The notes below the pieces were generated by a model. The model was given only the letters and a program-made list of their open reading frames with translations. It was not told the DNA's origin and did no database searches. This document shows positions 1 to 60,750 of a stretch of DNA of 60,750 nt, in pieces. Numbering within the stretch: the first letter of the stretch is position 1; each line of letters starts with the position of its first letter. The position numbers and the translations under genes are program-made. Source of the stretch: Desulfobacterales bacterium (lineage in GTDB: Bacteria > Desulfobacterota > Desulfobacteria > Desulfobacterales > JANQIE01); the NCBI GenBank assembly GCA_028282295.1, contig JANQIE010000260.1, positions 1-60,750 of the forward strand, read 5' to 3'.

Positions 1-103
1 GCATTTTTTAAACCGCAGGCATAGCAGGCTATGTCGAGGATTTTAAAAATGCGAGAACGCCGCCAGGGGCCAAAAGATGCTATTTCCGGATGGGCACTAA
101 CTA
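1..103. repeat. Family A palindromic repeat, right part, cut by window edge
   Basis: This stretch matches the central and right part of the complete copy at 24434-24586. It has the centre with ATTTTAAAAATGCG and the right arm CAAAAGATGCTATTTCCGGATGGGCAC. The left arm lies before the window. It sits just downstream of the relA/spoT stop codon, the 3'-end position that recurs for this family. No coding potential is claimed. Confidence 0.75.
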
Positions 104-176
104 AGAATGACGAATTGCAAAACAGGGTGCGCGTTTGTCTTGTTTTTCAATATTCACCATTCTTAATGCGTGCTTC

Positions 177-2321
177 CTATCGCCGCAACCGGTGCACCTC
201 TTGCACCAAATTAATTTTCTTGATGGCTGTCAGGGTCTCGTTCAATTGGTCCGTATCAGCCACGACAATGGTGAAATAACTGTCGACGACCTTGCTTTCG
301 CGGGTCGTGGTTTCCGCACTCAGAATGTTGGCGCCCTTCTGGCTGATCGTTGAAGCGATATCGGCCAGTAATCCCACCCGATCATATGAGCGTACCCGGA
401 TTTTCACCGGATAACTCTCCTTGGTTTCACGATTCCAATCTACATCGATCTGCCGCTCGGGGTTCATTTTCAAGGCGTTGACGCAATTGGAGCGATGGAC
501 GGTGACACCGTAGCCCCGGGTGATATAGCCCGTAATCGCATCGCCGGGCACCGGCTGGCAGCATTTGCCGAACCGGACCAGAATGTCATCGATACCTTTG
601 ACCATCACACCGGCCTTGGGGCGTTTTTTCCGCACCTGACCGACAATTTTGGTAAAGATCGACTCCTTGTTTTCTTCCTCACCCGCCTTGGCCGCAAAAC
701 GCCGGATGATTTGCAGCGGCGTGATTTTGCCATAACCGATGCTGGCGATCAGGTCCTCGGCGGTTTTAAAGCCGAATTCGGCAACAATTTCGCCGACCTC
801 ATCCGATTTTAAGAACGTATTGAAATTCATGCGATACTTGCGAAAGGCCTTCTCGCACATCTCGCGGCCCAGCGACAAACTGCGTTCTTTATCCTGGGTT
901 TTAATCCACTGCCGAATGCGTGACCGCGCCTTGACGGTTTTGACAAAATTGAGCCAGTCTTTGCTCGGATTGTGATTTTTAGAGGTGATGATTTCAACGA
1001 TATCGCCGGTCACCAATTCGTATTTAAGCGGCACCATGCGACCGTTGACCTTGGCGCCGGTGCACTGGTTGCCGACCTCGGTGTGGATCATAAATGCAAA
1101 ATCGACCGGCGTGGCGCCCTTGGGCAGCGACTTGATTTCGCCCTGTGGGGTAAACACATAGACTTCATCCGGGAACAGGTCGATCCGCACGTTTTCCATG
1201 AATTCGTCCGGATCATGAAAGTTCTCCTGATTTTCGACCAGGTTTTGAATCCAGGCATAGGTGCTGGATACGTTTTCATCGACTTGACGCCCTTCTTTGT
1301 AACTCCAGTGGGCGGCAATACCGGATTGGGCCACACGGTCCATCTCTTTGGTGCGAATCTGGATTTCGACCCGTTCCCCCATTGGACCGATGACCGTGGT
1401 GTGCAGGGACTGATACATATTCGGCTTGGGCACGCCGATATAGTCCTTGAACTTTTTGGCAATCGGTTTCCACATGGAGTGGATGATGCCCAGCACTTCA
1501 TAACATTGCGGAATCGTATCGAGTATGATCCGAAACGCGATGATATCGTAGACCTCCTCGAATGCCAGGTTTTGCTGCAGCATTTTCTGGTAGATGCTGT
1601 AGTTGCTTTTGTAGCGGCCGATAACCTCGCATTCCAGGCCCTCCGCGATCATTTTCTCTTCGATCAGGGCCTTGACTTTTTTGATGAACTTGTCGCGCTC
1701 GGTTTTGTTTTTGGCGACCAACCCGATAATTTTTTCATAACTTTCAGTATTGATATAGCGAAAGGCGCCTTCTTCCAGTTCGCTCTTGATCCAGTAAATT
1801 CCCAATCGTGCTGCAATGGCCGCATAAATATCCAGGGTTTCCTGGGCGATCACTTTCTGCTTGCGCGGAACATGAAACTGAAGCGTGCGCATGTTATGCA
1901 GACGATCGGCCAGTTTTATCAGAATGACGCGGATATCATCGGCCATGGCCAGAATCATCTGGCGGATATTCTCCGCTTGCCGCGCCTGGGCGCTGCTGAC
2001 CGGCATGGCGCTGAGCTTGGTCACCCCCATGACGATGTGACGCACCTCCGGTCCGAATATCGATTCGATTTCTTCGGCCGAGGCATGGGTGTCTTCGACC
2101 ACATCGTGCAGCAAACCGGCGGCAATGCTGACCGGATCGAGTTTCATATCCGCCAGGATCCCGGCAACCTCCAGAGGGTGCGACAGGTAAGGCTCCCCGG
2201 ACAAGCGAACCTGGCCGTCATGGACCCGGGCCGAATAGACATAGGCGCGTTCAATGATATCCGCGTTGTCGCCGGCAAAATACTCGGCCACTTTGTCCAT
2301 TATGTCGTTTATGCGAATCAT
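177..2321 (-). CDS. Bifunctional (p)ppGpp synthetase/hydrolase, RelA/SpoT family
   Basis: A 714-residue stringent-response enzyme that makes and degrades (p)ppGpp in the cytosol. The HD hydrolase domain is visible with HDVVEDT near residue 72. It is followed by the synthetase domain (YDIIAFR, YQSLHTT, EIQIRT), a TGS domain (VYVFTPQGEIKSLPKGATP), the Cys-rich segment GKCCQPVPGD and a C-terminal ACT domain (DRVGLLADIAS). The intact HD signature suggests both activities. I chose the ATG at 2321 (MIRINDIM), which fits the family N-terminus and leaves 8 bp after proS; the frame stays open upstream to 2387 but would overlap proS. It is the last gene of ispG-proS-relA/spoT. Naming it relA, spoT or rel is arbitrary in this phylum. 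Confidence 0.95.
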   Translation of the reverse strand: MIRINDIMDKVAEYFAGDNADIIERAYVYSARVHDGQVRLSGEPYLSHPLEVAGILADMKLDPVSIAAGLLHDVVEDTHASAEEIESIFGPEVRHIVMGVTKLSAMPVSSAQARQAENIRQMILAMADDIRVILIKLADRLHNMRTLQFHVPRKQKVIAQETLDIYAAIAARLGIYWIKSELEEGAFRYINTESYEKIIGLVAKNKTERDKFIKKVKALIEEKMIAEGLECEVIGRYKSNYSIYQKMLQQNLAFEEVYDIIAFRIILDTIPQCYEVLGIIHSMWKPIAKKFKDYIGVPKPNMYQSLHTTVIGPMGERVEIQIRTKEMDRVAQSGIAAHWSYKEGRQVDENVSSTYAWIQNLVENQENFHDPDEFMENVRIDLFPDEVYVFTPQGEIKSLPKGATPVDFAFMIHTEVGNQCTGAKVNGRMVPLKYELVTGDIVEIITSKNHNPSKDWLNFVKTVKARSRIRQWIKTQDKERSLSLGREMCEKAFRKYRMNFNTFLKSDEVGEIVAEFGFKTAEDLIASIGYGKITPLQIIRRFAAKAGEEENKESIFTKIVGQVRKKRPKAGVMVKGIDDILVRFGKCCQPVPGDAITGYITRGYGVTVHRSNCVNALKMNPERQIDVDWNRETKESYPVKIRVRSYDRVGLLADIASTISQKGANILSAETTTRESKVVDSYFTIVVADTDQLNETLTAIKKINLVQEVHRLRR

Positions 2322-2329
2322 TTTGACGG

Positions 2330-3850
2330 TTAGTAGGCTTTGGCGTAGACCACCCGTTTCGCGCTCGGTTGGCCACAATAGACACACACACCCGGCTCAT
2401 CGGGGCTGTCCAGTGGAATACAACGGATCGTCACCGTTAAATCGTTTTTAACTTCGGCCTCACAAGCGTCTTTGCCGCACCAATGAGCCAGGGCAAACCC
2501 GCCGTGAATTTCGGGTTTGTCGGTATTTGCCGGGGTAAAGTAATCAATAAATGTTTGCCGGTCATCGATTTGGGTAGTGTGCTGCTGTTGAAAAGCCTTG
2601 GCCCGGTCGAACAGGTTTTGCTGGATTTCGTCGAGCAAGGATGCGATCCCGGCGACAAATTCATCGCGCGCCATGGCGGTTTTGTCCCGGTGACCTTTAT
2701 CGCGACGTCCCACAAACACGGCGTTGTTAGCCATATCCCGCGGTCCGATCTCCACCCGCAAGGGGATCCCTTTTTTAATCCAGTCCCAGCCGCGGGCGCC
2801 GCCAATATCCCGTGTATCAATTTGCACCCGAACCGGTTGATGGTGAAAATGCTGCGCCCGCAATTCGCGCGCCAGTGATTCCGTGTACGCCATCACCGCA
2901 TCCCGGTCCTTGTCCTTGCGGATGATTGGCAGCAAAACGATTTGGGACGAGGCGACCCGGGGCGGCAGGATGATGCCGTCATCATCGCCGTGGGTCATGA
3001 TCACCCCGCCGATCAGCCGGGTGGAACTCCCCCAGGACGTTGTCCAGGCGAATTCTTCCTTTTCGGCGGCATTTTGGAATTTAATCTGCGAGGCCCGCGC
3101 GAAGTTTTGACCCAGAAAATGGGAGGTACCGGCCTGCAGAGCCTTGCGGTCCTGCATCATGGCTTCAATGCACAGGGTGTCCACCGCGCCCGGAAAACGC
3201 TCCGTCGGCGTTTTGCGGCCCTTGATGACCGGCATGGCCAGATATTGCTCGGCCATTTGGGCGTAGACATCGAGCATCATGTGGGTCCGTTCGATCGCTT
3301 CGGCTTGCGTGGCATGGGCGGTGTGACCCTCCTGCCACAAAAACTCGCTGGTCCGCAAAAACAACCGGGTGCGCATCTCCCAGCGAACCACATTGGCCCA
3401 CTGGTTAATCAAAAGCGGCAGATCGCGGTAACTGCTCACCCATTTGGCAAACGAATCACCGATAATGGTTTCGGACGTCGGCCGCACGATCAACGGTTCA
3501 GTCAGTTGTCCTGCCGGCACCAGTCCCCCGTCGGGCCCTTTCTCCAAACGGTGATGGGACACCACGGCGCACTCCTTGGCAAACCCTTCCACATGTTCAG
3601 CTTCCTTCTCCAAAAAGTTCAACGGAATGAACAGCGGAAAATAGGCGTTCTGGACCCCGGTCGTTTTGAACATGGCATCCATCGAACGCATGATGTTTTC
3701 CCACAGCGCATAGCCCCATGGTTTGATCACCATGCAGCCGCGTACCGGTGAGCGTTCAGCCAGATCCGAGGCTTTGATAACTTGCTGGTACCATTCAGGG
3801 TAGTCTTCGTTGCGGGTCGGTGTGATCGCGGTTTTGGCCTGGTTGCCCAT
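2330..3850 (-). CDS. proS: Prolyl-tRNA synthetase, short type 3
   Basis: A 506-residue class II aminoacyl-tRNA synthetase that charges tRNA-Pro. Class II motifs are visible (VRPTSETII, then VRWEMRTRLFLRTSEFLWQE), as is GTSHFLGQNFA. The C-terminal part carries CVYCGQ and the protein ends in tyrosine (VVYAKAY), as expected of the short archaeal/eukaryal-like ProS that lacks the bacterial editing insertion. The start is the ATG at 3850, preceded by AAAGGA at good spacing. The frame stays open to 3883 without a better ribosome site. It lies 8 bp before relA/spoT and downstream of ispG, from which a family B repeat separates it. Confidence 0.95.
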   Translation of the reverse strand: MGNQAKTAITPTRNEDYPEWYQQVIKASDLAERSPVRGCMVIKPWGYALWENIMRSMDAMFKTTGVQNAYFPLFIPLNFLEKEAEHVEGFAKECAVVSHHRLEKGPDGGLVPAGQLTEPLIVRPTSETIIGDSFAKWVSSYRDLPLLINQWANVVRWEMRTRLFLRTSEFLWQEGHTAHATQAEAIERTHMMLDVYAQMAEQYLAMPVIKGRKTPTERFPGAVDTLCIEAMMQDRKALQAGTSHFLGQNFARASQIKFQNAAEKEEFAWTTSWGSSTRLIGGVIMTHGDDDGIILPPRVASSQIVLLPIIRKDKDRDAVMAYTESLARELRAQHFHHQPVRVQIDTRDIGGARGWDWIKKGIPLRVEIGPRDMANNAVFVGRRDKGHRDKTAMARDEFVAGIASLLDEIQQNLFDRAKAFQQQHTTQIDDRQTFIDYFTPANTDKPEIHGGFALAHWCGKDACEAEVKNDLTVTIRCIPLDSPDEPGVCVYCGQPSAKRVVYAKAY

Positions 3851-4016
3851 AGTCTGTCCTTTTCTATCCTTAAATATAATCAAGATTCAGCGGTTATGAT
3901 TTGTAAAAACCGTTACATTCCATAAATCCCGGCTTCACGCAAATAAAAACGATGAGACCGGAGGCCTGATATTTCGTTGCCAGCGTACCCTGGATGTGAT
4001 TTGAGCGTATCATCCC

Positions 4017-4190
4017 TTAGGGCTCGCGCAAAAATAATTTCCCATTTTATGCATCCGGGCTTCGGGTCATCTTGGCCCGATCTTCGGTCCCAAAATCCTC
4101 GCCATAGCTTGTTTGGCACCTCAGATCGAACCAACCTAACCTAAATCCGAGCGCATAAAATGTGAAATTATTTTTGCGCGAGCCCTTAAA
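4017..4190. repeat. Family B palindromic element with 36-bp inverted ends
   Basis: The left arm (4017-4052, TTAGGGCTCGCGCAAAAATA onward) and right arm (4153-4190, ending TTGCGCGAGCCCTTAAA) are near-perfect inverted copies flanking about 100 bp. The 335-bp gap between ispG and proS (3851-4185) holds this element and nothing else recognised. The right end runs into ispG and contains its TAA stop (4186-4188). The form resembles a miniature non-autonomous element. Related pieces lie at 8579-8651, 30071-30112 and 29432-29446. Confidence 0.8.
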
Positions 4191-5265
4191 CTTTGGTTGC
4201 GGCAAAGCGGTCGACTTCTTCCAAAAGAACTTTAATCAACTGTTCCTGGGGAAAACGCCTTACAACCTTTCCCTTTTTGAAAAGAATGCCGGTACCGTCA
4301 CAACCGGCGATGCCGATGTCCGCCTCCCGTGCTTCACCCGGCCCATTGACCACGCATCCCATGATGGCGACTTTGACCGGTGTTGATTTCGCAAGCAGCG
4401 CTTTTTCTACCTGTTCTACAATATCGAACAGCTCAAGGCTGCAACGGCCGCAGGTCGGACAGGCAATGATCTCGGGGCCATGCTGCCGCAACCCGAGCGC
4501 TTTGAGAATTTCAAAGCCCACCCGGACCTCTTCCACCGGATCGCGCGTCAGCGACACGCGTAATGTGTCACCGATGCCCTCGGCCAGGAGCATGCCGATC
4601 CCCAGGGCCGATTTGACAATCCCCGGAAAAAGCGCCCCGGCCTCGGTGACGCCCACATGCAAGGGGTAATCGGTGCTCGCCGCCAGCAAGCGGTACGCCT
4701 CGACAGTGCGCGGTACATCCGATGCCTTGATGGAAATTTTGATCGCGTGAAAATCCAAATCCTGCAGCAGTTTGACATGCCCCAGGGCGCTGGCGGTCAT
4801 CGCCCGGGCCGTGGCGCCGCCATACTGCTTCAACAGTTTTTTTTCAAGAGAACCCGCGTTGACGCCAATACGGATCGGAACGCCATTCGCCTTGGCGCAA
4901 TCGACCACGGCCTTGACCTTCGCCTTGCCGCCGATATTGCCGGGGTTGATGCGCAAGCCGTCGGCCCCGGCATCCGCCGCAGCTAATGCCAACTTGTAAT
5001 CAAAATGGATATCCGCGATCAGCGGGATACGGATCTGTTTTTTAATCGCCACGATTGCCCGGGCCGCCTCTTGATCCGGCACCGCCACCCGGATAATTTC
5101 ACAACCGGCCGCTTCAAGCCGGCTGATCTGCGCAACGGTGGCGTCGATGTCCTGCGTGGCCGTGTTGGTCATGGATTGGACGCTAACCGGCGCGTTGCCG
5201 CCCACCGCCACCGGGCCGATATGGATTTGCCGTGAGGCGCGTCTTGGAAGGTTGAATGTGGTCAT
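4186..5265 (-). CDS. ispG: 4-hydroxy-3-methylbut-2-enyl-diphosphate synthase
   Basis: A 359-residue iron-sulfur enzyme of the MEP isoprenoid pathway that converts MEcPP to HMBPP. The N-terminal TIM-barrel part shows VSVQSMTNT and ADIHFDYKLAL. The C-terminal part carries the cluster cysteines in CPTCGRC and MGCVVNGPGEA. Length matches the short bacterial form. The start is the ATG at 5265 (MTTFNLPRR); the frame is open to 5340 but the added residues look unrelated. The TAA stop lies inside the right arm of the family B repeat at 4017-4190. It begins the ispG-proS-relA/spoT run. The 267 bp upstream are AT-rich and hold the divergent start of the next gene. Confidence 0.95.
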   Translation of the reverse strand: MTTFNLPRRASRQIHIGPVAVGGNAPVSVQSMTNTATQDIDATVAQISRLEAAGCEIIRVAVPDQEAARAIVAIKKQIRIPLIADIHFDYKLALAAADAGADGLRINPGNIGGKAKVKAVVDCAKANGVPIRIGVNAGSLEKKLLKQYGGATARAMTASALGHVKLLQDLDFHAIKISIKASDVPRTVEAYRLLAASTDYPLHVGVTEAGALFPGIVKSALGIGMLLAEGIGDTLRVSLTRDPVEEVRVGFEILKALGLRQHGPEIIACPTCGRCSLELFDIVEQVEKALLAKSTPVKVAIMGCVVNGPGEAREADIGIAGCDGTGILFKKGKVVRRFPQEQLIKVLLEEVDRFAATKV

Positions 5266-5532
5266 TTTAGTGTATTTAATCAAAAGAGCCCGATGTCTGC
5301 CGGACCTGTAGCGCTTTGGTCGGCAAGCCCCCCAATTCAAGGTATTTTCGCCGACAATGTCTCAAAATTATTACCAAAGCGCCCTGAATTCTTCAACCGT
5401 AATTGAACCACGGCGCCCACCGGTTCGATTATTTTTTGTTTTTTTCAAAAAAATCGGCTATGATTTTTGATTGCAGCTACCTCGCAAAACGGCCGATTAA
5501 AGATCTAAATATCATGTACATGGAATTTGGTG

Positions 5533-5967
5533 ATGAGTAAAACAGCAACAGGCGATTTTAGTGCGAAGCATGCCCCCCATGCGGTCGCCAACCCCACCGT
5601 CAGAAAAAACATCCTTTCCCGTGCACGCGACAAGACCCTGCCGTGCGCCGTAGCCTTCGACATCGCCCTGCAATGCGGCGTTTCGCCCGAGCAAGTCGGA
5701 CGCGACGTTGACTTGGCCCGGATCCGGTTGATCAAATGCCAATTGGGCCTGTTCGGCTATCAACCCAACAAGAAAATCGTTACCGCCGCCGCAACCATCG
5801 ATGAGCAAATCAGACAAGCGGTTGAAGCCGAAGCCACACAAGGCCGCTTGAGCTGCGCGGCGGTTTGGCGGATCGCCCGGCACCAGGGGGTTCGTAAAAT
5901 GACGGTCAGCAGTGTTTGCGAAGCCCTGCAAGTCAAAATAAAACCATGCCAACTGGGAGCCTTCTGA
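5533..5967 (+). CDS. Small protein of two CQLG-ending HTH-like modules
   Basis: A 144-residue protein I cannot assign to a named family. It contains an internal duplication. Module 1 runs from LPCAVAFDIA through a VSPEQVG turn to IKCQLGLFGY (roughly residues 36-77, written IRLIKCQLG). Module 2 runs from LSCAAVWRIA to IKPCQLGAF at the C-terminus. Each has a helical half with a conserved Cys and an ending CQLG. The spacing suggests tandem helix-turn-helix-like domains, possibly metal-binding through the cysteines. I chose the ATG at 5533; a TTG at 5527 is also open. The TGA stop overlaps the ATG of the next gene (TGATG), so the pair is probably translationally coupled. Confidence 0.75.
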   Translation: MSKTATGDFSAKHAPHAVANPTVRKNILSRARDKTLPCAVAFDIALQCGVSPEQVGRDVDLARIRLIKCQLGLFGYQPNKKIVTAAATIDEQIRQAVEAEATQGRLSCAAVWRIARHQGVRKMTVSSVCEALQVKIKPCQLGAF

Positions 5968-7406
5968 TGATTGCCGGTCGCGTGGGCCATAGACATTTGT
6001 CACGCCGGCGGTTTGCCCGGCTGTGGGTGCTGATGTGCGGTCTCGCCGTCATGATCTGGGGATGCCAGGAAGCCTCTCCCCCGGCGCCTCTGGAAAAAAT
6101 CCTGAAAGCCAACCAAATAACGGTCATTACGGAAAACAACCCCTATTGCTTCTATCTGTATCGCGACCAACCCATGGGCTTCGAGTATGAATTGGCCAAA
6201 ACCTTTGCCGATTACCTGGGGGTGCGGTTGAAAGTCAAGGTCGTCGATTCCTGGGATGCCATGATAGCCGCCCTGAACAACGGTGAAGGCGATTTTATCG
6301 CCGCCAGTATCGCGCCCACCTACAAACGCCGCCAACAAGTCGCTTTTTCCGAAGGGTACTTAAAAATCCGCCAACGCATCATCGTCCATCGCAACAACGT
6401 CCAGGTTAACTGGATCGAGGACCTGGCCGGCCATGAAGTGCACGTCCGCAAGGGCTCGGCTTACCAGGAGCGCCTGGAGGAATTGCAGCACGAAGGGGTT
6501 AAACTGACCCTGAAACTGCACACCGAAACCCCTGAGGAAATGCTGATCCGCCAAATCGTGGAAGGCAAAATCGCAGTCACCGTAGCCGACAGTCACATCG
6601 CCAGACTGAATCAAATTTACTACCCGCAGATTTTCATCGGCGGGCCAGTGGCGAGCGAGCAGTCATTGGCCTGGGCTACCAAGCCCGAAGCTGAAATACT
6701 TCGCGAGCACATCAACCGGTTTTTCAAAACAATCGCAAACAACGGCCAGTTCGATGAGATCCACGCACGTTACTATCCTGAAATGGATGAATTCGACTAC
6801 GTTGATTTGCGGGCCTACCACCGCAGGCTGAAAACAAGACTGCCTAAATACAAGGAGATTATCCGTGCCGCCGCCGATGATCACGGCTTTGACTGGCGCT
6901 TGATCGCAGCGCAAATGTATCAGGAGTCCCACTTTAACTCGCGAGCACGCAGTCACGCCGGGGCGTACGGTCTGATGCAGCTAACACGCCGCACCGCGCG
7001 CAGCCTGGGCGTAAAGAAAATTTACAACCCCACCCAGAATATTCGTGCCGGTGTCAAACACTTGAAGTACTTGTACGATTACTTTGACGAAGCGACGGGC
7101 GATGATCGCCTCTTTTTATCACTGGCCGCCTACAACATCGGCCAGGGCCATTTAAACGATGCGCGCCGGCTGGCCCGTGAAATGGATCTGGATCCAAACA
7201 AATGGTCTTCCCTGCTTAAAACCCTGCCGCTATTAAGCTATAAAAATTACTACGCCAAAACCGAATACGGCTACGCCCGCGGTACGGAACCGATCGAGTA
7301 TTTAAAACAAATCATGATTTACTACGATATCCTCAAACGCCAGGGGATCGAATATAAGAACGTCGATTACTACGAAAAAAATCCCTGGCAGTTCAGCGGC
7401 CTCTAA
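5967..7406 (+). CDS. MltF-like membrane-bound lytic murein transglycosylase (SBP3 + SLT)
   Basis: A 479-residue lipoprotein with the MltF architecture. The signal sequence ends in a lipobox-like VMIWGC (Cys33). An amino-acid-binding-like domain (SBP_bac_3, about 40-280) is followed by a soluble lytic transglycosylase domain with catalytic Glu320 in QESHF, then GAYGLMQL and LAAYNIGQG. It should cleave peptidoglycan glycan strands from the periplasm, with the N-terminal domain as the probable regulator. The start at 5967 overlaps the upstream stop by one base and has GGGAG at good spacing; the frame is open back to 5916. The linked CQLG protein is unexpected and may point to a shared control. 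Confidence 0.9.
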   Translation: MIAGRVGHRHLSRRRFARLWVLMCGLAVMIWGCQEASPPAPLEKILKANQITVITENNPYCFYLYRDQPMGFEYELAKTFADYLGVRLKVKVVDSWDAMIAALNNGEGDFIAASIAPTYKRRQQVAFSEGYLKIRQRIIVHRNNVQVNWIEDLAGHEVHVRKGSAYQERLEELQHEGVKLTLKLHTETPEEMLIRQIVEGKIAVTVADSHIARLNQIYYPQIFIGGPVASEQSLAWATKPEAEILREHINRFFKTIANNGQFDEIHARYYPEMDEFDYVDLRAYHRRLKTRLPKYKEIIRAAADDHGFDWRLIAAQMYQESHFNSRARSHAGAYGLMQLTRRTARSLGVKKIYNPTQNIRAGVKHLKYLYDYFDEATGDDRLFLSLAAYNIGQGHLNDARRLAREMDLDPNKWSSLLKTLPLLSYKNYYAKTEYGYARGTEPIEYLKQIMIYYDILKRQGIEYKNVDYYEKNPWQFSGL

Positions 7407-7466
7407 CACCCAACCCAAACACATTAAAAACCGTTAGCCTTTTTAACCGAAACTGGAACTGCTACG

Positions 7467-7862
7467 ATGGACGAAAACCTGATCGAAAGAATAGAACTGG
7501 AAAATGGATTGACTCTGGAATTGATCGACCAATCACGCCAAATTGCCGCGGATCGTTACAAAGTAGTGTTGCTGTCGCGCATCGAAGTTCAGATTGTCGC
7601 AAATTGGTTTGCGGGTGACGACGTGTTGATATCCAAGCTGAACGATATGACCGCCCGATTGGGGACCGCCGTGGTCTTTGAAAAAACGAACGCCCGTTTT
7701 TTTGTCGAAGCCGAAAACAAGGACCACGTATTGCGCCAAATGCAGACTCTGGTCAAGCAAAGTCTGCAACCCTATTACGCCCACCCCGATTTTGCCCGCA
7801 ATTTTATTTTAAAAAAATATGCCGATTCGCAAAAGGCCGGCACACCTCAAGCCTCTATTTGA
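7467..7862 (+). CDS. Conserved-looking hypothetical protein, 131 aa
   Basis: I do not recognise this protein. It has no signal peptide, no membrane segment and no cysteines. It opens with an acidic stretch (MDENLIERIELENG), has a central alternating hydrophobic pattern (YKVVLLSRIEVQIVANWF) suggesting a beta-rich fold, and a lysine-rich tail. It lies 60 bp after the transglycosylase gene on the same strand and may be co-transcribed. Codon use looks like that of its neighbours, so it is probably a genuine gene. Confidence 0.65.
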   Translation: MDENLIERIELENGLTLELIDQSRQIAADRYKVVLLSRIEVQIVANWFAGDDVLISKLNDMTARLGTAVVFEKTNARFFVEAENKDHVLRQMQTLVKQSLQPYYAHPDFARNFILKKYADSQKAGTPQASI

Positions 7863-7951
7863 ATCCTCGAAATATCTTGATGTTCCCGCGGCTGCAAACT
7901 TGACACCCGCCTTGATCTCGCGCGAAACCTATCTATAATAAAGGATTATTC

Positions 7952-8575
7952 ATGTCTTATTGTATGAGACCCGCGTCTGGCGATGAGATGGAAGAGATCT
8001 TCAGAATCAGATATGTTTGCTACTTAAAATCCGGGCTGGTACGCCCTAACGTAATGCAAAAAGTGAGCGACTGCTTTGATGAGTTAAGTGCTTCCAAGGT
8101 CTATGTCGCAACACGCAAAGAAGTGATTGTCGGGACGATGCGATTGGTTTGCGACTCGCCATACAAATTGCCCAGTGATAATGAATTCCCGGACATTATC
8201 CAATCTCTCAGGCAAGAAGATCGTGTTTTGGCAGAGTTATGCAAATTTGCGATGTTAGGAGAGTCCAGCATACGCCTGTTTATTGATTTTATGCTATACA
8301 CGATCAAAGAAACGATCAGATGCAACTCCACCGACATGCTCGTCATGGCGGCAGGAAGTAATGTCCAGTTCTACATGAAATTGTTTCCATTCATTAACTT
8401 GAGCAGCATCTACTCATCCGCATACGACAAACATCTAAGCCTGTTGAAATGGGACTTAACGGTGTTGGATAAAAGATTAAAACAGGCATACATATACAAA
8501 AAATATCCCAAGGAGATGGAAAGGCTGTTTATGGCCCGGCACAATAGGCCAAACGGGCTGCCTGGTAACGGATAA
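7952..8575 (+). CDS. FeeM-like N-acyl amino acid synthase / GNAT-fold acyltransferase
   Basis: A 207-residue protein resembling the autoinducer-synthase-like branch of the GNAT superfamily (FeeM-type N-acyl amino acid synthases). Supporting features are IFRIRYVCY near the N-terminus, DCFDELS, VGTMRLVCDS, and LAELCKFAM in the place of the family's E-x-C/S-K-x-A strand. Such enzymes join an acyl chain from acyl-ACP to an amino-acid amine. No exosortase genes are near, so the substrate is unknown. A possible TTGATC/TATAAT pair lies at 7912-7939, but the AAGGA ribosome site at 7941-7945 would fall at the transcript start, so I do not list it as a promoter. A family B repeat begins four bases after the stop. 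Confidence 0.65.
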   Translation: MSYCMRPASGDEMEEIFRIRYVCYLKSGLVRPNVMQKVSDCFDELSASKVYVATRKEVIVGTMRLVCDSPYKLPSDNEFPDIIQSLRQEDRVLAELCKFAMLGESSIRLFIDFMLYTIKETIRCNSTDMLVMAAGSNVQFYMKLFPFINLSSIYSSAYDKHLSLLKWDLTVLDKRLKQAYIYKKYPKEMERLFMARHNRPNGLPGNG

Positions 8576-8578
8576 ATC

Positions 8579-8651
8579 CACAGATCGGGCCAAGATGACC
8601 TGAAAGCCGGGATGCATAAAATGTGAAATTATTTAGTCGCGAGCCCTAAAG
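8579..8651. repeat. Family B repeat, half element
   Basis: This copy is homologous to one arm plus adjoining interior of 4017-4190. It contains AGATCGGGCCAAGATGACC, then GCATAAAATGTGAAATTATT and GCGAGCCCTAAA at 8640-8651. It lies directly downstream of the acyltransferase stop. The rest of the 268-bp gap up to 8843 shows only a short hairpin (AGACC/GGTCT near 8694-8712). Confidence 0.75.
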
Positions 8652-8843
8652 TTCAACGCTGCGCCTGTCGAATAATAAACCATCGACTAACTGAAGACCC
8701 GGTCCTTCGGTCTATTGAAATAAGCCGTCCCTTTTGCCTGGTCAAGTCGGATTTTTAGCAACTTCAGCATGTTCCGCATATTGCTTCCCACCGAAGGGCT
8801 TGGTCGTCAGTTAAAAAATCATCGTATATGCGGAGGAAATCCA

Positions 8844-9404
8844 ATGAAAAAAACACTGCTATTTGTTCTGACAGGTTTATGTCTTTGTGTGTGGGCTCTG
8901 CCGGGTTTGGCCGAAAAAGCACCTCAAAAAATTATTGACCTAGCCAACAGCAAGCTTCTTGCCCTTGGGACTGACCCGGTCATCGTTACGGCCGTCAAAG
9001 CCGCTAACAGCAAGGGGCAAACCCTTGACGCGATCAAAGCCATGGACCGTAAATGGCGCGACACTGCCGGCATTGCCGATTATATGAAGGCCATCATGGA
9101 ATCCGATTGCGGCAAGCATCTGCGCCGGATCCAGCACGATGCGCCCTATTACGCCGAGATTTTCGTGATGGATAACCAAGGCGCCAACGTGGCCATGACC
9201 GACAAGACTTCCGATTATTGGCAAGGCGACGAAGCCAAATTTAAAAAATCTTTCAACAACGGCCAGGGCGCGGTTTTTGTCGATGAAGTGGAATTTGACG
9301 ACAGCACTCAAGCCTATCTTGTACAAGTCTCCGTACCGGTGAAAGATAACGGCAGCGTGATCGGCGCCATCACCTTCGGCGTTGATATCGACAAAGTGAA
9401 ATAA
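8844..9404 (+). CDS. Secreted stand-alone Cache/PDC sensor-domain protein
   Basis: A 186-residue protein with a clean signal peptide (MKKTLLFVLTGL...GLAEKA). The rest is a single small-molecule sensor domain of the PDC/Cache type, with IFVMDNQGANVAMT, SDYWQGDEAKF and a C-terminal IGAITFGVDI strand. There is no membrane anchor or signalling domain, so it should be free in the periplasm. I chose the ATG at 8844 because GGAGGA precedes it and the signal peptide starts there; the frame is open back to 8769. The next gene, 71 bp on, is an MCP, so this protein may bind a ligand and dock onto that receptor (inference). Confidence 0.8.
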   Translation: MKKTLLFVLTGLCLCVWALPGLAEKAPQKIIDLANSKLLALGTDPVIVTAVKAANSKGQTLDAIKAMDRKWRDTAGIADYMKAIMESDCGKHLRRIQHDAPYYAEIFVMDNQGANVAMTDKTSDYWQGDEAKFKKSFNNGQGAVFVDEVEFDDSTQAYLVQVSVPVKDNGSVIGAITFGVDIDKVK

Positions 9405-9420
9405 AAACATGATCTTCTAA

Positions 9421-9444
9421 AGCGCCGAGGTGTTCCTTGGCGCT
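9421..9444 (+). terminator. Intercistronic hairpin between Cache protein and MCP genes
   Basis: AGCGCCGAGG (9421-9430) pairs with CCTTGGCGCT (9435-9444) around a four-base loop, with one G-T pair. No strong T-run follows, so it could be a leaky terminator or an mRNA-stabilising hairpin that lowers MCP expression relative to the secreted sensor protein. Confidence 0.5.
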
Positions 9445-9475
9445 TGAAGCATTTTCGCCAGGAGTAAAAAATAAA

Positions 9476-11092
9476 ATGATTTTCTTTCGAAAATTGAAAT
9501 TGGCCGGTAAGTTGTTTGGCGGTTTTGCGTTGATGATCGTGTTCATGGTCATCATCGGCATCACCGGCTATCAGAGTGTCGATCATATAAATGCGGATCT
9601 CGACGAAATTTTTACCGTGCGGCTGCCCGGCATCGATTATCTGATCGAAGCCGACCGGGATTTGCAACAACTGTTGGTGGCCGAACGGTCAATGATTTTC
9701 GCCAACGTCAAATCCGATACATTTAAAACTCTTCTTGCGGATTATGAAAAAAATCTGGAGCAAGCCAACCAGCGGTGGGAAAAATTTAAAACACTGGTCT
9801 CATCCGCGCAGGAGCGCAAACTAGTGGCCGCTTATGATGCCGCACGCGAAGAATGGATCCAGCTATCGCGGCAGGTCGTCGAAGGCCGCAAAGCCGATAC
9901 CCGCGCCGGACGTCGTTTGGCGCTCGATCTTTCGCTGGGACAAGCCAACGTCAAATTTGAACAGATGCGCGATTCGCTGGATAAACTCACCGAGCTGAAT
10001 CTGACCCTTGCCGAAAACGAACATATTGACGCGGCCCAAACCTACCGCCGGACCGTGCTGATCCTGACGATCGTCACTGTGCTGGGTGTCATCATGGGCG
10101 GCCTGATTGCCTGGGCCATTGCCCGCAGTGTATCCGGCCCCTTGAAAAAAGCGATCCTTGGTTTAAGCGAAGGGGCGGATCAAGTCAGCAGTGCTTCCAG
10201 CCAGCTATCAACATCCAGCCAGGCCCAGGCTGAAGGCGCCTCCGAGCAAGCCGCTTCACTGGAAGAGACATCGTCATCCTTGGAAGAGATCGCCTCCATG
10301 ACCCAGCAAAATGCCGACAATGCGGCTGAAGCCGACCAGTTGATGAAAACAGCCAACCAGGTTGTCGTCCAAGCCAACGCCGCCATGCAGGAGCTAACCC
10401 AGTCGATGGAAGCTATCTCGCAGTCGAGTTCCGAGACCTCGCAAATTATCAAGACCATCGACGAAATCGCGTTTCAGACCAATCTGCTGGCGCTCAACGC
10501 CGCCGTGGAAGCCGCTCGTGCCGGCGAAGCCGGGGCCGGTTTTGCCGTGGTCGCCGATGAAGTGCGCAATCTGGCCATGCGGGCCGCTGAAGCCGCGCGT
10601 TCAACATCCGGTTTGATCGAAGGGACCACCGCAAAAGTTCAATCCGGCACCGATTTGGTCACCCGCACCAACACTGCGTTCGCCGAAGTCGCCACCAGCG
10701 CCGATAAATCAGCCAAATTGGTCGATGAAATTGCTTCGGCATCCAGAGAGCAGGCAGAAGGAATCAAACAACTGGCAAGCACGGTCAGCCAAATGGACCG
10801 CGTGACCCAGCAAAATGCCGCCAATGCCGAAGAAGCTGCCTCCGCCTCGGCGGAAATGAATTCGCTGTCGGTGCAACTAAAAAAACATGTCCACCGGTTG
10901 CAAACAATTATCACTAACGATAATAACAGCGGCACGCAGATGCTATCGGGCACCGCGGTCGCCAACGCCTCCCAAACCGCCATCGCAGAACCTGCAAAAC
11001 CGCGGTTGCCGGCCCCAAACGGTCCGACGACCAGGCAGGCAAACCCCGAAGACGTCATACCCATGCATGATGAGGACTTTGCCGATTTTTAG
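9476..11092 (+). CDS. Methyl-accepting chemotaxis protein, 4HB type
   Basis: A 538-residue transmembrane receptor. The first membrane segment is near residues 12-32. A periplasmic four-helix-bundle-like region is followed by a second segment ([17 protein letters not shown]), a HAMP region (ISGPLKK-like VSGPLKKA) and a long signalling domain with the hairpin [20 protein letters not shown]. The C-terminus ends EDFADF, which fits the aromatic-x-x-aromatic pentapeptide used to tether CheR. I chose the ATG at 9476 with GGAG upstream; the frame is open to 9437. It follows the secreted Cache protein gene, suggesting a shared stimulus. It lacks its own Cache domain. Confidence 0.93.
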
Positions 11093-11124
11093 TTCGTTGT
11101 AAATTTTTGGTGACGCCCAGATAA

Positions 11125-11162
11125 CATCGGCGGTTGAAGGTAGTTAACTTCAACCGCCGATG
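11125..11162 (+). terminator. Hairpin after the MCP gene
   Basis: CATCGGCGGTTGAAG (11125-11139) and CTTCAACCGCCGATG (11148-11162) form a perfect 15-bp stem with an eight-base loop. The following bases (CTTATTGG) are only weakly T-rich, so intrinsic termination is likely but not textbook. Confidence 0.65.
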
Positions 11163-11282
11163 CTTATTGGAATTTCCGATAAAAATAATGTTGTGCATCA
11201 CAATTTTCTATTGGACATATCAAATTTAGTTATAGTATTCAGGTGTTTCTATATGTAAATGTTAAGAGGTCTTCCATGATTC

Positions 11283-11425
11283 ATGATTTTGGCTTTACTT
11301 GAAGGCGTTTAGCCTTCTAACCGGGTTTGCTAGACGAAGCCGTGTGCCAAAATCATATCCAACCTGACATAACCGAATCGTCCTTGGGCTGTCCGTTGCC
11401 TTTGCACCTGCGATAGCCCACAGCC
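11283..11425 (+). promoter_or_regulatory. Structured leader upstream of the ModA-like redox module
   Basis: The 426-bp gap between the MCP and binding-protein genes holds two folded parts. Part one: ATGATTTTGGC (11283-11293) pairs perfectly with GCCAAAATCAT (11346-11356), enclosing the hairpin GAAGGC/GCCTTC (11301-11306/11312-11317) and a weaker CGG-TT/AA-CCG hairpin, giving a three-way junction. Part two: TGGGCT (11385-11390) can pair with AGCCCA (11415-11420), or the overlapping GGCTGT (11387-11392) with ACAGCC (11420-11425); these are mutually exclusive. It lies 94 bp before the start codon. I cannot match it to a known riboswitch, including the Moco class. It could instead be a palindromic repeat. 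Confidence 0.4.
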
Positions 11426-11518
11426 GAACACTCCCGGATAAAAATACATTTTTGAAATAGGCATCATCTCGGTTCGCATACCGAAATGACCGCAGGCGAT
11501 TACTATTGAAGGGGGTGT

Positions 11519-12388
11519 ATGGATCGAAGCAACAATCAACATAAAGCGGATTACAACCGCAGGACATTTCTTAAAACAGCAACCGGCTTGGCCGTCGGGG
11601 CTGCTTTGCCTACTGCGGCATCGGCGTCTGAAAAATTTGGCCAACATATGCTTCAAGTTTGGTCCTGCGGGGGGTTGGCAGAGGCGTTCATTCCGGCCCA
11701 CCAACTTTACGAGGAGAAAACCGGCGTCAAGATTGCCTATACCGGCGCATTTGCGGCAGCTTTGGGAAAATCTTTACTGGGAAGCGCGACCACCGAAGTC
11801 TTTGCAGGCAGGGTTCTCGGCCTGGCGAAAAAACTTCACGACGCCGGCAAAATGGAGTACTTCAAGCCGCTGTGTTTCACCAGCTATGTGATGGTCACGC
11901 CGAAAGGTAACCCATCGGGTATTTCAGATATCCGCGATCTGGCCAGGCCCGGTATCAAAGTAATTCTGGCGCCTGAATCGTCTCCTCCCGGCGGCAAGGC
12001 TGTATCGGGCCTGTTGAAAAAGGCCGGCGTGCTGGAACAAGCCATGAAAAACGCCGTGATAAAGGGAAGCTGCGTGCAGCGCACCATGCAAGACCTGGTG
12101 AACGGCAAAGGCGATGTGTCCGTGGTGGAAAAACGCCTGACGCGGATGCCCCAGTTCAAAGGCAAAGCGGACATTATCCCCATTGACTCGGAACACTTTC
12201 CGCCCCCGCCACTGACATTTACTATCGGTGTGATGACAACTGCCAAAGACCGAGCATTGGCAGATCATTATGTAAATTTCGTTCTTTCCGGGGAAGGGCA
12301 GCATTTTTTTGAGTCCGCCGGATTCATACCGGCCATATCCAAAGAAGGTGAACGATTGGCAAAAAAGTTCGGGGTGAGAGATGGCTGA
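11519..12388 (+). CDS. Tat-exported ModA-like substrate-binding protein
   Basis: A 289-residue periplasmic binding protein of the molybdate/tungstate (SBP_bac_11) kind. A twin-arginine signal is visible (NRRTFLKTATGLAVGAA, arginines 14-15), with probable cleavage after ASA near residue 36. The fold shows GGLAEAF, YTGAFAAALGKSLL, LARPGIKVILAPE and a C-terminal VNFVLSGEGQHFFESAGFIP. Tat export suggests that it folds or binds a cofactor in the cytoplasm. No ABC permease or ATPase gene is nearby. The genes after it encode membrane redox and sulfur-handling proteins, so it may present a ligand to that module rather than to a transporter (inference). The start is ATG after GAAGGGGGTGT. Its end overlaps the next gene by 8 bp. 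Confidence 0.8.
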   Translation: MDRSNNQHKADYNRRTFLKTATGLAVGAALPTAASASEKFGQHMLQVWSCGGLAEAFIPAHQLYEEKTGVKIAYTGAFAAALGKSLLGSATTEVFAGRVLGLAKKLHDAGKMEYFKPLCFTSYVMVTPKGNPSGISDIRDLARPGIKVILAPESSPPGGKAVSGLLKKAGVLEQAMKNAVIKGSCVQRTMQDLVNGKGDVSVVEKRLTRMPQFKGKADIIPIDSEHFPPPPLTFTIGVMTTAKDRALADHYVNFVLSGEGQHFFESAGFIPAISKEGERLAKKFGVRDG

Positions 12389-13196
12389 AGCCACAGGCCC
12401 ACTATCCGTTGCGTCGAATTCGTCAGCAAAGGAAAAACCGAGGACCACATATCTAAAATGGTGGCGGCGGACCACCCAGCTTGCCGGCATGGCCATCCTC
12501 GGCCAATGGTCTTTTTACGGTATTTTCCGATGCCCATTTATTGTACCCTATGTGAGCTGCCAGAGCTGTCCTGTCATTACATGTCACGGAAGGTTGCTAA
12601 CTTTATTTTGGGGCTTCTGGTTACTGCTTTTATTGTCCGCTCTTTTATTCGGCCGGGCATTTTGCGGTTGGGCCTGTCCCGGTGGGTTTGTGAACCAGTT
12701 GTTCGGCATGGCTGCGCCGCTGAAGCTGCGCGTTCAAAGTGCCGTCACCTGGATAACGCCCTTTTTTAAGTACCTCGGATTGGCTCTGGCTCTTTACGTT
12801 TGGCTGCTTTGGGGGCAACCGCGGGAAGCTGTTCCGATCCGTACCGGTGAATTCTTTTCATCGGTGGCACTGACCTTCGAACATGCAAACCTGATATGGC
12901 TCGCAAGAACATGCATTGTTCTCGGTTTACTGCTGTCGGGTCTATTTATCGCCAACGCATGGTGCCGGTTTGCCTGCCCCACCGGCGGCGTGTTGGAATC
13001 CTTAAAGCGCTGGTCGCTGTTCAAGGTATACAAAACCGAAGCATGTAACGATTGTGACAAGTGCCTTAAAATTTGCGAGATGGGAACACGGCCGGCAGAA
13101 TCCAACTGCACGAACTGCTGCGACTGCCTGACAGTATGTCCGCAGGACGCCATAAAAACCGGCCCCTCTCGAGTGATACCGAACAACTGCGGGTGA
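12381..13196 (+). CDS. NapH-like membrane polyferredoxin
   Basis: A 271-residue inner-membrane iron-sulfur protein. After a polar N-terminus it has about four to five hydrophobic segments. Paired CxxxCP motifs follow two of them (FCGWACPGG and WCRFACPTGG), the signature of NapH/NosR/CcoG-type proteins. The C-terminal domain holds two clusters of ferredoxin cysteines (CNDCDKCLKIC and CTNCCDCLTVCP). An additional CQSCPVITC near the N-terminal end is unusual. It probably carries electrons between the membrane pool and a periplasmic or cytoplasmic partner. It overlaps the upstream binding-protein gene by 8 bp, and GGGGTGAGAG is its ribosome site, so the two are likely made together. Confidence 0.85.
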   Translation: MAEATGPLSVASNSSAKEKPRTTYLKWWRRTTQLAGMAILGQWSFYGIFRCPFIVPYVSCQSCPVITCHGRLLTLFWGFWLLLLLSALLFGRAFCGWACPGGFVNQLFGMAAPLKLRVQSAVTWITPFFKYLGLALALYVWLLWGQPREAVPIRTGEFFSSVALTFEHANLIWLARTCIVLGLLLSGLFIANAWCRFACPTGGVLESLKRWSLFKVYKTEACNDCDKCLKICEMGTRPAESNCTNCCDCLTVCPQDAIKTGPSRVIPNNCG

Positions 13197-13229
13197 GAAT
13201 TGAAGCGTATTTGGAGATGCTGTGATCCA

Positions 13230-13727
13230 ATGAAAACCATGGACTGGATATATAGGTTCTGCCGATGGATACTGGGCTTGATCTTCATCTATGCCGGCAG
13301 CACCAAGTTGCTGGCGCCGGAAATCTTCGCCGTCTTGATTGACGCATACGGCATTGTTCCCGCGGGACTGCTCATGCCGGTAGCGATTGGGTTGCCGCTT
13401 CTGGAAGTAATCGCCGGTATCGGACTGCTGCTTGATATCCGGGGAAGCCTGGCGCTGGTTACCGGCTTGCTGGTGCTTTTTGTGGCGGTGCTTGGTTACG
13501 GTATTTGGATGGGACTGGATGTGGACTGCGGCTGCTTCGGCCCCGAAGACCCGGAGGCCGAGGCGTTTCACGGCCTGAGACTGTCTCTGTATCGGGATCT
13601 GGCCATGATGGCCGGCGTCTTTTTTATATATGGTTGGCGCCGGTATCGTGCCACCCAGCCAACAGGTGTCATGGTTATTGTGAATCAACTATTCAATAAA
13701 AGGAGAAAAAAAGATGCGTATGGGTAA
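13230..13727 (+). CDS. MauE/DoxX-family membrane protein
   Basis: A 165-residue protein with four hydrophobic helices. It has the MauE/DoxX features ILGLIFIYAGSTKLL at the first helix and DCGCFGPED after the third. The DCGCFG loop is typical of MauE-type proteins thought to help form disulfides or handle thiols in the periplasm. I chose the ATG at 13230. A TTG at 13200 in frame would add ten Cys-containing residues (KRIWRCCDP) and sits four bases after the upstream stop, so it remains possible. The stop overlaps the start of the rhodanese gene. Context with polyferredoxin and rhodanese suggests a thiol/disulfide or sulfane-sulfur relay (inference). Confidence 0.82.
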   Translation: MKTMDWIYRFCRWILGLIFIYAGSTKLLAPEIFAVLIDAYGIVPAGLLMPVAIGLPLLEVIAGIGLLLDIRGSLALVTGLLVLFVAVLGYGIWMGLDVDCGCFGPEDPEAEAFHGLRLSLYRDLAMMAGVFFIYGWRRYRATQPTGVMVIVNQLFNKRRKKDAYG

Positions 13728-14250
13728 ATCTGTATTGAAAATGTTTCTAGTTGCGGGCCTGGTGGCCGCGATGACAACGCCTGCCGGAGCTTTTCTGGGC
13801 AACAAGTTTGAAAGGGAAGTGGAAAAAGAAGCAGGTGCGGTCAAACTGGTCCGTGAAATTCAGCGTGGCGGCTACGATGTGGTGGCCACCGAAGAACTCA
13901 AACAATGGATCAATGCCGGCAAACAGATGCTGATCGTGGATACCATGCCCTATGAAGACAGCTACAAAAAGCAGCATGTGCCGGGGGCTGTTCAGTTTCT
14001 GCTGCCCATACCGGACATGAAAGAATGGGACACCAAACAGACCGCGGGCAAGACCTTGGATGATTTTAAGAAACTGCTGGGCAGTGATAAGGACAGATTG
14101 ATCGTGATTTACTGCGGTTTCGTTAAATGCACACGCAGCCACAACGGTGCCGCCTGGGCCGTCAAGCTCGGCTACAAGAACGTCTATCGCTATCCTGGCG
14201 GGATTTTTGCCTGGAAAGGGGCGGATTTTCCCATTGAAACGGCGCAATAG
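13714..14250 (+). CDS. Exported rhodanese-like sulfurtransferase
   Basis: A 178-residue protein with a signal peptide (cleavage near PAGAF) and one rhodanese domain. The domain shows MLIVDTMPYEDSYKKQHVPGA and the active-site stretch IYCGFVKCTRS, with the catalytic Cys expected at YCG. The loop carries a second cysteine (CGFVKC), which could form a disulfide or a second persulfide site. It ends NVYRYPGGIFAWKGADFP, typical of the family. GGAG ten bases before the ATG sits within the end of the MauE/DoxX gene, which it overlaps by 14 bp. A periplasmic rhodanese beside a membrane polyferredoxin suggests work on sulfane sulfur or a related chalcogen (inference). Confidence 0.87.
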   Translation: MRMGKSVLKMFLVAGLVAAMTTPAGAFLGNKFEREVEKEAGAVKLVREIQRGGYDVVATEELKQWINAGKQMLIVDTMPYEDSYKKQHVPGAVQFLLPIPDMKEWDTKQTAGKTLDDFKKLLGSDKDRLIVIYCGFVKCTRSHNGAAWAVKLGYKNVYRYPGGIFAWKGADFPIETAQ

Positions 14251-14269
14251 GCAACCGGGTGGGGTCTTG

Positions 14270-14842
14270 ATGCCAAAGTGGTGCAACGTTCATGGTCCTC
14301 GGGCTGAGGCGTTAATTGCACAGATTAAAAAACGGGCTGAAAATCTGTATCAAACCCGGCAGTTGCTGTGCGCTGAAGCGGTTGTAGTGACCTTGAACAA
14401 GGCTATTAACGGCGGCCTGAGTGACGCTCAGGCCGTTGCTGTTGCGGCTCCGTTCAGCATCGCGCTGGGAGACAGCGGCTGCATTTGCGGTGCTTTGAGT
14501 GGCGCCGTTTTGGCGTGCGGACTGTTTGTGGGAAACGATCAACCCTACCCTCACCGTAAACGCTTGCGCAAAAGTGCCCGGCAACTTCATGATGCGTTTA
14601 AAGCCGCCAATGGCGCGACTTGCTGCAGAGTACTTTCCTGGAATGTTCGCAATGATCGACAGGCCCGCTTCCAGCAGTGTGGACACTTGACGGCAGGCGC
14701 TGCGGAAATGGCCGCGAGGTTGATACTGTATCAAAGGCCTGAACTCATCCGATCCGCTGAATGTGGCTTTCTCCATAAAATGGACACCAGAATCGGTGCC
14801 ATGATGACACGGATGCTTCGAATTGCTCGCCTGAAAACATAA
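14270..14842 (+). CDS. C_GCAxxG_C_C family redox protein
   Basis: A 190-residue cytoplasmic protein of the C_GCAxxG_C_C type, named for its cysteine pattern. Visible elements are LLCAEAVVVTL, GDSGCICGALSGAVLACGL, CCRVLSW and QCGHLTAGAAEMAA. The function of this family is not settled; members are often near redox or radical enzymes, and the cysteines suggest a metal or iron-sulfur site. I chose the ATG at 14270 preceded by GGTGGGG; the frame is open back to 14147, inside the rhodanese gene. It is the last gene of the five-gene module, and a family A repeat follows it. Confidence 0.78.
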   Translation: MPKWCNVHGPRAEALIAQIKKRAENLYQTRQLLCAEAVVVTLNKAINGGLSDAQAVAVAAPFSIALGDSGCICGALSGAVLACGLFVGNDQPYPHRKRLRKSARQLHDAFKAANGATCCRVLSWNVRNDRQARFQQCGHLTAGAAEMAARLILYQRPELIRSAECGFLHKMDTRIGAMMTRMLRIARLKT

Positions 14843-14874
14843 TAAAGGCTTCACACAAGGTGTAAAATCTATAT

Positions 14875-14968
14875 TGCGACCGCAGGCATAGCAGGCTATT
14901 TTGAAGATTTTAAAAAATGCGAGAACGCCGCCGGGGGCCAAAAGTGGCCACTTCCGGATGGGCACTTG

Positions 14969-14971
<3 letters not shown>
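14875..14971. repeat. Family A repeat at the cheB stop codon
   Basis: The centre (CCGCAGGCATAGCAGGCTAT, then TTTTAAAAAATGCG) and right arm (CCGGATGGGCAC) match the other copies, with the arm partly changed (AAAGTGGCCACTTCCGG). The outer end, TTGCTAA, contains the reverse complement of the cheB TAG stop (14969-14971). It separates two convergent genes. Confidence 0.75.
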
Positions 14972-16048
<1,077 letters not shown>

Positions 16049-16117
16049 TTACCGTATAAGCGGCAAACCGTTTGCGGCTCAACCTTGTGCGGCCGCCTGT
16101 TGGAATAAATACCAGGG

Positions 16118-16585
16118 TCACGCGAACACACACCGCAAGGCCATCACACCCTCGATGGTTTCGATGATGATGACAATCTGGTCCTTGCCGCCGGGCACTT
16201 CGGCCTGCATCAGGTTTTGGGCGTCGGTTATCGTCGGAATGCCCAAATCGTAAACGGTTTCCCGGTCCAGGGTGCTGAAGGTGTTGCCGCCCAGCATATT
16301 CAGAATTTCCATCAGTGTGCCGTCCGCGTGTTCGGCGGCGATATTCTTCTGCTCTTCACCTAAAAAGCTTTCGGTGGTCGACAGTAACAAATCTGCGGGT
16401 ATGTATAGTTCAAAGTAACCGTTCAGCTTGCCGTTGAATTCAAGTTTACAGGCCTTCAAATCGGTAGTGGACGGTTTGTAAGCATCCAGCTTGTTGTCGT
16501 CGGACAGCTCCAGCGACATGAACAACATGGTTTCAAAGACTTCAGAAATCGAAGTCCTCATCGCCGTCTTCAACGTCTCCTTCAT
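16118..16585 (-). CDS. CheX-like chemotaxis phosphatase
   Basis: A 155-residue protein of the CheX/CheC fold. The conserved helix has an E-x2-N-x3-GN pattern (MEILNMLGGNTFS), where the Glu and Asn side chains act in dephosphorylating CheY-P. Only one such helix is present, as in CheX. The start is uncertain: the ATG at 16585 has GGAGAAG upstream but overlaps the cheY gene by 44 bp, and an ATG at 16561 is possible. The overlap with a CheY-type gene suggests that this pair works together. Confidence 0.8.
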   Translation of the reverse strand: MKETLKTAMRTSISEVFETMLFMSLELSDDNKLDAYKPSTTDLKACKLEFNGKLNGYFELYIPADLLLSTTESFLGEEQKNIAAEHADGTLMEILNMLGGNTFSTLDRETVYDLGIPTITDAQNLMQAEVPGGKDQIVIIIETIEGVMALRCVFA

Positions 16586-16967
16586 CTTCCGCTTCTCCGA
16601 GAATTTGGGTTAATTTTTGACGGATCTCTTCCGGTGTAAACGGCTTCTTGACATAATCGACCGCGCCTTTTTCCATGAATTCATCCACTTTGGCACGGCT
16701 GCCTTCGGTGGTCACCACCAATACCGGAATCGCTTTGAGCACTTCATCTTTCTTCATCTCTTCGATGAGCTGCAGCCCGTTCATCTTCGGCATGTTGTAG
16801 TCGGTAATGACAAGGTCGAGCCATTCAGACTCCATTTGCTCAAGGGCTTCGCGGCCGTTGCTCGCCTCCATGAAATCCGTGGTGCCGTAACCGGAAGCTT
16901 TGATTGTTTTTTTGATGACCGCCCGCATGGGGAGCGAGTCGTCCACAACTAAAATCTTATAGGCCAT
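16542..16967 (-). CDS. CheY-like response regulator with acidic tail
   Basis: A 141-residue single receiver domain. It shows ILVVDDS, the phosphoacceptor Asp in DLVITDYNMPKMNG, the Thr of VVTTEG and the Lys of YVKKPFTPEE. After the domain comes an acidic tail of about 16 residues ending DEDFDF, which is longer than in a plain CheY and resembles the ends of the two MCPs here. It sits in the che operon and overlaps the cheX gene, so it is likely the motor-binding or a phosphate-sink regulator. Confidence 0.92.
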   Translation of the reverse strand: MAYKILVVDDSLPMRAVIKKTIKASGYGTTDFMEASNGREALEQMESEWLDLVITDYNMPKMNGLQLIEEMKKDEVLKAIPVLVVTTEGSRAKVDEFMEKGAVDYVKKPFTPEEIRQKLTQILGEAEDEGDVEDGDEDFDF

Positions 16968-17077
16968 TGTTACCCCCGTCCTTGTGACACGAAGATAGGC
17001 GTGCGATTGAAAGTCATTGCCCTGTCAATATATTACCGGAAAAATTGAAAGCTACTCCCTAAAAAAAGAGATCACTT

Positions 17078-17926
17078 TTACACATTTTGAATCAGTTCTT
17101 CCACACTCTTCATCTTATCGCCGAATCCGGCGATGATTTCCTGCAAATCCAGCTCGGTGATTTCCATGTTCTTCAGGATGTCGCGGTAAAAGCGATAGGC
17201 CAGACCGTCGGAACCGCCGCCGATGCCGAGCATCATGCAGACCATGTCGGCCAGATAAACGATGGCGGTTGCAAGATCGCCGTGCGCGGATTCGTCTTGC
17301 ATGTGATGGTTCTGGATGATGTAGGTCATTTTATCGCTGAATTTCCACTTTTTGGCGATAAAACCGCCCAGTTCGGCATGATTGATGCCGATCACCGCTT
17401 TTTCCGCCTCCATAAAGCTATACCCTTTTTCCTCAACCAGTTTTTCGATCTTGGAATAGGAATCGGCCACAAAACGGTCCAGCACCGACTTGCCGATATC
17501 CTTGACCAGGGCCGCGGTAAAAATCAACTGTTTTTGCGCAACACCTTTTTTTTCGGCCAGTTCGCGGGCGATCAGGGCGCAGGATACGGCTTGACGCCAT
17601 AAATCGCCTTCGTTGTGACCGTATCCTTGCTGTTGTTTTTTCAGGTTTTCCGAGCCGCCTTTTAAAATCACCAGATCGACGATCTGTTCCAGCCCCACCA
17701 GGGTAACGGCCTCCTGAACAGACTCTACCGTGCGCGGCAGGCCGAAGTAGGCTGAGTTGCAGGCTTTAAGCAGGTTGGCGGTGACCATGGGATCATAGGT
17801 GATGACATCGGCGATTTCACCCATATTGCTGTTGGGATCTTCGGCCAGTCGGATGACCTGCTGGGCGATCTGAGGAATCGGTTTCAAACTGTCGATTTCC
17901 TTGATTAGCTCTTTGATGTTGCTCAT
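17078..17926 (-). CDS. HDOD domain signalling protein
   Basis: A 282-residue protein that is nearly all one HDOD domain (LKPIPQIAQQVIRLAEDPNS, then ITYDPMVTANLLKACNSAYFG, and later NHAELGGFIAKKW). HDOD domains look like HD hydrolases without all metal ligands and act in signalling; the exact role here is unknown. The start is the ATG at 17926 with GGAG eight bases upstream. It overlaps the cheD stop by four bases (ATGA), so translation is coupled. Deltaproteobacterial che operons often include such a gene. Confidence 0.9.
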   Translation of the reverse strand: MSNIKELIKEIDSLKPIPQIAQQVIRLAEDPNSNMGEIADVITYDPMVTANLLKACNSAYFGLPRTVESVQEAVTLVGLEQIVDLVILKGGSENLKKQQQGYGHNEGDLWRQAVSCALIARELAEKKGVAQKQLIFTAALVKDIGKSVLDRFVADSYSKIEKLVEEKGYSFMEAEKAVIGINHAELGGFIAKKWKFSDKMTYIIQNHHMQDESAHGDLATAIVYLADMVCMMLGIGGGSDGLAYRFYRDILKNMEITELDLQEIIAGFGDKMKSVEELIQNV

Positions 17927-18402
17927 ATGGTTTTCTCCTCTTTGCCCGAAACCTTTAGATTCACTTTTCCGGTGGCGACGTCGATTTTAACCGTGCGATT
18001 GCAGTTACCGCCTACATCTTCATATTCAACCATAACGTTGTTTTTAAAGAACAGCTTGCGCATGGCCATGTGGTTGCGTTTACCGATGTTGAAAAATCCC
18101 TGTTGGTCGAGGATTTGGGCACCCCCGGCAACGATGACGCGCATGCGTTGTTTTTTGGCGCCGAATTTATAGGCTTCCTTGAACAGGCGCGGTATCCCGG
18201 TGTCGGCGAACATGAAGGGATTTTTTTCCGCCTTGGTCTTATCCAGGCTCGATTCCGGCAGCATGTAATGCAGCAATCCGGCAACTTTCACGATCGGATC
18301 ATAAACCGCGATTCCGATGCATGATCCGAGCGAGTAGGTGATGACCGTCGCTTTCGGATCATTGCTCACTTTCATATCTGAAACGCCAACAATAAGTTTC
18401 AC
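17923..18402 (-). CDS. cheD: Chemoreceptor glutamine deamidase CheD
   Basis: A 159-residue cytoplasmic deamidase acting on receptor glutamines. Catalytic elements are visible: the Cys in YSLGSCIGIAVYD, the His in GLLHYMLPES and the later GGAQILDQQGFFNIGKRN. It uses GTG as start at 18402 with AAGGAACAG upstream. It precedes the HDOD gene with a four-base overlap. CheD usually pairs with CheC; here only a CheX-like protein is present, so its partner may differ. Confidence 0.94.
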   Translation of the reverse strand: MKLIVGVSDMKVSNDPKATVITYSLGSCIGIAVYDPIVKVAGLLHYMLPESSLDKTKAEKNPFMFADTGIPRLFKEAYKFGAKKQRMRVIVAGGAQILDQQGFFNIGKRNHMAMRKLFFKNNVMVEYEDVGGNCNRTVKIDVATGKVNLKVSGKEEKTI

Positions 18403-18470
18403 GTTTTTCTGTTCCTTACCTTTTCGCGTTAGGCTTTGCGTGCCGACTAATTTTTGCTCCCGGACTTATT

Positions 18471-20672
18471 TTAAGCGGCGGCCAATTCATAGAGGCCGGC
18501 AATATCGAGTATCAAGCCGACCCTGCCGTCGCCCAAAATGGCCCCGCCAGCCAATCCTTTGGTATTTTTCAATGCTTCGCCCAAACTTTTGATGACGATC
18601 TCTTCTTGCCCCAGCAACTCATCGATCAATATGGCCCGTTGCTTTTCCTTGTTTTCTACCACCACGACCAGTCCGTCCCACGGGTTTTCCGCATCGCCCG
18701 ACATGGCGAACATCTTGTCCAGGCGAACCAGGGGGATCAGGTTCCCACGCGCCATCACCATCTCGCCCTTGCCTTCCACGGTAAAGTACTCTTCCTTGGT
18801 CGGTTTGAAGGACTCCACGATCGCCATGGTGGGCAGAATATAACGCTCACGGCCCAGGCGCACCACCATGCCCTCAATGATGGCCAGGGTCAGCGGCAAA
18901 CTGATCACCACGGTGGTGCCCTGGCCGGGTGTCGATCTGACATCCAAACGGCCGCGCAGTTTTTCGATACCCCGCTTGACCACGTCCATACCGACACCGC
19001 GCCCGGAGATGTCGGTCACTTCGGCGGCGGTGGAGAAGCCCGGCTCAAAAATCAAGTTATAGGTTTCCGCATCGGTCAGGTTGGCATCCGCGTCGATCAA
19101 GCCGCTTGATTGCGCTTTGGCAATGATCTTGTCCTTGTTCAGGCCGCGCCCGTCATCGGCGATTTCGATGACGATGTTGCCGCCTTTGTGGTAGGCTCTA
19201 AGTTGGACAGTGCCTTTGGCCGGTTTGTCCGCCTCGACGCGTTCGTCGGGGTGCTCCAGACCGTGATCGCAGGCATTGCGAATCATATGAACCATCGGCT
19301 CATATAACTCATCGACCACATTGCGGTCGATTTCGGTGTCTTCACCAAACATCTCAAGGGACACCTCCTTGCCGGATGATCGGGCCAGATCCCTTACCAG
19401 ACGCACCATTTTCTGGAAGGTGGCCTTGATCGGCACCATCCGCATGGACATGGCGATCCGTTGCAGGCTCGAAACGATCTGCGAAAGTTGACTTAAATTC
19501 TGATCGAGTTTTTGATCGGCCATTTTTGAAATTTTATCATTTTGGCGCAACATCGACTGCGAGATCACCAACTCACCGGTCAGGTCGATCAGATTATCGA
19601 GTTTGTTGGTGTCGACCTTGACATGCAGATCCTGCACGCGTTTGCGTTTCTTCTGGTCCCGCAGGGCGGAAATGACGTCGCGGGATTCGGCGGCTTTTTC
19701 TTCCACCAGAATCTGACCCAGCTTTTTACTACCGTCGGTTTGCTTTTGTTTTTCAAGACCCTTTTCGATTTCCTGCTCGCTGACGGTGCCTTTTTCCAAC
19801 AGGATCTCGCCCAGGGGCTTGTAGCCTTCCTTGGCGGCCTTGCCGGTTTTTTCGATTTGTGCGATCAAAGGGTCGACATTGATGCCGCCTTCCAGTATCA
19901 CTTCTTTATCGGGGCCGGCGCCGATGGCCTTTTCCACGCTGCCGACCAGCCGTTTAAGCACATCGACCGATTCGAGAATGATATCGGTGATGGTGTCGTC
20001 GATATGGATTTCACCCTGGCGGGCGCTATCAAGCAGGTTTTCGGTGCTGTGGCCCAGTCGGTTAATTTTCGCCAGATTTAAAAACCCGGAGACCCCTTTA
20101 ATGGTATGAAACGGCCGGAAAATGGAGTCGATGGTCTCCTTGTTACCCGGATCCTGTTCCAAATCGACCAGATTGACCTCGATGCTTTCCAGATTTTCGA
20201 GTGATTCAACCACAAAATCACTCATGATCTGAATATCTTCCTCGGTCAGGACCACCGGCGCTTCCTCGGCTGAAACAGCCGGACCGTCGGAGTCTGTGTC
20301 GGACGCGGCGGTTTGATCACTATCGGATTCAGCCTCTTCAACGACGCCCATTCGTTCCAGAACATGGGTGATAGAGCCGCTAAACGCACCTTCGTTGGAC
20401 AGGGCGTGGCAAACCTCCTGCAAAGCCTGCACCCCTTCTTCAACCGGACCGACATCATCGTTTTCATTCATCACCAGCTTCTCGATATACCCGGACAAGC
20501 CCTTGGTCAGGTTCTCCAACGCTTCATTGTTCAACTCGGTGGCGCAGGCTTTTAATTGGGTAACGGCGTTCAACAGCTCGCCCAGGGCGGGAATATCGCC
20601 CGGCTCCAGTGTTACCACCTGCAACGCAATTTGTTGCAATTTCTCGTTTAGCTGTTTTATCGTTTCATCCAT
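18471..20672 (-). CDS. cheA: Chemotaxis histidine kinase CheA with unusual N-terminal and middle regions
   Basis: A 733-residue kinase that phosphorylates CheY and CheB. An N-terminal segment of about 145 residues precedes the phosphotransfer domain, whose phosphorylated His is His189 (RPFHTIKG). Between that domain and the dimerisation helices lies a region (about 283-345) with two short repeats, LGEILLEKGTVS and LGQILVEEKA, resembling the N-terminal modules of type II secretion/MshE ATPases. Then come the dimerisation helices, the ATPase domain (IRNACDHGLEHP, DDGRGLN, GRGVGMDVVKRG) and a CheW-like domain. The start is the ATG at 20672; a TTG at 20684 is open. It heads the operon. No separate cheW gene was found in the window. 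Confidence 0.94.
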   Translation of the reverse strand: MDETIKQLNEKLQQIALQVVTLEPGDIPALGELLNAVTQLKACATELNNEALENLTKGLSGYIEKLVMNENDDVGPVEEGVQALQEVCHALSNEGAFSGSITHVLERMGVVEEAESDSDQTAASDTDSDGPAVSAEEAPVVLTEEDIQIMSDFVVESLENLESIEVNLVDLEQDPGNKETIDSIFRPFHTIKGVSGFLNLAKINRLGHSTENLLDSARQGEIHIDDTITDIILESVDVLKRLVGSVEKAIGAGPDKEVILEGGINVDPLIAQIEKTGKAAKEGYKPLGEILLEKGTVSEQEIEKGLEKQKQTDGSKKLGQILVEEKAAESRDVISALRDQKKRKRVQDLHVKVDTNKLDNLIDLTGELVISQSMLRQNDKISKMADQKLDQNLSQLSQIVSSLQRIAMSMRMVPIKATFQKMVRLVRDLARSSGKEVSLEMFGEDTEIDRNVVDELYEPMVHMIRNACDHGLEHPDERVEADKPAKGTVQLRAYHKGGNIVIEIADDGRGLNKDKIIAKAQSSGLIDADANLTDAETYNLIFEPGFSTAAEVTDISGRGVGMDVVKRGIEKLRGRLDVRSTPGQGTTVVISLPLTLAIIEGMVVRLGRERYILPTMAIVESFKPTKEEYFTVEGKGEMVMARGNLIPLVRLDKMFAMSGDAENPWDGLVVVVENKEKQRAILIDELLGQEEIVIKSLGEALKNTKGLAGGAILGDGRVGLILDIAGLYELAAA

Positions 20673-20831
20673 GGTTTTTTCCAAAAAAGTGTGAGACTGG
20701 ATAATTTGTGGTCCGGCAGATATTTAGGTCATCGACAACCCAACCGGCAGCTCGTCTTTGGTTTGAATTATGCCTAACAATCGGCAGCCCGGAAAAAGAA
20801 CTTAAATTTATTAGCGAAAGGTAGAAATCAT

Positions 20832-22238
20832 ATGGCTAAAAAAAGCACGTCCGCGAACGTTTATGACGTCATCGTTGTCGGGGCCGGTCCGGCCGGTCTC
20901 TTTGCCGCCTATTGGCTGGCCGAATTCAGTGACATGAAGGTTCTTTTGATTGAAAAGGGCAAATCGATCATGAACCGGTTGTGCCCGATGAAAGAAAACG
21001 TACCCTGCGCGCATTGCACACCGTGCAACATCTTATCCGGTATCGGCGGCGCCGGGTTGTTCTCGGACGGCAAGCTGAATTTTATTCACAAATTGGGCAA
21101 AACCGATTTGACCCAATTTCTCACCGCGCATGACGCTCAGGCCCTGATCCGGGAAACCGAATTAATTTACAACAAATTTGGAATGGATGGCGAAATATAC
21201 CCTACCGACATGGAAAAAGCCAAGGCAATTCGTAAAAACGCCAAAAAGTTCGGCATCGACCTGCTGCTGATCAAACAAAAGCATCTGGGCAGCGACCATC
21301 TGCCGCACCATATCGCCACCATGGTCGACGCTATATCCCCGCGAATCGCCATCACCACCAGCGAAAACGCTCTAGATATCGAGGCGGCAGACGGCAAGGT
21401 GACCGGGCTGCTCACGGACAAGGGACGCTACCAGACCAGCAACATCATCCTGGCGCCCGGACGGGTGGGGGCGGACTGGGTGGCCGGCTTGGTGCAAAAG
21501 CACGGCATCAGCCTATCGCAAAGAGGTATCGAGGTGGGGGTGCGCGTGGAAGTGCACATGGATATTTTACAGGATCTGTGCAGCGTCATTTACGATCCCA
21601 CCTTTTTTATTCAGACCACCAAATACGACGACCAGACCCGAACGTTCTGCACCAACCACCGGGGCTGGGTGGCCCAGGAGAACTACCAGGACTTTGTGTG
21701 CGTGAACGGTCACGCTTACATGGACAAAAAATCGGACAACTCCAATTTTGCCTTTTTATCCAAAGTCGTTCTCACCAATCCGGTGGAAGACAATCAGTCC
21801 TATGGTGAATCCATTGGACGGCTGGCCACGCTGATCGGTGGCGGCAAGCCGATCCTGCAGCGGTTCGGGGATTTGAAACGGGGTCGCCGCAGCACCTGGA
21901 GTCGCATCAATAATAGTTATATCGAACCGACCCTGAAAGATGTGGTCTGCGGTGATATTGCCATGGCGCTTCCGGAACGGATTTTAACCAATGTGGTGGA
22001 AGGGCTGGAAAAACTGAATCAAGTCGTGCCGGGCGTCGCCAACGACGAAACCCTGCTGTATGCACCTGAAATCAAATTTTTCGCGACCCAGGTCAACACG
22101 ACCCGGAATCTGGAAACGCCGGTCAAGGGATTGTTTGTCGCCGGCGACGGGCCGGGAGTGGCCGGCAATATCGTTGGGGCCAGCGCCACCGGCCTGATTC
22201 CGGCCAAGGAAATTATCCGCCGGCACGACGAAAACTAG
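20832..22238 (+). CDS. FAD-dependent dehydrogenase (COG2509-like)
   Basis: A 468-residue flavoprotein. The N-terminal dinucleotide-binding motif is DVIVVGAGPAGLFAAY. A family-specific Cys-rich stretch follows (RLCPMKENVPCAHCTPCN), then GIGGAGLFSDGKLN. The C-terminal FAD contact is GLFVAGDGPGVAGNIVGA. Members of this COG are uncharacterised oxidoreductases, and the cysteines may bind a cluster or form a redox disulfide. The start is ATG after GAAAGGTAG. It stands alone on the plus strand between the che operon and cheR, divergent from cheA. Confidence 0.85.
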   Translation: MAKKSTSANVYDVIVVGAGPAGLFAAYWLAEFSDMKVLLIEKGKSIMNRLCPMKENVPCAHCTPCNILSGIGGAGLFSDGKLNFIHKLGKTDLTQFLTAHDAQALIRETELIYNKFGMDGEIYPTDMEKAKAIRKNAKKFGIDLLLIKQKHLGSDHLPHHIATMVDAISPRIAITTSENALDIEAADGKVTGLLTDKGRYQTSNIILAPGRVGADWVAGLVQKHGISLSQRGIEVGVRVEVHMDILQDLCSVIYDPTFFIQTTKYDDQTRTFCTNHRGWVAQENYQDFVCVNGHAYMDKKSDNSNFAFLSKVVLTNPVEDNQSYGESIGRLATLIGGGKPILQRFGDLKRGRRSTWSRINNSYIEPTLKDVVCGDIAMALPERILTNVVEGLEKLNQVVPGVANDETLLYAPEIKFFATQVNTTRNLETPVKGLFVAGDGPGVAGNIVGASATGLIPAKEIIRRHDEN

Positions 22239-22297
22239 TTCGTGTCCATAATGGCTCCACCATTATTAACCCGGCAATAAAATACCTTTAAAATTGT

Positions 22298-22355
22298 GAT
22301 TCCGGCGAGCGCCGGAATCAAGCGTCAATTCTGGATGCCGGATCAAGTCCGGCAT
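22298..22355. repeat. Double-hairpin REP-like repeat
   Basis: Two adjacent palindromes occur: GATTCCGGCGAGCGCCGGAATC (22298-22319) and ATGCCGGATCAAGTCCGGCAT (22335-22355). Repeats of this wording (...CTGGATGCCGGATCAAGTCCGGCATGAC) are widespread extragenic palindromes in several bacterial phyla. It lies between the FAD gene and cheR, which converge, and may stop transcription from both sides. Confidence 0.8.
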
Positions 22356-22384
22356 GACAAAGGCTTACACATATTTAGTCGCCG

Positions 22385-22452
22385 GTTTAATATTTTAAAA
22401 ATGCGAGAACGCCGCCGGGGGCCAAAAGATGCTATTTCCGGAGGGGCATGCC
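22385..22452. repeat. Family A repeat, right arm only, at cheR 3' end
   Basis: Contains ATTTTAAAAATGCGAGAACG, then GCCAAAAGATGCTATTTCCGG followed by AGGGGCAT. The last bases are duplicated (AGGGGCATGCCAGAGGGGCAT). It ends about 17 bases from the cheR stop codon. Confidence 0.7.
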
Positions 22453-22468
22453 AGAGGGGCATGAACGA

Positions 22469-23302
22469 TCAGCTTTTCAAATATACGCTCGGCTGAACAT
22501 ATTTGAAACTGTGATCGATGCTCATCAGACTTTCGGAATGCCCGATGAAAAAATAGCCGCCCTTGACCAGGCAGTCATAGTACTTTTTAACCAGGCTTTG
22601 TTGGGTCGGTTTATCAAAGTAGATCATGACATTGCGGCAGAAAATCACATCAAATTTTTCCTTGAACGGAAACTGATCCATCAGGTTGAAGCGTCGAAAT
22701 TCAATATGGTTGCGCAATTCGGCTTTGGCCCGATAGTGCCCCTCCCATTTACCGCGTCCTTTTTGAAAAAAACGGCGCAGGGTGTCGGGGGGCATATTGC
22801 GCAGCCGCGACTCATGATAAACCCCGGCCATGGCCGAGGACAACACCTGGGTGGAGATGTCGGTGGCGAGAATGCTGTATTGGAAATTGAGAGTGTTCTG
22901 AAAAAAACGCCGAACCACCATGGCCAGCGTATAAGGTTCTTCGCCGCTGGAACAACCGGCACTCCAGATCCGTAGTGACGGGGCGGCCCCATTGGCTTTT
23001 TTCTTTAAGTCGACAAGGACTTTCTCTTCAAGAAACTCGAAGTGTTTGGGCTCGCGAAAAAAGCTGGTCAGATTCGTTGAAATGACATCGAGCATCCGGA
23101 TCAACTCATCGCCCTGATCCTGCTCCGTCAAATATTGATAGTACTCTTTAAAACTTCGAAATTGCGTACCGCGCAACCTTTTGCCCAACCGGGCGCGCAC
23201 CAATTCCCGCTTACCATCGTGCAGATTGATACCGGCTTTTTTGTATACCAAATCAGCAAAGCAGCGGAACTCCTTTTCCGAAAGCTCATTCGTCGAATGC
23301 AT
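22469..23302 (-). CDS. cheR: Chemotaxis protein methyltransferase CheR
   Basis: A 277-residue SAM-dependent methyltransferase that methylates receptor glutamates. The N-terminal helical domain (SEKEFRCFADLVYKKAGI) precedes the catalytic domain with LRIWSAGCSSGEEPYTLAM (SAM-binding), FDVIFCRNVMIYFD and GGYFFIGHSES. Both MCPs in the window end in aromatic pentapeptides of the kind CheR can bind. It is separated from the che operon by the FAD gene and repeats. Upstream 23303-23518 has no recognised feature. Confidence 0.95.
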   Translation of the reverse strand: MHSTNELSEKEFRCFADLVYKKAGINLHDGKRELVRARLGKRLRGTQFRSFKEYYQYLTEQDQGDELIRMLDVISTNLTSFFREPKHFEFLEEKVLVDLKKKANGAAPSLRIWSAGCSSGEEPYTLAMVVRRFFQNTLNFQYSILATDISTQVLSSAMAGVYHESRLRNMPPDTLRRFFQKGRGKWEGHYRAKAELRNHIEFRRFNLMDQFPFKEKFDVIFCRNVMIYFDKPTQQSLVKKYYDCLVKGGYFFIGHSESLMSIDHSFKYVQPSVYLKS

Positions 23303-23518
23303 ATGTGAAACGTCTTTTCATTTATCGGTTCGTGACCAGCCATAAATCGCATCTTGCACGCCAGCGACTATCTATGGATGGGCACCAATTGCGTCGAATA
23401 GCCGGCCAAAAGAAAAAGACCGGCAGGTGTATCAGTCTTAAACGGAAAAATGCGCCCCTTCTTAAATGAACCAAACGCACCGCCCCATCTATTATTGTCG
23501 GCCGTTGAGACGATTCGA

Positions 23519-24367
23519 TTAAGTCTTTTTTAATTGCAGCAGACCGGCGGCATTGTTGCCGCAAACCGCTGCCAGGTCAGTTTGGGTGAGCCCGGTTTGT
23601 TCAAGTTCCTTGAAATAGCGGTCCGGGCTCAGCAACGGATAATCGCTGCCGAACAGGATTTTATCGATCCCGACCGTGTCTGCGGCAACTTGATAGATGG
23701 CCGGATCGTAAAGAAACGGGGACGCGGCCGTATCAAAATAGACATTTTGCAAACATGCCTTGACCTGTTTTTTCATTAAATAGAAGAAAAAAATACCACC
23801 GCCCCAATGCGCCAGCACAATTTTATTTTCGGGAAACTGCTGCAGCAGGGCATATATCTGTTGCAATGTGATCGGTGTTTTGCCGGGATACGCATGCCCC
23901 ACCGGTTCATTGGTATGAATCAGCACAGGTCGACCATAATCGCGACAAAGCTGCATCAAGGGCGCCAATTGCGACAAGGCCCGCTCATCAATGCCGGAGC
24001 GGTAAAAAGCCAATTCCCCCAAACCGGCCAAGCCCTGCGCCAAACACCGCTCGGCTTCCGTTTCCGCCGCTTTTGACGCCGGGTCCAGGCAGGCCAATCC
24101 AACCAAACGGTCCGGATGGCGCGCCACCGCTTCGAGTATGTAGTCATTGTGCCGCCTGACGGTCTCATGATTTTGCCAGGGAAAACCGAACACCACGCTA
24201 TAATCGATCTGGCAGGCATCCATCTGCTTCAAAAGTTGACGGGCGCCCACCAGCCTGGATTTCGGCGAATTGTAAAGCAGTTTAAACGCCGGCTCGGCAT
24301 CAAAAAAGGTTTCACGCGCTTTTCTTGCCGGCGGTGGAAAAATATGAGTGTGAAAATCGATACGCAT
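23519..24367 (-). CDS. Amidohydrolase-2 family metal-dependent hydrolase
   Basis: A 282-residue TIM-barrel hydrolase. The metal-binding start is IDFHTHIFPPP; later come RPVLIHTNEP, IVLAHWGGG and the catalytic-type Asp in ILFGSDYPLLSP. It is of the aminocarboxymuconate-decarboxylase-like amidohydrolase group, and the substrate cannot be told from sequence. GAGG precedes the ATG at 24367. It has no co-directional partner, and a complete family A repeat lies in its upstream region. Confidence 0.85.
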   Translation of the reverse strand: MRIDFHTHIFPPPARKARETFFDAEPAFKLLYNSPKSRLVGARQLLKQMDACQIDYSVVFGFPWQNHETVRRHNDYILEAVARHPDRLVGLACLDPASKAAETEAERCLAQGLAGLGELAFYRSGIDERALSQLAPLMQLCRDYGRPVLIHTNEPVGHAYPGKTPITLQQIYALLQQFPENKIVLAHWGGGIFFFYLMKKQVKACLQNVYFDTAASPFLYDPAIYQVAADTVGIDKILFGSDYPLLSPDRYFKELEQTGLTQTDLAAVCGNNAAGLLQLKKT

Positions 24368-24433
24368 GCGTGGACCTCGGGTTCTAGCTGTTGGCTTTCT
24401 ATTGTCATTAACTTAAGCCATTCATACGGTCAA

Positions 24434-24586
24434 CTAATGTCCATCCGGAAATAGTAGATTTTGGTTCCCGGCAAGGCCCGGACATTTTTAAAACCGCAGG
24501 CATAGCACGCTACTGCCGAGGATTTTAAAAATGCGAAAACGCCGCCGGGGACCAAAAGATGCTATTTCCGGATGGACACCAACTAA
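24434..24586. repeat. Family A repeat, complete copy with long terminal inverted repeats
   Basis: The left arm (24438-24471, TGTCCATCCGGAAATAG then ATTTTGGTTCCCGG) and right arm (24545-24578, CCGGGGACCAAAAGATGC then TATTTCCGGATGGACA) match inversely over about 30 of 34 bases. The centre holds a second inverted repeat (ATTTTTAAAA near 24484, TTTTAAAAAT near 24523). There is no reading frame, so it is a small non-autonomous palindromic element. It fills most of the 371-bp gap between the amidohydrolase and trmL genes; nothing else was recognised there. Confidence 0.85.
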
Positions 24587-24738
24587 CAGTTTGGACATTA
24601 GTTTTGCGATGCCTGGATTGATATCCGCCCAAACGGCCCCCAAATTGTAGACCGACGCTTGACCTACACGCCTTTTCACCCTAAACTGCGCGCCAACCAA
24701 CTTTCTCAATCATTGTAAAAAGCGGCAAACGGTACCCA

Positions 24739-25230
24739 ATGCAACACCCCCTTCGGCTTGATCAAACACTTGAACGCCATGTTGTACTGGTGGCGCCCCA
24801 AGTCCACTGGAACACCGGCAACATCGGACGGACCTGTCTGGGGGCCGGGGCCCGACTGCATCTGATCGAACCGTTGGGGTTTTCGCTGGACGAACGCCAG
24901 ATAAAACGCGCCGGTCTCGATTATTGGCACAAGGTCGACCTGACGGTCTGGCCCGATTTCAAGGATTTCAAAACCAGGATGGCCGTGGCCGACCACGAAA
25001 TCGCCTTGTTTTCCAAATCCGCGCCTACCTGCTTTTGGAACATGCCATCTGCCCGGCGGCTGTTTCTAATATTTGGATCGGAAACCGCGGGCTTGCCGCC
25101 GGAAATTCTCACCACACATGCCGAGGCAGCGTTCGCCATACCGATCCTGCCGGCCATTCGATGTCTTAACCTGTCCACGGCCGTAGGCATTGCACTGTAT
25201 GAAAGTTTGCGACCCATCAAAAAAAATTGA
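24739..25230 (+). CDS. trmL: tRNA (cytidine/uridine-34 2'-O)-methyltransferase TrmL
   Basis: A 163-residue SPOUT methyltransferase that modifies the wobble base of tRNA-Leu species. Visible family features are VLVAPQVHWNTGNIGRTC, HLIEPLGFSLDE, RAGLDYWH, the knot-forming LIFGSETAGLPPEIL and RCLNLSTAVGIALYE. Length is right for TrmL. The start at 24739 has no strong ribosome site, so an alternative start is possible but the N-terminal strand requires one close by. It is monocistronic. Confidence 0.93.
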   Translation: MQHPLRLDQTLERHVVLVAPQVHWNTGNIGRTCLGAGARLHLIEPLGFSLDERQIKRAGLDYWHKVDLTVWPDFKDFKTRMAVADHEIALFSKSAPTCFWNMPSARRLFLIFGSETAGLPPEILTTHAEAAFAIPILPAIRCLNLSTAVGIALYESLRPIKKN

Positions 25231-25437
25231 CTAAAACCGTCACCTCGTGATGCCGCAAAATGTCAATCCAGACGTTTCAACCGAACTTTCCTTTTCACAA
25301 CCTGCTAAAATCATAGAATATAATAGCATCGTGCAATTGGAGTATATTTTGCAGCACAAAAAGGCGAGAACTGTCCCCAACTATCAGTAAGCACGCGCCA
25401 AGGACAGCAACGTCATGAAAAAACGGGAGGTTTGGAT

Positions 25438-25599
25438 ATGGAACACGGAATCGATGCAACGTCAGGCAAAGACGGTGCAAAAGGACAACCCGCAAAAAAG
25501 GAACTGCGTTTTTGCGGTAACGAAAATTGTTTCGGCATGATCGGGCCGGACGGTCATTGCAATGAATGCGGACAGGAACGAGCACCGGAAAGTCAGTGA
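25438..25599 (+). CDS. Small zinc-ribbon-like protein, 53 aa
   Basis: A short frame with a strong ribosome site (GGGAGG at 25425-25430, eight bases before the ATG). It encodes a charged N-terminal half followed by a C-x4-C...C-x2-C pattern: RFCGNENCFG (Cys26, Cys31) and HCNECGQE (Cys41, Cys44). Four such cysteines at this spacing suggest a single zinc ribbon. I do not recognise the family. The preceding gap (25231-25437) holds nothing else identified. A family A fragment follows the stop. Confidence 0.65.
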   Translation: MEHGIDATSGKDGAKGQPAKKELRFCGNENCFGMIGPDGHCNECGQERAPESQ

Positions 25600-25616
25600 C
25601 CGTCCATAAATAGTGT

Positions 25617-25640
25617 CCATCCGGAAATGATATTTTCCGG
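25617..25640. repeat. Family A repeat fragment
   Basis: TGTCCATCCGGAAATGATATTTTCCGG is a short hairpin-like remnant of the family A arm (CCGGAAA/TTTTCCGG). It sits between the 53-residue zinc-ribbon gene and the converging response regulator. Confidence 0.6.
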
Positions 25641-25672
25641 CACAAGACACACCTCAAAACAACCGGCTGCGA

Positions 25673-26083
25673 TTAAATCGGCTGCGCCGCGAAGGCGGGC
25701 GGCCGATTCTCCAATCTTCCGATAAACTTTTCCACAACGGTTAATAAATCCGCCAATTTAAACGGCTTGGCCAAAAAGGCATCGGCGCCCGATTGTTTGG
25801 CAAAATCTTCATATCCGGGTTCAGCGGACATCATGATGCAGACTTTACCCGGGTATTCTTTTTTGATGCGTTTAAGTAATTCCATCCCGTTCATTTGCGG
25901 CATGTTGATATCAGACAGGATGATATCCGCTCCTTCGCCGGATTTTAAAGTGCCCAGCACGCGGACCGGATCGTCAAAGGAAAGAATTTTGCTAGGCAGA
26001 TTCCCGGTTAGAGCGCTTACCACCATACTGCGAAAAATGTTATGATCGTCAACTACGGCAATTGTAGTACGCACTTGCGTCAT
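25673..26083 (-). CDS. Single-domain response regulator
   Basis: A 136-residue receiver domain with IAVVDDHNIF, the phosphoacceptor Asp in IILSDINMPQMNG, the conserved Ser in MMSAEPG and the Lys in FLAKPFKLADL. There is no output domain. No kinase is adjacent, so it is an orphan that could report to the CheA here or to a distant kinase. It has a short Pro/Ala-rich tail. Confidence 0.92.
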   Translation of the reverse strand: MTQVRTTIAVVDDHNIFRSMVVSALTGNLPSKILSFDDPVRVLGTLKSGEGADIILSDINMPQMNGMELLKRIKKEYPGKVCIMMSAEPGYEDFAKQSGADAFLAKPFKLADLLTVVEKFIGRLENRPPAFAAQPI

Positions 26084-26273
26084 GACATCCCCCTTCTGTC
26101 ACTGATTCGTCCATGCCGGTGCCCTTTCCACGCTTGACATTTGACCGGAATGCCAAGAGCAACAATCGGCACACGCGGTTAAGGACAACACCCGAAGTGT
26201 ATCATTTGTATCGGGATCAAAATATGTAATGATGATTTATTACTTGTATCCATAAAAACCGGGGATTGGTTGA

Positions 26274-26395
26274 ATTGTGCCCGATCGCAGCAGCATAGCA
26301 GTCGAGACCGTGTGCAAAATTGGGGCAGTCAGGGGTGTCGCCTTGGAAACGAATCAAAACGCGGTAGCGCGACGTATGAGCAGATCGGGCACAAT
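26274..26395. repeat. 122-bp element with perfect 13-bp terminal inverted repeats
   Basis: ATTGTGCCCGATC (26274-26286) and GATCGGGCACAAT (26383-26395) are exact inverted copies. The interior has no obvious symmetry and no reading frame. The size and ends suggest a miniature mobile element, unlike families A and B. No second copy was seen in the window. Confidence 0.5.
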
Positions 26396-26488
26396 GACGG
26401 CTCTTTTAATGCATGGTCCAACAACCCGTCAACCAGCATGACAATCAAATATGCCCAAAGGATCAAATCTTATCGACAGACACTCGTA

Positions 26489-26523
26489 ACCTGTTGAAAA
26501 ATAAATATATTAATTCAACAGGT
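26489..26523. promoter_or_regulatory. A/T-looped hairpin upstream of clpB
   Basis: ACCTGTTGAA (26489-26498) and TTCAACAGGT (26514-26523) form a perfect 10-bp stem around an all-A/T loop. It could be a terminator for an unseen upstream transcript or an operator. It lies about 290 bp before clpB. Confidence 0.35.
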
Positions 26524-26813
26524 CAAAAACGGCCACAAAATACGCGGTATTTTTTGATGTGTATTTTAGCCGGCATAACAATTGGTTAATCAGTTATTAA
26601 CAATTTGTTAACAATTTACGATCCTCAAAATCCCGCCAAAAACTCCTATTTTTAACGAATACACACTTTGTGCGCTTTTTTAAATGTTTGCATACGGGGC
26701 CGGGGTGCGTTCATTTGACAGGCCGAAAACCATGTTTAACATTTATTCCAGTATGTTAGAAGACACTCCGCTGAAATGTAAACACCCCGGCCAAAACAAG
26801 GAGAGGAACCGTA

Positions 26814-29402
26814 ATGCGACTCGACAAGTTTACGATTAAATCCCAACAAGTGCTCGGCAATGCGCAAACCCTGGCATCGGAAAACCAGAACCAGCAGATC
26901 GAGCCGGCGCATCTTTTAAAAGCGATGCTGGACGAACCCGAGGGGATTACCCGCAGCATGCTGCGTAAACTTGGCGTTTCGCCAGAAGCCGCCGAACAGG
27001 AAGTTGCCCAGGCCCTCAACCGGCTGCCGAAGGTATCCGGCGGCGCGTTGGATGTTTACATATCCGGACGAACCCGTACCCTTTTGGACCGAGCCTTTGC
27101 CGAGGCCGCCAAAATGAAGGATGACTATGTCAGCACGGAACATCTGCTGATTGCCATGACCCGGGCCGAAATCGGTGAGGCCGCCCAAATTCTGAACCAA
27201 TCCGGCGTGACCCGTGACGCGCTGCTCAGCGTGTTAAAGGAAATCCGCGGATCCCAGCGGGTTACTGATCCCAACCCCGAAGAAAAATATCAAGCGCTGG
27301 AAAAATTCGGACGTGACCTGACCGACCTGGGGCGCCTGGGCAAACTCGATCCGGTCATCGGCCGGGATGAGGAAATCCGGCGCATCGTGCAAGTGTTGTC
27401 CCGACGGACCAAAAACAACCCGGTGCTCATCGGTGAACCGGGCGTGGGCAAAACCGCCATCGTGGAGGGGCTGGCCCAGCGCATCGTGGCTGGAGACGTG
27501 TCCGAATCACTTAAAAACCGGCGCCTGATCACCCTCGACATGGGGGCCCTGATCGCCGGGGCCAAGTACCGCGGTGAATTCGAAGATCGGCTCAAGGCGG
27601 TGCTCAAAGAGGTTGAAGCGGCCGAGGGTGAAGTGATCATGTTTATCGACGAACTGCACACCCTGGTTGGCGCCGGTGCAAGCGAGGGCGCCATGGACGC
27701 CTCCAACATGCTCAAACCGGCCCTGGCCCGCGGCACGTTGCGGTGCGTGGGCGCCACCACCTTGAACGAATACCGCAAATATATTGAAAAAGACGCCGCC
27801 CTGGAACGGCGCTTCCAACCGGTGTTGGTGCGTGAACCGACGGTTCAGGACACCATATCGATTCTACGCGGCTTGAAGGAGAAATACGAAATTCATCACG
27901 GTGTGCGCATCAAGGATTCGGCCTTGATCGCAGCAACCACTTTATCCAACCGCTATATCGCGGACCGTTTTTTACCGGACAAAGCCATCGATCTGATCGA
28001 TGAATGCGCATCCAAGCTGCGCATCGAAATCGACAGCCTGCCCACGGAGATCGACGACATCCAGCGCAGAATAACCCAGGCGGAAATTGAACGCGAAGCC
28101 CTGAAAAAAGAAAACGATGCCGCCAGTCAGGAGCGACTCACACAGCTCGAAAGACAATTGGGCGACATGAACGCCCGGGTACTCGAAATGAAGGGGCACT
28201 GGCAAAACGAAAAAGATTTGATCCAAACCATCCGCAGGATCAAGGAGGCTCACGAGCAACTTGACATCGAAGCCCAGCAGGCCGAACGACAGGGAGATTT
28301 GTCCAAAGTGGCGGAAATCCGTTACGGCAAATTGCGCGAACTGGACGATCAATTAGCCCGCGCCAACAGCGACCTGTCCAATCTGCAACAGGACCGCCAA
28401 ATGCTCAAGGAAGAAGTCGGCAGCGAAGATATTGCCGAAGTCGTTTCACGCTGGACCAACATCCCGGTGAGCAAGATGTTGGAAGGCGAACGTGACAAGC
28501 TGGTGCATATGGAAGACCGGCTGCAGGAACGGGTTATCGGCCAGACCGAAGCCATCGCGGCGGTATCCAACGCCGTGCGCCGGGCCCGTAGCGGTTTACA
28601 GGACCCGGAGCGTCCCATCGGGTCGTTTATCTTCATGGGGCCCACCGGTGTCGGCAAAACCGAATTGGCCAAAACCCTGGCCGATTTTCTCTTCGACAGC
28701 GAGCAGGCCATGGTGCGCGTCGATATGAGCGAATACATGGAAAAGCACGCCGTGTCGCGGCTCATCGGCGCCCCGCCGGGCTACGTCGGCTACGACGAAG
28801 GCGGTTATCTCACCGAAGCCGTGCGCCGGCGCCCGTTCACCGTGGTGTTGTTCGACGAAATCGAAAAGGCGCACCCCGAAGTATTCAACATCCTGCTTCA
28901 GATTCTCGACGACGGACGCATGACCGACGGCCACGGTCGCACCGTCGATTTCAAAAACACGATCATCATCATGACTTCCAACGTGGGCAGTCAGTGGATT
29001 CAGGAACTGGGCACCGACCGACGCGAAGAAATGGAGCAACGCATCATCGAGGTCCTGCGCGCCAATTTCAAACCCGAATTTTTAAACCGTATCGACGAAA
29101 CCATTATCTTTCACAATCTGTCGCCCGATCAAATCGGTCAAATCGTCGCCATCCAACTCGAACGTCTTGTCCAGCGTCTGGAAGAACGCAAATTGCACCT
29201 GTCGCTAACCGCCGCAGCCAAGGCCTTTCTGGCTCAAAAAGGTTATGACCCGATTTACGGTGCCCGGCCGTTGAAACGGGCCATCCAGCAGTACCTGGAA
29301 AACCCGCTGGCCATGGAAATCCTGCAAAGTACGTTCAACGAGCAAGACACCATTGCCGTCGATGCCGAAGAAGATGGTTTGATCATTCGCAAAGCCACCT
29401 GA
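26814..29402 (+). CDS. clpB: Protein disaggregase ClpB
   Basis: An 862-residue AAA+ chaperone that pulls apart aggregates with DnaK. The Clp N-domain spans about 1-150. Walker A motifs lie at 207-214 (GEPGVGKT) and 609-616 (GPTGVGKT), with Walker B strands MFIDELHT and [12 protein letters not shown] long middle coiled coil (about 410-530, rich in Glu, Gln and Arg) separates ClpB from ClpA/C. There is no ClpP-binding loop signature of the IGF kind. AAGGAGAGG precedes the ATG. Its family B-like 3' neighbour begins about 30 bp after the stop. Confidence 0.97.
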
Positions 29403-29408
29403 GACATA

Positions 29409-29446
29409 CCCCAACGTTGGGATATACTTGTCCGCGAGCCCTTAAG
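29409..29446. repeat. Short palindrome and family B end fragment after clpB
   Basis: CCCCAACGTTGGG (29409-29421) is a small palindrome. It is followed by CCGCGAGCCCTTAAG, which matches the outer end of family B. It may be a worn copy and may help end clpB transcription. Confidence 0.45.
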
Positions 29447-29525
29447 ACCGGTTTTTGTCCTTTTAAATCGTTATGATATCATGCAGCAAGTACAAACATA
29501 CCTAAGAAAATAGCTACGAAAATTT

Positions 29526-29714
29526 ATGAAAATCCGTAAAGTCGTTAACAAATGCAAAATGAGCGCACAACCGAAGGATTTTTCTTTTTGGCAATCAAAA
29601 TCCTACGAGCAGCGTCTTGGTGCATTAGAGCAAATTCGAAAAGAATACAATTCATGGAAATATAATGCTGAGCAAGGACTTCAGAGAGTTTATCGAATTA
29701 TTAGACGAAAATAA
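29526..29714 (+). CDS. Small basic protein paired with a nucleotidyltransferase
   Basis: A 62-residue basic, helical protein (MKIRKVVNKCK..., FSFWQSKSYEQRLGALEQIR). Small proteins of this look are often encoded just before a stand-alone nucleotidyltransferase and may act as its partner in a toxin-antitoxin-like pair (established context, function uncertain). It overlaps the downstream frame by about 50 bp. No good ribosome site precedes the ATG. Because the downstream partner is broken, this gene may be decaying. Confidence 0.5.
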   Translation: MKIRKVVNKCKMSAQPKDFSFWQSKSYEQRLGALEQIRKEYNSWKYNAEQGLQRVYRIIRRK

Positions 29715-30076
29715 CGTCAGATATTTACTGGTCGGCGGTTACGCGGTGGCACTGCACGGCTATCCGCGATACACGAAAGACCTCGATGTTTGGATTGAGC
29801 TATCGCCGGTTAATACTAGCTCTTGAAACATTTGGTTTCGGCGCCCTCGGTCTAAAAGCTGCTGATTTTCTTGAGAGAGATCAAATCGTACAACTGGGCT
29901 ACCCACCAAATCGAATTGACATTCTGACAACTTTGGAGAAATTGTCTTTTGAGGATTGTTGCAATTCAAAAGTCTGCGTTGAAATTGACGGTGTTCAAGT
30001 CAACTTCATTGATATTGAAAATCTAAAGAAAAACAAACGTGCTACCGGACGATCACAAGATCTGGCAGATGCATAA
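29665..30076 (+). pseudogene. Frameshifted and truncated nucleotidyltransferase
   Basis: The first frame (29665-29826) reads MLSKDFREFIELLDE...VRYLLVGGYAVALHGYP...TKDLDVWIE and stops at TGA. GGYAVALHG and the D-x-D (DLDVW) form the MNT/AbiEii-like catalytic start. The second frame continues in another phase from about 29800 (RRLILALETFGFGALGL, later RIDILTTLEKL and IDGVQVNFIDIENL). A small deletion near 29808-29820 best explains the shift. The C-terminus stops early in DLADA, where the family usually runs on, because the family B repeat supplies TAA at 30074-30076. It is therefore damaged at two places. A correctable sequencing error cannot explain the truncated end. Confidence 0.8.
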
Positions 30077-30112
30077 AATGGGAAATTATTTTGCGCGAGC
30101 CCTAAAGGCTCG
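30071..30112. repeat. Family B repeat arm at convergent gene ends
   Basis: GCATAAAATGGGAAATTATT then TTGCGCGAGCCC matches the family B arm. GAGCCctaaaGGCTC (30098-30112) forms a hairpin followed by TTTAGTTTTTT on the plus strand, so this copy could also terminate transcription. The repeat lies between the broken nucleotidyltransferase and the diheme cytochrome gene, which converge. Confidence 0.7.
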
Positions 30113-30114
30113 GT

Positions 30115-31599
30115 TTAGTTTTTTCTACTCTGTTGAGCAGTAGTATAATTTGGAAGCAGAATCGCTAGCAGTTGATCGATTTCATGCAACTTCCAATAAA
30201 CAGCCTGGCGAACAGCGGGATCGGTAATCCACCCGGCCCTATGGGACCCGTCGCTGTCGACTTTGCGTAGAAAATGCTGCAATTGCCTGGCGGCTGCCCA
30301 GTAGCAGGCCCGGTCGATCATTTTTTCGATGATCCGGGTTTTGAACAAACAGCGCCACTTGTACCAGGGGCGCCGGAAGCTGCTCCGGTCGATGGTCCGC
30401 AACTCAGCTAGAAGGCTCGTCAGCTTGATATCGATGGCCGGCAGCGGATCGATGGCCCCGTAGACAATTATCTTGCCCTCGTCCACATAGTCCCAACCGG
30501 CTTCCAGGGTGTCGATATCCGTGGTGCCCGCAGGTAAGGGGTCGACACGAATCATCGTGACGGACCGGGTGGCGTAACCGGCATTGTGGTCGGCAGTGTT
30601 GTCGAACGGCCAGACAACATCCTGATGAGGCGATTTCACGCTTTGATCCGGCGGCCCGGGCTGTTTCTGGGGCACCACGATTCGAAACGGCCCTTCCCCA
30701 TCCAATCTGTTGTCGGCGCTCAATTCACCCGGCTGCAAATACGCACCATCGCGGGTGTAGGCCAGCAGTAAGTGTAACCCGTCCGGCACCCCGATCGGTT
30801 CGCCGTGGATGCGCCCCGCACAGCCTGGCGCACTGTAATCGCACCAACCGATGCTCGGATTGATGCCCTGATCGGCCGTAGGGTCATTAAAAAAAGTTGC
30901 TTGCGGGTAGGTTCCGTACACCGGATAAAACGGTGTTTGCCCATCGGCCTGCAGCGGATGGTACTGACTCCAGCCGTCCGGTGCAAAGACCTGGATTCCG
31001 GTGGCCGACGGCAACACCCCCACCAGATCCAACACATCGGCCACCTTGACCCCACCATAGTCGGCGTAAAAATCGCCGGACTTGTGTGTGTTCATCAGCA
31101 GGAACTGATTGTGCGGCACAAATTGCTCCAATTCGTCTCGCGTGATGATGCGGTATGGCGCCGCGATTTTGGAAGGATCATCCGCCGCGCTGCCCGGATA
31201 ATGCAGAGCCGTGATCTCGTCACCGTTGGTAAAGCCGTCACCGTCGGAATCGAGCGAGGCGATGGTTGCGATGGCCGCGTCATCGCCGCCGTAGGCTTGA
31301 TAGTCACGTCCGTAGCTGTTCAAAGTGGCGTTAATGTCACCGGTCTGATCATAGCCATAGGCGTGATGACACCACTGGCAGCTACCGAGGCTGACCCATT
31401 GGCCCGTTTTTTTTTCATATTGGCCCCCGGTATGACACACTGCGCAACTGTCCAGCTTGGTCCCGGCAATGTGCGGGTAAACGCCCACAAAACGATCCGA
31501 GTCGGTGTCCTGGCCATGATGATAGGCAGCCCCGGCGGGCGTTGCGCAAAGCAGTAGTATTACCGCGTACTGAATAAACGTAACCGTAAAACGTTGCAT
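30115..31599 (-). CDS. GEGP-motif diheme c-type cytochrome
   Basis: A 494-residue exported protein with a signal peptide (ATPAGAAYHH). Two haem c sites lie near residues 53 and 74 (CAVCHT and CQWCHH). A calcium-binding-like DSDGDGFTNGDE stretch follows. The middle holds the LDGEGPFRIVVPQ motif that names the GEGP diheme family known from Geobacter-type bacteria. The C-terminal third is helical and lacks haem sites. It is likely periplasmic or surface-associated and carries electrons; the partner is unknown. It lies 26 bp after the IF-2B-like gene and is probably the last gene of that operon. Confidence 0.85.
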   Translation of the reverse strand: MQRFTVTFIQYAVILLLCATPAGAAYHHGQDTDSDRFVGVYPHIAGTKLDSCAVCHTGGQYEKKTGQWVSLGSCQWCHHAYGYDQTGDINATLNSYGRDYQAYGGDDAAIATIASLDSDGDGFTNGDEITALHYPGSAADDPSKIAAPYRIITRDELEQFVPHNQFLLMNTHKSGDFYADYGGVKVADVLDLVGVLPSATGIQVFAPDGWSQYHPLQADGQTPFYPVYGTYPQATFFNDPTADQGINPSIGWCDYSAPGCAGRIHGEPIGVPDGLHLLLAYTRDGAYLQPGELSADNRLDGEGPFRIVVPQKQPGPPDQSVKSPHQDVVWPFDNTADHNAGYATRSVTMIRVDPLPAGTTDIDTLEAGWDYVDEGKIIVYGAIDPLPAIDIKLTSLLAELRTIDRSSFRRPWYKWRCLFKTRIIEKMIDRACYWAAARQLQHFLRKVDSDGSHRAGWITDPAVRQAVYWKLHEIDQLLAILLPNYTTAQQSRKN

Positions 31600-31625
31600 G
31601 GCGTTGTCCTCATCTAATGCGTTTT

Positions 31626-32507
31626 TCAGCCCTCGGATGATACCGGCGGGACCACCCCGTTTTCGTTGATAACCGTTCCGATCAAATTCAAATCAAGCAG
31701 GTCGTGCGAGTACGTGGTCAGGCAATAGCTTGAATTGGCCTGCACCATATCGGTTTTCTCCTTATGAATCTGCTGGCTGATGGCCAAACCGTGGGAATAA
31801 TGCAGACTATTGGCAAACAGGTAGGACTTTATTTTATTGACGTGACACAATCCCAGGACATTGGCGGTGCCAACCGGTGCAACCACCTTCTTATCCTTGG
31901 TTACGGTCAACGCACCAATGAAAATCTTGTTGGCTTCGTCCAAATGATGACTCAGGTTGTATTCGGGCACGACCGTGTGCTCAATGTCGGCCTCCTTAAG
32001 GGCTCTGGCAACCTGGGGCGTGCGCACCGGGTCGAGCTGCAAGACGATGACTTTATAACGCCGCCGTTTCACCCGGCTGGCCTGCACGAGAATATTGGTG
32101 ACCACCGAGCTGGCCGAATGGACGATTATACTATCGCCGTTTTCAACGTGCTTCAATCCATGACGGGTGACCGCACCGGCTTTATATTCATACAACGCAA
32201 TTTTTTCGGACAATACACGAACCATGGTGTTGCGTAATTTTTCGTCCGCCTGCGTGGCCGCCAGCGAGGCCACCTCTTTTTCAAACTCCTCCAAAAGATG
32301 GATCAGCGGGATGATTTTGGGCTCGGAATGTTTCACAACGTCGGCCAGTTCCTGGTAAAGCGACATAATATCTTCGCTTTCACACCGCAGATCCTTCAAG
32401 GCAGCAATGATGGCGTTGAGACACAACACCGTCATGCGTGCGGCACCGATGACGTTGGCATGATAACGGAACAGACGATACAGGTTTTCTTTGTCTTTCG
32501 GATTCAT
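31626..32507 (-). CDS. IF-2B family protein (ribose-1,5-bisphosphate isomerase-like)
   Basis: A 293-residue protein of the eIF-2B alpha/beta/delta superfamily, which also includes sugar-phosphate isomerases. The recognisable core is SIIVHSASSVV, YKVIVLQLDPVRTPQVARAL, ADIEHTVVPEYNLSHHLDE, and KIFIGALTVTKDKKVVAPVGT. An N-terminal helical domain of about 120 residues precedes it. A translation-factor role is not expected in bacteria; a phosphosugar isomerase or regulator is more likely. The start at 32507 overlaps the transporter stop (ATGA), indicating coupling. Confidence 0.7.
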   Translation of the reverse strand: MNPKDKENLYRLFRYHANVIGAARMTVLCLNAIIAALKDLRCESEDIMSLYQELADVVKHSEPKIIPLIHLLEEFEKEVASLAATQADEKLRNTMVRVLSEKIALYEYKAGAVTRHGLKHVENGDSIIVHSASSVVTNILVQASRVKRRRYKVIVLQLDPVRTPQVARALKEADIEHTVVPEYNLSHHLDEANKIFIGALTVTKDKKVVAPVGTANVLGLCHVNKIKSYLFANSLHYSHGLAISQQIHKEKTDMVQANSSYCLTTYSHDLLDLNLIGTVINENGVVPPVSSEG

Positions 32508-33808
32508 AGCGTTAACCACAGATATAGACTTAAGTAAGCGGACGCGATTACCAGGGTAACAATAGTGATCAAGGCACTCGACCGCATGAATTCAAGAAAC
32601 GATATATTGACTTTGGACTGTTTGGCCATGCCGATCGACACGATATTGGCCGACGCGCCGATCATGGTCAGGTTGCCGCCGAAGCAGGCGCCCAGGGCCA
32701 GGGACCACCACAAAATATCATGGGGTACGGGCGAGGATTCCATCATCAGTCGCACAATCGGAATCATGGTGATGGTAAACGGAATATTATCCAGAAAACC
32801 GGACACAATGCCCGCGACCCACAGGACCATCAGCACCATCACATAAGGATTGTCGCCCACACGCAAAAAGACATTATTCGCCACCCACTCGATTACCCCT
32901 TTTTCTTCCAGCACCCCGACCAAAATAAACAGGCCGGCAAAAAAGAGCAGCGTGCTCCACTCGATCTCCTCGAGCATGTGCTCGACATCCACCCGCGAAA
33001 TGGTAAACAGGATCATGGCTACCAGCATGGCCACAACGCCGGGCGACAGCTTGGTGATGGTCTGGGTGACAAACAGGACAATGGCCAGCAGCAAACAACC
33101 GAGCCCCTTGGCGAGCAGGTGTTTATCGATGGGGGTGTGAAAAAACTCAAAACGAATTTTTTCCAACAGTAATTGAACCGAAAAGAGTTTGCCCAGGTTG
33201 GTGTCGATGGGCTTGAAGCGCTCGCGGTTGAAGTACCAGATAATCAGCAGCGCCACGCAAAAGGAGATCAGAACCGGAATGATCAGGTTGACGACAAATT
33301 GATTGAAGGTCAGGCCGACTTTTGATCCGATGATAATATTCGGTGGATCACCGATGAGGGTCGCGGTACCGCCAATATTGGAAATGACCGCCTGACTGAT
33401 TACAAAGAGTTTGGGGTCCAACCCCATCCCCGCGGTCAACTCGACAATGATCGGAATGATAATCAAGACCGTGGTGACATTGTCCAAAAAGGCCGACAGA
33501 ACCGCGGTTACGATGGAAAACAGGATCAGAATTTTCAGCGGGCTACCCTTGGTCATCTCGGCGATCTTGACCGACAAATAGGTAAACACGCCCGATTTTC
33601 GCAGGATGACGACAATCGACATCATCCCCAGTAAAAGCATGATCGTTTCAAAATCGATCAGGGCAACTGCATGATGTTCATCCACCACGTGAATGGCCAG
33701 CAGCACCATGACACCGAGCATGGCCGCCACCGCCTTGTTGATGATTTCAAACGTAATGGCAACATAAACCAGTGCAAACACAATAATAGGTATCAGCGCA
33801 TCTTCCAT
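32504..33808 (-). CDS. ArsB/NhaD-type ion transporter
   Basis: A 434-residue inner-membrane protein with about 11 hydrophobic segments and the two-repeat organisation of the IT superfamily. The repeats are marked by SAFLDNVTTVLIIIPI with GGTATLIGDPPNIIIGS, and by SGFLDNIPFTITMIPI with GGNLTMIGASANIVS. These fit the NhaD/ArsB group (Na+/H+ antiport or anion efflux); the ion cannot be told. The start is ATG at 33808 with AAGGTGG; a GTG three codons upstream is also open. It heads a three-gene run with the IF-2B-like and diheme cytochrome genes. Confidence 0.9.
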   Translation of the reverse strand: MEDALIPIIVFALVYVAITFEIINKAVAAMLGVMVLLAIHVVDEHHAVALIDFETIMLLLGMMSIVVILRKSGVFTYLSVKIAEMTKGSPLKILILFSIVTAVLSAFLDNVTTVLIIIPIIVELTAGMGLDPKLFVISQAVISNIGGTATLIGDPPNIIIGSKVGLTFNQFVVNLIIPVLISFCVALLIIWYFNRERFKPIDTNLGKLFSVQLLLEKIRFEFFHTPIDKHLLAKGLGCLLLAIVLFVTQTITKLSPGVVAMLVAMILFTISRVDVEHMLEEIEWSTLLFFAGLFILVGVLEEKGVIEWVANNVFLRVGDNPYVMVLMVLWVAGIVSGFLDNIPFTITMIPIVRLMMESSPVPHDILWWSLALGACFGGNLTMIGASANIVSIGMAKQSKVNISFLEFMRSSALITIVTLVIASAYLSLYLWLTL

Positions 33809-34424
33809 TTGATCCACCTTACTTAGGATAAAACAAACCGCCGGTTTTCCGGCAGTTTGGAGAACCGTTTGTCATTTACAAATTGATAATTCAGCGCGCT
33901 CCCGATGACGTCTGTTAGAGCGCGTGGGGGGAGGCGTACACACATAACCGGTGCCCATTTAAAAATAGTAAATTTATTTCCGAGTGGGCACGACTTGAGG
34001 CCAAAGCAAGCATAGGGGTAGATTCGGCCATTCACAAATAGGGTATCAACCAGACAGCCTAGCTTGAGACGGTAATCGAACGGCCAGTGTCGAACCGCTG
34101 TCTTATTCGGCGCCTTTCCTCTATATAAGAGGATTGGGGCTGTCAATTAAAAAATGGAATGAATTTAATTTGTTTTAAAAAGCGTTCTTCAACCTCTTTA
34201 ACCCCCTTCAAAGTTCACACGCATATTTCAAGCGCGCATTTTGCGAATCAAGGTTATCCCCCCTAACACCATGCACCGCGTAACGGCCTGCTATGTATGT
34301 CTATTTTTTCCAAGCGGTAATTGAAAACTGAAAAAATATAGCGTATAAAAAATTTTTACCATTATCTATTCAGACCACAATCGGTATTGACAATCAGCGA
34401 TTAAATCCAAACCCTCTTAGGGCC
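33809..34424. other. 616-bp intergenic region between divergent genes
   Basis: No reading frame was supported here. It contains the worn family A hairpin at 33951-33991. An AT-rich stretch at 34140-34420 probably includes the promoter of the DHH gene, but no convincing boxes were identified. Confidence 0.6.
33951..33991. repeat. Diverged family A hairpin
   Basis: GTGCCCATTTAAAAATAG pairs with TTATTTCCGAGTGGGCAC as an imperfect hairpin. The ends (GTGCCCA/TGGGCAC) and the ATAG/TTCC elements resemble the family A arms with no centre. Confidence 0.5.
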
Positions 34425-35411
34425 ATGCCACTATCAGCCATTGAAAAACTGCGCCGCTTTCACGACCTGTTCAACAGCGACGACCATGTCCTGATACCGA
34501 TCAACGCCGACCCGGACGCCATTGCCAGCGCAATGGCGATCAAACGGTTGTTGTGGCGCAAGAGCGCCAGTGTCACCATCGCCAACATCAACACGATTAA
34601 ACGCCCGGACAATCTGGCCATGATCGATCTGTTGGCGGTGCCCCTGCAACCGCTGGAAAATATCGATCCCCGACAGTTCAATCGCCTGGTCATGGTCGAT
34701 TCCCAACCTGATCACAATCTCGCCTTCGGCAACCTGAAGCCGGACGCCATCATCGATCACCATCCCGAATGCGGCTCGTCGCAAGCGTCGTTCGTCGACA
34801 TTCGACCCAAGTACGGCGCCAATGCATCCATCATGACCGAATATCTGCGCGCCGCTAAAATAAAACCATCGGTGAAGCTCGCCACCGGGTTGTTTTATGC
34901 CATCAAAACCGATACCGATAATTTCGAACGCCCGTCTTTGATCGAAGATGTGCGCGCGTTTCAGTTTTTATACCGACACGCCAATGTTCATCTGGCCCGC
35001 AAGATCGAACAAGCGGAGCTGCAACCCGAGTTCATTAAATATTTTCGCACTGCCCTTGGGGTGATGCGGCGGCGCAAAGGGAAAATCTACGCCCACCTGG
35101 GCACGGTGAGCAATCCGGATGTTTGCGTGCTGGTGGCCGATTTTTTCATGAAAATTAACTCGGTAAGCTGGAGCATCGTCTCGGGCATTTACGATCGCAA
35201 ATTGATCGTTATTTTACGCAACGACGGTATACGCAAAAACGCCGGGCGCGTGGCGCAACAAAGCTTTGGGGCGCTCGGTTCGGCGGGCGGCCATAAAAGC
35301 ATGGCCCGGGCCGAAATGCAGACATCCGACTTGAAAGACCAGGTGGACCATAAAAATGAAAAAACCGTCGAACGGTGGATTATAAACCGGATCGAGAAGC
35401 GAACCCGGTAA
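34425..35411 (+). CDS. DHH-family phosphoesterase (NrnA-like)
   Basis: A 328-residue cytosolic phosphoesterase. DHH-superfamily metal motifs are INADPDAIAS, MVDSQPDH and the signature IIDHHPECG. The DHHA1 substrate domain ends SAGGHKSMARAE. Relatives degrade nanoRNA, pAp, cyclic dinucleotides or polyphosphate, and sequence alone does not choose between these. It begins a plus-strand run with the MBL hydrolase and the siroheme/haem genes. Confidence 0.9.
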   Translation: MPLSAIEKLRRFHDLFNSDDHVLIPINADPDAIASAMAIKRLLWRKSASVTIANINTIKRPDNLAMIDLLAVPLQPLENIDPRQFNRLVMVDSQPDHNLAFGNLKPDAIIDHHPECGSSQASFVDIRPKYGANASIMTEYLRAAKIKPSVKLATGLFYAIKTDTDNFERPSLIEDVRAFQFLYRHANVHLARKIEQAELQPEFIKYFRTALGVMRRRKGKIYAHLGTVSNPDVCVLVADFFMKINSVSWSIVSGIYDRKLIVILRNDGIRKNAGRVAQQSFGALGSAGGHKSMARAEMQTSDLKDQVDHKNEKTVERWIINRIEKRTR

Positions 35412-35418
35412 TTCGTCA

Positions 35419-36204
35419 ATGGAAACGATGCCGACAACAGATCGTACACGGGTAACCATTTTAGGTTCAGGGACATGTGTGCCGTCGCTTGCACGTAGCG
35501 CTTGCAGTGTCTTGATGCAAACCGCCACAAGCCACATGGTGTTCGATATCGGGCCGGGCACCATGCGCCGGTTGACTCAACTCGGCGTACCGATCCATAC
35601 GATTACCCATGTCTATATCAGCCATTTTCATCCGGATCATACCGGTGAGCTGGTGACATTTCTTTTCGCCAACAAATTTCCGGAGGTATCCCGGCGGCGG
35701 GTGCCGTTGCAAATCACCGGCGGTCCCGGATTCATGGCGTTCTGGCAAGGCCTGCAAAATGTTTTTGGAAACTGGATCGATTTAGGGCCGGACCGGATGA
35801 CGGTCCGGGAATTGGATTTCACCCAAACAGATTATTGCAACAGCAGCGATTTTCAAGTACGGATTGCGCCGGTGAACCACGTACCGGAAAGCACGGCGTA
35901 CCGCATAACCGGCCCGGATCAACGGACCGTGGTCTACTCCGGCGATACCGACGAATGCGACACTCTGGTGGAATTGGCCCGGTCGGCGGATCTGTTTATT
36001 TGTGAAGCGGCACTGCCGGATGAACTGAAAGTGCCGGGCCACTTGACGCCGTCGCTCGCCGGTGCACTGGCCACGCGCGCCAAAGTGCGCCAATTAGTGC
36101 TGACCCACTTTTACCCCGAATGCGAAACCGTCGACATGGTTTCACAATGTCGCCAAACGTTCGCCGGCCCGTTGGTGCTGGCGCAGGATCTGCTAACCCT
36201 TTAA
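35419..36204 (+). CDS. Metallo-beta-lactamase-fold hydrolase (RNase Z-like)
   Basis: A 261-residue MBL-fold protein. The metal site is YISHFHPDHTGE, followed by NHVPES, VYSGDTDECD and the late VLTHFYPE. The start, VTILGSGTCVP, resembles the RNase Z/ElaC group. Its length is below typical RNase Z, and the substrate-arm (exosite) insertion is not evident, so it may be another phosphodiesterase. It starts seven bases after the DHH gene, suggesting one operon. Confidence 0.85.
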   Translation: METMPTTDRTRVTILGSGTCVPSLARSACSVLMQTATSHMVFDIGPGTMRRLTQLGVPIHTITHVYISHFHPDHTGELVTFLFANKFPEVSRRRVPLQITGGPGFMAFWQGLQNVFGNWIDLGPDRMTVRELDFTQTDYCNSSDFQVRIAPVNHVPESTAYRITGPDQRTVVYSGDTDECDTLVELARSADLFICEAALPDELKVPGHLTPSLAGALATRAKVRQLVLTHFYPECETVDMVSQCRQTFAGPLVLAQDLLTL

Positions 36205-36217
36205 ACACGAAAAATCC

Positions 36218-36898
36218 ATGCAATACTACCCAATCAACCTGAACGTGCACAATCGCAACTGCCTGGTGGTGGGCGGCGGGGCGGTAGGCACCCGCAAGGT
36301 CAAAACACTGCTGGAATGCGGCGCCCTGGTAACTTGTGTCAGCCCGGCGTTTTCCGAAGATTTGGCAACGCTCACCGGTGACGAACGTTTAACCTTGCAT
36401 CAACGCAGCTATGAAAGCCGGGATCTTGAGGGACACTTTCTGGTCATCGGCGCCACCGACGACCCGGCGCTTAACAAACAGATTTTCGCCGACACCGAAA
36501 AGCGCCGGATGCTCTGCAATATCGCCGACCAACCAGACCTGTGCAACTTCATCCTGCCGTCGATCATCCGTCGCGGCGACCTGCTGCTCGCCATCTCAAC
36601 CTCGGGGCAAAGCCCGGCCTTTGCCAAAGCCCTGCGGCGCAAACTTGAAATGCAATTCGGCCCGGAGTACGGCGAGTTTCTCACCCTGATGGGAACGATC
36701 CGCCAACGCCTGCTCAGCAAGGCCCATGCGCCCGAGGCCCACAAACCCCTGTTTGAACAATTGATTGACGGCGACCTGCTAAACCTGATTAAACACCGGG
36801 ATCATAAAAGGATCGACGCGCTTCTGGAACGGGTGCTCGGCACTGAATTCACCTATGCGTCCCTGACCGCGAACCGACACAAAGGACCGCCAGCCTGA
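36218..36898 (+). CDS. Precorrin-2 dehydrogenase / sirohydrochlorin ferrochelatase-like
   Basis: A 226-residue protein of the SirC/Met8/CysG-N type that oxidises precorrin-2 to sirohydrochlorin. The N-terminal NAD-binding motif is CLVVGGGAVGTRKVKTLL. The family stretch CNIADQPDLCNFILPSI is followed by GDLLLAISTSGQSPAFAKALR. The chelatase activity is unproven from sequence. It precedes ccsB-like and hemA genes, a linkage usual in sulfate reducers that make siroheme and haem from shared precursors. Confidence 0.92.
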   Translation: MQYYPINLNVHNRNCLVVGGGAVGTRKVKTLLECGALVTCVSPAFSEDLATLTGDERLTLHQRSYESRDLEGHFLVIGATDDPALNKQIFADTEKRRMLCNIADQPDLCNFILPSIIRRGDLLLAISTSGQSPAFAKALRRKLEMQFGPEYGEFLTLMGTIRQRLLSKAHAPEAHKPLFEQLIDGDLLNLIKHRDHKRIDALLERVLGTEFTYASLTANRHKGPPA

Positions 36899-36947
36899 TG
36901 ACACCCAACATGGCAACCCCCGAAACCGTTTTAAGGAACGCTACCGC

Positions 36948-37772
36948 ATGCAGATTCTAAGCGTTGTTGCAATCAGCTTCTATCTATTTAGCACCGGCGC
37001 CTATTTGGCGTTTTTGTACCGGCCCCGGGAACAATTCAATACCGCCGGGTTCGCCTTGCTGGCGACCGGATTCAGTGTGCATACCGTGTTGATCGCCGCC
37101 GGCTTTGTGTCCCGCGGTCACCTGCCGGCCGATTCACTGGCCGCAACATTGACCCTGGCCAGCTGGAGCGTCGCCGGCGTATTTTTATTTTTGCAATACC
37201 GTCACAAACTCAAAATCTTAGGGGTGTTCGCCTCCCCGATGGCGGCGGCCATCATGTTGGTTGCGCACCGCACCCAAGGTGCGGCGGCCGCTCAATCACC
37301 CGAACTGTTCAAAAGCTTTTGGCTTGTCTTTCATGTGGTGGCCATCCTCATCGGCGAAGCGGCCCTGGCCCTGGCATGTGGTGTGGGGGTGCTTTATCTG
37401 CTGCAGGAATATGCCATTAAAACGAAACGTCACGGGTTTGTGTTCAAGCGCCTGCCGTCGTTGGACCTGCTCGACTCCACCGGCAACGCCTGCATCGTTT
37501 TCGGTTTCACACTTTTAACGGTCGGGTTGATCACCGGTTTCATTTATGCCAAAGCAGTATGGCACCGCTTCTGGGGCTGGGACCCCAAAGAAGTGATGTC
37601 CGGTATCTCCTGGTTGCTGTATGCCGCGCTGTTGCACGGCCGTCTGACCATCGGCTGGCGCGGGCGCAAGGCGGCCATCATGGCCATAATCGGCTTTGCA
37701 TTGATTTTATTTACCTTTTTAGGCGTAAACTTTTTATTCCAAGGACACCACGGCGAATTTACCCGCGGCTAG
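36948..37772 (+). CDS. CcsA/CcsB-like cytochrome c biogenesis membrane protein (HemX-like)
   Basis: A 274-residue protein with about eight hydrophobic segments. It has the tryptophan-rich haem-handling stretch HRFWGWDPKEVMSGISWLLY, and histidines in following segments (LHGRLT) that may ligate haem. Genes of this kind just before hemA are called HemX or CcsA; both belong to the CcmC/CcsA superfamily that exports or handles haem. Its place between sirC-like and hemA supports a haem-related role. Confidence 0.87.
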   Translation: MQILSVVAISFYLFSTGAYLAFLYRPREQFNTAGFALLATGFSVHTVLIAAGFVSRGHLPADSLAATLTLASWSVAGVFLFLQYRHKLKILGVFASPMAAAIMLVAHRTQGAAAAQSPELFKSFWLVFHVVAILIGEAALALACGVGVLYLLQEYAIKTKRHGFVFKRLPSLDLLDSTGNACIVFGFTLLTVGLITGFIYAKAVWHRFWGWDPKEVMSGISWLLYAALLHGRLTIGWRGRKAAIMAIIGFALILFTFLGVNFLFQGHHGEFTRG

Positions 37773-37784
37773 ACGAATTGTTTC

Positions 37785-39053
37785 ATGATCGAAATCGTAC
37801 TGATAGGCCTTAACCACAAAACCGCATCGGTGGATTTGCGTGAGTGCATCGCCTTTAATGCCGAGGAGACCCGCGCGGCACTGCGCACGTTGGGCCAGGA
37901 AACCGGCATCAAGGAGGTTGTCATTTTTTCCACCTGCAACCGGGTGGAAATCCTGCTGACCTGCGAAGACAGTCGCCGGGCCATCGAGACGGCCACGGTA
38001 TTTTTGACCCTGAACAAAAACGTCCAGCGTGCGGATGTTGAGAAAGTTTTGTATGTCCACCAGGGCGAAGACGCCATCCGGCACATGTTTCGCGTGGCGG
38101 CCAGCCTGGACTCCATGGTGGTTGGTGAACCCCAGATTCTGGGACAGATCAAACAAGCCTATCACACCGCCACCCAGACCAAAACATCCGGGGTTATTCT
38201 AAACCGGCTCATGCACCGAACCTTTTTCGTAGCCAAACGGGTGCGAAGCGAAACCGGTATCGGCGATAATGCCGTCTCCATCAGCTACGCCGCAGTTCAA
38301 TTGAGCCGCAAAATTTTCGGTGACCTGGACGGTAAACAAGTGCTCATGCTCGGCGCCGGCGAAATGGCCGAGCTGGCGGTTGAGCACCTGATTCGCCACA
38401 AAGTGGGTGATATCCGGGTGGCCAATCGCACCTTTGAACGCGGCCTGCAATTGGCCAAACGCTTTAACGGCCGGGCCATCAAATTCGAAGAAATTGTCAA
38501 CGCCCTGGAGGTGGTGGATATTATCATCAGCTCAACCGGCGCCACGCAGCACGTTATTCGCGCAAAAGACGTCAAGAGCGTCATGCGCAAGCGCCGCAAC
38601 CGCCCGCTTTTTTTTATTGACATCGCTGTGCCGCGCGATATCGATCCGAAAATTCACCGGCTGGACAATGCCTATGTTTACGACATCGACGATTTGAAAG
38701 GGGTTATTGAGGAAAACATCCAGGATCGCAAACGCGAAGCAATAAAAGGCGAACGGATCATCGATGAGGCCGTGATCGGATTTCGGCAATGGTATGCGAA
38801 CCTCGACGTAGTGCCCACCATCAAGGCCCTGCGGCAAAAAATAAGCACCATTGCCCAGACTGAAATCGAAAAAACCTTGCAATCACTGCCCCATTTATCT
38901 GATAAGGATCGGCAAGCGGTTGGCCGCATGAAAGACGCGCTGATAAACAAAATGCTGCACGACCCAACCCTTTTTTTGAAAGGCGACGGTTGCCACGGCG
39001 ACAAAGCCAATTATCTGGATATCACGCGCAAACTGTTTAAATTGGATGAATAA
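37785..39053 (+). CDS. hemA: Glutamyl-tRNA reductase
   Basis: A 422-residue enzyme of tetrapyrrole synthesis that reduces glutamyl-tRNA to glutamate-1-semialdehyde. The N-terminal catalytic domain has GLNHKTASVDLRE and the catalytic Cys51 in STCNRVEI, with GEPQILGQIK. The NADPH domain shows VLMLGAGEMAELAVEHL, and a C-terminal dimerisation helix follows. Length is typical. The start lies 12 bp after the ccsB-like gene. Confidence 0.97.
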   Translation: MIEIVLIGLNHKTASVDLRECIAFNAEETRAALRTLGQETGIKEVVIFSTCNRVEILLTCEDSRRAIETATVFLTLNKNVQRADVEKVLYVHQGEDAIRHMFRVAASLDSMVVGEPQILGQIKQAYHTATQTKTSGVILNRLMHRTFFVAKRVRSETGIGDNAVSISYAAVQLSRKIFGDLDGKQVLMLGAGEMAELAVEHLIRHKVGDIRVANRTFERGLQLAKRFNGRAIKFEEIVNALEVVDIIISSTGATQHVIRAKDVKSVMRKRRNRPLFFIDIAVPRDIDPKIHRLDNAYVYDIDDLKGVIEENIQDRKREAIKGERIIDEAVIGFRQWYANLDVVPTIKALRQKISTIAQTEIEKTLQSLPHLSDKDRQAVGRMKDALINKMLHDPTLFLKGDGCHGDKANYLDITRKLFKLDE

Positions 39054-39071
39054 ATTTGGGAGGGTTTACCG

Positions 39072-40010
39072 TTGACTAAAATAGCATTCTTGTTCCCCGG
39101 CCAAGGCTCACAGGCGATCGGGATGGGCCGTGATTTTTTTGAAGAATTCGCCTATGCACGTGAACTTTTCGAAATGGCCGAAGAGACCGCCAAGACAAAA
39201 CTGTCCCGGCTTTGTTTCGAGGGCCCCATGTCGGATCTGACCGCGACGATCAATCTGCAGCCGGCGGTCACGGTGGTCAACCTGGTGATTTTGGCCGCTC
39301 TGACCCGTGAAAACCTGACGCCGGAATTCTCGGCAGGGCACAGCCTGGGCGAATACAGCGCGCTCACTGCTGCCGGCGTGGTATCCCAATTGGACGCGGT
39401 GCGGCTGGTTATCAAGCGCGGCGAACTGATGCACCGCGAAGCCACCCAACACGAAGGGGCCATGCAGGCCATTGTCGGATTACCGATCGACACCGTCGCC
39501 GCCATCGTGGCGCAGGCGCAATCCGCGGGTCCGGTTTCGGTGGCCAATCACAACGCCGAAACCCAAATCGTCATCACCGGCGCCCCGGAAGCGGTGAACT
39601 ACGCCGGACAGCTTGCCAGCGATCAGGGCGGCAAGGCGATCCCGCTAAAGGTCAGCGGCGCCTGGCACAGTGAATTGATTCGCGGTGCCGAGACCGATTT
39701 CAAAGCGTTTGTCGCGCAAACCGAATTCAAGGCGCCGACACATTCGGTTCTTCACAATGTCACCGCCGACACATTGGAAGATCCCGCCGCCATTCAAGCC
39801 ATTATGGTCGATCAGCTTTGCAGTCCGGTGAAATGGTACGACACCATGTGTAAGTTAATCGGCGCACAAATCGACACATATGTTGAAGTTGGTCCCGGCA
39901 GGGTGCTCACCAACCTGGTACGCAAAACCCTGGGTAAGGAAACCGGGGCCAGGGTTTACTCGGTAAACTCATTGAAAAGTTTTGAGGCATTTATCAACAC
40001 GTTGGCCTGA
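39072..40010 (+). CDS. fabD: Malonyl-CoA:ACP transacylase
   Basis: A 312-residue enzyme that loads malonyl groups on ACP for fatty-acid synthesis. The oxyanion-hole stretch AFLFPGQGSQAIGMG opens the protein, and the catalytic Ser91 lies in GHSLGEYSAL. The active-site His is in SGAWHSELI. The start codon is TTG at 39072, supported by GGGAGGG at ideal spacing and by homology starting at TKIAFLFPG. No other fab gene is nearby, so it is separated from the usual cluster. Confidence 0.95.
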   Translation: MTKIAFLFPGQGSQAIGMGRDFFEEFAYARELFEMAEETAKTKLSRLCFEGPMSDLTATINLQPAVTVVNLVILAALTRENLTPEFSAGHSLGEYSALTAAGVVSQLDAVRLVIKRGELMHREATQHEGAMQAIVGLPIDTVAAIVAQAQSAGPVSVANHNAETQIVITGAPEAVNYAGQLASDQGGKAIPLKVSGAWHSELIRGAETDFKAFVAQTEFKAPTHSVLHNVTADTLEDPAAIQAIMVDQLCSPVKWYDTMCKLIGAQIDTYVEVGPGRVLTNLVRKTLGKETGARVYSVNSLKSFEAFINTLA

Positions 40011-40229
40011 AAGCGGGAAAACAGATTGAAACGTCGACGGGCGCAGAGATAAATTTGCCTAATCCATACAAATGTTTTATAATTGTTAATTATTGTTAAT
40101 CGGCAATCGGTTGTCCAAAACCCAAAACAAAAACGCACTTTACATTTATCAACCGGCGGATTATATGAATTAAATTTCTCATTTGGTCATTTTTCATATT
40201 CGCCCAAATTCATATTCGAAGGATAGTTT

Positions 40230-40592
40230 ATGAAACCTAAGGATCTTGAATTTTTCAAAGAGCTATTGAAGGGCCGTTTGGAAGACCTTTTAAGCCAGGC
40301 AGACAACACGGTTTCGGGAATGACCGCCCCCAAGGAAAATTTTCCGGACCCGACGGATCGGGCAAGTCTGGAAGCGGATCGCAATTTCATGCTTCGCATT
40401 CGTGACCGGGAAAGCAAATTGATCAAAAAAATCAAAAAAGCCCTGGAACGAATCGACAATGGGACATTCGGTATTTGTGACAAATGCGGCGAGGACATTT
40501 CCCATAAGCGTCTTAAAGCGCGCCCCGTCACAACACAATGTATCGAGTGCAAAACCAAAGAGGAAGCATTGGAAAAGGCGCTTGGTATCTGA
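40230..40592 (+). CDS. DksA/TraR-family zinc-finger regulator
   Basis: A 120-residue regulator that probably binds RNA polymerase through its secondary channel with ppGpp. An N-terminal coiled coil holds the acidic tip (FPDPTDRASLEADRN). The C4 zinc finger is FGICDKCGEDI and TQCIECK. Its length fits short DksA forms. GAAGGATAG precedes the ATG. A PHP-domain gene follows six bases after the stop in the same reading frame. Confidence 0.92.
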   Translation: MKPKDLEFFKELLKGRLEDLLSQADNTVSGMTAPKENFPDPTDRASLEADRNFMLRIRDRESKLIKKIKKALERIDNGTFGICDKCGEDISHKRLKARPVTTQCIECKTKEEALEKALGI

Positions 40593-40598
40593 TTATAC

Positions 40599-41465
40599 TT
40601 GAACATCGACCTTCACATCCACTCAACCGCTTCCGACGGCAGCCATACCCCATCAGAAATTTTGAGGTTGGCTGAAAAACTTGATCTTGGGGCGATTGCG
40701 CTTACCGATCACGACACAATCGCCGGGCTCTTGCAAACCCGGCCGATTGTACGTCACGGTGCCCTTCAGATTCTCAGCGGCGTCGAGCTGAGTGCCGCGC
40801 CTCCCCCGGGTTTTGGAATACGTGGCAGTATCCATATCCTCGGTTACTGCTTTGATCCGACCGACTCTCTTTTACGTAAAACGCTTCACCGGTATCAACT
40901 TGCACGGCAAAACCGCAACCCCGCTATTATTGAACGTTTAAACCAACTCGGCATACCACTCACGCTTGACGATGTTCGTGCGGTATGCCGGACCGACCAA
41001 CTGAGCCGCCCCCACATTGCGCAGGCGCTTGTACACGGGGGGGTTGTAGATTCATTTGACGATGCTTTCACACAACTGCTTGGCTCGGGCAAATCGGCAT
41101 ATGTCGACAAGGAGCGCATCGCAAGCAGCGAGGCCATCGCAATGCTGATAAAAGCGGGCGGTATACCGGTGCTGGCCCATCCGTGTCTGATCGAGACATC
41201 TGATGATCAATCGATTGAAGCGTTGATCGTCATACTCAGAAAAATGGGCCTGGCGGGCCTTGAAGTTTACTACCCGGAACATTCGCCCGAGCAAACCGCC
41301 GCATACCAAAACATGGCTCACCGGCACAACCTGCTGATGACCGGCGGAACCGATTTTCATGGTGATATCAATCCGCATATTCAAATGGGTTCTGGAACCG
41401 GTGATTTTAAGGTACCCCCGACGGTTTTGGAGCACCTGTTGCGACAACTCGACACCAACGCATAA
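40599..41465 (+). CDS. PHP-domain phosphoesterase (RNase AM/TrpH-like)
   Basis: A 288-residue metal-dependent phosphoesterase. PHP motifs are in order: IDLHIHSTASDGS, IALTDHDT, GVELSA, LAHPCLI and GGTDFHGD. Related proteins act on 3',5'-nucleoside bisphosphates or trim RNA 5' ends. The start is TTG: the dksA stop is the nearest in-frame stop, only two codons before, and TTG is the only initiator between it and the conserved strand. It is likely coupled to dksA. Confidence 0.9.
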   Translation: MNIDLHIHSTASDGSHTPSEILRLAEKLDLGAIALTDHDTIAGLLQTRPIVRHGALQILSGVELSAAPPPGFGIRGSIHILGYCFDPTDSLLRKTLHRYQLARQNRNPAIIERLNQLGIPLTLDDVRAVCRTDQLSRPHIAQALVHGGVVDSFDDAFTQLLGSGKSAYVDKERIASSEAIAMLIKAGGIPVLAHPCLIETSDDQSIEALIVILRKMGLAGLEVYYPEHSPEQTAAYQNMAHRHNLLMTGGTDFHGDINPHIQMGSGTGDFKVPPTVLEHLLRQLDTNA

Positions 41466-41521
41466 CAGCCCGCCGGCCGATCGACCCGGCGCCCCAATGA
41501 TCGCCACAAGGACAACGTTAA

Positions 41522-42241
41522 ATGAAACTAACTGAATTCATGGATACCCTGCATTACCGTTTTAAAGACAACACATTGCTATTCGAAGCTCTTTGCCATA
41601 GCTCTTTTGCCAATGAACAAAACGATACCGATGTCCGCGACAATGAGCGGTTGGAGTTTTTGGGCGATGCTGTCTTGAACCTTGTTGTGGGTCATATCCT
41701 CATGCGAAGATTTCCAAAAACCAACGAAGGCGACTTGTCGCGCATGCGGGCCGGCCTGGTTAATGAAGCCCAATTGGCCGCGATTGCCAAAACACTCGAT
41801 TTGGGAAGCTACCTCCAGTTGGGCAAAGGTGAATTGCAAACCAACGGCCGCGAGAAAAAATCGATCCTGGCCGACGCCTTCGAGGCAGTTCTCGCCGCTA
41901 TTTATCTGGATGGCGGCTTTGACGCCGCGTTCAACGTGATTGATACGCTGTTCAGCCCATGCATCCAAGCGGCCAAACAAGAATCGACACACCAGGATTT
42001 CAAGAGCCGGTTGCAAGAATTCGTGCAAATCGAGCAACGTAAGATGCCCAGCTACAAGGTTACCCGGGAATCCGGCCCCGACCATGATAAGACCTTTGAA
42101 ATTCAGATCGACGTGTGCGGCGTCAGCGCGGTGGGAATCGGCAAGAGCAAAAAAACGGCCGAACAGGACGCGGCCCGCCGGGCATTATCGCTTTTAAAAC
42201 AACCGTGTTGCGAAGAAGCCGCAACCAACGATGCCGTCTGA
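41522..42241 (+). CDS. rnc: Ribonuclease III
   Basis: A 239-residue dsRNA endonuclease. The catalytic signature is NERLEFLGDAVLNLVV, with the second metal-site Glu in ADAFEAVLAAIYLDGG. The C-terminal dsRNA-binding domain starts DFKSRLQEFVQ and ends KKTAEQDAARRALSLL. Length and domain order are typical. Its end overlaps the radical SAM gene by 11 bp. Confidence 0.97.
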   Translation: MKLTEFMDTLHYRFKDNTLLFEALCHSSFANEQNDTDVRDNERLEFLGDAVLNLVVGHILMRRFPKTNEGDLSRMRAGLVNEAQLAAIAKTLDLGSYLQLGKGELQTNGREKKSILADAFEAVLAAIYLDGGFDAAFNVIDTLFSPCIQAAKQESTHQDFKSRLQEFVQIEQRKMPSYKVTRESGPDHDKTFEIQIDVCGVSAVGIGKSKKTAEQDAARRALSLLKQPCCEEAATNDAV

Positions 42242-43280
42242 TCCCAACCGGCCGTTGATCATCCCTGTTTTCATCCCGCACCAGGGATGCCCCCACCGGT
42301 GCCTGTTTTGCGATCAAGCCCAAATCACCGCTGATCCTCACAGGCAAAGATTCAACCCGAATCTTCTGCAACAGTATATCCAGCCGTATCTATTGTCGCG
42401 CAACGCGCAACGCAAGCCGATTATCGTCGCCTTTTACGGCGGCAATTTTCTGGGACTGCCCGAAAACTACCGCGGCCAATTGCTAACGGCGGCCCAAAAC
42501 CTGATCGAAAAGGGGCTGGTCGACACCATCCGGTTTTCCACGCGACCCGATACAATCGACGCCAAACGCCTGGCTACGCTGCAGCCGTTTACCGTTTCGA
42601 CTGTGGAGCTGGGCGTTCAGTCGATGCACGATGAGGTGCTGACCCTTGCCCACCGCGGACATGGCGCTCAAGATACGGTCGACGCCGTCGGGCTGTTAAA
42701 AAAAGAAAACCACACCATCGGCTTGCAGATGATGGTCGGTCTTCCCGGCGACAACGAAGCGCGATCCGAGGCAACGGCGCGGCAGCTTATCGAACTGGAA
42801 CCGGACTTTGTGCGCATTTACCCCACTGTGGTGTTAAAAGGCAGCCCTTTGGCCCGGCTTTACCGCCAGAAGCGGTACCAACCATGGTCCCTGGAACGTG
42901 CGGTGCAGCAGACCAAACGACTTTTGGTCCTTTTTTCCCGGCATCATATTCCGATCATCCGCATGGGCCTGCAGGCCGTGTCCGGCCTGGAATCCTCGAT
43001 CCTGGCCGGCCCCTACCACCCTGCCTTTGGCCACCTGGTCCATTCGGCGCTGTTTCTCGACCGGGCTTGCACACTGATTGACAACCATGCATCGCAGCAC
43101 GGTCAAATTACCCTGAAGGTGCACTCTGCAGACCTTTCAAAAGCGCGAGGATTAAAAAACGCGAACATTGAAATCCTTAAGACACGTTTTCAGATAGACA
43201 AACTTGATATACAAACCGACCCGACCCTGCCTCCCGGCCAACTGGTTTTAGACACGCATATGGTGCCTATCCGCAAATAG
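42231..43280 (+). CDS. Radical SAM protein (Elp3-like fold, COG1243-like)
   Basis: A 349-residue radical SAM protein. The 4Fe-4S motif is CPHRCLFC, followed by FYGGNFLGLP, TVELGVQSMHDEVL, LAHRGH and the substrate-binding GLQMMVGLPGD. The order resembles the Elp3/COG1243 group, but the acetyltransferase domain is absent. Its target is not known. It starts within the end of rnc, a linkage seen in many bacteria, so an RNA-related role is plausible (inference). Confidence 0.85.
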   Translation: MPSDPNRPLIIPVFIPHQGCPHRCLFCDQAQITADPHRQRFNPNLLQQYIQPYLLSRNAQRKPIIVAFYGGNFLGLPENYRGQLLTAAQNLIEKGLVDTIRFSTRPDTIDAKRLATLQPFTVSTVELGVQSMHDEVLTLAHRGHGAQDTVDAVGLLKKENHTIGLQMMVGLPGDNEARSEATARQLIELEPDFVRIYPTVVLKGSPLARLYRQKRYQPWSLERAVQQTKRLLVLFSRHHIPIIRMGLQAVSGLESSILAGPYHPAFGHLVHSALFLDRACTLIDNHASQHGQITLKVHSADLSKARGLKNANIEILKTRFQIDKLDIQTDPTLPPGQLVLDTHMVPIRK

Positions 43281-43364
43281 CTGATCCTTCATCTTACCTG
43301 CTTCGGCTAAAGTTAATTACTGACAAACCGATATATATCAAAGGCTAACCTTGATCAAAACCCA

Positions 43365-43424
43365 ACCCCGAAAGCCGGTCTTTCGGCTTGGCTGATCACA
43401 GATTCTACGGCTTCTGACCGGGGT
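43365..43424 (+). promoter_or_regulatory. Hairpin-rich leader before the large MCP gene
   Basis: ACCCCG (43365-43370) pairs with CGGGGT (43419-43424). This encloses AAGCCG/CGGCTT (43372-43377/43384-43389), or alternatively GAAAG/CTTTC (43370-43374/43380-43384). The two inner pairings exclude each other. It lies about 55 bp before the MCP start codon. A c-di-GMP (GEMM) leader would be the expected kind here, but the GGGACGCAAAGC core is absent, so no class is assigned. Confidence 0.3.
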
Positions 43425-43479
43425 ACCGGGGATGCCTGAATTTCCAAGAACACCGAGAGCAACACAGAACGAGTTATAC

Positions 43480-46209
43480 ATGACATCCCTACTTACCTTG
43501 CGGACTAAACTCCTGATCGCTTTTCTTATTGTAAGTCTCACCCCATTTATTGCGATAAGCATGATTTCACTACTTAAATCCAGCAACGCGCTTAAAGCGC
43601 AGACATTCAGGCAGCTGGAAAGTATTCGCGAAGCCAAGAAAACGCAGATCAAGAACTTCTTTCACAAACGAAAACAGGAAATGGGCGTTTTAATTCAAAC
43701 CGTCGGCACCATGCGACGCCAAGCGTTAAGCGCCATTGCCGGCAGTCAGGCCACCAAGGAAGACCAGCTAAAAGCGTACCTTGAAGAACGGCTCAACAAC
43801 GTCCGGAATCTGACCACCTCGCAAACGTCAACTCAGGCCCTTAACGATTTTAGCGCTCTGTTTTCGCTTAATGGCGGACAAATCAATCGTGAAAACGAAA
43901 TCTATCAATCGCATGAAGCCAAATATGGACCAACATTGAACCGGTTCGCCAACGATTATGGCTTTGACGATCTGTATCTGATCGACCCCAAAGGCAACAT
44001 TGTCTATTCCGTGAAACACCTGGCTGATGAAGGGCAAAATCTGATCGAAGGTGACCTGAATGAATCTCCGTTGGCAAAATGTTTTAAAAAGGGACTTGAG
44101 GCACCGGTGGTTCAGGACCTGCTGGATTACGAAATCGATATGGGATTTTACATGGGGTTCATGGCAGCGCCCCTTAAAAATCGCAATGACACGGCGGACA
44201 ACGCTGAAACTATCGGCGTTGTTGCCGTTAAATTCAAACCCTGGCGAATTAACCTGATCATGCAGCAACGTGTCGGATTGGGTAAATCCGGTGAAAGCTT
44301 TTTAGTGGGACAGGACGATGGCTTTGCCAGTCTGCGCAGCAACCGGGTGGTCGAATCCGGTAGAATCGGCGAAGAAAAATCCGGACCGGATGTCGACCGC
44401 GTGTTAGCGGGGCAATCCGGTCAATTGATCGTTCACAATGAAGACGGCATTTTACAGATCAGCAGTTTCAGCCCCATGTCGCTTCCCGGCGTCAATTGGG
44501 GCATGCTCACCACAATCAATCTGGAAGAGCAGATCAACCCGGTCAACGAAACCGGCGAGGACCTTTTCGGTCAATACGCCAAGCAATACGGCTATGACGA
44601 CCTGTTTCTGATACACCCGTCAGGCGAAGTCTTTTTTACTGTCAACAAGGGCCCGGAATACAACACCAACATTCTGACCGGTGAATTCACCGACTCCAAT
44701 CTCAACCAACTAGTACAGCAGATTATCAACACCCAACAATTCGCGATTGCCGACTTTGCGCCCTATGCCCCGGATCAAAATGAACCGGCGGCATTTATCG
44801 GTCAACCGCTGATCAACAAGGATCAAATCGATGTGGTTGTGGTGCTCAAATTGTCCCTGCCCGCCATTAACGCCATTATGCTCGATCGTGCGGGCATGGG
44901 CTCGACAGGGGAGGCCTATTTATTGGGTGCCGATAAACTAATGCGCTCGGATGCCTATCGGGATCCGGAAAAACACTCGGTCAAGGCATCCTTTGCCGAC
45001 CCGGCCGCAGGTTCCGTCGACACACCGGCTGCGCAAGCCGCCCTGGCCCAAAACCGCGGTGGCGCATTGTTCACCGGCTATCACGGCAAAAAAGTATTAT
45101 CATCATATGCACCGCTGACCATTGAAAACTTAACCTGGGCGCTGATCGCCGAAGTGGAGGCCGATGAAGCGTTTGAAACCGTCAACACTTTGAGCCGTCT
45201 GTTCATCATCCTGGGTGTCATCGGATTGTTCAGCATTTTGCTGGTCGCCCTTTATATTGCCGGCTATGTCAGCCGGCCCATCAACCGGGTTGCCATGGGT
45301 TTGAACGAAGGCGCCGACCAGGTTGCCGCCACAGCCCAGGAAGTTTCCGCCACCAGCCAGACGCTGGCGGAAGGGGCCTCGGAACAAGCCGCAGCATTGG
45401 AAGAGACCGCCTCGGCGCTTGAAGAGATGTCGGTCATGATTCGTCAGACCGCGGACAACTCAACCCAGGCTGACAAATTGATGAGAAAGGTGTCCCGGAT
45501 CGTCACCGACACCAGCAGTACGATGCAGAGTCTCACCGCATCCATGAATGCCATCTCCAATGCCAGCGAGGAAACCGGCAAAATCATCAAAAGCATCGAC
45601 GAAATCGCCTTTCAAACAAATCTGCTGGCATTGAACGCCGCGGTTGAAGCCGCACGCGCCGGTGAAGCCGGTGCCGGATTTGCAATTGTTGCCGACGAAG
45701 TTCGCAACCTGGCCATTCGGGCTGCGGATGCCGCGAAAAGCACAACCGAACTGATCGTCACCACAGCCGGTAAAGTCCGGGACGGCTCTGATATGGTCAA
45801 CCAAACCAACCAGGCCTTCGATGCTGTTACAGACAATGCTGCCAAGGCAACCCGTCTGGTCAGCGAGATTGCCACCGCCTCTGCCGCTCAAGCCAAAGGC
45901 ATCGACCAGGTAAATGTCTCGGTTCATGAGGTTGACGGCGTCACCCAGCAAAATGCTGCCCATTCCGAGGAATCCGCGGCTGCGGCCGAGCAATTGTATG
46001 CCCAGTCGGAACAAATGAAAAGCTATGTCGGAGATCTGATGGGGCTGATTAGCGGGGGCAAAAACGCGAAACTCCGCCACGCGGCTTCACTGCTGTTAGA
46101 GTCCGATGAGTTGCAATCGGAAACGCCTGTATTGGAAGTAAATCGATCCGCCGAAACGCCGGACAAATCAGAGGATAATGCCGAGCAGAGCGATTTCAGA
46201 GATTTCTAA
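43480..46209 (+). CDS. Large methyl-accepting chemotaxis protein with duplicated Cache-like segments
   Basis: A 909-residue receptor. After the first membrane segment (about 10-32) comes a very long periplasmic region of about 560 residues. It contains two similar stretches, [19 protein letters not shown] (near 158) and [19 protein letters not shown] (near 370), showing an internal duplication of a Cache-type domain. The second membrane segment is near residues 575-597, then HAMP and a signalling domain with [20 protein letters not shown]. The C-terminus ends SDFRDF, an aromatic pentapeptide suited to CheR binding. The start is ATG at 43480; the frame stays open to 43432, inside the leader hairpins. 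Confidence 0.92.
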
Positions 46210-46280
46210 TGCGGCAATCTTTTTGAGGGGACCATCGTTTGCGACTGCACATCGCATCGTCTAAAATTTAAAAAAAACAA

Positions 46281-46324
46281 AACGAGCCATGCACTCAAAG
46301 TTTCAAATGGATGGCTCGTTTTTT
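46281..46324. terminator. Bidirectional intrinsic terminator between MCP and TRAP genes
   Basis: AACGAGCCAT (46281-46290) pairs with ATGGCTCGTT (46311-46320) around a 20-base loop. TTTT follows on the plus strand. An A-run (AAAAAAACAAAA) precedes it, giving a T-run on the minus strand. It separates two convergent genes. Confidence 0.85.
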
Positions 46325-46327
46325 AAT

Positions 46328-48265
46328 TCAGGCGGCTTTGGTTGACGTCTTTTTCAAATCACCGGTCAAAAACTTCAACCAATGCAAGCTTAGCAAATAG
46401 GCATACAGGTACGTGCCGATGATGATCAACACAAAGGCTTTGACAATATCCCAGGGGGTGCCGTTCAGCGAAAAGCCCGGTACATAGCCAAACAGAAATG
46501 GCCCTAGATATAAAAATTTGGCAAACTTAAAGGATGCAAACGCGGTGCGCCACATATTGGCCTTGGCAATGGTGGCCCCGGCAAAGGCGGCAATGCACAC
46601 CGGCGGCGTGATATTGGAATCTTGCGAGAGCCAGTAAACAATCATGTGCGCCGCAAGCTCATTCACTCCCAGGTGCACCAGCGCCGGGACCGCCACGACA
46701 GCGGTTATCAGATAGGCCGCCGTCACCGGTACCCCCATGCCCAGCACCAGGGACGCCAGGGCAATAAACAATATTGTCAAGACTAGCGAGCCACCGGCCA
46801 ATTCAATTACAATATCTGCAAAGGTCAATATCAAACCACTGTAAGTCAGCACCCCGATAATAATTCCGATTACACCCACCGTGGCGCCGATTTTAAGGCT
46901 GCTTTCAGCCCCTTTGCGCGAGGCCGCCACAAAACGTTTTAATTCGATTTTGATATCCGCGCCTTTGGCGTGACGCCGCCAGGCAACGATGGCCGCAACA
47001 ATGAGCCCGCAGACCAACAGCGCCCGGTTTGAAAACAGGATTTTAACCGGTTTCAGTGATTCCTCGCCCATCAGAAAATCCAAGCCGCTATAGAGCCAGG
47101 CGCCGCAGAGAACAAACGCCATGATCCAAACCATCGTCAGATCGATTTTGGTATCATGGGTTTTAAAGCTGATGGCGATACAGGTAGCCAACCCCAAAAT
47201 GGCGGAATATCCCGGCGAGTAGCCGGTGAGCATAAAGACCGTGATAACTAAAAGTGGTGCCGCATAGAGCCATTCGTTTTTAAAAATATCCCAAGCACTG
47301 TGTTCGCTTTTCTCTCCCTTGATATTGTGTATTTTGGCCTCGTAGTGGACCATGACAAAAACACTGAAAACATACATCAAGGCCGGAAAGATGGCCACCA
47401 GCATGATCCTCGAATACGGCAAGCCGGTCAGCTCGGCCATGATAAAGCCGCCGGCACCCATGATCGGCGGCATGAACATGCCGGAAATCGAGGCCGCCGG
47501 TTCGATACCGCCGGCAACGTGCGGCCGGAAACCGGCCTTTTTCATCATCGGTATGGTAAACGCGCCGGTCGACACCGTGTTGGCAATCGCACTGCCCGAG
47601 ATCGAACCGAACAACCCCGAGGCAATAACCGAAACCTTGGCCGGCCCGCCGACCCTATGGCCTACCGCGGCCAGCGGAAAATCGATAAAAAATTTCTGTG
47701 CTCCCGACGCTTCCAAAAACGCGCCGAACAGGACGAACAAAATAACGTAGGTGGCCAGCACATTGGCCATGATCCCAAAGACACCATCGCTTTTATAAAA
47801 AATACTCGTACATACTTCCGGAAACGTATCCCCGGCGTGGGCGATTAAATCCGGCATGTACGCCCCGAAAACACCATACGCCAGCAGCAAGCCGCCCATG
47901 AACACAAAGACAAGACCGACGACGCGCCGGGCCAGTTCGATGCCGATCAGGACACCGATCATAGCCACCAGTTTGTCAAAGTCGGTCTCGGCCCCGGTGC
48001 GGTAGTTGATCGCTTCGAAAAACAGCATCCAATACCCCACCGAGAAGATCGACAGGAGAATCAATCCGTAGTCGACCACACGCATGAGTGTACTTTTCGA
48101 TTTATAGGTAAGAAAAACCAAAATGTACGTGATGATGACATAAATCCCGCGATGATACTGCGTGGCGGCGGGTTCCAGAATCGCGGAGTACGAATAAAAA
48201 AGAACCAATGTCACGGCCAGAAAATCGAAAATGAACTTTTCTATTTTGTGAAGTTTTTCGTACAA
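46328..48265 (-). CDS. TRAP transporter fused permease, TAXI type (4TM + 12TM)
   Basis: A roughly 645-residue inner-membrane protein combining the small (DctQ-like, first four helices) and large (DctM-like) TRAP subunits, as usual for TAXI systems. Recognisable DctM features are GLFGSISGSAIANTVSTGAF, EPAASISGMFMPPIMGAGGF and LASLVLGMGVPVTAAYLI. It imports organic acids using an ion gradient together with the binding protein encoded upstream. I chose TTG at 48265, preceded by AGGTAGG; the frame is open to another TTG at 48319. Confidence in the start is moderate. Confidence 0.9.
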   Translation of the reverse strand: MYEKLHKIEKFIFDFLAVTLVLFYSYSAILEPAATQYHRGIYVIITYILVFLTYKSKSTLMRVVDYGLILLSIFSVGYWMLFFEAINYRTGAETDFDKLVAMIGVLIGIELARRVVGLVFVFMGGLLLAYGVFGAYMPDLIAHAGDTFPEVCTSIFYKSDGVFGIMANVLATYVILFVLFGAFLEASGAQKFFIDFPLAAVGHRVGGPAKVSVIASGLFGSISGSAIANTVSTGAFTIPMMKKAGFRPHVAGGIEPAASISGMFMPPIMGAGGFIMAELTGLPYSRIMLVAIFPALMYVFSVFVMVHYEAKIHNIKGEKSEHSAWDIFKNEWLYAAPLLVITVFMLTGYSPGYSAILGLATCIAISFKTHDTKIDLTMVWIMAFVLCGAWLYSGLDFLMGEESLKPVKILFSNRALLVCGLIVAAIVAWRRHAKGADIKIELKRFVAASRKGAESSLKIGATVGVIGIIIGVLTYSGLILTFADIVIELAGGSLVLTILFIALASLVLGMGVPVTAAYLITAVVAVPALVHLGVNELAAHMIVYWLSQDSNITPPVCIAAFAGATIAKANMWRTAFASFKFAKFLYLGPFLFGYVPGFSLNGTPWDIVKAFVLIIIGTYLYAYLLSLHWLKFLTGDLKKTSTKAA

Positions 48266-48388
48266 TTTTAACCTACCTATGCTTTCCGGGGCACTCCAAA
48301 GGAGCAATCGTGAAATCAATTATTATCCGCCGCAACGACAAATTCGACCTTTTGCAACCAGGCGGCGTCCACCCCAACTTTGAAAACA

Positions 48389-48432
48389 GGAGGCGGTGCG
48401 GCACGAGTAAAACCAAGCCAGATACCGCCTCC
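48389..48432 (-). terminator. Hairpin between TAXI binding protein and permease genes
   Basis: GGAGGCGGT (48389-48397) pairs with ACCGCCTCC (48424-48432) around a 26-base loop. On the minus strand TGTTTTC follows. Partial termination here would give more binding protein than permease. Confidence 0.5.
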
Positions 48433-48461
48433 CTTTTAATGTTTATTTTCCTGGATTCTGT

Positions 48462-49433
48462 TTACGGCATCATCTTTTTTTCTTTCCAGAATTTCATCGC
48501 TCCGGGATGAAAGGGCGTAACAATGTTCTTCGGACCGGATTCGAGGCTCATCGACTTGAAGGTTTTCTTCTGAGAGCGCATATGAGCGAGTCCTTCATCG
48601 GTATAGATAAGCGATAGCAGCTTATAAACAACATCTTCGGGAACCTTTGCGTTGGCAACCCATAACGCGCTGTCCTGGAACGACGGCGTGTCATTATCTA
48701 CGCCTTTATAGGTACCCGCCGGAACTGACAATTTACCAAAATAAGGGTACTTGGAGTAGAAACCGGATTTCTTTGCATCAGCGTCGAGATCGATCATGAC
48801 GATGTCATTGGTCTGTGCGGCCATAATAACGGCCGGGCTAGGAAAGGCCGTAAACAGCCAGAATGCATCCAACTGCTTGTTACCAAAAGCAGCGGCGGCA
48901 TCATTGTAGCCCATGGCATTACGCTCAATTTTTTCCCACACCCCCATGTGGCGAAAAAAAAGCTCGCAGTTGGCAAAGGCCCCGGAGCCAGCATTGCCGA
49001 CACCGACTTTCTTGCCCACCAGATCTTTCACACTCATGATTCCCGATCCCTTGCGGACCACTAATTGCGCCGGAGCACCATACAGCCAGGCCACAGCCAG
49101 CACGTTTTTATATTCGCGGGTATCATTTTTCATCTTGCCGTTACGGCCCAACCAAACATGACCGGAGTATACAGTGCTGAATTGTTGCTTACCGGAGTTG
49201 GTTTTACGCAGATTTTCAACAGAACCGGCAGATGTTTGTGCTTTCACCGAAAAACCTTTTTCAGCCTTCACCGGTTTATAAATTTGGATTGCGTTAGCGA
49301 CAACCTGGAACGTTCCGCCCGCGGGTCCGCCCCCGAAAATAATGCGTTTCTTAGCAAAAGAACTTGGCGCGAACGCAAAAATCAGGGCGACTGCACAAAG
49401 AGCGATAATAATGGTTCTTAACCTCATGTTCAT
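48462..49433 (-). CDS. TAXI family TRAP substrate-binding protein
   Basis: A 323-residue periplasmic protein with a signal peptide ending SSFAKK. The TAXI start is RIIFGGGPAGGTFQVVANAI, and the family pattern SAGSVENLRKTNSGKQQFS and VGVGNAGSGAFANCEL follow. It delivers its ligand, often glutamate or another organic acid, to the fused permease downstream. AAGGAGGATGTCCT before the ATG at 49433 is a strong ribosome site. The two genes are separated by a hairpin at 48389-48432. Confidence 0.92.
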   Translation of the reverse strand: MNMRLRTIIIALCAVALIFAFAPSSFAKKRIIFGGGPAGGTFQVVANAIQIYKPVKAEKGFSVKAQTSAGSVENLRKTNSGKQQFSTVYSGHVWLGRNGKMKNDTREYKNVLAVAWLYGAPAQLVVRKGSGIMSVKDLVGKKVGVGNAGSGAFANCELFFRHMGVWEKIERNAMGYNDAAAAFGNKQLDAFWLFTAFPSPAVIMAAQTNDIVMIDLDADAKKSGFYSKYPYFGKLSVPAGTYKGVDNDTPSFQDSALWVANAKVPEDVVYKLLSLIYTDEGLAHMRSQKKTFKSMSLESGPKNIVTPFHPGAMKFWKEKKMMP

Positions 49434-49566
49434 AGGACATCCTCCTTCTTTGTTCGGTGAACAGGCATTTTAAATACCAAGATATCGATTTAAATCTATC
49501 GATTCGATTTTAATACTTGCGTACCACCTCCCCTCACAAGATATAGGTAAACTATATTGCAAGACC

Positions 49567-50775
49567 CTATTGCCGCCACCCGGGGCGGGGAATAAGTTCT
49601 TGATTGGCGATCGACTCCGGCCAAATCGAATGATATTGACCGTCAATAACCTGCAGCACCAAGGTTGACAGCTTGTTTTGCTGCGCATATTGGTTGTAGG
49701 TCACAAATTTTACTGATCCGAAGGGTGTCTGCATATCGGTTGCGGCCAGGGCTTTACGGACGGCAGCGGGTTCCAGAGTGTCGGCGCGCCTCAGGGCATC
49801 GGCAATGACGAATAAAGCCGAATACGCCTCGGCACCGTGATAATCCGGCGGTACGGTGTGCTTTTGAATGTACGCGTCGTAAAAGGCCCTTGCGCCAGGC
49901 CGGCGCGACTGTGGGCTCCACAAAGTGGCCGTAAGCAGATAGTCGGCTTCCCTGCCGGCTTTATCCAGAAATTTCTGATGGGTAAAGCCACCCGCGCCGC
50001 CGCACAATAGGGCATTGATTTTCAAGGCATTGATATTTTTTACAAGCAAGACCGCATCGTCGAGGTAAGAAACCATGTAGATCACATCCGGCGAATCGGT
50101 TGCCAGCGGATTTAGCAATCGTTTGAAATAAGCCGACCCGCTCGCCGGATTACGGGCCCGCTCCTTGTGATAGGGAATGATGGCTTTGGTCTCGATGTCG
50201 TTTTCACGGCAAAACCACATCATGCGCAACGCCCCGCCGGTACCAAAAGGACTGTTTTCATAAACAATGGCCATTGAGCGCGGCTTGATCCTGGCTTTAA
50301 AGAGGTCTTCAAGACCCTTGGCGTAGTCGCCGGCCGGTGGGTTCAAACGAAACACATACGGCCACTTGCGCTGAGTGACCCGATCGTCGGCAGCGGTGCA
50401 GACCAGCAAGGGAACGCCCAGTTTCTCGGCGATGCGCGCCATGTAGACCGTGTTACTGCTTTGGTAGGCACCCACAAGCACGCGAACCCCCTTTTGGGTC
50501 ACCAGCCGGCGCACGGCCTGTTCTCCGGCCTTGCGTTCACCTTGGTCGTCGGCATATATCAATTTCAAAGGCCGCCCTTTGATTCCACTCCGGTTGACTT
50601 CGGCAAGGGCCATTTCAAACGAATTTTTCATCATGGTCGCATAGGGATATTTGGTGGAATGAAGCACACCAACCGGTATCGGTTCCGCCGCATCGACGAT
50701 TTGAACACTTCCCCCAAACACAGCCATACCGATGAACAGCAGCACGCTGTTTCGTATAAATCTGTTGATTTGCAC
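49567..50775 (-). CDS. Type I periplasmic binding protein (branched-chain amino acid type), orphan
   Basis: A roughly 402-residue protein of the LivJ-like superfamily. A signal peptide runs to about VDAAEP. Then come IPVGVLHSTKYPYATMMKNSFEMALAEVN, LIYADDQGE, VRVLVGAYQSSNTVYMARIAEKLGVPLLVCTAADD and YHGAEAYSALFVIADAL, typical of receptor-family ligand-binding domains. No ABC transport genes are nearby. I chose GTG at 50775 because AAGGGGG precedes it and it places the signal peptide at the N-terminus; ATG at 50808 is possible and the frame is open to 50889. It could feed a distant transporter or a sensor. Confidence 0.8.
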   Translation of the reverse strand: MQINRFIRNSVLLFIGMAVFGGSVQIVDAAEPIPVGVLHSTKYPYATMMKNSFEMALAEVNRSGIKGRPLKLIYADDQGERKAGEQAVRRLVTQKGVRVLVGAYQSSNTVYMARIAEKLGVPLLVCTAADDRVTQRKWPYVFRLNPPAGDYAKGLEDLFKARIKPRSMAIVYENSPFGTGGALRMMWFCRENDIETKAIIPYHKERARNPASGSAYFKRLLNPLATDSPDVIYMVSYLDDAVLLVKNINALKINALLCGGAGGFTHQKFLDKAGREADYLLTATLWSPQSRRPGARAFYDAYIQKHTVPPDYHGAEAYSALFVIADALRRADTLEPAAVRKALAATDMQTPFGSVKFVTYNQYAQQNKLSTLVLQVIDGQYHSIWPESIANQELIPRPGWRQ

Positions 50776-51359
50776 CAACACCCCCTTGGCGCCATAAACT
50801 ATTGGCATGCAATTCTTAGACGAGACATACACCGTTGCGTTTACCCCTGGACCCGGTGTTGCGGTATGGAAACCGAAAAGACAGACCATTAATCAAAATT
50901 AATAACCAACGACAGCAAATGAATCTTATTCAGTTTAAGCAAACTTAAGTACGTTACAAAAAAGCAATAACTATGCCGTGTATCAAGCAAATGCTCTGAA
51001 CAACACATCTAACTGCAATTATTTGATTTTCGTCCTTTGGAGAATTTCCCGGACTCCAAAGTCGGTCTTAAACTAGATTTTCACCGGTCTGGACAGACAC
51101 AATCATACTGGGGTGCAGAGGGACGAAATTACCGTCAATAGATCACTGGAAAAGAATAAAACAATTATTTCAGACAGTTAATAACCGGGGTGCAATATAG
51201 GCAGGCTTCGATAACTGAAATATGCGATTCGACCGAAAAAAAAAGAAACACTTACACGTAAATCCGATATCGCTTTTCCCAGCCTAACCATTTGTTACAT
51301 AGCAGTTCAGCCGACCAAAATCCACCGATAAAAGGCGAATTTCCACCATCGCCCGACCA
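50776..51359. other. 584-bp intergenic region
   Basis: No gene, repeat of families A or B, or clear hairpin was recognised. It is AT-rich near 50880-51260. It lies between the end of mrcA and the start of the binding-protein gene, both on the minus strand, and probably carries the latter's promoter. Confidence 0.6.
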
Positions 51360-53765
51360 CTACATGCCTGATTTGAAGAATTCATCCGCTTCGGTGATCA
51401 TATCCGGTTTTTTCGTATATAAGGTGGGGGCAGTGCCTTCCTTGAAACACTCGAATATGGTGTGCTTGGATTCAGGAATCGGCAGCAGACCGGTTTCCGC
51501 GTCGATCTTCGAAAAAACCACGCCTTCCGGTACCTGGAATACCCGGACCGGCTTATTCTTGAGTGCCCGCTGCATAAACCGCAGCCAGATGGGACTGGCG
51601 GCCCGCGAACCGGTTTCACCTTCGCCCAGACTGCGCTCCTGATCGAAACCGACCCAGGTGCCGGTAATATACCGGGGAGTATAGCCGACAAACCAGGCAT
51701 CATACAGGTTGTTGGTGGTTCCGGTTTTGCCGGCCACCGGCCGTCCCAACGCTTTGACACGGCGCCCGGTGCCGTTTTTCACCACACTTTCCAAAAGGCT
51801 GGTCAGGATGTAAGCGGTACTTTTTTCGATCACACGACGACGTTCGGGGGTCGCCTCTTCCAGGACCTTACCGTTGCGGTCGACGATTTTGGTGATAAAG
51901 ATCGGATCGATCAAATACCCTTGATTGGCAAAGGCCGAGTAAGATTTCAGCATTTCAAGCAACGAAATGCCCGACGAGCCCAACGCGATCGACAAATCCC
52001 GGTTCATGTTGGCACTGACCCCGAGTTGAGAGGCATAGTTGATAACATAATCGATGCCGATGTCCTGCAGGATTTTGATGGTTATGACGTTGCGTGACGC
52101 CGCCAGCGCCTTGCGCAACAGGGTCGGTCCATGAAAGGTCTTACCGTAATTCTTCGGCTTCCAGGTAAAATCGTGTTCTTCGTCCTGAAACACGATGGGC
52201 GAGTCGATGACCACCGTTGCCGGTGTGTAGCCTTTATCGATGGCCGCGGCGTATATTATCGGTTTGAAAGCCGAGCCGGGTTGACGGCGCGACTGCACCG
52301 CCCGGTTGAACTGACTCTGGCGAAAGTCACGTCCACCGACCATAGTTTTAACAAACCCGCTCTCCGCCTCAATACACATCAACGCGGCTTCGGCAATCGG
52401 GGTTTGTTCCAGAGTCAATTCCCATTGCTCGCTCTGTTCGATCTTTTTTTGAATTTTGACCCAGATGACGTCACCGTTTTTCAATGCCTGGCCGGGTCGA
52501 TCAATACGTTCTTTATAATAGGGAATATCCGGATTCGGTTTGCGGGCCCACCGCATGGACTTCAGGTTAATGGTCCCCTGGGCGTGAGCAATGCGCACCG
52601 CAACGGCTTTCTGCTTGTCATCGACGGCAATGACCACCCCTTTGACGACCTGTTGTGCATCGGGCATCAACGTGTCGTCATCCTGTTCCAGCTCCTTGAT
52701 AAAAGATTCGACCTGTTCAGGTTTAAGCTGTTTTACCGGACCGCGATACCCCTGCCGCTTGTCCAACTCGCGTAATCCGGATCGAATCTCTTCGCGCGCC
52801 GCTTTCTGCATTTCGATATTTACGGCGGTGTAGACTTTCAAGCCCTGCTCATAAAGCATCTTGGGACCGTATTTTTTTTCCAGATAACGCCGCACATGCT
52901 CGGTATAAAAAGGCACCTCCTCAATATACCAATTGCGTCGCGGTTTGATATCGAGAGCCTCGTTGATGGCCTCGGTGGCTTGAATATTCGTGATCAGCCC
53001 CTCGGCAACCATGCGGTTGAGGACATAAATCTGTCTTTGCTTGGCACGATCGGGAAATCGAAACGGTGAGTAGCGGCTGGGCGCTTGCGGCAGGCCCGCT
53101 ATAATAGCGCATTCGGCCAGGGTCAGGTCCTTGGCCGATTTTCCGAAATAATTCTCCGAAGCCGCCTCAACACCATAAGCGCCGTGGCCAAGGTAGATCT
53201 GATTCAGGTACAAATACAAAATCTCTTCCTTGGCAAAGGACTTGTCGATCCGGTGGGCCAGGATGGCTTCCTTGAGTTTACGTTCATAGCTGCGTTCGGG
53301 GGTCAGGAAAAACGACTTGGCCACCTGCTGGGTGATGGTACTGCCCCCCTGAACAATGGCACCGGCCTCGATATTCTTGAAAAACGCCCGTACGATGCTG
53401 ACCAAATCGATCCCCTTGTGTTTGTAAAAACGGGCATCCTCAGCCGCGATGAACGCTTTTTGCAGCATGGCCGGAATTTTGCCCAGGGGCAACACAATCC
53501 GGCGCTCTTTGTAAAACTCGGCAATCTTACGGTTGTCATCCGAATAGACTGTGGTAATTACCGGTGGATGGTAGTCGGTGAGCGTCGCAATTTTGGGCAG
53601 GTCACGACTGATGTAATAGTAGACGCCAAAAGCACCGGCGGCACCGATAATGACCACAAACAAAATCAGCCAGATCGACCAGCGCAAGATAATTCGGCCC
53701 GGACTTTTTTTTTGACGGTGGGCGCGCTTTTTACGAATTTTGGAAGCGCTTTTTTCTTTAGGCAT
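51360..53765 (-). CDS. mrcA: Penicillin-binding protein 1A
   Basis: An 801-residue bifunctional peptidoglycan synthase. A basic N-terminus and one membrane helix (about 30-52) anchor it. The glycosyltransferase domain has the catalytic Glu in AAEDARFYKHKGID and GGSTITQQVAK. A middle OB-like insert (about 300-450) is typical of PBP1A. The transpeptidase domain has SxxK in PGSAFKP (near 498), then SRN and KTGTTNN (near 677). It polymerises and crosslinks cell wall. It is divergent from the his operon, with 212 bp of AT-rich promoter region between them. Confidence 0.96.
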   Translation of the reverse strand: MPKEKSASKIRKKRAHRQKKSPGRIILRWSIWLILFVVIIGAAGAFGVYYYISRDLPKIATLTDYHPPVITTVYSDDNRKIAEFYKERRIVLPLGKIPAMLQKAFIAAEDARFYKHKGIDLVSIVRAFFKNIEAGAIVQGGSTITQQVAKSFFLTPERSYERKLKEAILAHRIDKSFAKEEILYLYLNQIYLGHGAYGVEAASENYFGKSAKDLTLAECAIIAGLPQAPSRYSPFRFPDRAKQRQIYVLNRMVAEGLITNIQATEAINEALDIKPRRNWYIEEVPFYTEHVRRYLEKKYGPKMLYEQGLKVYTAVNIEMQKAAREEIRSGLRELDKRQGYRGPVKQLKPEQVESFIKELEQDDDTLMPDAQQVVKGVVIAVDDKQKAVAVRIAHAQGTINLKSMRWARKPNPDIPYYKERIDRPGQALKNGDVIWVKIQKKIEQSEQWELTLEQTPIAEAALMCIEAESGFVKTMVGGRDFRQSQFNRAVQSRRQPGSAFKPIIYAAAIDKGYTPATVVIDSPIVFQDEEHDFTWKPKNYGKTFHGPTLLRKALAASRNVITIKILQDIGIDYVINYASQLGVSANMNRDLSIALGSSGISLLEMLKSYSAFANQGYLIDPIFITKIVDRNGKVLEEATPERRRVIEKSTAYILTSLLESVVKNGTGRRVKALGRPVAGKTGTTNNLYDAWFVGYTPRYITGTWVGFDQERSLGEGETGSRAASPIWLRFMQRALKNKPVRVFQVPEGVVFSKIDAETGLLPIPESKHTIFECFKEGTAPTLYTKKPDMITEADEFFKSGM

Positions 53766-53977
53766 AGGTTAATGACCTTTAATCGCTAAGATTTGATCTA
53801 ATCGATTAAATTAACAGATAAAATATTGTTGTGCAAGGCAACATGGCGGATAAAAAATTTGACAAGGTCCCATGATGCGGGTATCTACAAGTGTTTATCC
53901 GACTATGGAAATACAAGAAATATACCAGATTGTCAGCCAATACCATTGATTTGCCAAATCAATAACGGAATGGATCG

Positions 53978-54352
53978 ATGCCGAAACTAAATTTCAAGAA
54001 AATGGGCGGGTTGGTTCCCGCCATCGCACAGGACGCCACCACCGGTGAAGTGCTGATGCTTGCCTACATGAACGCTGAAGCTTGGGAAAAAACCCTTGCC
54101 ACCGGCCAGGCCACCTACTACAGCCGCAGCCGTGACACGCTGTGGGTCAAAGGCGGCACCTCCGGCCATATCCAGAAAATCAAGGAAATTCTCATCGACT
54201 GCGACGATGATACAGTGGTACTGAAAGTTGAGCAAGTCGGTGGTGCGGCGTGCCACACCGGACACCGCAGTTGTTTTCATAAAAGAGTCGAACAGGGGGC
54301 GGTAAAAATAATTTCGCGACCGGTATTCGATCCCAAGGAGGTATACAAATAG
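53978..54352 (+). CDS. hisI: Phosphoribosyl-AMP cyclohydrolase
   Basis: A 124-residue enzyme of histidine synthesis that opens the adenine ring of PR-AMP. Metal-binding residues appear in [13 protein letters not shown] and the cysteine stretch [22 protein letters not shown] is also typical. It is the stand-alone form without the HisE domain. The hisG start follows its stop with no gap (TAGATG), and GGAGG inside its end serves hisG. Confidence 0.95.
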
Positions 54353-55228
54353 ATGTCTGATGTTCTGAAACTGGGCGTCCCCAAGGGAAGCCTGCAAAAC
54401 GCCACAGTTGCCCTGTTTAAAAGCGCCGGTTGGCGCATCAATGTCAATGGCCGTAGTTATTTCCCGGAAATCGACGATAATGAAATCGAATGCGCCATCT
54501 GTCGCGCCCAGGAGATGTCCAGTTACGTTGAAAACGGCACCCTGGACGTCGGCTTGACCGGCAAGGACTGGATCGCCGAAAACGAATCGGATGTCCATGT
54601 GGTCGGGGACCTGGTCTACTCGAAAGTCAGTGCGCGACCAGCGCGCTGGATCCTGGCCGTGCCCTTTGATTCGCCCATCAAAACACTGGCAGATTTGAAC
54701 GGAAAAAAAATCGCCACCGAACTGGTCGGATTCACCCGCAGGTATTTCGAGGAAAAAGGGATCGCGGTCCAGGTCGAATTTTCCTGGGGCGCCACCGAGG
54801 CCAAGGTCGTGTCCGGGCTCGCCGATGCCGTGGTCGAAGTCACGGAAACCGGCAGCACCATCAAGGCGCACGGCCTGCGGATCATTCACGAATTAATGCA
54901 GACCAATACCCAATTGATCGCCAATCACACAGCGTGGCAAAATCCGGTCAAACGCAAGAAAATCGAGCAGATCGACCTGTTGTTGCGCGGGGCCCTGCTC
55001 GGTGAAAAAATGGTCGGTTTGAAAATGAACGTTTCCGAGGCCAAACTCGACACCATCGTAGCCACCCTGCCCAGCCTGCACGCACCGACCGTGGCCCCTT
55101 TGTATCACTCCAAGTGGTTTTCCGTAGAAATCATCGTCAGCGTGGACAAAGTACGGGATTTGATCCCCGAACTTATCAGCAATGGTGCCGAGGGCATCAT
55201 CGAATACCCTTTAAACAAAGTCATATAG
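54353..55228 (+). CDS. hisG: ATP phosphoribosyltransferase, long form
   Basis: A 291-residue enzyme that starts histidine synthesis. The catalytic domain shows [22 protein letters not shown] and the PRPP loop [17 protein letters not shown]-terminal regulatory domain of about 70 residues ([10 protein letters not shown]... [10 protein letters not shown]) makes it the long, histidine-inhibited form that does not need HisZ. It is coupled to hisI and followed 10 bp later by an aminotransferase gene. Confidence 0.96.
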
Positions 55229-55238
55229 GGAACTTGCC

Positions 55239-56381
55239 ATGGTAGCGAGCCGAACAAAGGAAATAACACCCTTTATCGTTATGGACGTGCTTGAAAAAGC
55301 CCACGAGATGGAGCGGGCCGGTGCCGATATCATCCACCTGGAGGTGGGCGAACCGGATTTCGACACCCCTGATTGTATCAAGGCAGCCGCCTGCAAAGCC
55401 CTGGACAACGGCAAGACTCACTACACCCACAGCCTGGGAGCGCTGACGTTGCGCGAGGCGATCTGCGAGCACTACCACGACACCTACGGCGCCACCGTCG
55501 ACCCCGAACAGGTGCTGGTCTCCTCGGGAACCTCACCGTGCATGTTTGTGTTGTTTTCCGCCCTGCTGGAGATTGGCGACGAGGTTATCATTTCCGACCC
55601 CCACTACGCGTGCTACCCGAACTTCATCCGTTTTTTGCAGGGCGAGCCGGTTACCGTCAACGTTTATGAGGAAGACGGTTTCCAGTACCGGCCCGAGGCG
55701 ATCAAGGCCAAAATCACGCCGCGTACCCAGGGAATCTTTATCAACTCACCGTCCAATCCCACCGGTAATCTGCTGTCGGCCGCAAGAATGCAGAAAATCG
55801 CCGAACTCGGCCCGTACATCATTTCCGATGAGATTTACCATGGCCTGGTTTACGAAGGTAAAGAACACTCCATTTTGGAATTCACCGATCACGCCTTTGT
55901 ACTCAACGGGTTTTCCAAATTGTACGCCATGACCGGTCTACGGCTCGGTTATCTAATTGCACCCAAGGAATATATCCGGCCGATGCAGATCATCCAGCAG
56001 AACTTTTTCATCTCAGCCAATTCCATGGTTCAACAGGCCGGAGTGGCCGCGTTGAAAGAATCGGCGGCGGATGTGGCGCTGATGAAGAAAACCTACGATG
56101 AGCGGCGCCGGTTCATGATCAAACGGCTCAAGGCGATGGGGCTGGGCATCACGGTGGAGCCCACCGGCGCCTTTTATGTGTTTGCCAACGCCAAGCACCT
56201 GTCCACCGACTCATACCGGCTTGCCTTCGAAATCCTGGAAAAAGCGCACGTTGGGGTCACACCGGGCATCGACTTCGGCGCCAACGCCGAGGGCTATCTG
56301 CGCTTTTCCTACGCCAACAGCATGGAAAATATCGCCGAGGGCATGAACCGGCTGGAACGCTATCTCAAAAAACGCGCATAA
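55239..56381 (+). CDS. PLP-dependent class I/II aminotransferase
   Basis: A 380-residue aminotransferase. The fold-type I markers are EVGEPDFDTPDCIKAA, THYTHSLGALTLREAI, SPSNPTGN, ISDEIYHGLVYEG and the PLP-lysine in NGFSKLYAMTGLRLGYL, with RFSYANSMENI near the end. It looks like an AspC-like broad aminotransferase. Its place after hisG suggests, but does not prove, a role as histidinol-phosphate aminotransferase; typical HisC differs in this region. Confidence 0.88.
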   Translation: MVASRTKEITPFIVMDVLEKAHEMERAGADIIHLEVGEPDFDTPDCIKAAACKALDNGKTHYTHSLGALTLREAICEHYHDTYGATVDPEQVLVSSGTSPCMFVLFSALLEIGDEVIISDPHYACYPNFIRFLQGEPVTVNVYEEDGFQYRPEAIKAKITPRTQGIFINSPSNPTGNLLSAARMQKIAELGPYIISDEIYHGLVYEGKEHSILEFTDHAFVLNGFSKLYAMTGLRLGYLIAPKEYIRPMQIIQQNFFISANSMVQQAGVAALKESAADVALMKKTYDERRRFMIKRLKAMGLGITVEPTGAFYVFANAKHLSTDSYRLAFEILEKAHVGVTPGIDFGANAEGYLRFSYANSMENIAEGMNRLERYLKKRA

Positions 56382-56396
56382 GGTTCTTTCACCACC

Positions 56397-56984
56397 ATGC
56401 TTGTCAAATCAGCCGAATTCATCACCAGCGCGGTAAAACCGAACCAGTATCCGGTGGCACAGTTACCCGAAATCGCCTTTGCCGGACGATCCAACGTGGG
56501 CAAATCATCGCTGATCAATGTACTGGTGAACCGCAAACGGCTGGTAAAAACCAGTTCCACGCCGGGGCGCACCCAACTGATCAATTTTTTCACCGTCAAT
56601 GAGGAGCTGATGCTGGTCGACCTGCCGGGTTACGGCTATGCACGGGTGCCCGCGGCGGTGCAAAAAAAATGGGGCCCCATGGTGGAGAAGTACCTGTCGC
56701 TGCGCGATACCCTCAAGGCGGTGATTCTGATTCTCGACATACGGCGCACGCCGCGCCAGGAGGAATTCGATCTGATCCATTGGCTGGGCCACTACCAGAT
56801 CCCGTTAATCCCCATCTTGACCAAGGCGGACAAACTCTCCAAAAACAAACAACGGCCCCAACATCAAGCCAATGCCGCTGCCTTGGGGATGCCGCCAGAA
56901 GACCTGATCCTGTTTTCAGCCAAAACCCGGCAAGGCCGGGATAAGGTGTGGCGCGCGATTCTAAATTCCATAACGAGCGTTTAA
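56397..56984 (+). CDS. engB: Ribosome biogenesis GTPase YsxC/EngB
   Basis: A 195-residue GTPase for large-subunit assembly. G1 is [13 protein letters not shown]2 lies in [14 protein letters not shown]3 is [12 protein letters not shown]4 is TKADKLSK and G5 is in FSAKTRQG. Length is typical. It sits between the aminotransferase gene and era in a tight plus-strand run. Confidence 0.95.
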
Positions 56985-56987
56985 TCC

Positions 56988-57902
56988 ATGTCCAAATCGA
57001 ATCGGTTATCCTCTGACGACACATACAAATCGGGTTACGTCGCCGTGGTTGGGGCGCCCAACGCAGGCAAATCGACCTTGTTGAACCGCCTGCTGGGCGA
57101 AAAAATCTCGATTACCTCCAAAAAACCGCAAACCACGCGTAATCGCATCCTCGGTGTGATGCATCGCCCCGGTTCCCAGATCATCTTCATCGATACCCCT
57201 GGCGTGCACAAAGCCAACAACCCGTTGAACGAACGAATCGTGGGGGTTGCCCTGGGGGCCCTGGCCGACGTGGATGTTATCCTGGCCATGGTGGATGTGG
57301 ACCACCCGGATTCAGAAGGGGAGAAAGTCCTGCTCGATGCCCTGCGCAAGCAAACCAAACCCGTAGTGCTGGCCCTGAACAAAATCGATCGCATTGCAAA
57401 GCCCGAAATTCTGCGTTTCATTGAGCATTGGTCAACGGCCTTTCCATTTAAAGCCGTGGTGCCGATATCCGCCTTGCGGGACATCCAGATAGATACCCTT
57501 ATTGTCAAAATGGAAGAAATCCTGGCACCGGGTCCACCGTTTTTTCCGCCCGACACACTCACGGATATCACCGAACGGTTTCTGGCCGGTGAGATGATTC
57601 GCGAAAAAGTGTTTCGGTTGACCGGTCAGGAGATCCCCTATGCCTGCGCCGTGACGGTTGAAACGTTCAAGGAGCAAAAGCAAGGCAAGCTCATCACCAT
57701 CGACGCCACCATCCACCTGGAACGATCGTCGCAAAAAGGAATCGTGATCGGCAAAGGAGGCCAAAAACTCAAACAAATCGGTGAGGCGGCCCGCCGGGAA
57801 ATCGAACGCATGACCGGCACCCAGGTTTTTCTCAAATTGTTTGTGCGCATCGAGAAAAACTGGCGCAAAGATACCAAGGCGCTGCGCAAGTTCGGATACT
57901 AA
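56988..57902 (+). CDS. era: GTPase Era
   Basis: A 304-residue GTPase with a C-terminal KH RNA-binding domain, which binds 16S rRNA during small-subunit assembly. G1 is GAPNAGKSTLLN, followed by PQTTRNRILGV, DTPGVHKANN and LNKIDR. The KH part has IVIGKGGQKLKQIGEAARREIE. It starts four bases after engB. The next start codon follows its stop directly. Confidence 0.96.
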   Translation: MSKSNRLSSDDTYKSGYVAVVGAPNAGKSTLLNRLLGEKISITSKKPQTTRNRILGVMHRPGSQIIFIDTPGVHKANNPLNERIVGVALGALADVDVILAMVDVDHPDSEGEKVLLDALRKQTKPVVLALNKIDRIAKPEILRFIEHWSTAFPFKAVVPISALRDIQIDTLIVKMEEILAPGPPFFPPDTLTDITERFLAGEMIREKVFRLTGQEIPYACAVTVETFKEQKQGKLITIDATIHLERSSQKGIVIGKGGQKLKQIGEAARREIERMTGTQVFLKLFVRIEKNWRKDTKALRKFGY

Positions 57903-58724
57903 ATGATCCTTTCGTTTCATCCCTTGTTCGAAGGCGATGAAAACCGCCTGTGCGCCGGCCGTGAGCCGGACAAGTCGGACCGGGCGGCCATTCAACGAGC
58001 CCAGGTGGTCATTTTGCCGCAAGGGTGCAAGGAAGCCTTATACATCCAGGCCCGTCTTAACTGCACCCGTGTGTTTCCCAATTATGATGTCCGCTTTCTT
58101 TTCCCCGGAAAAATCGGACAAATCAGTCTTTTTCGACGCTATGGGGTCCATATCCCACCTAGTCGAGAATTCGATTCAGTGCGCGAATACCAACGGTGCG
58201 GGCAGACGGAAACGTTCAACTATCCGATGGTATTTAAATTTGATTGGGGCGGGGAAGGCGAAACGGTCCATTTGGTGGCGAATCCTGAGCAGCTCGATCA
58301 AATGCTGACCACTGCCCGCAGCTACGAAAAAACCGGACAGCGCGGTTTTGTAATCCAGCGCTACATTCCCCATCACCAGCGGACACTCAGGGTGGTTGTC
58401 ATCGGCGATACCATCGAGTCATATTGGCGTTGTCAGGACAACGACACCTTCGGGACCAGTTTGGTCGATGGGGCGCGGATTGATCATGATGCCGCGCCGC
58501 AACTACAGCGACGCGGCCAGGAAGCTGTTCAAGCCCTGTGCCGTCGCACCGGCATCAACCTGGCGGGATTCGACTTGCTGTTTGACGTCAACGACCCGGC
58601 GCAAACCCCGATTTTTCTGGAAATCAATTATTTTTTTGGCCGGCAGGGACTTGGAGGGGCTGAGCGTTACTATAAACTTTTACACGCGGCAATTTCCCGC
58701 TGGCTAGCGTCCATCCGGAAATAG
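57903..58724 (+). CDS. ATP-grasp domain protein (RimK-like)
   Basis: A 273-residue protein with ATP-grasp features: YPMVFKFDWGGEGE, FVIQRYIPHHQRTLRVVVIGD, and the metal-binding end IFLEINYFFGRQGLGG. The substrate is unknown, with RimK-type glutamate ligases the nearest resemblance. It starts directly after the era stop. The last residues LASIRK and the TAG stop are encoded by a family A repeat arm, so the original C-terminus was probably replaced. Confidence 0.75.
   Translation: MILSFHPLFEGDENRLCAGREPDKSDRAAIQRAQVVILPQGCKEALYIQARLNCTRVFPNYDVRFLFPGKIGQISLFRRYGVHIPPSREFDSVREYQRCGQTETFNYPMVFKFDWGGEGETVHLVANPEQLDQMLTTARSYEKTGQRGFVIQRYIPHHQRTLRVVVIGDTIESYWRCQDNDTFGTSLVDGARIDHDAAPQLQRRGQEAVQALCRRTGINLAGFDLLFDVNDPAQTPIFLEINYFFGRQGLGGAERYYKLLHAAISRWLASIRK
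58709..58724. repeat. Family A arm forming a gene's last codons
   Basis: GTCCATCCGGAAATAG at 58709-58724 equals the family A arm and is read in frame as the end of the ATP-grasp gene, including its TAG stop. The HNH gene begins four bases later. Confidence 0.75.
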
Positions 58725-58728
58725 CATC

Positions 58729-59043
58729 ATGCCTAAAAAAAAACCGCAACCGTTTGCCTACGATCTGGAACAAACCGACATTAACCGTCAGCGCACCAAA
58801 GCACGGGAGCTGAGGCAATCCCAGTGGTGGAAACGCCGTTTGGCTAAAGGGCGCTGTCATTATTGCGGGCACACCTTTGCCCCCAAGGCGTTGACCATGG
58901 ACCACATCGTACCGGTCTCACGCGGGGGGCAAACCACCAAGGGCAACGTGGTACCCTGTTGCAAGCAGTGCAACACGCAAAAAAAACAACTCCTGCCCAT
59001 CGAGTGGGAACAGTACCTTGAGCGGGTGCGCGCCGATGATTGA
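58729..59043 (+). CDS. HNH endonuclease-like protein
   Basis: A 104-residue protein with a compact HNH/zinc module: RCHYCGHTFAPKALTMDHIVP, GGQTTKGNVVP and CCKQCNTQKKQLLP. The first His follows LTMDH, and two CxxC pairs bind the structural zinc. The basic N-terminus may contact DNA. It is not linked to a mobile element or toxin here. The start is ATG at 58729, just after the family A arm. Confidence 0.85.
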   Translation: MPKKKPQPFAYDLEQTDINRQRTKARELRQSQWWKRRLAKGRCHYCGHTFAPKALTMDHIVPVSRGGQTTKGNVVPCCKQCNTQKKQLLPIEWEQYLERVRADD

Positions 59044-59089
59044 GGCAACAGTTTCTTAAAACCGGTACAATAGCCTTGCCACCTGCTGA

Positions 59090-59884
59090 CTAGTAGTAGG
59101 GTTCAGCATCGATCTGCAAGGCGTCTGTGGCGACCAACGGTTCGACCAGTGCGCGCACCTTGGTCACAATGGTGTCGGTTTGATCTTCCGGGGCTTTCAA
59201 GCCGATCCTGACACGACCCTGCACGGCGGTAACCACGGCGTTGGGAAAATCGAACAAAGCGTTTTGAACACTAGCCGCCAAAGCCATATCGTCGAGCCGC
59301 CGACGCGATTCGGCAGTGGCCTGAAACACGGCCAGGCGCGAAGCAGTCGCCAACATATCCACCACGTCGTCCACCGACAGGCGACCGACCTTTACCACCA
59401 TATGATAGATACTCGGCTCCCAGATATCGACACCGTACAAAAACAGGCACCACTTGCGGCGCTCTTCATCATCCTTTTTTAAAATATAGCGGGCATCATT
59501 GGCGCCAATGCCTTCACGGCGCCTCTCCTCCTGGACACGGTCTTCCAGATCCGCAACAACCCGGACCTTGAGCACGTGGGCCACATTATCGAGAAAATGG
59601 TGGCCGGCCAACCCGTGATACACCACATTGTCCTGACAAAAACGAGCCAGCAAGGCGGCGCGAATTGCGGTTGTGAACCGCTCCTTGCCGTTGGAAAACC
59701 GTTCCAAAACTGAAAACGCGTCATGAAGCCCGCGCACCAGTTTGATTTCCGGCAAATGAAATTCACCCAGATCAGCCAGAATGCTGTCCCGTGAGATGCA
59801 GGCGTAATTTAGTTTGTGGGCCAGCTTTTCAGCCACGGCCTTGGCGCGATTATAGCTGCCGCGAGATATGGTGATAATCGGCAT
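59090..59884 (-). CDS. Cytidylate-kinase-like protein with BON-like C-terminus
   Basis: A 264-residue protein of the AAK/cytidylate-kinase-like family. It starts PIITISRGSYNRAKAVAEKLA, followed by LNYACISRDSIL and VVYHGLAGHHFLDNVAHVLKVR. A C-terminal segment of about 70 residues (VQNALFDFPNAVVTAVQGRVRIGL) resembles a BON-type fold. The substrate is unknown and the classical GxGKGT loop is altered. I chose ATG at 59884, after AAAGGATCC; the frame remains open to 60094 but that extension reads through a family A repeat. Confidence 0.75.
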   Translation of the reverse strand: MPIITISRGSYNRAKAVAEKLAHKLNYACISRDSILADLGEFHLPEIKLVRGLHDAFSVLERFSNGKERFTTAIRAALLARFCQDNVVYHGLAGHHFLDNVAHVLKVRVVADLEDRVQEERRREGIGANDARYILKKDDEERRKWCLFLYGVDIWEPSIYHMVVKVGRLSVDDVVDMLATASRLAVFQATAESRRRLDDMALAASVQNALFDFPNAVVTAVQGRVRIGLKAPEDQTDTIVTKVRALVEPLVATDALQIDAEPYY

Positions 59885-59922
59885 GGTGGGATCCTTTCGT
59901 CGGAAGCGGTTTGGATCAGTGA

Positions 59923-59980
59923 GTGCCCATCCGGAAAATAGCAGCTTTTGGTTCAAAGATGCTATTTTCCGGATGGACAC
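59923..59980. repeat. Family A repeat, arms only
   Basis: GTGCCCATCCGGAAAATAGCA (59923-59943) and TGCTATTTTCCGGATGGACAC (59960-59980) form a 21-bp near-perfect hairpin. The centre seen in the complete copy is missing. It lies upstream of the cytidylate-kinase-like gene. Confidence 0.8.
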
Positions 59981-60037
59981 CAGCCAGGTGATAATGAGCG
60001 CCATAATAACTGAAAATAACACCAAATGCAAAAAAAT

Positions 60038-60065
60038 GGGCGGCTCATGAGGGGGTGAGCCGCCC
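60038..60065 (-). terminator. Intrinsic terminator on the minus strand
   Basis: GGGCGGCTCA (60038-60047) and TGAGCCGCCC (60056-60065) form a 10-bp GC-rich stem. On the minus strand ATTTTTTT follows directly, a textbook intrinsic terminator. No minus-strand gene was recognised upstream of it, so it may end a small RNA or a gene whose start lies past the window. Confidence 0.75.
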
Positions 60066-60143
60066 GGAATAAGGAGGAGAGTATGAAAGTGCATCTTCTT
60101 TTACACTTCAAAAGTTAAGAGACACTTTGGTCTGGAGGGTTAC

Positions 60144-60233
60144 ATGCGCATGGGGCTCAACAGCATCGCTGCCGGGCCAAGCCATGAAATAACAGGTGGC
60201 GGCTGGTATGGGCCTGTAATCGTTAAAAATTAG
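60144..60233 (+). CDS. Possible 29-residue peptide
   Basis: An ATG with GGAGGG at good spacing opens a frame ending PSHEITGGGWYGPVIVKN. An 11-residue frame (60083-60118, MKVHLLLHFKS) with AAGGAGGAG lies just before it. The two could form a peptide pair or a leader plus peptide. The evidence is only the ribosome sites, and it competes with the minus-strand RNA reading. Confidence 0.2.
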   Translation: MRMGLNSIAAGPSHEITGGGWYGPVIVKN

Positions 60234-60303
60234 GAATTAATAACTAAACGTTGTGGGTGGAGATCATTTTTAATACTTGCGTCTGAGCGGTGATTGAACT
60301 TTA

Positions 60304-60492
60304 ATGCGTAAAAATTCTGACCAACCCTTTTTTCCGGATATCGAGCCAAATATCGAAAAAGATCATATCCAGGCGGTGCGGTTCGAACCGGATTATATCA
60401 GCTGCACCGGCTACAGGTGCGGTATCAAAGAACTCGACGTGGAAAAGGTGCCATGCAGGCCGTTACCGTTAAATCCCAAGTTGACATTCTGA
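60304..60492 (+). CDS. Hypothetical 62-residue protein
   Basis: An acidic/aromatic N-terminus (MRKNSDQPFFPDIEPNIEKD) is followed by a Cys pair (SCTGYRCG). No family was recognised and the ribosome site is weak. It may be a remnant. The rest of the window (60493-60750) has no supported gene; an open minus-strand frame at 60411-60722 looks non-coding. Confidence 0.25.
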   Translation: MRKNSDQPFFPDIEPNIEKDHIQAVRFEPDYISCTGYRCGIKELDVEKVPCRPLPLNPKLTF

Positions 60493-60750
60493 GCAATGCC
60501 ATCACATGCCGGCGACCGGTAACGGCTTGGTATTTTGCCGCCGCCAAACCACCGGCAGCACGCGAACCACGGGCCGACAGATGGTCTTGTCTTTTTCAGT
60601 ACTTTAAAACGGTTTTCACCCCAACGTTGCATAAAAAACATGGCAAAGAGGGGGTAAGTCGCTGATATGTGGTACTGTATCAGAAAACGAAACCCTATCG
60701 ACAGATCAAACCCCAGGTGCATTCAAAGGATGGGGTCGATTTTGCCATAT

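Follow-up and report, generated by a model that had tools for sequence, protein, structure and literature searches.

Gene content of the locus

The window, by which we mean the whole 60,750-nucleotide stretch of Desulfobacterales DNA analyzed here, contains a set of five ORFs on the forward strand (positions 11519 to 14842). All five were confirmed, and their products were assigned to families using Pfam and NCBIfam. The first gene (11519 to 12388) encodes a Tat-exported ModA-fold protein of 289 amino acids, here called SBP, with invariant residues C50, C119, C185, E204, and R206. It matches Pfam family SBP_bac_11 (E = 5e-44), and its Tat motif scores slightly below the Pfam cut-off. Overlapping the SBP gene by 8 bp is a gene (12381 to 13196) for a NapH/MauN-like membrane polyferredoxin of 271 amino acids, in which the Fer4_5 match is above and the NapH/MauN match below the cut-off. 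With 57.5 bits against the NapH family (cut-off, 213), this protein is a relative of the NapH equivalog and not a member of it. The third gene (13230 to 13727) encodes a 165-residue MauE/DoxX membrane protein with the motif DCGCFG (PF07291; E = 3e-26); its start is the ATG at 13230, and an alternative TTG at 13200 is possible. It is followed, with a 14-bp overlap and the sequence aaggag upstream of the ATG, by a gene (13714 to 14250) encoding an exported rhodanese of 178 amino acids (PF00581; E = 6e-19) with a CxxxxC (CGFVKC) loop. The last gene (14270 to 14842) encodes a C_GCAxxG_C_C redox protein of 190 amino acids (E = 2e-25), which scores 64.5 bits against TIGR01909, over the NCBIfam cut-off of 47.4; an alternative, longer GTG start at 14147 would run into the rhodanese gene.

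This gene content agrees with a preliminary description of the same DNA as regards the five ORFs, their overlaps and families, the two cysteines in the rhodanese loop, and the redox- and chalcogen-related look of the set. The start given there (11283) lies in untranslated sequence before the first gene, which starts at 11519. In the window, the SBP gene has no adjacent gene for an ABC permease or ATPase.

The set is flanked upstream by a chemotaxis receptor gene (9437 to 11092) and downstream, on the opposite strand, by a cluster of chemotaxis genes (14969 to 20684). Between the receptor gene and the SBP gene there is a perfect-looking inverted repeat (11114 to 11174), probably a terminator, which weakly matched an unrelated miRNA model on both strands. 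A riboswitch search of this region of the window gave no match at the gathering score, and its three weak matches were at chance level. Methylamine dehydrogenase maturation, in which MauE and MauN-like proteins also occur, was set aside, as the locus is without mau structural genes.

Two separable modules and their distribution

The five genes form two modules: module A, with the genes for SBP and the NapH-like protein, and module B, with those for MauE, the rhodanese, and the C_GCAxxG protein. A scan of genome contigs with the single SBP sequence gave no match, and an alignment-based scan, using a profile built from five SBPs, gave 55 loci in named genomes, one of which (L064) is a match of 27 residues only. 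These loci span Thermodesulfobacteriota, Sporomusa and other Negativicutes, Campylobacter concisus, and Phycisphaerae, with one Acidobacteriota MAG and one Chitinivibrionales MAG. In all related loci long enough to show the next gene, the SBP gene is directly followed by a NapH-like gene. SBP is thus not part of an ABC transporter, as had been proposed, and it does not cluster with an ordinary modABC transporter. Several SsuA-type ABC transporter gene sets lie just upstream of SBP-NapH-NifB in Sporomusa (L040, 457 to 9885; L048, 3239 to 9753), and the ABC genes near these loci and L049 have SsuA-type binding proteins of their own.

Module B is a conserved unit of its own, usually found without SBP. 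Among 20 rhodanese loci from relatives, MauE precedes the rhodanese in 16, and C_GCAxxG is the third gene in 7. The rhodanese is present in 22 of 96 relatives, just 3 of which (G000, G046, and G081) also have SBP. Only the window and three Desulfocapsa/Desulfobulbaceae loci (L035, L042, and L044) join MauE-rhodanese to SBP-NapH. The latter carry a four-gene subset (MauE, rhodanese, SBP, and NapH) in an order that differs from that in the window, so that the modules have been joined at least twice, in different gene orders and different SBP clades. More distant rhodaneses occur near SBP in L052 and L063. The idea that the five genes act as one module therefore stands only in part: the ORF set is real, and it divides into two separable modules, the partner of module A being a NifB that is encoded elsewhere in this genome. 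Similarly, the five families proved to be rarely linked as a full set, which was seen in the window only, whereas SBP-NapH and module B are each recurrent.

Near module A or the module B rhodanese, genes for a double-cubane-cluster reductase and its activator also recur (L006, L011, L022, L031, L036, L063, L090, L138, L151, and L152); the reductase assignment was tested in L022 (NF040772).

The ModA-like cleft of SBP

The best fold matches of SBP are ModA proteins (Foldseek, E = 1e-17; TM score to 4kd5 of 0.90 by target length). Its score against the ModA family TIGR01256 is 36.8 bits, under the cut-off of 62.5, and the SBP copy in L043 is also below it (40.9 bits). The RR pair, W48-S49-C50-G-G, C119, C185, E204, and R206 are kept in all 55 SBP sequences, whereas E. 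coli ModA has no cysteines.

The residues were mapped from HMMER and MAFFT alignments, as hhalign of the SBP profile against E. coli ModA was weak (probability, 6.8). At the positions that we take to be molybdate contacts of ModA, Ser12, Ser39, and Tyr170 align with Gly52, Ala79, and Glu204 of SBP, which weakens the earlier idea of an oxyanion receptor. C50 aligns two residues before the Ser12 position, and C185 is inserted next to the Val152 position. By alignment, two of the three invariant cysteines are thus predicted to lie at the site where ModA holds molybdate. The three cysteines would be compatible with an [8Fe-9S-C] or related cluster.

A NifB homologue next to module A

NifB is the enzyme that assembles the [8Fe-9S-C] core of the nitrogenase cofactor. 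A radical SAM gene is located directly after NapH or directly before SBP in 35 loci. Its product matches NifB structures in the PDB (E = 1e-66) and a related radical SAM protein (E = 4e-75), and it scores 276 to 316 bits against TIGR01290, under the cut-off of 344, over about the first 290 of 441 model positions. Judged from these similarities, the gene encodes a NifB homologue, and NifB is the conserved third gene of module A in other genomes.

In all SBP-linked NifB proteins, the SAM-cluster cysteines are retained, as are the residues that align with Cys30, Cys129, His43, and Cys274/277, for which cluster-ligand roles in NifB have been described (PMC6053413, PMC7145814). Group I, encoded after NapH, retains Cys63, whereas group II, encoded before SBP, lacks this K1 cysteine and has extra Cys, so that the product of group II may differ. 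In the NifB tree, the SBP-linked proteins form two lineages separate from the nitrogenase NifBs, which suggests that two NifB lineages were recruited to SBP. The SBP tree requires at least six changes of the state in which NifB is not adjacent. In L039 (5823 to 7604), L047 (9110 to 10831), and L062 (9146 to 10846), the NifB-like and SBP frames run on without an in-frame stop, giving continuous frames of 594, 574, and 567 amino acids, respectively; these could represent NifB-like-SBP fusions, or an internal codon could serve as the SBP start.

Genomes without SBP provided a control: three of them contain short NifB paralogues (L153, L154, and L155) whose neighbors are nitrogenase-like H/D/K genes, different in appearance from the usual nif clusters, which indicates that NifB tends to adjoin its client. 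In nitrogenase-free genomes, SBP is the obvious candidate for that client.

Co-occurrence of SBP and NifB

A NifB homologue is present in 49 of 50 SBP-positive genomes, and the sole exception is a 2.2-Mb MAG that has nitrogenase genes. In the class to which the window belongs, NifB is found in 105 of 389 genomes, namely, in 16 of 18 with SBP versus 89 of 371 without it (Fisher's exact test, P = 3e-8), and in both NifB-less SBP-positive genomes of the class a contig ends less than 200 bp from SBP. Genes for nitrogenase components (PF00148) are present in 34 of the 50 SBP-positive genomes and absent from 16. A NifB-like gene adjoins SBP in 15 of these 16; in the remaining one, the SBP gene lies at the start of one contig (L033) and a NifB-like gene at the end of another (L091), and adjacency across these facing ends is likely. 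The other loci with no adjacent NifB-like gene are all in PF00148-positive genomes (P = 7e-4, counting the split case as adjacent). Both P values are indicative only, the genomes being related and many of them MAGs, from a sampling that is phylogenetically uneven and MAG rich.

Where NifB is not adjacent, then, the genome has nitrogenase genes from which it could be borrowed. The window genome fits this rule: its single NifB lies in a full nif cluster and not beside SBP. Most diazotrophs of the class are without SBP. A functional dependence of SBP-NapH on NifB is, in our judgment, very probable, and SBP itself may well bear a NifB-derived cluster. The literature search, which covered open-access papers, gave no description of an SBP-NapH-NifB system and no paper in which NifB was connected with SelD or with a binding protein that is exported.

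Selenium genes near both modules

Genes for selenium utilization recur as neighbors of each module independently, although most such neighborhoods are confined to a minority of loci. The YedE proteins encoded near module A are of the seleno-YedE type (TIGR04112; 448 and 487 bits, cut-off of 200), with 42 and 40 bits against TsuA, and YedF, SelD, and SelB were also identified as neighbors with NCBIfam. Rfam placed a tRNA-Sec between YedE and SelD in L049. YedE is present in 23 of the 50 SBP-positive genomes and lies less than 10 kb from SBP in 7 of the 23, where, by our estimate for genomes of 2 to 6 Mb with one or two copies each, far less than one case would be expected by chance. SelD lies less than 10 kb from SBP in L026, L031, L043, and L049, and in 5 of the 20 rhodanese loci (L138, L139, L142, L143, and L149) it immediately follows module B.

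The presence of SelD inside the class is uninformative because the gene is near-universal there. Outside the class, SelD was over the cut-off in 14 of 17 SBP-positive genomes; the other three, including L047, whose record is a chromosome, are without a clear SelD, showing that selenium is not universal for SBP.

The best NCBIfam match of the window rhodanese was TsoB, of which positions 21 to 159 of 572 were matched (102 versus 805 bits). Its CxxxxC motif corresponds to UxxxxU of the selenoprotein.

Proposed function and alternatives

From the gene content, the invariant residues, the NifB linkage with its complementation pattern, and the selenium gene neighborhoods, we infer that SBP is a periplasmic redox protein carrying a NifB cluster and fed by NapH, probably for selenium acquisition; as a whole, this reading has slightly less than an even chance. 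In the cytoplasm, a dedicated NifB or one borrowed from nitrogenase would make a carbide-type iron-sulfur cluster, which SBP would receive in its ModA-like cleft, the candidate ligands being C50 and C185 and perhaps also C119 and E204. The Tat pathway would then export the loaded protein in the folded state, and the NapH-like membrane protein would trade electrons with it, presumably as the donor. In the periplasm, loaded SBP could serve as a redox or chalcogen-binding center, most likely capturing and reducing selenium (or sulfane) species. MauE, the rhodanese, and the C_GCAxxG protein would relay the chalcogen via the rhodanese CxxxxC site toward SelD, and in other genomes YedE and YedF may occupy the place of this module. 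There are precedents in the L-clusters of the MCR activation complex (PMC12176620) and in selenium exchange into the belt sites of FeMo-co (PMC4755756). The most specific form of the proposal, that bacteria in several phyla use a ModA-fold protein to export a nitrogenase-type [8Fe-9S-C] cluster for NapH-wired periplasmic capture and reduction of selenium for selenoprotein synthesis, is somewhat unlikely as it stands.

The ModA fold of SBP, as well as the formate dehydrogenase, MobA, or MoeA genes near L024, L038, L051, L052, L055, L061, and L090, would also agree with a protein that still binds periplasmic molybdate or tungstate and serves Mo/W enzymes such as formate dehydrogenase as a receptor or metallochaperone. 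We consider this quite improbable, however: SBP falls under the ModA cut-off, its aligned oxyanion contacts are Gly, Ala, and Glu, three invariant cysteines have been gained, the gene that follows is NapH and never modB, and the need for NifB in nitrogenase-free genomes would be left unexplained. That sulfur is handled and not selenium, with sulfite, thiosulfate, or polysulfide captured, sulfane sulfur or reducing power supplied, and NifB providing a redox cluster of SBP, is unlikely. The rhodanese, YedF, and YedE families serve sulfur too, the DCGCFG and CxxxxC motifs are thiol motifs, and three SBP-positive genomes have no clear SelD, but the neighboring YedE is of the selenium-associated type, and SelD, SelB, and tRNA-Sec are selenium-specific neighbors.

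SBP-NapH could instead assist the maturation of NifB or nitrogenase, for instance by supplying a precursor, and not itself be a cluster-bearing client. Many SBP-positive genomes are indeed diazotrophic (the 34 with PF00148), and SBP-NapH lies less than 8 kb from a nitrogenase NifB in L019 and L027. Yet the 16 genomes without nitrogenase components have kept NifB beside SBP (seen in 15, with one split), and the class diazotrophs are mostly without SBP, which leaves such a role very unlikely. There is equally little probability that modules A and B are chance neighbors with unrelated jobs. The five-gene set was seen here only, and few rhodanese-bearing relatives have SBP; against this, the genes overlap in the window, the modules were joined more than once, and each of them independently has selenium gene neighbors.

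If SBP is indeed a client of NifB, an exported protein of unrelated fold draws on NifB chemistry, and nitrogenase-type clusters extend past the relatives of nitrogenase and the MCR activation complex into another compartment. This would also account for the NifB gene in organisms without nitrogenase components, e.g., Campylobacter concisus. High-affinity selenium acquisition was called unidentified in a 2022 review (PMC9312934), and the proposed system would be a testable candidate for it.

Comparison with known systems

SBP shares its fold and its periplasmic export with ModA of the ModABC transporter, but it differs in having a Tat motif, three invariant cysteines, and altered ligand positions, and its partners are NapH and NifB instead of an adjacent ModBC. 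As in the NapH/MauN/NosR-type systems, the polyferredoxin of module A is paired with a periplasmic redox partner, which here is a putative one of the ModA fold; NapG, NapC, and NapA are lacking. SelD, YedE, and YedF (FdhTU), known from selenium utilization, are recurrent neighbors of both modules, neither of which is described among the selenium genes in two earlier papers (PMC5322559, PMC9312934). The window rhodanese resembles the rhodanese part of TsoB, a rhodanese/DsbD-like selenoprotein, in its paired chalcogen residues, but it has Cys in place of Sec and no DsbD-like part. Finally, as with the known NifB clients, namely, NifEN/nitrogenase and the MCR activation complex (PMC12176620), a NifB gene lies beside a candidate cluster recipient in which cysteine ligands are available. 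SBP differs from those clients in its fold, which is unrelated to theirs, and in its Tat export signal, and in 16 genomes it occurs in the absence of NifEN.
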